The notes beneath the pieces were generated by a model. The model had not been told where the DNA came from. It searched no databases and saw only the letters and a list, made by a program, of their open reading frames with translations. From NCBI GenBank assembly GCA_022729755.1, contig DZAZ01000014.1, positions 1-33,574 on the forward strand: a stretch of DNA of 33,574 nt. Direction: 5' to 3'. Below, one piece after another: positions 1 to 33,574 of the stretch (the stretch's first letter is position 1; every line of letters starts with the position of its first letter). Source of the DNA: Helicobacter cetorum (GTDB lineage: Bacteria; Campylobacterota; Campylobacteria; Campylobacterales; BB28). A program made the translations under genes and the position numbers.

Positions 1-405
1 TTCGTTTAACTCTTTATCTTTTGTAATAATTTTTATAACTTTTTGTATAGTTTTTTGAAAATTTGCACTAACGAAAGGTTTAGTTATAAAATAGCTAATA
101 CCGATATCTATCGCTTTAATAAAAAATTCTGTATCAGTATTTGCACTTAAAAGTACAACTTTTGTATTTGGACTTTCTTCTTTTATAATTTTTGCCAAAG
201 AAAGTCCATCCATTTTTGGCATAGTAATATCAGTAATAACCATATCTGGCTTTTCACTATGAAATAACTCTAAACCTTCTTCCCCATTACTTGCTAATAT
301 TGGAGTGTCACATAAATATTTTAATAAATAACTTTTAACTATTTCTCTAATTATTTCTTCATCTTCTATGATTAATACTTTTAGATTTTTGATTTTATTT
401 TGCAA
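1..405 (-). CDS. Response regulator receiver protein, C-terminus cut by window edge
   Basis: The leftward frame is open from a TTG start at 405 to base 1, giving 135 residues of a protein that continues outside the window. TTG is chosen because an AAGGA ribosome site lies about 8 bases upstream and no ATG is available. The translated part is one receiver (REC) domain: an acidic pair in IIEDEE near residues 13-17, the phospho-acceptor Asp at about 59 in VITDITMPKMDG, a Ser in LLSAN near 88, and the conserved Lys at about 109 in FITKPF. The output domain lies off the edge, so it could be a stand-alone CheY-like protein, a diguanylate cyclase or a hybrid kinase. It is divergent from the regulator at 507, with a 101-base intergenic region between them. 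The REC assignment is firm; the overall function is unknown. Confidence 0.85.
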   Translation of the reverse strand, partial: MQNKIKNLKVLIIEDEEIIREIVKSYLLKYLCDTPILASNGEEGLELFHSEKPDMVITDITMPKMDGLSLAKIIKEESPNTKVVLLSANTDTEFFIKAIDIGISYFITKPFVSANFQKTIQKVIKIITKDKELNE

Positions 406-455
406 TTTAATTTCCTTATAATTTGTAATTAAAGTAGTTAAAAAAGGATTTCTAG

Positions 456-461
456 TATACT
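456..461 (+). promoter_or_regulatory. Candidate -10 element for the 507 regulator
   Basis: TATACT lies 46 bases upstream of the chosen GTG start in the divergent intergenic region 406-506. No good -35 hexamer is seen; Campylobacterota promoters often lack one and rely on AT-rich upstream DNA. AT richness makes chance matches common. Confidence 0.35.
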
Positions 462-506
462 ATTTAATTGATAAAAAAAGTATTATTTTTTTAAAAAGGG
501 GTGTTT

Positions 507-1931
507 GTGACAAACTTAAAAGCTTTACAAGCAGTTGGAAAAAATTTAGTTGTTTTATATGTAGAAGACCAAGAAGAGATTAGGATATTTACAAAATCTA
601 TTTTAGAAAACTTTTTTAAGGAGGTTTTGGTTGCAAAAAATGGAGAAGAGGGTTTATATCTATTTTTAAATAATAAATTTGATATGGTTATAACTGATAT
701 TCAAATGCCTAAAATGACGGGTTTAGAGATGGTTAAGGAGATTAAAAAAATTGATGAATTTATGCCTGTTGTTATAACTACTGCTTTTAATGATGAAGAT
801 TATTTTTTAGATTCGATTGAACTTGGGGTTGATAGATATATTCTAAAACCACTTGAGCCAAAAAAATTAACAAGTGCTTTATATGCCGTTTCTTTAGCTG
901 TAAATAATAGAATAAAAGCAAAAGAGTATGAACAAAAATTAATTCAAGAAAAAATAAATAAAGCGACTTCAAATGCAATTGATAAAGTTGCAAACTCTTT
1001 TCCTGTTGGATGTATTGTTTATACAAATGATGATGTTAGATTTATAAATTCCACTTTTGGCGAAATTATCTCTGAAAAAAATCTTAAAAAACTTGCAAAC
1101 AAAGAGATGAAATTAGATGATTTATTTCAAAAACAAAATGATTATTTAACTTCATTAAAAGAGTTAAGTGAAAATAAAGATTTAGTTGTTATTCAAACCG
1201 ACAAAGGTAAAGGAATTTTTAGAGTTAATTTAAAAGAGGTGGATTTGGATTGTAATGGAGTTTTGAGTAAAATTTTCTCTTTTAGTGATATAACTTTGCT
1301 TGAGTATCAAAAAAATAAAATTAAAAATTTCAATGAAGTGCTTAAAGATGTGCTTTTTACCAAATTTAAAAAGACAAATCAAGAAGACAAAATCGCTTTA
1401 ATTGAACCAAAAAGGAGAGTTTTAATTTTAAATGAAGATGAAAAAAATATTTTAAGAAAATCGCAAAAACACAAAACCACAGCAATCGATTATTTAAATG
1501 AGCTTGATGAGAGTATTTTAGAAGAGCTTTTAGATATGCAAGAGTTAGAAAATGAGTTAAAAGATGAGTTACACAGAGATTTAGCTTTTTCAAAAATTAT
1601 TTTAAATGTTTCACAAAAAATTTTAACTTATTCAAGTGTTATAAAATCACTTATTGAGTTTGAAGATTTGGCTTTTGCTCTCTCTTCACTTTCAAACTTA
1701 ATTGAAAATTTAAATGATAATTTAGATGAAAAGAAAAAACGAAAAATTTTAACAATTTTAGAAGCCATAATTTCAGATTTATCAAGTTGGAGAAAAACTA
1801 TATTTTTAGATAAAAATGCACTTGATATTCACTATTTAGATAGTTCTTTATTTAGCTCTTGTGTGCAAATAGAGTTAGAATTAAGCGATAATCACACAGT
1901 TGATGATAATGAAATTTTAGAACTTTTTTAA
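507..1931 (+). CDS. Response regulator with PAS-like middle and uncharacterised C-terminal domain
   Basis: The protein has about 474 residues. I choose GTG at 507 over the GTG at 501 because AAGGGG at 496-501 is then 5 bases upstream; the earlier codon would sit inside that ribosome site. Residues 12-130 are a REC domain with acidic YVED near 18-21, phospho-acceptor Asp64 in VITDIQMPK, TTAF near 91-94 and Lys114 in ILKP. Residues about 155-265 look PAS-like (NSFPVGCIVYTNDDVRFIN, then a strand-rich stretch ending SFSDIT). The remaining roughly 200 residues are helical and charged, with no kinase H/N/G boxes and no DNA-binding motif that I can recognise. The next gene follows after 10 bases and carries a closely similar REC domain, so the two are probably co-transcribed. 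The output role is unknown; a part in c-di-GMP-linked signalling is inferred only from that neighbour. Confidence 0.8.
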   Translation: MTNLKALQAVGKNLVVLYVEDQEEIRIFTKSILENFFKEVLVAKNGEEGLYLFLNNKFDMVITDIQMPKMTGLEMVKEIKKIDEFMPVVITTAFNDEDYFLDSIELGVDRYILKPLEPKKLTSALYAVSLAVNNRIKAKEYEQKLIQEKINKATSNAIDKVANSFPVGCIVYTNDDVRFINSTFGEIISEKNLKKLANKEMKLDDLFQKQNDYLTSLKELSENKDLVVIQTDKGKGIFRVNLKEVDLDCNGVLSKIFSFSDITLLEYQKNKIKNFNEVLKDVLFTKFKKTNQEDKIALIEPKRRVLILNEDEKNILRKSQKHKTTAIDYLNELDESILEELLDMQELENELKDELHRDLAFSKIILNVSQKILTYSSVIKSLIEFEDLAFALSSLSNLIENLNDNLDEKKKRKILTILEAIISDLSSWRKTIFLDKNALDIHYLDSSLFSSCVQIELELSDNHTVDDNEILELF

Positions 1932-1941
1932 GGAAAATCTT

Positions 1942-3039
1942 ATGATTAGTGCAAAAATGTTAAGAGAAGTTTCAAAAGAACAAAGAATTTTATATGTAGA
2001 AGATCAACTAGAAGTTAGGGAAATGTTTTTAAGATTTTTAAGTAATTTTTTTGAAGATATTACAGTTGCAACAGATGGTGATGATGGATTAGAAATATAT
2101 AAAGCAAATCAAAATTTTGACATTATTATAAGCGATATTCAAATGCCAAAATTAGACGGTATGGAAATGGTTGAAGAGATAAAAAAAATCAATGAATATC
2201 AAAGTATTATTTTCATAACAGCTTTTAATTTTGAAAAATATTTAATAAAAGCAATCAGATTAAATATAGATGGATATATTATTAAACCAATTGAACCCGT
2301 GCAAGTTATCGAAGTTTTGTATAAAACTGCAAAAAAAGTAAAAGATAATAAAGAGTTAATAAATTATCAAAATCACTTAAAAGAGTTGGTTGAGTATAAA
2401 ACTAAAGAGATAATTTCGCTAAATATTGAAATAGATAAAACTTTAAGAGAAGTTTTATTCACACTCGGAGGTATGGCTGAAGTTCGCTCAAAAGAGACAG
2501 GAAACCACGTAAAAAGAGTTGCAAATTTTTCAAAAGTTTTAGCTAGAGCTTATGGGCTTGATAATATAGAAATTGAACTACTTGAGAATGCTTCAGCAAT
2601 GCACGACATCGGTAAAATAGCAATTCCCGATGAAATATTAAATAAACCTGCAAAATTGAGTGAAGATGAATTTGAATTGATGAAAAAACATACCGTTTAT
2701 GGGTATGAAATGTTAAAGAGTTCAGAGAGAAAATTTTTTAAAACTGCCGCAATAGTAGCTTATGAACATCACGAAAAATATGATGGAAGTGGTTATCCAA
2801 ATAGAAAAAAAGGTGAAGATATTCATTTATATGGAAGAATAACAGCAATAGCTGATGTTTTTGATGCACTCTCAAGCGATAGAGTTTATAAAAAAGCTTG
2901 GGAATTGGATAGAGTTTTGGAATTGTTAAAAAGCGAAAGTGCAAAGCATTTTGACCCGCATTTAATCGATTTATTCTTCGATAATTTAGATGAAATACTT
3001 ATTATTAAAAATGAATTTAAAGATAAGTTTTTAATTTAG
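1942..3039 (+). CDS. Response regulator with HD-GYP c-di-GMP phosphodiesterase domain
   Basis: The 365-residue, two-domain protein has a REC domain at about 13-130 (acidic YVED near 18-21, phospho-acceptor Asp65 in IISDIQMPK, Lys115 in IIKP). A helical linker (about 135-170) leads to an HD-GYP domain at about 172-350. Catalytic landmarks are intact: HDIGK at 221-225 and HHEKYDGSGYP at 276-286, the signature that separates HD-GYP from other HD domains, then ADVFDALSSDR. Known members hydrolyse cyclic di-GMP to pGpG or GMP using a bi- or trinuclear metal centre. Phosphorylation of the REC domain is therefore expected to control c-di-GMP breakdown and so motility or biofilm behaviour (family inference). 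An AAGGA ribosome site precedes the ATG. The RpfG-like architecture is complete, with no missing motif seen. It is likely in an operon with the regulator just upstream. Confidence 0.93.
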   Translation: MISAKMLREVSKEQRILYVEDQLEVREMFLRFLSNFFEDITVATDGDDGLEIYKANQNFDIIISDIQMPKLDGMEMVEEIKKINEYQSIIFITAFNFEKYLIKAIRLNIDGYIIKPIEPVQVIEVLYKTAKKVKDNKELINYQNHLKELVEYKTKEIISLNIEIDKTLREVLFTLGGMAEVRSKETGNHVKRVANFSKVLARAYGLDNIEIELLENASAMHDIGKIAIPDEILNKPAKLSEDEFELMKKHTVYGYEMLKSSERKFFKTAAIVAYEHHEKYDGSGYPNRKKGEDIHLYGRITAIADVFDALSSDRVYKKAWELDRVLELLKSESAKHFDPHLIDLFFDNLDEILIIKNEFKDKFLI

Positions 3040-3057
3040 CACTTAATCATAAAATAA

Positions 3058-3063
3058 TATAAT
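3058..3063 (+). promoter_or_regulatory. Candidate -10 element upstream of the 109-residue gene
   Basis: A perfect TATAAT ends 31 bases before the ATG at 3095, in the short gap after the HD-GYP gene. A good TAAGGAG ribosome site follows at about 3083-3089. This suggests that the gene at 3095, and perhaps the two after it, starts a new transcript. No clear -35 is seen. Confidence 0.45.
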
Positions 3064-3094
3064 AGACTTCAAAATTAAAAGTTAAGGAGTTTTT

Positions 3095-3424
3095 ATGGCA
3101 AATTTAAAAGCCCTACTTTCGCTAGATGGTGTTAGTGCTGTTGGTGAATTTAGTGCAGATGGACAATTGCTTAATATTGTTGGTGATATGAGTGTAAAAG
3201 CGGCTAAAGTTGCGGCTTTAATGGCTTCGGCTAATATGGCTTCGGCTAAAATGCAAACGGCTGGTTGGACTATGCACACAGGTAAAGATGGGTTTGAACC
3301 TGCAATTGGTTTTGCTGTAAGTGGACCGAAAAAAACTGCATTAATAGTTAGAAATATTGGTGTATTTGTGGATAATGATAAAGCAGATTTTGACCAATTA
3401 TTTAAAATATTAAATGAAATATAA
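3095..3424 (+). CDS. Small DUF2173/roadblock-like protein
   Basis: The 109-residue soluble protein has a strong TAAGGAG site before ATG. The opening (ANLKALLSLDGVSAVGEFSADGQ) and the layout (short helix, strand pair, long helix, strands) resemble the small DUF2173 proteins, which look roadblock/profilin-like and are often found in sulfur-oxidising bacteria. That match is from memory and not verified. The central helix (about residues 31-56) is unusually alanine- and methionine-rich and contains the pentapeptides MASAN and MASAK back to back, encoded by a 15-base tandem duplication at 3221-3250. No signal peptide, membrane segment or catalytic motif is seen. Base composition is richer in G and C than the neighbours because of the alanine codons. 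A SixA-type phosphatase starts 9 bases downstream. Function is unknown; roadblock-like proteins are typically regulatory partners of small GTPases or scaffolds. Confidence 0.7.
   Translation: MANLKALLSLDGVSAVGEFSADGQLLNIVGDMSVKAAKVAALMASANMASAKMQTAGWTMHTGKDGFEPAIGFAVSGPKKTALIVRNIGVFVDNDKADFDQLFKILNEI
3221..3250 (+). repeat. Two 15-base tandem copies inside the small protein gene
   Basis: ATGGCTTCGGCTAAT at 3221-3235 is followed at once by ATGGCTTCGGCTAAA at 3236-3250, differing only in the last base. The copies encode MASAN and MASAK. Near identity at third positions points to a recent slippage or duplication event. Confidence 0.85.
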
Positions 3425-3433
3425 AGCAAAATT

Positions 3434-3922
3434 ATGAAACTCCTTTTTATTAGACACTCAATTGCAAAAGAACGGCAAGAGTGGGAAGGCGATGATTTAG
3501 AAAGACCTTTAAGTGAAAAAGGCAAAAAAGTAGCAAATGAATTTTTTGAAAAAGTTTCAAAAATTTATGATATCGATTTGATTATAACTTCAAAAGCAAA
3601 AAGAGCAAAAGATACAGCCAATATTTTAAATTCTTATGCTAAAATTAAATTAATTGAAGATGATAAATTAAATCCTAGTTCAACTTTTGAAGATTTTATA
3701 CGAATTAAAGAGAAAATTGAAAATAAATTTGATAATATTAAAGTCGTTGTTTTCGTTGGTCACGAACCAGATTTTAGTCAAATTATTTCAAAACTGGTTT
3801 CGAGTGGAGTTCTTAATATTAAACTATCTAAACCTTGTGTTTTAGAAGTTGAATTTAATGATAATATCGGGGAGTTAAGAAGTTTTTTAACTCCTAAAAA
3901 TTTAAAAAAATGGAGAGTATAG
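3434..3922 (+). CDS. SixA-like histidine phosphatase
   Basis: The protein has 162 residues, the usual SixA size. The histidine phosphatase signature is present: the RHS version of the RHG motif at residues 7-9, with His8 as presumed phospho-acceptor, Arg57 in the SKAKRAKDTA segment, and the second catalytic His110 in FVGHEPD. E. coli SixA dephosphorylates phosphohistidine on ArcB and on the nitrogen-related phosphotransferase system; the target here cannot be read from the sequence. There is no signal peptide, so it is cytoplasmic. The ribosome site before ATG is weak, consistent with read-through from the upstream gene 9 bases away. The following ompA-family gene starts one base after the stop codon, so the pair is almost certainly co-transcribed, though no functional link is obvious. 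Confidence 0.88.
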   Translation: MKLLFIRHSIAKERQEWEGDDLERPLSEKGKKVANEFFEKVSKIYDIDLIITSKAKRAKDTANILNSYAKIKLIEDDKLNPSSTFEDFIRIKEKIENKFDNIKVVVFVGHEPDFSQIISKLVSSGVLNIKLSKPCVLEVEFNDNIGELRSFLTPKNLKKWRV

Positions 3923-3923
3923 T

Positions 3924-5162
3924 ATGAAGAAAGTTTTCTTATCGATGGTAGTAGCAGGAAGTTTAGTTGCATCAAGTTTACCTAACTTTGAGACAACTCC
4001 AAGTGTTGGAAATATGAATTCAAACGATTCAAATTTAAAAAGTAGAGTTCATTCAGGTATCGGTTTTGGTAGTAAAATAAGAGATGATTTAATGTTAAAT
4101 TTACTCTATTTCAAAGCTCACAACAGAGCTTATAAAGATGGTGTAAATAAGACGGATACAGACACATTTATATTAAATCCTGAATACTATTTATTAAAAG
4201 AAGAAGGTAGTAAATTTTTACCTTATATTACAGCTGGTTTAGGATTTCAAACATTTGACAATGAAATGTATAAAAATGAAGATGGTTTCCTTTTCAATTA
4301 TGGGGTTGGTTTAAGATATATTTTAAATCCATTAACTCACTTTAAAGCTGAAGCAAAACAGTTAATTGACGAAGATGGCGATAGTAACTTTTTCTATACA
4401 GCTGGTTTATCATTTCCTTTTGGTGTAACACCTGAAAAAAAACCTGAAGTTGTTGCTGATAGCGATGGCGATGGTGTAAATGATAATTTAGATAAATGTC
4501 CAAATACTCCAAAAGGTGTTGAGGTTGATAGCGATGGATGTCCACTTGATAGCGATGGAGATGGAGTTCCTGATTATTTAGATAAATGTCCAAACACTCC
4601 AAAAGGTACAAAAGTTGATAAAAACGGATGTCCAATTGTTGTTGAAAATGATAGCGATGGTGATGGTGTAACTGATAAATTAGATAAATGTCCAAACACT
4701 CCAAAAGGTGTTGAGGTTGATAGCAATGGATGTCCACTTGATAGCGATGGAGACGGGGTTCCTGATTATTTAGATAAATGTCCAAATACTCCAAAAGGCT
4801 TTAGAGTTGATAAAAATGGATGTGAAGTTAGTTTCGTATTTAATGTAACTTTTGATTATGATTCAGCTAACTTGAAAGATTCTTCATTTGCTTCAATTAG
4901 TGATTTTACAAAATTCTTAAATGAAAATCCTCAATATAAAGTAGAAGTTCAAGGTCATACAGATTCAAAAGGAAGCGATTCTTACAATCAAAAATTATCA
5001 GAAAAAAGAGCAAAATCGGTTTATGATAAATTAATCCAAAACGGAATTGCTAAAAATAGACTTTCTTCAAAAGGTTATGGCGAAGTTGCACCTGTTGCTA
5101 ACAATGCTACTGAAGATGGAAGAGGTCAAAATAGAAGAGTTGAGGGAAAATTAATTAAATAA
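3924..5162 (+). CDS. OprF-like OmpA family porin with thrombospondin type 3 repeats
   Basis: The 412-residue outer-membrane protein begins with a Sec signal (MKKVFLSMVVAGSLVAS). Residues about 20-170 have alternating strands with aromatic ends, fitting an eight-stranded OmpA-type barrel. Residues about 178-300 hold four calcium-binding thrombospondin type 3 repeats of the form DSDGDGVxDxLDKCPNTPKG, each ending in a GC pair. Residues about 305-412 are the OmpA peptidoglycan-binding domain, with VEVQGHTDSKGS, NQKLSEKRAKSV and GQNRRVEG. The expected role is anchoring the outer membrane to peptidoglycan and possibly slow diffusion. ATG lies one base after the upstream stop, with GGAGAG just before. 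The repeats form a 64-residue pair duplicated in tandem at DNA level. The family call is certain; pore activity is inferred. Confidence 0.93.
   Translation: MKKVFLSMVVAGSLVASSLPNFETTPSVGNMNSNDSNLKSRVHSGIGFGSKIRDDLMLNLLYFKAHNRAYKDGVNKTDTDTFILNPEYYLLKEEGSKFLPYITAGLGFQTFDNEMYKNEDGFLFNYGVGLRYILNPLTHFKAEAKQLIDEDGDSNFFYTAGLSFPFGVTPEKKPEVVADSDGDGVNDNLDKCPNTPKGVEVDSDGCPLDSDGDGVPDYLDKCPNTPKGTKVDKNGCPIVVENDSDGDGVTDKLDKCPNTPKGVEVDSNGCPLDSDGDGVPDYLDKCPNTPKGFRVDKNGCEVSFVFNVTFDYDSANLKDSSFASISDFTKFLNENPQYKVEVQGHTDSKGSDSYNQKLSEKRAKSVYDKLIQNGIAKNRLSSKGYGEVAPVANNATEDGRGQNRRVEGKLIK
4458..4823 (+). repeat. 192-base tandem duplication encoding two thrombospondin repeat pairs
   Basis: The stretch 4458-4631 recurs at 4650-4823, an offset of 192 bases (64 codons). 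The copies are nearly identical, including silent positions, across the first repeat and its GVEVDS-NGCP tail. Each unit itself contains two related repeats. The pattern suggests an in-frame duplication of a two-repeat module, so repeat number may vary among strains. Confidence 0.85.
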
Positions 5163-5182
5163 CTCCTTCTTTTCCCCTTTTT
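5144..5182 (+). terminator. Possible weak terminator after the OmpA gene
   Basis: GGGAAAA at 5144-5150 can pair with TTTTCCC at 5170-5176 around a 19-base loop, followed by a pyrimidine-rich CTTTTTCTCTCC tract. The stem starts inside the coding region. The loop is long, so this is a modest candidate. Confidence 0.3.
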
Positions 5183-5224
5183 CTCTCCTTTTTATTATTT
5201 ATATTTTTTAATAAAAGAGTTTAA

Positions 5225-6784
5225 ATGTTAAAAACAAGCGAAAATAAAATCATTATTTTTATATCTATTTTTTTAGTCGTTTTTGCGAATTTTTCGTTTT
5301 TTAGTAATGTTTTAAAGATTTATCCATTTTCACTATTTTTCATTTCAATTATTATTGTTTTAACAACTTTTTTAATATTTTTATTTTCGCTTGTTAGCTC
5401 AAAATATACTACAAAACCTCTAATTATTGCGATTTTAATTATTTCATCAATTACAGCTTATTTTATGGATAGTTATAATGTTATTATTGATGAGAGTATG
5501 ATTAAAAATGTTTTCGAGACAAATTTAACTGAATCTATCGAATTATTTAATTTTAAATTGATTTTTTATATAGTTTTTTTAGGATTTCTACCATCATATT
5601 TTATTTTTAAAGCAGAAATTAAATACTCAACTTTAATAAATAGATTAAAAATTTTATTTATTACATTAATAATTATTATTTTAAATATTTTTGCATTTAG
5701 TAAAAATTACACTTCATTTTTTAGAGAACATAAACCCCTTAGATACTATGCAAATCCACCTTTTTATATCTACTCATTTGTTAAATATTTAAGTGCTAAT
5801 TTTGAAATTAAAAACCAAAAATTACGACAAATTGGATTAGATGCAAAAATACCAAAAAGTGATTTAAATAGAGAATTAATCATATTAGTTGTCGGTGAAG
5901 CGGCTAGATTTGATAGATTTTCGATAAATGGATATGAAAAAGAGACAAATCCAAACTTAAAACAAGAAGATATTATTAGTTTTCAAAATTTTCACTCTTG
6001 TGGAACAACAACAGCAGTATCAGTTCCTTGTATGTTTTCAATATTTGGAAGAGAAAATTATGAAGATAATAAAGCAAAAAATAGTGAAAATTTACTTGAT
6101 GTACTAAAAAGAGCAGGAGTTTATGTACTTTGGAGAGATAATAATTCAGACTCAAAAAGTGTTGCAACTAGAGTAAATTATGAAAATTTTAAAACACAAA
6201 ATTTAAATAAAATATGTGATATTGAGTGTAGAGATGAGGGAATGCTTGATGGATTGCAAGAGATTATCAATTCTAAAAAAGATGGAGATATTTTAATAAT
6301 CCTTCATCAAATGGGCAATCACGGCCCAGCTTATTATAAAAGGTATCCAAAAGAGTTTGAAAAATTTACTCCAGTTTGTAAAAGCAATCAATTAGAGGAG
6401 TGTAGCGAAGAAGAGATAAATAATGCTTATGATAATGCGATTAGTTACACTGATTATTTTTTATCAAAAACCATAAATTTATTAAAACAAAACTCAAATA
6501 AGTTTGAAACAGCACTGTTTTATATAAGTGACCACGGCGAGTCGCTTGGAGAAAGTGGGCTTTATCTTCACGGAATGCCATATTTTTTAGCACCTGATAC
6601 TCAAACTCATATTCCCGCAATTGCTTGGTTTGGGGATAGTTTTCATATAGATAAAAACGATTTAAAGAAAAAAGTTAATGAGAGTTTTTCTCAAGATAAT
6701 TTATTTCATACAATGCTAAATTTATTTGAGATAAACAGTAGCATTTATGATAAATCAAAAGACATAATTAATTATGATAAATAA
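5225..6784 (+). CDS. eptA: Phosphoethanolamine transferase, EptA/MCR family
   Basis: The protein has 519 residues. Five hydrophobic segments lie within about 1-165, followed by a periplasmic sulfatase-fold domain. It transfers phosphoethanolamine from phosphatidylethanolamine to lipid A or another envelope target, releasing diacylglycerol. Metal and catalytic residues align with MCR-1 and Neisseria EptA as I remember them: Glu225 in VVGEAAR, the nucleophile Thr261 in SCGTTTAVSVPC, Asp436-His437 in SDHGESLG, and HGMP at 449-452. Cysteine pairs at about 259/269, 331/335 and 385/393 match the three disulfides of the family. WRDNNSDS and HQMGNHGPAYYKRYP are also highly conserved. The PAP2 phosphatase gene overlaps its end by 11 bases and dgkA follows. 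Helicobacter has a comparable lpxE-eptA pair. Such modification generally lowers polymyxin binding. The exact acceptor here is not provable from sequence. Confidence 0.93.
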   Translation: MLKTSENKIIIFISIFLVVFANFSFFSNVLKIYPFSLFFISIIIVLTTFLIFLFSLVSSKYTTKPLIIAILIISSITAYFMDSYNVIIDESMIKNVFETNLTESIELFNFKLIFYIVFLGFLPSYFIFKAEIKYSTLINRLKILFITLIIIILNIFAFSKNYTSFFREHKPLRYYANPPFYIYSFVKYLSANFEIKNQKLRQIGLDAKIPKSDLNRELIILVVGEAARFDRFSINGYEKETNPNLKQEDIISFQNFHSCGTTTAVSVPCMFSIFGRENYEDNKAKNSENLLDVLKRAGVYVLWRDNNSDSKSVATRVNYENFKTQNLNKICDIECRDEGMLDGLQEIINSKKDGDILIILHQMGNHGPAYYKRYPKEFEKFTPVCKSNQLEECSEEEINNAYDNAISYTDYFLSKTINLLKQNSNKFETALFYISDHGESLGESGLYLHGMPYFLAPDTQTHIPAIAWFGDSFHIDKNDLKKKVNESFSQDNLFHTMLNLFEINSSIYDKSKDIINYDK

Positions 6785-7463
6785 AAATATTTTAATAACT
6801 ACACTTATCTTAATATTATCTATTTTAATATTTGAATTTAGTCAAATTGATTTGACAATACAAACAATGTTTTATAATTTCGATACAAAACATTGGCTCA
6901 TAGATAAAAATGAACCTATTTTTAAGGAGATTTTTTACGATGATATTAAAATATTATTAATACTTTTTAATATTTTTATTTTAATATCTATCTTTGTATT
7001 TAGAGAAAGTCAAATTATAAAAAGATTTAAACACGGACTTATTTTAGTTTTATTATCTTTTATTTTTGTACCTTCCATAATATCTGGATTAAAAGTTATT
7101 ACAAATATTCCTTGTCCTAAAAATATAAAAATATTTAATGGAACTTATCCATATGTAAAAATTTTTGATAGTTATCCAAAAGAGTTTATTTGTGATAAAA
7201 AAATAAAATGTTTTCCAGCAGGTCACGCAAGTGGAGGTTTTGCTTTAATGAGTTTATATTTTTTATTTACAAATCAAAGAAATAAAAATTTAGCTTTAAT
7301 TTTTGCAATCTCTTTAGGATTTACAATGGGAATTTATAAAATGTTAATAGGCGACCATTTTCTAAGTCACACAATAGTTACAATGATACTTTCGTGGCTC
7401 ATAATATTAATTATATATCAAAGTTATTTTAGGATTTTAAATGCGAAACCAACCAAAATATAA
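6774..7463 (+). CDS. PAP2 superfamily phosphatase, LpxE-like
   Basis: The 229-residue integral membrane protein has about six hydrophobic segments. PAP2 motifs are present in the variant form seen in phosphatases linked to eptA: Lys107 with CP at 114-115 instead of RP, PAGH at 148-151 in FPAGHASGG, and GDHFLSHT with His195 and His199, preceded by Lys189 in place of the usual Arg. The likely reaction is removal of a phosphate from lipid A (usually position 1) or from an isoprenoid or phosphatidyl lipid on the periplasmic side. It overlaps the eptA-family gene upstream by 11 bases and dgkA downstream by 23, indicating translational coupling. In Helicobacter pylori, 1-dephosphorylation by LpxE precedes phosphoethanolamine addition by EptA, so a two-step remodelling path is plausible. 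The substrate is inferred from context only. Confidence 0.87.
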   Translation: MINKNILITTLILILSILIFEFSQIDLTIQTMFYNFDTKHWLIDKNEPIFKEIFYDDIKILLILFNIFILISIFVFRESQIIKRFKHGLILVLLSFIFVPSIISGLKVITNIPCPKNIKIFNGTYPYVKIFDSYPKEFICDKKIKCFPAGHASGGFALMSLYFLFTNQRNKNLALIFAISLGFTMGIYKMLIGDHFLSHTIVTMILSWLIILIIYQSYFRILNAKPTKI

Positions 7464-7791
7464 TTTTTTTAAAAATAGCTCTTATGTAATAAAAGGGCTT
7501 AAAGATTTAATCTTAAATGAAACTTCTTTTAAAATAGAGTTAATTATTACACTCTTTTTACTTCCCGTGATTTTTATTATAGATACTTCTATGATAAATA
7601 AGCTACTCTTATTTATCTCATTAATGGGAATGCTTATAGCTGAAACAATAAATAGTGCAATTGAGCGAGTTGTGGATTTAGTTACACTAAAACATAATGA
7701 AATGGCAGGAAGAGCCAAAGATGTGGGAAGTGTGATTGTTTTTTTAAGTATTATTATTTTTGTGGTCGTATGGAGTGTCATTTTAAGTTGA
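7441..7791 (+). CDS. dgkA: Diacylglycerol kinase
   Basis: The protein has 116 residues, close to the 122 of E. coli DgkA. An N-terminal amphipathic part (SSYVIKGLKDLILNETSFKIE) is followed by three membrane helices. The family signature is well conserved: ETINSAIERVVDLV, then HNEMAGRAKDVGSVIV, matching the E. coli NTAIEAVVDR and ELSGRAKDMGSA regions. The enzyme phosphorylates diacylglycerol to phosphatidic acid with ATP at the inner membrane. Its placement at the end of an overlapping eptA-PAP2-dgkA run fits recycling of the diacylglycerol left when phosphatidylethanolamine donates its head group. The start overlaps the upstream gene by 23 bases. No oddities are seen. Confidence 0.94.
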   Translation: MRNQPKYNFFKNSSYVIKGLKDLILNETSFKIELIITLFLLPVIFIIDTSMINKLLLFISLMGMLIAETINSAIERVVDLVTLKHNEMAGRAKDVGSVIVFLSIIIFVVVWSVILS

Positions 7792-7856
7792 AATAACTAT
7801 TTTCAAATTTTCGTTCTATTTTCTTTGGGTATTGTAATTTTAAAGGGATTGAACAA

Positions 7857-9947
7857 TTAATCTATCTTTTCTCTTTTTTTATATAATACATTTGCAATAA
7901 TATCTATTAACTTTTCAAATTCATCTTTTAGATTTTCTTTATTTAATAAAAAGTTATCTTTTTCTTTTTTAACAATTTCTAAATCGTGTTTGGTTATTTC
8001 GCATTGTTTAGTGATTAATTCTAATTTATCATTTTCATTTAAATGTTTTTGTTGTAAACAACTATTTAATTTAATAAGTTTAGTATTTAGTGTATTAATT
8101 AATTCATTTTTTTTAGTTAAAAAATTTATATAATCTCTATATTGAGTGATTATTGAATTGATTTTTGAGGTACTAACTTTATTACCATTTTTATCAATTA
8201 ATTCAGGTCTTTTATATTTACCAGTTATATCTTCATCGATTTCTCCATTGAAATAATCAATAAAATTTTTTGCATTTAAATTATCACTTATTAAAATATT
8301 TAAGAATTTTTCAGCTTGAATTGTCAAAACTAAATTAAATTTATCTCGTAATATAAAATTACCAAATCCCTCTATTAGTGTATTCTGTGAATTTTTAATA
8401 ATCTTATTTAAAAATAAAAAAATATATTTTTGAATTGTTACAATATTCTTATTCATAAATTCAATATTTGATATTTTTTTAAAATTTAACTCTTTTTTAA
8501 GTGCTTGATTTGTAATTATTATAATAAATTTATTAATATTATCTTCACTTTCAAATATTTGATTTTTTAAATTTTCAAGTTCATCTATTGGTAAACCATT
8601 AAATCTCCTCTCTCTTGGGTTTAGTTTATCTTTAATATTAGTACAAAATTCTTTTTTAATTTTGATTTTTTTAACTTCTTGCAAAAGTTTTTCAAAGTCA
8701 AAATTTGGTTTTTTTTTCATTAATACTTTAATCAAAAATCTTTTTATATTTAAATATTCTTCATCAAACTCTTTTAAATTTTTACATATCTCTTTGATTT
8801 TACTCTCTTGAGTTTCAATTAATTCTGGAAGTAATTTTAAATAATCAACTCTGTCTTGTTCAATATTAAGTAGCTCTTGTTTTGAGAATTCATATTTAGA
8901 GTTTAAATTTTTAATTTCAACATCAAGTTCAGTTTTTTTTGTGTTGATAACTTTAATTTCATCTGATAAATCCAAATACTCTTGAGAATCTTTATTTTTA
9001 ATTTTTTGTCTTTTTTCTAATAAATTTTTATGTGTCTCTTCTACATCTTTTAACTCATTTTGACTTTTTAATAAACTATCTTTTAACTCATTTGTTTTTG
9101 TATTTTCTATATTCTTTACTTTTAAAAATTCATACACTTTTGTTTTTGATTCTTCTATCTTAATTTCAGCAATGTCAATTAATTTTAAATATTTTTCTCT
9201 TGCAATAGAATTTTGTCTGATAGTAGTAAAATTAAAAGTTTTATCATTTTCAAGTATCTCTTTTTCAAAAAAATATTTTATAATTTTTATATCAAAAATA
9301 TTATTTGTAGTTGAAATTCTAAGTAAAAAATCACTCATAAATCCAAGAATCATCCCACTTTTTTTACCAAAACTATCTTTTAAAATTTTTTCTATAATTA
9401 AATTAACTTTTTTATAACTTCCATTATTATTTTCTATTTTTATAGAGCTATCTTTTAACTTTTCGCCTATATCAAAATCATTTTCTAAAAGTTTTATAAA
9501 ATCAATCATCAATCTTTTATAAATATTTGAGATATTAAATACTTCTTTTAAAGATAAAAATTTAATATCAATTAAAGATAAATAAAGAGAAATAGAGGAG
9601 TGTAAAAATTTATTTAAACTTTTATTATCAATAAAAACAAGTTTCATTAAATCCGTAATATTATCCTTTTCAATTTTTCCTCTTATTAAAATCTTATCCT
9701 CTTGAATTAAAACAACACCTTGATTGTAATCAAATGCAAGTTGTTTTAGTGCGTCTTTAATAAAACTAGTTAATTCAGTTTCATTTTTATTGTAAATTTT
9801 TAATATCTCGTTTGCATCGCTATATATTTGATTGATTATACTATTTGCACTAGGATTTTTTCTATCCAATAAAATCATTCCACTTTCTTCAAATGAGTAA
9901 ATATGTTCCTTGTAAATTTCAATCTTATTAATTAATTCATTAACCAT
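7857..9947 (-). CDS. Orphan coiled-coil protein of unknown function
   Basis: The 696-residue protein is not recognised. The start is well supported: AAGGA lies 5-6 bases before ATG. There is no signal peptide and no membrane segment, so it is probably cytoplasmic. Residues about 1-250 are helical with scattered aromatics (FDYNQGVVLIQEDKILIRGK). About 255-410 is a long charged stretch rich in Glu, Lys, Leu and Asn with heptad character. About 410-610 looks globular (RERRFNGLPIDELENL; GFGNFILRDKFNLVLTIQAEKFL). About 625-690 is a second coiled coil. I see no Walker, HD, nuclease or kinase motif, so it is not obviously an SMC-type ATPase. Composition is even more A+T-rich and Asn/Ile/Lys-heavy than the neighbours. 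It is a single-gene leftward unit, convergent with dgkA and next to a decayed gene remnant. It could be an accessory or phage-related structural protein, but nothing proves that. Confidence 0.75.
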   Translation of the reverse strand: MVNELINKIEIYKEHIYSFEESGMILLDRKNPSANSIINQIYSDANEILKIYNKNETELTSFIKDALKQLAFDYNQGVVLIQEDKILIRGKIEKDNITDLMKLVFIDNKSLNKFLHSSISLYLSLIDIKFLSLKEVFNISNIYKRLMIDFIKLLENDFDIGEKLKDSSIKIENNNGSYKKVNLIIEKILKDSFGKKSGMILGFMSDFLLRISTTNNIFDIKIIKYFFEKEILENDKTFNFTTIRQNSIAREKYLKLIDIAEIKIEESKTKVYEFLKVKNIENTKTNELKDSLLKSQNELKDVEETHKNLLEKRQKIKNKDSQEYLDLSDEIKVINTKKTELDVEIKNLNSKYEFSKQELLNIEQDRVDYLKLLPELIETQESKIKEICKNLKEFDEEYLNIKRFLIKVLMKKKPNFDFEKLLQEVKKIKIKKEFCTNIKDKLNPRERRFNGLPIDELENLKNQIFESEDNINKFIIIITNQALKKELNFKKISNIEFMNKNIVTIQKYIFLFLNKIIKNSQNTLIEGFGNFILRDKFNLVLTIQAEKFLNILISDNLNAKNFIDYFNGEIDEDITGKYKRPELIDKNGNKVSTSKINSIITQYRDYINFLTKKNELINTLNTKLIKLNSCLQQKHLNENDKLELITKQCEITKHDLEIVKKEKDNFLLNKENLKDEFEKLIDIIANVLYKKREKID

Positions 9948-9970
9948 ATTTATCCTTAAGTTTAAAAATA

Positions 9971-9976
9971 ATTATA
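9971..9976 (-). promoter_or_regulatory. Candidate -10 element for the coiled-coil gene
   Basis: TATAAT on the minus strand ends 23 bases before the ATG at 9947. The surroundings are very AT-rich, with a second similar hexamer further upstream, so specificity is low. Confidence 0.25.
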
Positions 9977-10018
9977 TTACTAAAAATTTATTCACACAGA
10001 TATGCTATTATAATAATA

Positions 10019-10382
10019 TTTTATATTAAAAAGCAAGATGGAGTTCAAAAAGATAGAGGCAAAACAAAATATTATACCAAATATGCTAAATATTTAGGTA
10101 TAACACGATGGTGGAGCGAATTATTGGAAAGTAAGGACGAACTGGAGCAAAGTATAACGAATTATGTCTATAATTACAACCATCATATCAAATATTCAGG
10201 GATATCCAATTGAGTGTTTAGAGAGTTGGTTTAACGAAAAACAAAAGTTGTTTAAAGTTGATACAAAAACATTTAAAAATGCAAAAAGATGGTTATATTT
10301 AAATGATTATAGTAGTGGACTTGACAAGTATAAACATATAAATTATAAAATAGTCTCAAAAATGGAGTTATCTTTAAATTAG
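10019..10382 (+). pseudogene. Frameshifted gene remnant, possibly transposase-like
   Basis: Two adjoining frames read as one broken protein. The first (to a TGA at 10211-10213) encodes a basic, Tyr/Trp-rich stretch: YTKYAKYLGITRWWSELLES, then YVYNYNHHIKYSG. The second, shifted by one base, continues with YPIECLESWFNEKQKLFKV and ends at 10382. Dropping one G of the GGG near 10200 joins them as HHIKYSGYPIECLESW. There is no start codon or ribosome site for the first part; the ATG at 10164 is out of the original frame. The YNYNHH...SGY.P segment resembles the C-terminal end of IS-type integrase/transposase proteins, but no DDE triad remains to prove it. I regard it as a truncated, frameshifted relic of unknown family. 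It fills most of the otherwise gene-free 9948-10425 interval. Confidence 0.5.
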
Positions 10383-10385
10383 CTA

Positions 10386-10394
10386 TGTTATAAT
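10386..10394 (+). promoter_or_regulatory. Extended -10 promoter for the small membrane protein and purM
   Basis: TGTTATAAT is a perfect extended -10 (TG-N-TATAAT), 31 bases before the ATG at 10426. The same nine bases occur in front of the dynamin-like gene. No -35 is evident. Confidence 0.6.
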
Positions 10395-10425
10395 TAAAAA
10401 AGTGATTTTAATAAAAAGGGCTTAT

Positions 10426-10638
10426 ATGTGTGCAGAGAGACTTCAAAGAATTTTGATGGCTGTGGTTATTGGAGTTGTTATAGTGCTATTTAATAGTGGT
10501 TATATGCTATTTGGTAATATTTTAGGTGGATTTGTAATTTTGATGATTTTAGCTTGGGCTTTTAGTAATTTTTGTCCATCTATTTGGATATTTGAAAAGT
10601 TTTTTGGAAAATGCAATTGGGGAAACAAAAGTGAATAG
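10426..10638 (+). CDS. Small membrane protein, DUF2892-like
   Basis: The protein has 70 residues. The start is ATG at 10426, with AAAAGGG ending 5 bases upstream; an in-frame GTG at 10402 has no ribosome site and lies close to the promoter. After MCAERLQRI there are two hydrophobic segments (about residues 9-27 and 30-49), then FCPSIWIFEKFFGKCNW. This resembles DUF2892 proteins, short two-helix membrane proteins often seen alone or fused to rhodanese domains in sulfur metabolism genes. The two Cys in the tail (FCPSIW...GKCNW) are typical of that group as I remember it. The stop codon overlaps the purM start by 8 bases, implying translational coupling. Function is unknown. Confidence 0.72.
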   Translation: MCAERLQRILMAVVIGVVIVLFNSGYMLFGNILGGFVILMILAWAFSNFCPSIWIFEKFFGKCNWGNKSE

Positions 10639-11626
10639 TAAAATAAGTTATAAAGATAGCGGTGTTGATATTGATGCTGGAAACTCTTTGGTTGAACAAA
10701 TTAAACCATTTGTAAAAGAGACTTTTAATAAAAATGTGATTGGTGGAATTGGTTCATTTTCTGGTGCTTTTGCACTTCCAAGTGGTTATAAAGCTCCTGT
10801 GTTACTTTCAGCAACTGACGGAGTTGGAACAAAGTTAAAATTAGCAATTGAAGCGAAAAAGTTTGACACAGTTGGAATTGATTTGGTCGCAATGTGTGTG
10901 AATGATTTGATTTGTAATTTTGGTGAACCTCTGTTTTTTTTAGATTATTATGCAACTTCAAAGTTAAATGTAGCCGAAGCAAAAGAGGTTATAAAAGGGA
11001 TTGCAAAAGGTTGTATTGAAGCTGAGTGTGCATTAATTGGCGGAGAAACAGCTGAAATGCCCGATATGTATCAAAAAAATGATTTTGATTTGGCTGGTTT
11101 TGCAGTTGGAGTTGCTGAAAAAGATGATTTAAATAAAAATAGTGTAAAAGATGGTGATGTTATAATCGCACTTGCAAGTAGTGGTGTGCATTCAAATGGC
11201 TTTTCACTTGTTAGAAAATTGATGTTTGAGAAATTAAATCATAAATTTGACGATGAGTTTGATGGTCAAAAATTAATAGATTTACTCTTAAGCCCAACTA
11301 AAATTTATGTAAAAACTTTTAAAGAAGTAAAAGATAAAGTAAATGCACTAGCCCATATTACGGGAGGTGGAATAGTTGAAAATTTACCTAGAGTTTTACC
11401 ACAAGGTTTAAAAGCCGTTGTTAAAAAAGATGATATTAGAGTTTTAGAAATATTTAAATATATGTCAAAATATGTAGAAGAAGCTGAAATGTTCAGGACT
11501 TTTAATATGGGTGTTGGAATGGTTTTTGTAGTGGATAAATCAAATGTTGATGAAGTTATCGCAAAAACTGGTGGTTATGTAATTGGCAAAATAACAAAAG
11601 GTGAAAAAGAAGTAGAGTTAATTTAA
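10631..11626 (+). CDS. purM: Phosphoribosylformylglycinamidine cyclo-ligase
   Basis: The protein has 331 residues. The reaction is ATP-dependent closure of the imidazole ring to give aminoimidazole ribotide (AIR), the fifth step of purine synthesis, in the cytoplasm. The GTG start at 10631 is preferred: GGGGA lies about 7 bases upstream, and the protein then begins VNSKISYKDSGVDIDAGN, matching the usual PurM N-terminus. An ATG at 10592 would add 13 unrelated residues. Conserved landmarks include LLSATDGVGTKLKLA, GIDLVAMCVNDL, EPLFFLDYYAT, LIGGETAEMP, SSGVHSNGFSLVRK, HITGGGIVENLPR and the C-terminal MFRTFNMGVGMV. The length is normal for the family. It is coupled to the small membrane protein upstream by an 8-base overlap and ends in a hairpin terminator. 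Confidence 0.96.
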   Translation: MNSKISYKDSGVDIDAGNSLVEQIKPFVKETFNKNVIGGIGSFSGAFALPSGYKAPVLLSATDGVGTKLKLAIEAKKFDTVGIDLVAMCVNDLICNFGEPLFFLDYYATSKLNVAEAKEVIKGIAKGCIEAECALIGGETAEMPDMYQKNDFDLAGFAVGVAEKDDLNKNSVKDGDVIIALASSGVHSNGFSLVRKLMFEKLNHKFDDEFDGQKLIDLLLSPTKIYVKTFKEVKDKVNALAHITGGGIVENLPRVLPQGLKAVVKKDDIRVLEIFKYMSKYVEEAEMFRTFNMGVGMVFVVDKSNVDEVIAKTGGYVIGKITKGEKEVELI

Positions 11627-11636
11627 CTCTATTTTC
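11608..11636 (+). terminator. Intrinsic terminator overlapping the purM stop codon
   Basis: TAGAGTTA at 11613-11620 and TAACTCTA at 11624-11631 form a perfect 8-pair stem with a 3-base ATT loop. The stem can be extended by weaker pairs, and a TTTTC tract follows. The stop codon lies in the descending arm. The stem is AT-rich but is the cleanest hairpin in the window. Confidence 0.55.
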
Positions 11637-11822
11637 ATTAATCACAAAATAGTTCCAAATTCATATCACATCCCTTACTATAATATCAAGAATGTTTTAC
11701 CAACTGAAACAGTAAATTATTCTCACTATCCACACAATAAAAATTATTTGACTAAAATTATAAAAATAAAAGTATGTATTGAAATTAAAAATATTTTTAA
11801 AACACCTAAAAGAAAAAAATTA

Positions 11823-12821
11823 TTAGTTAAAGTGGGTTGTGAGATTTTTTATTTCACCTCTTAAATTTTTTTTATATTTTTTCACTCTATTTTTTTTATT
11901 TAAAACCCACATAAGTTTTGTAATACTAGCCTCCAAACTCATATCAAAACCGTTAATAACTCCCATCTTTTGCAGTTTTGAACTACTTTTATAAAGTCCA
12001 ATTTCTACACTTCCTTGAGTTGATTGAGTAATATTTACAATGAGTTTTTTCATTTTTTTAGCTTTTTTTAAAATTTTTAAAAATTTTTTATTTTCAGGCA
12101 TATTGCCAGAACCAAAGCTTTCAATGACTATACCTTTAATTTTTTTATTTAATAAAATTTTTTTTAAATATTTTGGTTTACTTGATGGAGTTAGTAAAAT
12201 ATTTGCCACATTTTCATTAATGTCACAATCTAATTTTAATTTTTTATCACTTTTTTTTAATAAGAGTTTTGTATCTATTTTTATATCTTTTTCTATAATT
12301 CCAAGTGGAGGAAAATTGAGTGAGTTAAAAGCATTAAAACTTGTAGTTGAAACTTTTGTAGCTCTATTTGCTCTTAAAATTTTATCTCCAAAGACAATTA
12401 GGACTTCAGGAATATTTTTTTTCGCTACAAAAATTGAATTTACAAAATTTAAAACTCCATCACTCCTTGGATTTGAAATAGGAAGTTGCGAACCAGTAAA
12501 AACGATAGGTTTGGAAAGATTTTTAAACATAAAACTAAGCATTGATGAGCTATAAGCTAAAGTATCTGTTCCGTGTAAAATAATAAATCCATCATAATCG
12601 TTATAAACTTTTTTTATCTCTTTTGCAATTTTTATCCAATTCTTTGGCTTAATATTTGAAGAGTCTATAATTTTTTTGCAACTTTTGAGTTTTAAAATTG
12701 CCAAATTATCAATATTTGTCAAATATTTTCTTAACTCTTTTAATGGTGCTGGTTTCAAGCCATTTTTTGTTTCAACCATTCCAATTGTGCCACCAACATA
12801 CAAAACAAATATTTTTTTCAT
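11823..12821 (-). CDS. ansA: Type I (cytoplasmic) L-asparaginase
   Basis: The 332-residue enzyme hydrolyses asparagine to aspartate and ammonia. Both catalytic triad regions are intact: GGTIGM with nucleophile Thr12, and HGTDTLAY at 83-90 with Thr85 and Asp86. DSSNIKPKNW, FTGSQLPI followed by RSDGVLN, NRATKVSTTSF and SFGSGNMPE also match E. coli AnsA rather than AnsB. There is no signal peptide, which fits the cytoplasmic, lower-affinity type. Lysine content is high, as in other proteins of this genome. It begins 14 bases after the lepA stop with only a weak ribosome site, so it is likely the last gene of the leftward run. Downstream lie about 196 bases before purM with no recognisable gene. 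Confidence 0.93.
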   Translation of the reverse strand: MKKIFVLYVGGTIGMVETKNGLKPAPLKELRKYLTNIDNLAILKLKSCKKIIDSSNIKPKNWIKIAKEIKKVYNDYDGFIILHGTDTLAYSSSMLSFMFKNLSKPIVFTGSQLPISNPRSDGVLNFVNSIFVAKKNIPEVLIVFGDKILRANRATKVSTTSFNAFNSLNFPPLGIIEKDIKIDTKLLLKKSDKKLKLDCDINENVANILLTPSSKPKYLKKILLNKKIKGIVIESFGSGNMPENKKFLKILKKAKKMKKLIVNITQSTQGSVEIGLYKSSSKLQKMGVINGFDMSLEASITKLMWVLNKKNRVKKYKKNLRGEIKNLTTHFN

Positions 12822-12835
12822 AACTATTTTATAAA

Positions 12836-14626
12836 TTAATCTATTTTTAAAACTGCTAAAAATGCTTCTTGTGGAAGTTCAACTCTTCCGATTGACTTCA
12901 TTCTCTTTTTACCAGCTTTTTGTTTTTCTAATAATTTTCGCTTTCTCGTAATATCGCCACCATAACACTTAGCTGTTACATTTTTGCCCATAGATTTGAC
13001 TGTTTCTCTTGCTATTACTTTATTTCCAACACTTGCTTGGATTGCAACTTCAAATAATTGTCTTGGAACCAACTCTTTCATAGCCTTAACTAAATCTCTT
13101 CCTCTAGTATAAGATTTATCTCGATGAACTATGATAGAAAGGGCATCTACAACTTCATTTGCAACTCTTACATCAAGCTTAATCAAATCGCCCTCTTTAT
13201 ACTCAATCGGTTCATAATCAAAACTAGCATAACCTTTTGTAGCCGATTTTAGCTTATCATAAAAATCAATTATTATCTCATTCATTGGCACTAAATACTC
13301 AAGCATTACCCGTTCAGGATTGATATAATCCATTTTATTTTGAACTCCTCGTTTATCGTTTAAAATCGTAATAATATTTCCCACATATTCAGTTGGAGTT
13401 AAAACAGTAGCTTTTGCATAAGGTTCTAATATTTTCTCAATTCTACCAACATCAGGTAATTCGCTTGGATTTTGCACTTCAATTTGAGTTCCATCAGTTA
13501 AAATAACTTGATAAATTACTGTTGGTGCAGTTGCAATTAAATCCATATCAAACTCTCGCTCAAGTCTCTCTTTTACAACTTCCATATGAAGCATTCCCAA
13601 AAATCCAACCCTAAATCCAAAACCCAAAGCTACGGAGGTTTCAGGTTCATAACTAATTGAAGCATCATTCATTTTAAGTTTATCAAGTGCATCTCTTAAA
13701 TCTTCAAATTTATCAGTTTCTATCGGATAAAGTCCAGCAAATACAAAACTTTTCACCTCTTCAAAACCTGCAACAGGCTTTTTTGTTGGACTTTTTGCAT
13801 CAGTTATCGTATCGCCTACTTGCACATCTTTTACATTTTTAAGCCCAAGCACCACAATCCCAACTTCACCAGCTTTAATTTCACTTGTTTTAATTGGAGC
13901 TATTGGATTTGGATACATCAAATCATTTACTTGATGTTTTTTGCCAGTTCCCATAACTAAAATTTCTTGATTTTTTTTGATACTTCCATCAAAAACTCTC
14001 ACAAGTGCAACAGCACCCAAATAATTATCAAACCAACTATCATAAATTAAGGCTTTTGTCGAATCATTAGCATCTCCTTTTGGAGGAGGAACTCGTTCAA
14101 CTATCGTATTTAAAAGCTCCTTTATACCAACTCCTGTTTTTGCACTAACTAATATCGCTCCACTACAATCAAGCCCAATAGTCGCCTCAATTTCATCAAT
14201 TACTCTATCAGGGTCAGCAGCTGGAAGGTCAATTTTATTAATTACGGGAATAATCTCAAGATTATTTTCAAGTGCAATATAAACATTTGCAATAGTTTGA
14301 GCTTCAACTCCTTGAGAAGCATCAACAACAAGCAAAGCTCCATCACTACTTTTAAGAGATTTACTAACTTCATAACTAAAATCAACGTGTCCTGGAGTAT
14401 CGATTAAATTTAAAATATAATTTTGTCCATCTTTTTGATAATTAAGCCTTACACTTTGGGCTTTAATAGTAATGCCTCGCTCTTTTTCAATGTCCATTCC
14501 ATCGAGTAATTGAGCTCTCATTTCTCTATCACTTACGGCTTTGCACTCTTGCATTAATCTATCAGCAAGTGTGCTTTTACCGTGGTCGATATGAGCTATA
14601 ATTGAAAAGTTTCTTATATTATTCAT
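12836..14626 (-). CDS. lepA: Elongation factor 4 (LepA), ribosomal back-translocase GTPase
   Basis: The protein has 596 residues, full length for LepA (E. coli 599). GTPase motifs are AHIDHGKST at 11-19, ERGITIK at 49-55, DTPGHVDF at 76-83 and NKID at 130-133. LepA-specific parts follow: [31 protein letters not shown] and the C-terminal domain with [25 protein letters not shown]. The last segment distinguishes it from EF-G and TypA. LepA binds ribosomes and is thought to act in 30S assembly or in rescuing stalled or mis-translocated ribosomes. The gene sits 23 bases after the WD40 gene and 14 before ansA. It is commonly an operon member with unrelated genes. Confidence 0.97.
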
Positions 14627-14649
14627 AATTTCCTCTAAAGTTTATTTTT

Positions 14650-17094
14650 TTAATTAAATAATTTTTCTATATCTTTTGTAATTAAATCTGGTCTAAAGAA
14701 ATATTCATAAATTTTACCAAATTCGATAAATTTAGCCTCTTTCTCTTGTCCTTGATTTATATGATAGCCCACAAATTCGCCACCATTATATGAAGATGTA
14801 AAGTAACCATCTCTATTCCACATAACCCATTCTCCACAACTTCCAACGAAAATATTTAAAACTGGATAGATGGTCTTATTGCTTCCTATTTCTCTTAAAT
14901 CCCAAATTTTGATGATATTATCTTTTGAACCACTAACTAAAATATGTTTGTGACTTGATAAAGCCATAATAGTGTCAGTATGTCCTTCAAATGAAGCTAA
15001 TTCACTTCCATTTAAATCATAAGCTTTTAAAATTCCAACGTGTCCGCCTGAAATTATTAAGCCACCATCACTAAATCCATAAACTTTATGAACAAAGCCA
15101 TTGGCACTACTATCTCTTAAAATTTCTTTGTAGTTTTCTTGATTTTTAGTTAAAACTAAAATTGCATCAAGGTCATTATATCTTCCACCCATTTTATGCG
15201 AAAGTGAATATTTGCCATAAGTTAAAGGCATAACTTTTGAATTATTTACTTCATTATTTTTTAAAATAAAATTCTCTAACGAAAAACTTCTAGTATTAGC
15301 TTTTGTATGGCTTTTTATCGCTACATCACTTAAAACTTCATTTCCAAATAAAATATTTGCTCCATCAATTGAAACACTTGTAACTGGAGCTCCAAAGCCT
15401 ATAAGTTTACCCAAACTTTCGCCATTTTTAATATTCCACATATAAATTTCTTGTGCATCATAACCACCAGCTGTAATTGCAGTTTGATTGTCTAAAAATG
15501 CAACCCCACCTAAATTTTCAATTTGTTTATCAAAACTTGAAACTTGGCTAAAATCACTCATTTGATAAACTTTAGTTTCGATTTTTCTATCATTATCCCA
15601 AGCTGAAGTTAGTAGATACTCACCATTTGGAGAGAAAGCTAAGTTTTTTTGTCTAAAACCTACATCAATACTTTTCACTAAATTTAAATCTTTATCCAAA
15701 ATATTTACAACTCTATCATATCCACCAGTTGCAATATAATTTAAATTTATCGCAATTGAACGAGCATCTTTATGCTCAAAACTTTTTAGTAAATCTCCAT
15801 TTAAATTAAACATTCTTATAAAACCATCATAACTTGCTGAAATAATTTTATAAGTCCCATCTTTATCTTTGAAAATTTTTACATCATTAGTGTCTGATGT
15901 ATTAGCTTTTATAGCTTTAATTAAATTAAACCAAGTTTTGATACTCACATCATTATTAGCCCAAATATACTCTCTTGATTTTTGATAAATTTTAATTTCA
16001 CCATTTTTTAAAGCGGTTGCTAAATATTCTCCGTCTTCACTAACATCGCTTCTTTTTATAACTGAAGTATCTTTTAAAACTTGAATAATCTCTTTTGTTT
16101 TAAAATTATAAATCCTAACAGTTGGCTTTGCATCTAAACTTCTAGTATCAACAACAGCAGCTATTAATAAATCTTTTGTGAGTTCAATATCTTGGATAGA
16201 GCCAAATCCATCCCCAATTTCGCCTCTAATTTCACCAATTAAAGTTTTTTTATATAAATCCCAAATTTTGATGGTTTTATCTTCACTAGATGTAATTAAT
16301 AAATTATCTTTTACCAAAATTTGAGTAATTATTCCAATATGACCTCTTGTATTGATTTGCAAAAATGCTTGTCGTTTTTCTATCAATTCAGCCAAAATTT
16401 CAGCTACACTTTTTTCACTTCTTGAAACTCTTGAATTTGTAGCATTATATAAAAGCTCACTAAATTCGCCTCTTGTGGATTGAATTGGTTTTGAGTTTTT
16501 TGAGAGTTTTATCTTTTGTGTCAAATCTCTTTTATCTTTTAAACTTCTTGTATTTCTATACACACTATCGCACTCTTCATAAGTATAAAAAGAGCTATTT
16601 TTTATAAAAAAGTAATCTAAATAGTTAAATTTATCTGAAACTATTTTATAAATCTCACCCTCATTTATCGCTTTTAGAGTTGAATTTTGAGTTTTAAAAA
16701 TTCCATTTTCATCAGTTATTGCCACAATTTCAAAACCATTTTCACTCTTTTTAAATAGTTTTGCATCTCTTAAATTTGTGCTTAAACTTTCACCAAAAAC
16801 TATCTCTGGATTTAAAATTTTATCTTCACTCGTTTGTATTTCGCAATTATCAACTCCTGAAACCCAAAAACCATCTTCATTAGCAATATGGGCTAAATCC
16901 CCGCCTTTATTTGGCATATATGAAGACCATCTACTGTTTTTATAACTAAACACACTTGATACACAACTAGCATTAAAATTATTCATATTAACGATATCTT
17001 CACTCGCACCAATTAACTTCCAACCCCTATTAACCTCTATTACTTGAGCATTTAAAAACCCAAGTAAAAATACTATTGAAAATAAAATTTTCAT
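14650..17094 (-). CDS. Secreted WD40-repeat protein
   Basis: The protein has about 814 residues. ATG at 17094 is favoured over the one at 17103 because AGGGAG directly abuts the earlier codon and is 9 bases from the later one. A signal peptide (MKILFSIVFLLGFLNAQ) places it in the periplasm or outside. Residues about 18-85 form a GWKLIG...GFWVSG module with two Cys (SCVSS, DNCEI), of a kind frequent in secreted Campylobacterota proteins. About 200-250 is helical and basic. About 250-745 carries WD40-type blades, for example TSSEDKTIKIWDL, AITAGGYD...IYMWN and VSGSKDNIIKIWDL. The last 65 residues (GEWVMWNRDGYFTSSYNGG...GYHINQG...YEYFFRPD) resemble the tail seen after WD40 repeats in some caspase-like bacterial proteins, but no protease domain is present. 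It lies between znuA-like and lepA genes. The role is probably protein-protein interaction; the partner is unknown. Confidence 0.82.
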   Translation of the reverse strand: MKILFSIVFLLGFLNAQVIEVNRGWKLIGASEDIVNMNNFNASCVSSVFSYKNSRWSSYMPNKGGDLAHIANEDGFWVSGVDNCEIQTSEDKILNPEIVFGESLSTNLRDAKLFKKSENGFEIVAITDENGIFKTQNSTLKAINEGEIYKIVSDKFNYLDYFFIKNSSFYTYEECDSVYRNTRSLKDKRDLTQKIKLSKNSKPIQSTRGEFSELLYNATNSRVSRSEKSVAEILAELIEKRQAFLQINTRGHIGIITQILVKDNLLITSSEDKTIKIWDLYKKTLIGEIRGEIGDGFGSIQDIELTKDLLIAAVVDTRSLDAKPTVRIYNFKTKEIIQVLKDTSVIKRSDVSEDGEYLATALKNGEIKIYQKSREYIWANNDVSIKTWFNLIKAIKANTSDTNDVKIFKDKDGTYKIISASYDGFIRMFNLNGDLLKSFEHKDARSIAINLNYIATGGYDRVVNILDKDLNLVKSIDVGFRQKNLAFSPNGEYLLTSAWDNDRKIETKVYQMSDFSQVSSFDKQIENLGGVAFLDNQTAITAGGYDAQEIYMWNIKNGESLGKLIGFGAPVTSVSIDGANILFGNEVLSDVAIKSHTKANTRSFSLENFILKNNEVNNSKVMPLTYGKYSLSHKMGGRYNDLDAILVLTKNQENYKEILRDSSANGFVHKVYGFSDGGLIISGGHVGILKAYDLNGSELASFEGHTDTIMALSSHKHILVSGSKDNIIKIWDLREIGSNKTIYPVLNIFVGSCGEWVMWNRDGYFTSSYNGGEFVGYHINQGQEKEAKFIEFGKIYEYFFRPDLITKDIEKLFN

Positions 17095-17113
17095 AAAATA
17101 CATCTCCCTTTAT

Positions 17114-17986
17114 TTATTTTTGATAACTCTGTGCAATAATTTTAGCTAACTCTAGTAAATTTTCAGACCAATTTATAGCAAGTGGTGAGAGTGGTTTTAC
17201 TTTGGCTCCAACTTCACTTGCTATAACTTTAGCAGCTTTATCTGAAAATTCAGGTGCAGTTATTATAACTTTTATTTTCTCTTCTTTAGCCTCTTTTATG
17301 ATGTGCATTAGCATTTTTGGTTTTGGCTCTTTTCCTTCAAACTCTATTGGAAATTGAACTAAATCATAATCTCTTGTAAAATATCCAAATGCTGGATGAA
17401 ATACCATTACTTTAGAATTTTTTGGCACATCTTTTAATATTTCTTTGATTTTATTATCACTATTTTCTATCTCTTTGATAAATTTTTCATAATTTACTTT
17501 ATAAATATTTTCATTATTTTTATCATAAGTAATTAAGATATCAAGAGTATTTTTAGCAATATTTTTCACCTCTTTTGCACTCATCCAAATATGTGGGTCT
17601 TTTCCATCGTGATGGTGATTATCTTTGTGTTCGTGATGTTCGTGTTCTTCGTGTTTTTCAAAATCAATATAATTAGCATTTTTGCTAATATCTTCTATTT
17701 TCATATTTTTATTTTGAGATGCAAATTTCGTAAGCCACGGTTTTTCAAACTCATTTAATCCTATCTTCATATAAATTTTAGCTTTTTCGATGGCTTTCAT
17801 TTGAGATGGTTTTGGCTCATAACTATGAGGGTCAGCACCAATTGGAACCATAACATCAACATTGACAAATTCACCTCCAATTTTTTCCACAAAAGTTTTT
17901 TGAGGTGCTATTGTGACTACAACATTCATATTTGCAAACAGTGTCGCACTACAAAGTAAACTAACTATTGATACTGTTTTTAACAT
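17114..17986 (-). CDS. Zinc ABC transporter substrate-binding protein, ZnuA-like
   Basis: The protein has 290 residues. I choose ATG at 17986, since AAAGGA lies about 8 bases upstream and the protein then opens with a proper signal peptide (MLKTVSIVSLLCSATLFA). A longer frame from 18016 overlaps the chemoreceptor stop. It is a cluster A-I metal-binding protein with the canonical ligands: His54 in GADPHSYEP, His132 in KDPHIW and His197 in VFHPAFGYF. A histidine/acid-rich loop at about 110-128, characteristic of zinc binders, lies between the first two. The usual Asp in the C-terminal LDPL motif is Ser here (LSPLA at about 266-270), leaving a three-His site. No permease or ATPase gene is adjacent, so it must work with components elsewhere or have a sensory role with the chemoreceptor gene directly upstream. 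Confidence 0.9.
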   Translation of the reverse strand: MLKTVSIVSLLCSATLFANMNVVVTIAPQKTFVEKIGGEFVNVDVMVPIGADPHSYEPKPSQMKAIEKAKIYMKIGLNEFEKPWLTKFASQNKNMKIEDISKNANYIDFEKHEEHEHHEHKDNHHHDGKDPHIWMSAKEVKNIAKNTLDILITYDKNNENIYKVNYEKFIKEIENSDNKIKEILKDVPKNSKVMVFHPAFGYFTRDYDLVQFPIEFEGKEPKPKMLMHIIKEAKEEKIKVIITAPEFSDKAAKVIASEVGAKVKPLSPLAINWSENLLELAKIIAQSYQK

Positions 17987-17996
17987 TTTTTTTCCT

Positions 17997-19994
17997 TTAT
18001 TGAGTTTTGAACTCATTTAATTTTTTGCTTAACTCTTCAGTAGTTTTATGTAAATGCTCAATCGTAACAACCATTTCTTCCACACTTCTTGCATTAGAGC
18101 TTGAAAGTTCATTTACCTCTTCTACCTCTTGAATTTTATCTTTTACACTATTTGATATTTTAATAGTATCTATCAGCGATTTATCGGCAACTTTAGCACT
18201 ATTTTGCATAATGGTTGAAGTATCGTTTATTTTATGTTCAACTTCATTAGACACACTAGAAAGCTCACTAATAGCTTTTGAATTGATATTCATTTGCTCA
18301 CTTGCATCAACAATTGCTTGAACTATTACATTGATAGTGGCATTGATTTCACTTAAGCTTTTTTGAGTTCGCTCGGCAAGTTGTCTAACCTCATCAGCCA
18401 CAACCGCAAAACCTCTACCGTGTTCACCAGCACGTGCCGCTTCAATTGCGGCATTAAGTGCAAGTAAATTTGTTTGGTCAGCAATATCATTAATTACAGT
18501 TAAAACATTTTTTACAGCCTCTGCATCTGTGCTTAATTGATTTAATTTTCTTGCAAGTTCTTCTTCAATTTGAGAACTTTTATTGATTTTTGCAACCATA
18601 TCTAAGATTTTACTTCTAGCATCTTCTAAATTTTCACTAGCATTTATAATATCTTTTTTTGTCTCTTCAGCTTCAATAATGGAATCTCTCAATAACTCTT
18701 CCATCTCTTTTGAACTTTTTACAATTACATCTATAATTTGTGCTTCATTTTCAACTCTATTTCCAATTTGAATTGATGTAGCATATAATTCATTTGCAAT
18801 TGAAGCACTCTCATAAGATGTATCTTTTGAACTACCAATTGTTAAATGTATTTTTTCAATAAATTTATTAATTTCAGCACTTGCTTTACCTATTTCGTTC
18901 GAATTTACTAAAAGTCGTTTTGTTAAATCGCCATCGCCATTAGCTAAGTTTGTAGCTCTATCTTTTAAATCGTTAAGTTCTCTTGTGATGTCGCTTATTA
19001 AAATATAACTAAATATAATTGATAGTAACACCACAATGAAATTTATGCTTATAAAAAGGCTCATCTTATATTCTGCTGTTAAAATTATCTCTTCAATCTC
19101 TAATAATAAATTTTTTGATAACTCATCTTCAACCTCTTTTAATAAATTTATCTTTTGAGTAATAGTAGTAAAAAAGTATCCTGCTTCAACTCCAAATTCA
19201 CCTTTGTCATATTTTGAGATAGCGATTTCTCTCATTTTATTAACTTCAGCGACTATATTATTTTCAAGTTTCATTTGTAAAAATTCTTTATTTTTATCGC
19301 TTGAGCTTATATTAAAAGAGTTTATATAACTATCTTGTTCAGTTATTAATTTTATAAATTTAATAAACATTCCATCTGCAAAACTATCTTTTGCAAAAGT
19401 GTTGGTTAAAACGGCTCTTTCAACTCCACTTCTCTCTTTTGATAATAAAAAATTTGAGTATGAAATTAAACTTTTTGTCAAATCATTATTTGAACTTATT
19501 TTAGAAATACTACTAATAGTTTCTAAAAAATTATTATTTAAGTTGGTGTAATAATTTAGCACATCTTGAGCACTAATAGACAATGAAGTAATTTTTTCTC
19601 TTATCTCTTTTAAATTATTTAATTCACTTAAAGCTCGTGAAATAGCATCAAATAAAGTTTTTGGATAAACAGTTGTGTCAAATTTAAAAGTTGCTAAAAA
19701 TTGCTCTAAATCTTCCTTTTTTTTATCACTTTCAATTCTTTGAGCTTTTAACTCATCACCAAATTTTTTTCCACTTGAACCAACAAATCCTGAAGACATT
19801 CCTCTCTCTTTTTGAATTTCGTGTACTAAAGTACTAATTTTTACAGATAAAAAAACACCATTTTTTAAAAAAGTTGCTTCCTTATACTCTATATATTTAT
19901 TAAAACTTAAATTAATGGATAAAGCAATAATTGTAACAATTAAGATTAATAATATAGATATTAATCTTACTTTAATCGAAATATTTTTTAACAT
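17997..19994 (-). CDS. Methyl-accepting chemotaxis protein with NIT sensor domain
   Basis: The 665-residue inner-membrane receptor has membrane segments at about 11-30 and 312-335. The periplasmic part between them is a NIT (nitrate/nitrite-sensing type) domain, recognised by [19 protein letters not shown] near 60-78 and [19 protein letters not shown] near 178. A HAMP domain follows (about 335-390, [19 protein letters not shown]). The signalling domain has the invariant hairpin tip in [20 protein letters not shown] and EVRQLAERT. No CheR-binding pentapeptide is seen at the C-terminus. AAGGA precedes ATG. It is the first gene of the leftward five-gene run, with the zinc-binding protein gene starting 10 bases after its stop. 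The ligand is unknown; NIT domains are proposed to sense nitrate or nitrite, but the genomic pairing suggests metal sensing is also possible. Confidence 0.92.
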
Positions 19995-20023
19995 TTTTTT
20001 TCCTTGATTGAATATTTTTTGAA

Positions 20024-20029
20024 ATTATA
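20024..20029 (-). promoter_or_regulatory. Candidate -10 element for the chemoreceptor operon
   Basis: TATAAT on the minus strand lies 29 bases before the ATG at 19994, in the divergent region shared with the dynamin-like gene. No -35 is recognised. Confidence 0.4.
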
Positions 20030-20055
20030 TCCAAAAGTTATAGATAATTATTTTC

Positions 20056-20064
20056 TGTTATAAT
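20056..20064 (+). promoter_or_regulatory. Extended -10 promoter for the dynamin-like gene
   Basis: TGTTATAAT, a perfect extended -10, lies 35 bases before the ATG at 20100. It is identical to the element preceding the purM pair at 10386-10394. Confidence 0.6.
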
Positions 20065-20099
20065 ATTCTTATATTTTAACCAGTGTGAAAGGCAACTTA

Positions 20100-22640
20100 A
20101 TGAATTGGCAACAAGATAGAGAAAAGTATATAGAAAAATTACAAGATTCAAAAAAAGCGATTGATTATATAATTCATATAAAAGAAACTTTTTTACATTT
20201 TAGTGAAGATTCTCTTGAAAGTGAAGCAATTAAATATAAAAAACAACTTGATAGATATATTGATAAACTAAAAAAAGATAAGTTTGAAGTGGCAATTGTT
20301 GGACTTGAAAAAGCTGGTAAAAGTACATTTGCAAATGCACTTATGAGAGCAGATTTTTTACCTGAAGCAAAAGAGAGATGTACTTTTACAACTACAATAG
20401 TTGAAGCCTCAAGCGAAGATATTGCTGAAATTGAATTTTTTAGCAAAGAAGAGTTTGTAAAAAAGTTTGAAGATTTGCTTGATTATATTGAGTTTAATGG
20501 AGCCAAATTTGATAGTTTAACTTTAGGCGATATTGAAAATCACTTAAATGTATTATCTCAAACTGACCAAAGGCGATACGAAGAGATAATTAGGAGTGAT
20601 ACACTTGATGATATCAACTCTATTATTTCTAAAAGAGAAGATTTAAATAAATATTTAGGTGCTAAAAAACTTAAATTAAAAGGGCAAAATTTAAAAAACG
20701 ATATAAAAAAATATATCGTTGAAGAAGAGATTGCAAGGGCAGTTAAAGAAATTTCAATAAAATCATCTAACTTAAAAGCACTTGATAATTTAATACTTTA
20801 TGATGTTCCAGGATTTGACTCTCCAACAAAACTTCACAAAAAACAAGCAATTGATAAAATGATTGAAGCTGATGCAGTTTTATTTGTGGTTTCGGTGGCT
20901 GATAGAGTAAGTTTTGTAAAAAGTCAAATTGATGTGCTAAATTCAGTTCAAGATGAATATGGTCAATCTTTGGCTGATAAAATGATTATTTTTGGAAATA
21001 AAATTGATGTGCATATCGCACTTGATGAGAATGGAATTGATAAAAATAAAAGCTTAAGTGAAATTAGCGAATATCAAAGATTGCTTAAAAGTGAGTTAAT
21101 CAAATATAAAATTTTTAATGAAAAAAATCTCTATTTTGGCTCACCTTTAGCATATCTTGAACAAGAAGAGATATTAAGTTCTAAAAGTAGTGTTTCTAAA
21201 ATGAAAATACTTGAGTTAAAGAGTGGAATTGAGGAGATTTTAACTAGATTAAATGAGTTTTTTAATTACGATAGATTTAATATTTTGGTTAATATTTTAA
21301 ATAAATTAATTGCTGATATAAAGCTATTTTTAAGTGAATTTTTAAAGAATAATCGAGTTGATAGTGATAAAGAGTCGCTAACTGGTCAAATGCTTAATTT
21401 TGTAGATGAGTTTTGGCTACCAAAACGAGATAGTTTAATTCAAAAATTAAATGAACTTTCAAATGAGATGAATTTAAAAGCTTATGAAATTGATATTTTA
21501 ATTTCGCAAAAAATTTCAAATGAGTGGATACCAAGATTATTAATAAGCGATGAAATTATTAATAATCACCACAATCGCCTTGCAAGTGGAAGTATAAAAA
21601 CTGAACAACCTGAAAAAGTGAATGTAAATTTAAGAGATGAGCTTTATAAAAAATCTGTAAATGGTTTTATAGAAATTTGCTCAACTATTGCGATTGAGAA
21701 AAATCAAAATGTAAAAGAGAAAATTAAAGAGTTGATGAGTGAAGTTATGTTTGATGGCAAAAAACTACCTTCACTTGAGAGTGTAAAAGAAAAACTTCAT
21801 CAAAAAATTGAAGAACTTGTACAAGATTTTTCTTATGATAAAAAGTCATACACTCCGTTAATTAGCCGTTTTGCAAACGATATTTTAGAAATTTTAATAC
21901 TAAATCCAGTTACAGATAAATTTGAAGGTACAAGAGTAAATAAATTTTTAAAATCTCAAAAAAATATCGAATCTATAATGATTTTTGATAGTAATTATAA
22001 CGATGAACTTGAATTTTATGAGCAAGATTTGGTTAAAAGGCTTTTAATTCAAGAGAGTGTTGTAAATTTAGATGACATTAAACGAAAGCTTGATAATTCA
22101 TTAAAAGATGTATTTAAGATTGAAGGTGATGAAGATGAGAATTTTAAAAAATTTAAAGAAGATTTGGCAAAAACTATAAATGATAAAAAACTCTCAATCA
22201 AAAAAGTGATTAAAAATATTTATCGCTCTCCAGCAATGTTAAAACGAATGGGCGAAGATAGGTATGAGGAGCTTCAAAATTTTATCGATAAAGTTCACGA
22301 AAATGCACTTGAGAGTTTAATTTCAAATGCAGAGATGGCTCTTAGTTACAAAGATGTTAAAGATGAAATTAATGAAGATATTAATTCACTTGAATTTATT
22401 TTAAATAATATTGTTCTAAAAGCTGTAAAAATCGAAGAACCATTTAAGCACTCAATTGAGTATCAAATTCAAGCTATTAAAAATGACCTTGAAAGCGGTA
22501 AAAAACTCAAAAGTTTTATAAATTCAAATATTGCAAAAATCGAAAGTGAAAAGTTTGCTTATATCGAAAATAGATATAAAAAATCTCAAGAGTTTAATGA
22601 AGTGTTAACTATTTGTGAGGAAGTTATTTCTAAATTATAA
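20100..22640 (+). CDS. Dynamin-like GTPase
   Basis: The protein has 846 residues. ATG at 20100 is preferred, with AAAGG 7 bases upstream; the GTG at 20085 lacks a ribosome site. After an N-terminal helical part, the G domain spans about 60-350. G1 is GLEKAGKST at 68-76, G2 is the Thr cluster in CTFTTTIVEA near 94-103, G3 is DVPGFDSP at 235-242, and G4 is GNKID at 299-303. An insertion of about 120 residues separates G2 and G3. The remainder (about 380-846) is almost wholly helical and charged, consistent with the stalk and membrane-remodelling bundle of bacterial dynamin-like proteins such as CrfC or LeoA. No clear transmembrane paddle is seen. Such proteins often occur as gene pairs; this one stands alone. 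Suggested roles in the family include membrane fusion or repair, vesicle secretion and chromosome positioning; none can be chosen here. Confidence 0.82.
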   Translation: MNWQQDREKYIEKLQDSKKAIDYIIHIKETFLHFSEDSLESEAIKYKKQLDRYIDKLKKDKFEVAIVGLEKAGKSTFANALMRADFLPEAKERCTFTTTIVEASSEDIAEIEFFSKEEFVKKFEDLLDYIEFNGAKFDSLTLGDIENHLNVLSQTDQRRYEEIIRSDTLDDINSIISKREDLNKYLGAKKLKLKGQNLKNDIKKYIVEEEIARAVKEISIKSSNLKALDNLILYDVPGFDSPTKLHKKQAIDKMIEADAVLFVVSVADRVSFVKSQIDVLNSVQDEYGQSLADKMIIFGNKIDVHIALDENGIDKNKSLSEISEYQRLLKSELIKYKIFNEKNLYFGSPLAYLEQEEILSSKSSVSKMKILELKSGIEEILTRLNEFFNYDRFNILVNILNKLIADIKLFLSEFLKNNRVDSDKESLTGQMLNFVDEFWLPKRDSLIQKLNELSNEMNLKAYEIDILISQKISNEWIPRLLISDEIINNHHNRLASGSIKTEQPEKVNVNLRDELYKKSVNGFIEICSTIAIEKNQNVKEKIKELMSEVMFDGKKLPSLESVKEKLHQKIEELVQDFSYDKKSYTPLISRFANDILEILILNPVTDKFEGTRVNKFLKSQKNIESIMIFDSNYNDELEFYEQDLVKRLLIQESVVNLDDIKRKLDNSLKDVFKIEGDEDENFKKFKEDLAKTINDKKLSIKKVIKNIYRSPAMLKRMGEDRYEELQNFIDKVHENALESLISNAEMALSYKDVKDEINEDINSLEFILNNIVLKAVKIEEPFKHSIEYQIQAIKNDLESGKKLKSFINSNIAKIESEKFAYIENRYKKSQEFNEVLTICEEVISKL

Positions 22641-22750
22641 AGATTATTATTATTTCAAATAGATAAGTTATATTAGTTGTTTTATAAGTTAAATTTAATT
22701 AGAGTTTTGATAAATTCAGTTTCAAATTAAAATTTACAAAGGGGGTAAAT

Positions 22751-24208
22751 GTGGCAAGAGTAATCGTACTTGGTGCAGGTGTTTCAGGACATACTGTAGC
22801 TACATTCACAAAAGATTGGCTAGGTAAGGGACACGAGGTTATCGTTGTTTCTCCAAATAGTAGATGGAATTGGATACCATCAAATATTTGGGTTGGAGTT
22901 GGGTTAATGCAACCTGAAGATGTAACTTTTGAGTTAGCACCTGTTTATAAAAAAATAGGAATTGATTAAAGACAAGCAAAGGCGGTTTCAATCAATCCAG
23001 AAGGTGATAGCGAAATTAACAAACCTTTCGTAACTATCGAATATACTGAACCTTCAAAAGAAGGCAAAGTTGAAAAAGTTAGTTATGATTATTTAGTAAA
23101 TGCAACAGGACCTAAGCTAAATTTTAATGCAACCGAAGGATTAGGGCCAGATAATGGACATTCACTATCGGTTTGTACAGCACTTCACGCAAAAGAAGCT
23201 GCAACAAAACTTGATGAAATTATAAAAGAGATGAAAGAGGGCAAAAAGAAAACTTTTGTAATTGGTGTAGGTCACGGAATGGCAACTTGTCAAGGTGCGG
23301 CATTTGAGTATATTTTTAATGTTGAACACATTTTAAAAAGAAATAATGTTAGAGATAAAGCAAAATTAATTTGGATTTCTAATGAGTTTGAACTTGGCGA
23401 CTTTGGAATGGGTGGACTTCACATTCAAAAAGGTGGATATATTACAAATAGTAAAGTTTTCACAGAATCAGTTATGGCAGAGCGAGATATCTTTTGGATA
23501 ACAAGAGCTCATCCTACAAAAATTGAAGATGGAAAAATCCACTATGAAACACTTGATGGCGAGTTTAAAGTGATTGATTTTGACTTTGCAATGTTAATTC
23601 CTCCATTTGCTGGAGTTGGTTTAAAAGCTTACAATAAAGCTGGTGAAGATATAACAGCTAATTTATTTGCACCAAATGGCTTTATGAAAGTAGATGCAGA
23701 TTACACTCCAAAAGCTTATGAAGAGTGGCAAGCTAGTGATTGGCCAAAAACACTACAAAACCCAACTTATAAAAATATTTTTGCGGTTGGAATTGCATTT
23801 GCACCGCCTCATCCAATAAGTAAACCAATGAAAAGTCCAAATGGAACACAAATTTTCCCAACACCTCCAAGAACAGGTATGCCTTCTGGAATTATGGGAA
23901 AAGCGATTGCAGGAAGCATAGTTGATATGATTAGAGGTGCAAAAGAGCCAACTCATACAGCAAGTATGGCAGAGATGGGTGCAGCTTGTGTAGCTTCAAC
24001 TGGTGCAGGAATATTTGATGGAAGTGCAGCAGCAATGACAGTTTTTCCAGTTGTGCCTGATTTTAAAAAGTATCCAGAGTTTGGAAGAGACCCAGAGTTA
24101 ACATTTGGTGAACTAGGGCTTTCAGCACATTGGATAAAATATATACTACATCATATGTTTATTTACAAAGCAAAATTAAAACCAGGTTGGACATTAATTC
24201 CAGAATAG
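22751..24208 (+). pseudogene. SQR-like FAD/NAD(P)-binding oxidoreductase with in-frame TAA
   Basis: The frame is 485 codons long, interrupted only by TAA at 22967-22969 (codon 73). Sequence on both sides is in the same frame and reads as one protein, from KKIGID through the stop to RQAKAVSINPEGD. GTG at 22751 has an excellent GGGGG ribosome site 5 bases upstream. It is a flavoprotein of the sulfide:quinone oxidoreductase type: GAGVSGH dinucleotide motif near 8-14, VNATGP near 117, and cysteines at about 142, 180 and 413, whose order and spacing recall the three redox Cys of SQR. An amphipathic C-terminal HWIKYILHHMFIYK could bind the membrane. Intact, it would pass electrons from sulfide to quinone. 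As written only a 72-residue fragment is made, unless the stop is a sequencing error, is read through, or the downstream part is reinitiated. Confidence 0.8.
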
Positions 24209-24217
24209 GAGAGAAAA

Positions 24218-24388
24218 ATGGAACAAAAAGTAACAGTAGAAAATCAAAAACCATATGAACAAGCTTATTTCCCGCCAAAACCGACGGGAACAACAAAGTT
24301 TTTTAGAAATTGTGTAATTTGGCAAATTATAAGATTTATCGCTTTAAATATAAAAATGCTTCAAGTCGTTTCTAAATCACACCACTAA
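24218..24388 (+). CDS. 56-residue membrane peptide downstream of the SQR-like gene
   Basis: ATG at 24218 has AGGAGA about 5 bases upstream, starting just 9 bases after the flavoprotein stop, and the frame runs to TAA at 24386. The peptide has a hydrophilic start (MEQKVTVENQKPYEQAYFPPKPTG) and one hydrophobic, slightly basic helix at about 31-50 (CVIWQIIRFIALNIKMLQVV), ending KSHH. The strong ribosome site and spacing argue for a real gene co-transcribed with the flavoprotein. It could be a small subunit or membrane anchor for that enzyme, which is an inference from position only. I do not recognise a family. Confidence 0.68.
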   Translation: MEQKVTVENQKPYEQAYFPPKPTGTTKFFRNCVIWQIIRFIALNIKMLQVVSKSHH

Positions 24389-24399
24389 AAACTTACTTT

Positions 24400-24411
24400 C
24401 CCCTTTTGGGG
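24400..24411 (+). terminator. Short CCCC-TTTT-GGGG hairpin
   Basis: This is a perfect 4-pair GC stem with a TTTT loop in the 55-base gap after the 56-residue peptide gene, followed by CTTATTTAAAAA. It is too short for a confident terminator and may only attenuate read-through to the protease gene. Confidence 0.25.
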
Positions 24412-24443
24412 CTTATTTAAAAATCTAAAAAAGGGTAAAAACA

Positions 24444-24905
24444 ATGGGTAAAGTAATGACAACAATTAAAATTACAAGTTATGATAGTTTAAGGGATTAT
24501 AAAAAAGGTGCCGTATCTCAAGATGGTATAAAATCAATCGAACTTAACGAAGTACTTGTAGATAGTGGAGCTAGTATGCTTTGTCTTAATAAAGAACTCA
24601 TAGAAAAACTTGATTTAGAATTTTTAAAAACTGTAAAAGTCAATGTGGCTGATGGAATTGTTGAGCGAGGAATTTATGGTCCTGTTGTGTATGAAATTCA
24701 AGGAAGAGTTGCAAGAGGCGATGTGATGGAACTTGCACATCCAAAAATAAAAGCACTTATTGGACAAATTCCACTTGAACAACTTGATTTTTTGATAAAT
24801 CCATCTTCAAATAGGCTGATTGCAAATCCTGAACACGATGGACAATTGATATTGGACCAATTAATAATTAGTGAAGATTTGAAATTTGAAATTATTGAAG
24901 AATAA
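24444..24905 (+). CDS. Retropepsin-like aspartyl protease family protein
   Basis: The 153-residue protein has a single aspartyl protease motif, VLVDSGASMLCL, with catalytic Asp40 in DSGA. Later segments fit the single-lobed, retroviral-type fold found in bacteria: VADGIVERGIYGPVVYEIQGR and ALIGQIPLEQLDFLINPSSNRL, equivalent to the usual GxxxLexLdlliDp ending. Active enzymes of this type are homodimers. No signal peptide or membrane segment is seen, so it is cytoplasmic. An AAAAGGG site lies about 8 bases before ATG. It is followed 6 bases later by the Met8-like gene. Related small proteases are often labelled only as clan AA aspartic protease; the substrate is unknown. It is probably part of a rightward unit running from the SQR-like gene to cbiD. 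Confidence 0.82.
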   Translation: MGKVMTTIKITSYDSLRDYKKGAVSQDGIKSIELNEVLVDSGASMLCLNKELIEKLDLEFLKTVKVNVADGIVERGIYGPVVYEIQGRVARGDVMELAHPKIKALIGQIPLEQLDFLINPSSNRLIANPEHDGQLILDQLIISEDLKFEIIEE

Positions 24906-24911
24906 AATTTA

Positions 24912-25358
24912 ATGCTTCCCTTGATACTTACAAAACCAAAGAAAATTTTAATTATTGGTGGAGGAAATTCAGCTTTAATTAAATTAAAAATCTTAAGTAA
25001 AAGTAGCAATGAAATAAGTTGTTATGGACTTTCTTTTGCTAGAGAAATTGATAATTATAAATTAAAAAAAGTAAAAAAAGATTTTTACGAAATGAATTTA
25101 AGTGAATTTAGCGAATTTGATTTAATATATTTTGCAATTGCTTATCCAAATAATAAACAACAAGAAGAGTTTTTTTTAAACACTATTTCAATTTTAAGTG
25201 AGAAAAAATTAATTAATGTACTTTCAAAACCAAATTTAAGCAATTTTATTCACCCTTGTACAAGGGAAAAAGATGGCATTTTAATCTCTGTTTCAACTAA
25301 AAAACCAAAATTATCTTGTGCTTTGGCAGAAAAATTTATAGATGAAATTGAAATCTAG
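24912..25358 (+). CDS. Short precorrin-2 dehydrogenase-like protein (Met8/CysG N-terminal type)
   Basis: The protein has 148 residues. The N-terminus LPLILTKPKKILIIGGGNSALIKLKIL matches the NAD-binding start of siroheme synthases, and LINVLSKPNLSNFIHPC...ILISVSTKKPKLSCALAEKF matches the second conserved part. The family oxidises precorrin-2 to sirohydrochlorin with NAD and may insert metal. Two things are odd. It lacks the C-terminal helical domain (typical length about 200 or more). The acidic pair found in CysG at this point (NVVDD) is Ser-Lys here (NVLSK), removing the Asp considered catalytic. It may be a degenerate or specialised member, perhaps a chelatase or binding protein. It overlaps cbiD by 17 bases, so the two act in the same corrinoid/siroheme pathway context. 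The start is uncertain because no ribosome site is visible. Confidence 0.75.
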   Translation: MLPLILTKPKKILIIGGGNSALIKLKILSKSSNEISCYGLSFAREIDNYKLKKVKKDFYEMNLSEFSEFDLIYFAIAYPNNKQQEEFFLNTISILSEKKLINVLSKPNLSNFIHPCTREKDGILISVSTKKPKLSCALAEKFIDEIEI

Positions 25359-26439
25359 TTACACAACTGGAGTTCATACAGTAGCTACGATTAAGGCACT
25401 TTTAAGTAAAAACTATAAAAGTGTAAAAATAAAACTTCCAACTAAGAAAATTGCAAATATTAAAATAAATAATTTTTTAAAAACTAAAAATTTTATAAAA
25501 GTTACCTCAATTAAGGGTTTAAACGATGATTTAGATGTTACAAAAGGTTGTAAAATAGAAACTTTTTTAGTAAAAAAAATCAAAAAAAATTTTTTAAATA
25601 AAATAAAACATAATCCAGTAATTATAAAAATTAATTCAAATAAAATTTATCTTTATGCTGGAATTGGTGTGGGAGTTGTGACTAAAAAAGGCTTAAAAAT
25701 CGATGTTGGCTATCCTGCAATCAATCCAATACCATTAAAAATACTAAGAAATGAAGCAAAAAAAGTATTAAAAACTAATCATAAAAAATTTCATTTTATA
25801 ATCAGTGTTAAAAACGGCGAAAAATTAGCAAAAAATACGGCAAATTCAAAAGTTGGAGTTCTTGGAGGGCTTTCGATTTTAGGCACAAGTGGAATTGTAA
25901 AACCTATTTCAAATGAAGCTTATTTAAGTAGCATTGAAACTGAAATTAAAGTTGCAAATGCAAATTGTAAAAAAATTATTTTTACTCTTGGAAATTTAGC
26001 TTTTAATTTTGCAAAAGCACAAAATAGAGAAATTTGTGTAGTTGAAATTGGAAATTTTATATTTAATTCATTTGAATTTTTAAAAAAATGTAATTTTGAA
26101 GAGGTCATTTTTATCGCAAGTTTAGGCAAAATGACAAAAGTTGCACAAGGTTTTAAAAATACTCATAATCGTTTTGGTGAAATTGATTTCAATTTGCTAA
26201 AACTTTGGATTAAAGAAGAGTTTAAAATTGAATTAAATCATAAATTTAATACTACAAAAGAGTTAATTAATGAATTATATAAGCTTAATTTAAGTGAAAA
26301 GCTTTATCTTTTAATTATACAAAAAGCAATCGAAGTTTTGAGTGGTTGGAGTGAATTCAGTGCTAATTTAAAAGTGATATGCTTAGAAGAGAAAAAAGAG
26401 GCTACTTTAAGTTTCTCTTTGGAAAAGCTAAAGCAATAG
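25342..26439 (+). CDS. cbiD: Cobalt-precorrin-5B (C1)-methyltransferase
   Basis: The 365-residue CbiD of the anaerobic cobalamin route adds the C1 methyl group from S-adenosylmethionine before ring contraction chemistry is completed. Conserved landmarks are SYTTGVHTVATIKALL at the N-terminus (usually GYTTG.CA), YAGIGVGVVTKKGL near 105-118, VGYPAINPIP, NGEKLAKNTANSKVGVLGGLSILGTSGIVKP near 158-190, and GKMTKVAQGFKNTH. The family often reads AAAAKAALL where this has VATIKALL. Other cobalamin genes are not in the window. Its start overlaps the Met8-like gene by 17 bases. Its 3' end overlaps the convergent ccsBA gene by 38 bases. The lysine-rich linker residues are typical of this low-GC genome. 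The assignment is confident. Confidence 0.93.
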   Translation: MKLKSSYTTGVHTVATIKALLSKNYKSVKIKLPTKKIANIKINNFLKTKNFIKVTSIKGLNDDLDVTKGCKIETFLVKKIKKNFLNKIKHNPVIIKINSNKIYLYAGIGVGVVTKKGLKIDVGYPAINPIPLKILRNEAKKVLKTNHKKFHFIISVKNGEKLAKNTANSKVGVLGGLSILGTSGIVKPISNEAYLSSIETEIKVANANCKKIIFTLGNLAFNFAKAQNREICVVEIGNFIFNSFEFLKKCNFEEVIFIASLGKMTKVAQGFKNTHNRFGEIDFNLLKLWIKEEFKIELNHKFNTTKELINELYKLNLSEKLYLLIIQKAIEVLSGWSEFSANLKVICLEEKKEATLSFSLEKLKQ

Positions 26440-29400
26440 TTGTAAAAACAATTATTATCGTATAATAGACAAAATCTGGCACGGGAACAGGGTCACCTTT
26501 TGCATAAGAGTGAAGTCCAGAGAGGTAAAAATTCACTCCAAAGTAAGTCATAATAACTGAAGCAAACCCAACTAAACTCATTATATTAAAAATATAAATT
26601 GAGTTGAAGTTTGGAATAAATCTCATATGAAGTATAAAGATATAAATCAGCATTGTTACGAGTGTCCAAGTCTCTTTTGGGTCCCAACCCCAATATCTTC
26701 CCCAAGATTCATTTGCCCAAACTCCACCTAAAAAGTTACCAATTGAAAGTAAAATAAGACCAACTATTAAACTCATTTCATTTATGTAAGTCAACTCTTT
26801 TATTGATAAATCTAAAAATTTAGAGTTTTTTCTAAGAATAAATAAAATTAAATTTATAAATCCTAAAATTGCACCCAAACCTAAAAAGCCATAACTAGCC
26901 GTAATTACTGAAACGTGAATTGTGAGCCAATAAGATTTTAAAACAGGAACTATATTTGAAATTTGAGAATCCATCCAACTTAAATGTGCAATAAAAAGAG
27001 TTAAAGCAGCTAAAATTGCCGTTGCTGAAATTGTCATAGATGAATTTTTAGCAAAAATAATTCCAGCTAAAATTGTTGCAAAAGAGATATAAATCATCGA
27101 TTCAAAGCCGTTGCTCCAAGGTGCATGACCCGAAATATACCATCTAAGTAAAAGTCCAAAAGTGTGAAAAATAAATCCAGCAATTAGTAAATATTTGGCT
27201 ACTTTTATGACTTTGTCTAAATTCAATTTTGGATTTAAAATATGGCTAAATGATAAAATAAGTAAAATAAATCCAATAATCCCATAAAATGGCATAAGAT
27301 TTTCAAAAATATTTAAATTATTATAGAGTAATTCAGCCTCGATTTTACCGTCACTTTGAATAAGATTAGCTCCATTAATCCTTTGATAATTAATAATTTC
27401 AGCCAATTTTTTATTTGGCTCACTCCAATCTTGTGAATTTAGTGATTTATCGATTGCTTCAAAATACTCTTTTGTTAAATTTTTCACTATCTCTTTATCA
27501 TTATTTTGGAAAGTTTTCATCGCATCAATTGGTGAATACCAAGCACTATTTGCATCATTTACTTTAGGAAAAATTTTTAACAGCTCTCCTGTAAAAATCA
27601 TAAAAGAGATATTAATTCTCTCATCAACTGCTAAAATTTCTTTATCAAATTTATCCCTAAATGCTGGTCTTTTTCGATTTGCTTCTTCAACATAAGGAAG
27701 TAATTTATATCCTTCAGCTTCATCAAAAAAGTCCACAAATGCCAAATATTTCTCATTTTTTTCAATTCCTAAAATTTCATTTATTTGAGGATTTGAAACT
27801 TTTAATAATTTTATCATTTGCCATTCACTCGGCTTTGTGGTCATTCCTAAAAGTATTTGATTTGCACTTAAACCATAAAATTCACTTTTTTTTGAAATTT
27901 TATTTAAAATTTCTATTGAAAGTGTACTTATCGGCTTTATTCTACCCGTTACATCTTGTACTAAAAGTTCGCTAAAGCTGTCAGAATGGGCTTTGTCAAA
28001 TGATTGAATAGTTTTTAAAATATCTTCAGTATTAGCATTTAAAGTTGTAGAAAAGCCAAAAAATAAAATCATTATTAAACTAGCAATTAAACTCTTTTCG
28101 TTTTGAACTTTTGATAAATTTTGCATCAATTTTCTAAATCTTCCTTTTGGGCTTAAAAGCGATAAAAACATTCCAATTCCTAACATCCAATATCCAAGAT
28201 ATGTTATAAAAGTACCTAAATAATCGTGATTTACCGAAAGAATTGTACCTTTTTCATCTTGGTCATAAGATGATTGATAAAACCTAAATCCTTTATAATC
28301 CAAAATATGGTTCATATAAATTCTATAATCAAAGCTGTTATTTCCATCAATTACACTAACTTCACTTGCATAAGAAGATGGGCTCATAGAACCAGCATAT
28401 CTCTCAAGCTCGAAATCTCGCAACTTTATCGCAAAAGGAAGTGTAATATATTTGCTTCCATAAGAGATATCAAAATGCAAACCATCAATATCAATATGAC
28501 TAGCTTCGCCAAATTGCCCATTTTTACCTAAAACACTAACAACTTCACTCTTATCATTTACATCAATTTTAAATTTAAAAGCATCAATTGCACCATCTTT
28601 AGAGTTTGAAGAGATAAGTTTAACTCCAGCTTTTGGATAAAAATTCTTAAGTACAAATTGAATTTGCTCATTTGAATATAGTGTTCTAGTTTCTAATTTA
28701 TTAAGCTCACTTGAATTTAACTCGCGAACTTCCCTTGTATCCATTGAAAACGATTGAATTTGTGAATTTAATTTAAAAAAGAGTTCTTTTTCATTTAGTT
28801 TAAATTCAACTCCATCGCAACTTTGATTAAAACAAAATTTAACTCCACCAACGTCTTTAATTTCACCTTCAGCCAAAAATATACTTTCAGGATTAGCACT
28901 ATTTGAAACCATAAGTGAAAGAGTTGGTTTACCATTTTCATCTTCTATAATAGAATTGGTAGCATTTGGAATAAACTCAATCAAATCAATATCAATCTTT
29001 TTATCTTTTATTGCTAATTTTTGTTTAAAATTATGACTTCCAAGTTCGGCTAATAAAAGTTTATCTTCAAAATAGTAATTTTTTTCGCCATCATTTATTT
29101 TAAGTTGAAAATAACTATCACTTGTTAAAATTTGATTTTCACTCATACCTTCTTTAATACTCATTGTGCCTTCATAACCAATATATCTTGTAACACCAGC
29201 ACCTAGTAAAATAAATAAAAATGCTAAATGAAACAAAAAAATACCAATCTTTTCTTTTTGATAAAGTTTAAATCTAAAAATATTTACAATTAAATTGATT
29301 GTAAGTAAAATAAGAAGCAACTCAAACCATTTTGCATTATAAATTAAAACTTTTGCACTATTTATACCAAAATCATTTTCGATAAATGTAGCACTTGCTA

Positions 29401-29473
29401 CTGCAATTGCAAAAATAATGGTTAAAATACCCATCATTTTCATAGAACTTAAAGCTTGAAAAAAATCTTTCAT
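26402..29473 (-). CDS. ccsBA: Fused cytochrome c synthase CcsBA (System II)
   Basis: The 1023-residue protein is the natural CcsB (ResB) plus CcsA fusion typical of Campylobacterota. It exports heme and ligates it to CXXCH motifs of periplasmic c-type cytochromes. The N-terminal ResB part has membrane segments at about 13-32, 50-68 and 78-97, a large periplasmic domain to about 420, and another helix near 425-442. A second large extracytoplasmic region (about 480-715) precedes the CcsA part. The heme-handling WWD domain is at about 919-936 (WANESWGRYWGWDPKETW). External His candidates are in FHTFGLLLRW, GHAPWSNGFES and LHSYAKGD. AAAGG lies about 10 bases before ATG. It is convergent with cbiD, overlapping it by 38 bases, and divergent from ileS. 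The presence of System II implies c-type cytochrome respiration. Confidence 0.96.
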   Translation of the reverse strand: MKDFFQALSSMKMMGILTIIFAIAVASATFIENDFGINSAKVLIYNAKWFELLLILLTINLIVNIFRFKLYQKEKIGIFLFHLAFLFILLGAGVTRYIGYEGTMSIKEGMSENQILTSDSYFQLKINDGEKNYYFEDKLLLAELGSHNFKQKLAIKDKKIDIDLIEFIPNATNSIIEDENGKPTLSLMVSNSANPESIFLAEGEIKDVGGVKFCFNQSCDGVEFKLNEKELFFKLNSQIQSFSMDTREVRELNSSELNKLETRTLYSNEQIQFVLKNFYPKAGVKLISSNSKDGAIDAFKFKIDVNDKSEVVSVLGKNGQFGEASHIDIDGLHFDISYGSKYITLPFAIKLRDFELERYAGSMSPSSYASEVSVIDGNNSFDYRIYMNHILDYKGFRFYQSSYDQDEKGTILSVNHDYLGTFITYLGYWMLGIGMFLSLLSPKGRFRKLMQNLSKVQNEKSLIASLIMILFFGFSTTLNANTEDILKTIQSFDKAHSDSFSELLVQDVTGRIKPISTLSIEILNKISKKSEFYGLSANQILLGMTTKPSEWQMIKLLKVSNPQINEILGIEKNEKYLAFVDFFDEAEGYKLLPYVEEANRKRPAFRDKFDKEILAVDERINISFMIFTGELLKIFPKVNDANSAWYSPIDAMKTFQNNDKEIVKNLTKEYFEAIDKSLNSQDWSEPNKKLAEIINYQRINGANLIQSDGKIEAELLYNNLNIFENLMPFYGIIGFILLILSFSHILNPKLNLDKVIKVAKYLLIAGFIFHTFGLLLRWYISGHAPWSNGFESMIYISFATILAGIIFAKNSSMTISATAILAALTLFIAHLSWMDSQISNIVPVLKSYWLTIHVSVITASYGFLGLGAILGFINLILFILRKNSKFLDLSIKELTYINEMSLIVGLILLSIGNFLGGVWANESWGRYWGWDPKETWTLVTMLIYIFILHMRFIPNFNSIYIFNIMSLVGFASVIMTYFGVNFYLSGLHSYAKGDPVPVPDFVYYTIIIVFTTIALAFPKRNLK

Positions 29474-29564
29474 TTATTTACTACCTTTTTTAAAAAATAA
29501 GTCCTAATTTTACTTTGTGAAACTAAATTTTTTCTTATATTAAAGCACTTATTAAAAGGGTATT

Positions 29565-29573
29565 TGCTAAAAT
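29565..29573 (+). promoter_or_regulatory. Candidate extended -10 promoter for ileS
   Basis: TGCTAAAAT (TG-N-TAAAAT) ends 32 bases before the ATG at 29606, with no recognisable -35. No T-box-like leader is seen; the leader is too short for one. Confidence 0.45.
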
Positions 29574-29605
29574 TAGCTTAAACAATGCTAAATTTAGGAG
29601 ATTTT

Positions 29606-32362
29606 ATGGATTATAAGGATAGTTTACTACTACCTAAAACTACATTTGAGATGCGAGGAAATTTACCTCAAAATGAGCCTTTAAGATATAAAAAGTGGGA
29701 TGAAGATAAAATTTATAAAAAAATGATAGAAAATAGAGTGCAAAGAGAAGAGTTTAATCTTCACGATGGACCTCCTTATGCTAATGGCAATACTCATATA
29801 GGTCACGCACTAAATAAAGTATTAAAAGATATTATTATTAAGTTTCATTATTTTAATGGGAAATCTACAAAATTTGTAGTTGGCTGGGATTGTCACGGAT
29901 TACCGATTGAACAACAAGTTGAAAAAAAACTAGGTAAAGAAAAAAAAGATAGTTTAGCTAAAGAAGTTATTAGAAGACTCTGTAGAGAACACGCATCAAA
30001 ATTTATCGAAATTCAAAAAGATGAATTTAAATCTCTTGGAATATTGGCTGATTTTGAAAATCCTTATAAAACAATGGATTTTAAATTTGAAGCTGATATT
30101 TATAAAACTCTAACACAAGTTGCAAAAAGAGGACTTTTGCTTGAGAGAAATAAGCCTGTTTATTGGTCGTGGGCTGCAAAAACAGCATTAGCTGAAGCTG
30201 AAGTTGAGTATGAAGATAGAGTTTCTCCATCGATTTATGTGGCATTTAAACTTGATAGTGAAGCAAATACCAAACTTGAAGTTAAAAATGCAAAAATTGT
30301 AATTTGGACAACAACTCCTTGGACACTTCCAGCTAATACAGGAATTAGTCTAAATCCATTTGAAGATTATGTACTTACTCAAAATGGCTTTATTGTAGCA
30401 AAACCACTTCATCAAAAATTAGTAGAAAGTGCCATAGTTGATAGCGAAATTATCAAAACTTTTAAAGCTAATATTTTAGAAAATCTTTTTGCTATAAATC
30501 CACTAAATAACAGAACTTCAAAGATAGTTTTAGGCGAACACGTTTTAATGGATAGTGGAACAGGTGCAGTTCATACAGCACCAGGACACGGTGAGGATGA
30601 TTATAGAGTTGGGCTTAAATATAATCTTGATGTGATTATGCCAGTTGATGAGAGTGGAAATTACGATGAAAGTGTTGTTAAGCTTAATTTATTTGCTAAT
30701 GCAAGTGAATTTGTAGGAATTAATGTATTTGAAGCAAATGAGAAAATATTAGCACTTTTGGGTGAAGCTTTACTTAGAAAAAGTGATTTAACTCACTCAT
30801 ATCCACACTGTTGGAGAACTCATAAACCAATTATTTTTAGAGCTACAAAACAGTGGTTTATAGCACTAGATAAAAAAATAGAAGGCGAGAATAAAACTCT
30901 AAGAGAGATAGCTTTAGGCGAAATTGAAAAGATAAAATTTTATCCTGAAGTTGGCAAAAATAGATTAAAATCAATGATTGAAAATCGTCCTGATTGGTGT
31001 ATTTCAAGACAAAGAGATTGGGGAGTTCCTATTGCATTTTTTAGAGATAAAACTACAAAAGAAGTAATTTTTGATGAAAAAGTGCTAAATTATTTAATTA
31101 TGATTTTTGAAAAAATGGGTGCTGATGCTTGGTGGTCAATGGAAATTAAAGATTTACTTAATCCTGCAAGTGGATATAATCCAGATAATCTTGAGAAAGT
31201 GCTTGATATTTTGGATGTTTGGTTTGATAGTGGAAGTACTTGGAATGCGGTTTTAAATAGTAACAATTACGATAGTGGAACTTTTCCAGCTGATTTATAT
31301 TTAGAGGGAAGTGACCAACATCGAGGTTGGTTTCAAAGTTCACTACTTGTAAGTTGTGCGATAAATTCAAAAGCTCCATATAAAGCAATCTTAACTCACG
31401 GTTTTACGGTTGATGAAAAGGGTGAGAAGATGAGTAAATCAAAAGGTAATGTTGTAGCACCTGAAGATGTACTCAAAAAATATGGAAGTGAAGTATTGAG
31501 ACTTTGGGTTGCTATGAGTGATTATCACGGCGATTTAAAAATTAGCGACAATATTTTAAAACAAATTTCAGAACAATATCGAAAATTACGAAATACTTTT
31601 AGATTTTTACTAGCAAATATTGATGATTTAGATGAAATTGTTGGAGTGGAAAAATTTAGCGATATTGATAGATGGATTTTATTTAATGCCAAAAAAGTAT
31701 TTGATGAAGCACACTCTCATTTTAGTGAATATGAGTTTTCAAAAGGACTTAATTTATTAAATAATTTTATCGTAAATGAACTTAGTGGAATTTATCTTGA
31801 TATTTGTAAAGATAGGCTTTATTGCGAAAAAACTATAAGTCAACGACGAAGAGCAAGTCAAAGTGCAATGGCATTAATTACCAAATCTCTTTTAGGTTTA
31901 GTTGCACCTATTTTAACTTATACAATGGATGAAGTAATACAAAATGCTCCAAAAGTTATAAAAAGTGATAAAAATAGCATTTTTGATTTTGAATATGAAG
32001 CTTTAGCTGTTGTTGTGAATAGTTTCGATAATGAGTATATGATTGAAGCTAGAGAAAAGTTTTTTGAAATTGTAGATAAACTTAAAAAAGAGAAAAAAAT
32101 CAAATCTACACTTGAGCTTAAACTTTTTAGTGATAATGAAAAGTTTAAAACACTCGATAAAACAGACTTAGAAGATTGGTTTATCGTAAGTGAAATAGTG
32201 AGTGAAGATGATATTTTGGGCGATATTGGAAACTTTAAAATCAAAAATGATAATTTTAGAGTTTTAATGGCAAATAAATTTAAATGTCCTAGATGTTGGA
32301 AATTAAATTCAATTGCCGAAGATACACTATGTGAGCGATGTGATGAGGTTATAAATGCTTAG
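29606..32362 (+). CDS. ileS: Isoleucyl-tRNA synthetase
   Basis: The protein has 918 residues. ATG at 29606 is chosen because TAGGAG lies 6-7 bases upstream and the protein then begins [21 protein letters not shown], the normal IleRS opening; a frame from 29585 would add seven residues. Class I landmarks are HIGH at 64-67 in [17 protein letters not shown] and KMSKS at 608-612. The editing domain carries [11 protein letters not shown] and [18 protein letters not shown]-terminal zinc site has Cys at about 894, 897, 909 and 912 (CPRCW...CERC), as in bacterial type 1 enzymes. It charges tRNA-Ile and hydrolyses mis-activated valine. The stop codon overlaps the start of a 34-residue peptide gene by 8 bases. 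Confidence 0.97.
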
Positions 32363-32459
32363 TAATCCCATTGAATTTAGCTTCATTTTAGCAACGATTG
32401 GAGTTATATTTGTACTTATCGCAATTGGAGTATTTATCGTAAAAAAAGGAGTGAAATGA
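32355..32459 (+). CDS. 34-residue single-helix membrane peptide between ileS and the next gene
   Basis: ATG at 32355 lies inside the last codons of ileS, in another frame (8-base overlap). The frame ends at TGA 32457-32459, overlapping the next gene's ATG in an ATGA arrangement. The peptide is [10 protein letters not shown] followed by a hydrophobic helix ([19 protein letters not shown]) and KKGVK, a clear N-out/C-in type single-span protein. The tight overlap at both ends, and the AAAAAAAGGAG that forms both its tail codons and the ribosome site of the following gene, argue for translational coupling. I do not recognise a family. It is below usual annotation length limits. Confidence 0.65.
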
Positions 32460-32980
32460 GTAAGAAAATTTTATTAGAAGATAAAGTTGATAAATTTATC
32501 AAAGAGTATAAATCTGGTGCACTTTTAATAATGGGTGGAATAAGTATTGTAAATTCCCTAATGATGGAAGTAAAACCAAGCTCGAATAAATTTTTTTTAA
32601 AGTGGATAGATGGAGTTTTAGGACCTGTTGTGATTTCAGATATTCTCCAAAAAGAGCTTACTTTGGAACTTGAAGAAGATATTTTAGAGATAATAAACAC
32701 AACTATGCTTTTAATTCATAGGGCTGATTTAATTTTAAATAAAATTTTTCAAACTATCTCAAACTCTCCTGAATTTGTAAAAGATTTTTTAGTTGTAACT
32801 CAAGCTTATATTGAAATAGAAAAATTACATAATGAAGAGAGTTATAAAAAACATCAAAAATTTATCGAAACGATTTATATTGAAGATTTTAAACAATCAA
32901 AAGAAGAAGTAGAAGAGATAAAGACTGGAGCAAAATCGCTTTTAGAAAAGTTAAAAAACAATGGAGTTAAGCTAAATTAA
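32456..32980 (+). CDS. Uncharacterised 174-residue protein
   Basis: The soluble, mostly helical protein is not recognised. ATG at 32456 has AAAAGGAG about 4 bases upstream and overlaps the 34-residue peptide stop by four bases. The N-terminal half holds mildly hydrophobic segments (SGALLIMGGISIVNSLMMEV; WIDGVLGPVVISDILQ). The centre is amphipathic helices with regular acidic residues (LELEEDILEIINTTMLLIHRADLILNKIF). The C-terminus (EEVEEIKTGAKSLLEKLKNNG) could form a short coiled coil. There are no cysteines, signal peptide or catalytic motif. It is likely transcribed with ileS and the small peptide. Its 3' end overlaps the convergent glycosyltransferase by 14 bases. Confidence 0.75.
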   Translation: MSKKILLEDKVDKFIKEYKSGALLIMGGISIVNSLMMEVKPSSNKFFLKWIDGVLGPVVISDILQKELTLELEEDILEIINTTMLLIHRADLILNKIFQTISNSPEFVKDFLVVTQAYIEIEKLHNEESYKKHQKFIETIYIEDFKQSKEEVEEIKTGAKSLLEKLKNNGVKLN

Positions 32981-33574
32981 TTAACTCTTCAATCTTTTTG
33001 GCATAACTATTTTGTGCTAAAAAATCAAAAGCTTTTTGTGTATTTTCATTATAATTTATTTCATTATTCAATAATTTATCAAAATACTCAAAAAATTCCT
33101 CTTTATTAGTATAAACTAAAATCCCATTTTCCCTTGCTTCTTGTATATTTTCAAAAATTCCATTTATAGATTTAGCAGTTGCAAAAACAATTCGCTTAAG
33201 TGCAATTGAATCTAGCATTTTTGTCTTTACTCCAGTTCCAGAGTTCATCGGTACAATATGAATTCCACTTTTACTCATCTCTTCGAAAACATCAGGCACA
33301 AATCCTACAAATTCACAATTATTTAATTCATTCTTAAGCTCATTTGATACATCTTTTCCTACAACTTTAAATTTAATTTGAGGATATTTTTTTATTAAAT
33401 CCAAAAATATTTCATTATTAAAACTTTTAACAGCCGTTATATTCGGCTCAAAACTCATCACACCTCTAAATAAAATTTCATTCATATTAAAATTATTATT
33501 TTGATATTTTTCAAAATTTATATTGTCAGCTGGAATTTTAAAAAAATGAGAGTTTTCTATTTTATCTATTTTAA
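32967..33574 (-). CDS. GT4-type glycosyltransferase, N-terminus cut by window edge
   Basis: The leftward frame is open from the right edge to the stop at 32967, giving about 202 C-terminal residues. The ATG at 33485 is internal, since the frame continues upstream without a stop and reads KIENSHFFKIPAD before it. The visible part is the nucleotide-sugar-binding half of a GT-B fold: LFRGVMSFEPNITAVKSF, KFKVVGKDVS, CEFVGFVPDVFEEMSKSG, then HIVPMNSGTGVKTKMLDSIAL. The last contains the SGTG/K segment typical of family 4 enzymes that sense the donor phosphate. The usual following acidic residue is Asp in MLDSIAL, equivalent to the EAMA Glu position. Such enzymes build lipopolysaccharide, capsule or other surface glycans; the specific sugar cannot be told. 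Confidence 0.82.
   Translation of the reverse strand, partial: KIDKIENSHFFKIPADNINFEKYQNNNFNMNEILFRGVMSFEPNITAVKSFNNEIFLDLIKKYPQIKFKVVGKDVSNELKNELNNCEFVGFVPDVFEEMSKSGIHIVPMNSGTGVKTKMLDSIALKRIVFATAKSINGIFENIQEARENGILVYTNKEEFFEYFDKLLNNEINYNENTQKAFDFLAQNSYAKKIEELINLA

Follow-up and report, generated by a model that had tools for sequence, protein, structure and literature searches.

Type IV sulfide:quinone oxidoreductases (SQRs), or SqrD, include Chlorobium CT0117 and Thiocapsa TrSqrD, and homologues of this type have been reported across the Campylobacterales and in purple sulfur bacteria (PMC4584964, PMC9666304), with SqrD being reported in all sequenced Sulfurimonas examined (PMC4584964, PMC7952632). 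A peculiarity of the type is an alanine, instead of an apolar residue, immediately before the C-terminal cysteine (PMC9666304). Solved structures are available for the type I SQRs, namely those of Aquifex aeolicus (3hyv/3hyw) and Acidithiobacillus ferrooxidans (the 3t31 group). Here we describe an SQR gene whose reading frame is interrupted by a single stop codon, in the manner of recent nonsense pseudogenes, in which one premature stop likewise lies in a coding sequence that is otherwise preserved; the present case is known from an assembly consensus.

The gene lies in a window of 33,574 nucleotides, which is the whole stretch of DNA analyzed here and lies on contig C120 of a draft genome (G000; 2.1 Mb in 132 contigs, 88% complete). 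We propose that the host is an uncultured member of the Campylobacterales, that the gene is chromosomal and that its product is a membrane-associated SQR. The features of the gene are as follows:

22738 to 22750, forward strand: ribosome-binding region (AAAGGGGGTAAAT) ahead of the GTG start, seen in the sequence and also in the same-genus relative G001
22751 to 24208, forward strand: SQR gene, most likely type IV (sqrD-like), of 485 codons with one internal stop, from the sequence and the homologue alignment
22967 to 22969, forward strand: in-frame TAA at codon 73, where homologues have Phe, Tyr or (in one) His, from the sequence and the alignment
22751 to 22969, forward strand: predicted 72-residue product, comprising the N-terminal part of the FAD-binding fold and no redox cysteine
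23231 to 24208, forward strand: first ATG/GTG/TTG restart past the stop, giving 325 aa that lack residues 1-160, including Cys142

Elsewhere in the window, one protein of 1023 aa that combines ResB-like and CcsB/cytochrome c assembly domains is encoded on the reverse strand (26402-29473), as are a WD40-repeat protein (817 aa) and a neighbouring chemotaxis receptor with a nitrate-sensing NIT domain (14650-19994).

The initial annotation had called the product an SQR-like flavoprotein with three SQR-like cysteines, and both parts of this description are borne out. The best matches of the protein among solved structures are the type I SQRs of A. aeolicus (E 1e-36) and A. ferrooxidans (E about 1e-32), it matches the Pfam Pyr_redox_2 model above the cut-off, and its 485 codons can be aligned over their full length with those of 109 other homologues, giving an alignment of 110 sequences. 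The GxGxxG signature of the N-terminal dinucleotide-binding fold is present as GAGVSG (residues 8-13), with G8, G10 and G13 being invariant in the alignment. The SQR-type redox cysteines are Cys142, Cys180 and Cys413, each of which is found in at least 109 of the 110 aligned sequences; all three align with cysteines of the A. aeolicus SQR, and the first two also with those of the A. ferrooxidans enzyme. The relationship to type I is nevertheless a distant one, and the window protein is longer (485 versus about 430 aa).

With type IV SQRs the window protein shares the three redox cysteines as well as the characteristic alanine, since Ala412 directly precedes Cys413, and an alanine occupies this position in 105 of the 110 family members. 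Homologues were recovered from most Campylobacterales, purple sulfur bacteria, Gallionellaceae and others, with related loci in Sulfurimonas, Sulfurospirillum and other Campylobacterales, a distribution like that reported for type IV. On the basis of this distribution and the Ala412-Cys413 fingerprint, the gene product is best assigned, as most likely, to type IV (SqrD), from which it differs in that the window gene alone bears an in-frame stop at codon 73. At codon 178 (23282-23284), two residues before the central redox Cys180, the usual Cys178 is an alanine in the window protein; this alanine is otherwise seen only in G001, L031 and L097 (4 of 110 sequences).

The frame is opened by the GTG at 22751 and closed by a TAG at 24206-24208, and the TAA at codon 73 is its sole interruption, as had been claimed at the outset. 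The good ribosome site described there is likewise present: the start context AAAGGGGGTA(A/G)ATGTGGCAAGAG is common to the window and G001. None of the other 109 aligned homologues has an internal stop. In these, the codon aligned with codon 73 encodes Phe 62 times, Tyr 46 times and His once; among the 29 from the same order the counts are Tyr 19, Phe 9 and His 1, so that the suggested comparison with relatives did uncover a Tyr or Phe codon at this site. The only other species of the genus compared, G001, has an intact SQR that is 86% identical and encodes Phe at codon 73. A search of viral contigs for the same stop site gave no match. A frameshift or indel near the A7 tract preceding the stop was considered and rejected, as the flanking residues align without gaps in the nearest relative. 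A selenocysteine was also rejected, the codon being TAA rather than TGA and the relatives having Phe or Tyr; the NCBIfam SQR-III selenoprotein model matches only weakly (49 bits against a cut-off of 525).

Comparison with G001 shows purifying selection on both sides of the stop, with dN/dS being 0.23 for codons 1-72 and 0.13 for codons 74-485. Past the stop, nucleotide differences between the two genes number 128 at third positions, as opposed to 38 at first and 31 at second positions. At positions that are otherwise conserved, the window branch has 6 changes and the G001 branch has 7, and the tip lengths are equal (0.094 and 0.097). The statement that the rest of the gene shows no decay thus holds, and these measures give no sign of relaxed selection in the window SQR, which implies that the stop is either very recent or not real. 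The end-to-end alignment with homologues, the common start context, the redox cysteines and a genome scan that found no similar stops (see below) together establish that 22751-24208 is not a chance open frame.

Three explanations had been offered for the TAA, namely recent loss, sequencing error and readthrough, of which the first two both stand and the third proves unlikely. We consider it slightly more probable than an even bet that codon 73 carries a real and very recent nonsense mutation, with no working SQR being made from this allele. If so, the change to TAA would be very recent, having arisen no higher than the level of the sequenced strain; translation would begin at 22751, with its strong ribosome site, and RF2 (together with RF1, should the genome have it) would release a 72-residue peptide at the TAA. 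The first in-frame ATG, GTG or TTG downstream of the TAA is codon 161, and inspection of the sequence upstream of this restart at 23231 revealed no clear ribosome site. A product restarted there would be missing Cys142 and the N-terminal part that binds FAD, and with the next start being this distant, neither the predicted 72-residue fragment nor the 325-aa fragment could work as an SQR. A second flavoprotein with SQR-type sequence (G000:C121, 382 aa) is intact, so that some of the function could be taken over by it.

Several observations count against a nonsense allele: of the 60 genomes searched, 34 have a full-length member of the SQR family (counting the window's own genome, apart from its stop), the downstream neighbour is itself intact, and G000 did not yield the TAT-signal SQR-like paralogue that G001 carries (C40, 481 aa). 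Loss of the enzyme would hence be costly, which raises the chance that the base is wrong. Accordingly, we assign a probability somewhat short of one half to the alternative that the TAA stems from the metagenome assembly, as a consensus error or as a minority or chimeric base, and that the organism's own type IV SQR is intact. This is in keeping with the state of the draft (132 contigs, 88% complete), with the lack of any further change in the gene that looks like decay and with the strong conservation of the family beside an intact neighbour; a single base difference from a Tyr codon would suffice. A codon-usage scan over 207 kb of the host genome, comprising the window, eleven further stretches and the C121 piece, bears on this in the other direction, as nowhere else did it reveal a stop that is flanked on either side by strong coding signal and lies far from the next start. 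A single call (L144:17875) looked similar but was rejected, being antisense within a 676-aa ORF. The scan argues against a generally error-ridden assembly, and equally against widespread recoding of TAA, though not against a single error. A recent nonsense mutation and a single-base consensus error are thus close in probability.

Readthrough of the TAA by suppression or recoding, yielding full-length SQR, would account for the fully preserved frame past the stop, but we regard it as very improbable. TAA is the dominant stop of the genome, closing 101 of the 130 open frames that reach 200 codons or more (TAG closes 16 of them), on which ground a change of the genetic code is also rejected. No UUA-anticodon tRNA was present among the 26 tRNA genes detected, an incomplete set from which several isotypes, such as Tyr, are missing. 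The sense codon in G001 indicates that this is not a conserved recoding site, none of the relatives has a stop here, and synonymous divergence just past the stop is not reduced (ps 0.56 for codons 74-160 versus 0.43 for the whole gene). The specific version in which lineage-specific readthrough inserts an aromatic residue at the TAA appears more improbable still. Least probable of all is a split SQR consisting of two separate functional genes: a 325-aa ORF does begin at 23231, but it has the defects noted above, and the split genes proposed earlier as a possible finding in relatives were sought and seen in none, each homologue being one continuous gene.

The presence of RF2, which reads TAA, also counts against readthrough: its gene prfB is intact, with the SPF motif. 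Searches of G000 and G001 (L152, L163), the latter 99% complete, recovered neither the RF1 gene prfA nor rpsT, although prfA is present in the 23 other Campylobacterales relatives searched (one of them partial, at 58% identity, in G007). The genes glmM, rpsT and prfA adjoin one another in relatives; G001 also lacks glmM, whereas in G000 glmM stands without rpsT and prfA. Given that TAG still closes frames in this genome and that rpsT is missing alongside prfA, the absence is probably a shared gap of the two draft genomes; a true loss of RF1, if true, would be remarkable. Since RF2 reads TAA, the missing prfA leaves the meaning of this codon unchanged. There is no indication that stop codons are read in any new way here, and the case is an ordinary one.

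Immediately downstream of the SQR gene lies a small companion:

24218 to 24388, forward strand: intact 56-aa companion gene with the conserved core P..W Q..RF...N.KM....SH, accompanying the SQR in nearly all loci

In all, 108 of 110 distinct loci have a homologue of this gene directly 3' of the SQR and encoded on the same strand (108 of the 109 testable). Of the two exceptions, the L054 locus ends near a contig edge and L029 lacks the companion. Among the 60 genomes, 33 of the 34 that have a full-length SQR also have the companion, versus none of the 26 without one. The protein has no Pfam or NCBIfam family match, its C-terminal half is hydrophobic and basic, and two plasmid records annotate it as a hypothetical protein adjoining SQR; a literature search of partial coverage found no description of it. 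Its sequence and genomic context make it a candidate small partner, subunit or membrane anchor of the type IV SQR.

The nonsense allele, if real, matters only for predicting sulfide oxidation by this strain and as a caution that automated gene calls will show the SQR as truncated. The companion is the more useful by-product: it is tied to the type IV SQR in Campylobacterota as well as in beta- and gammaproteobacteria and offers a testable candidate.
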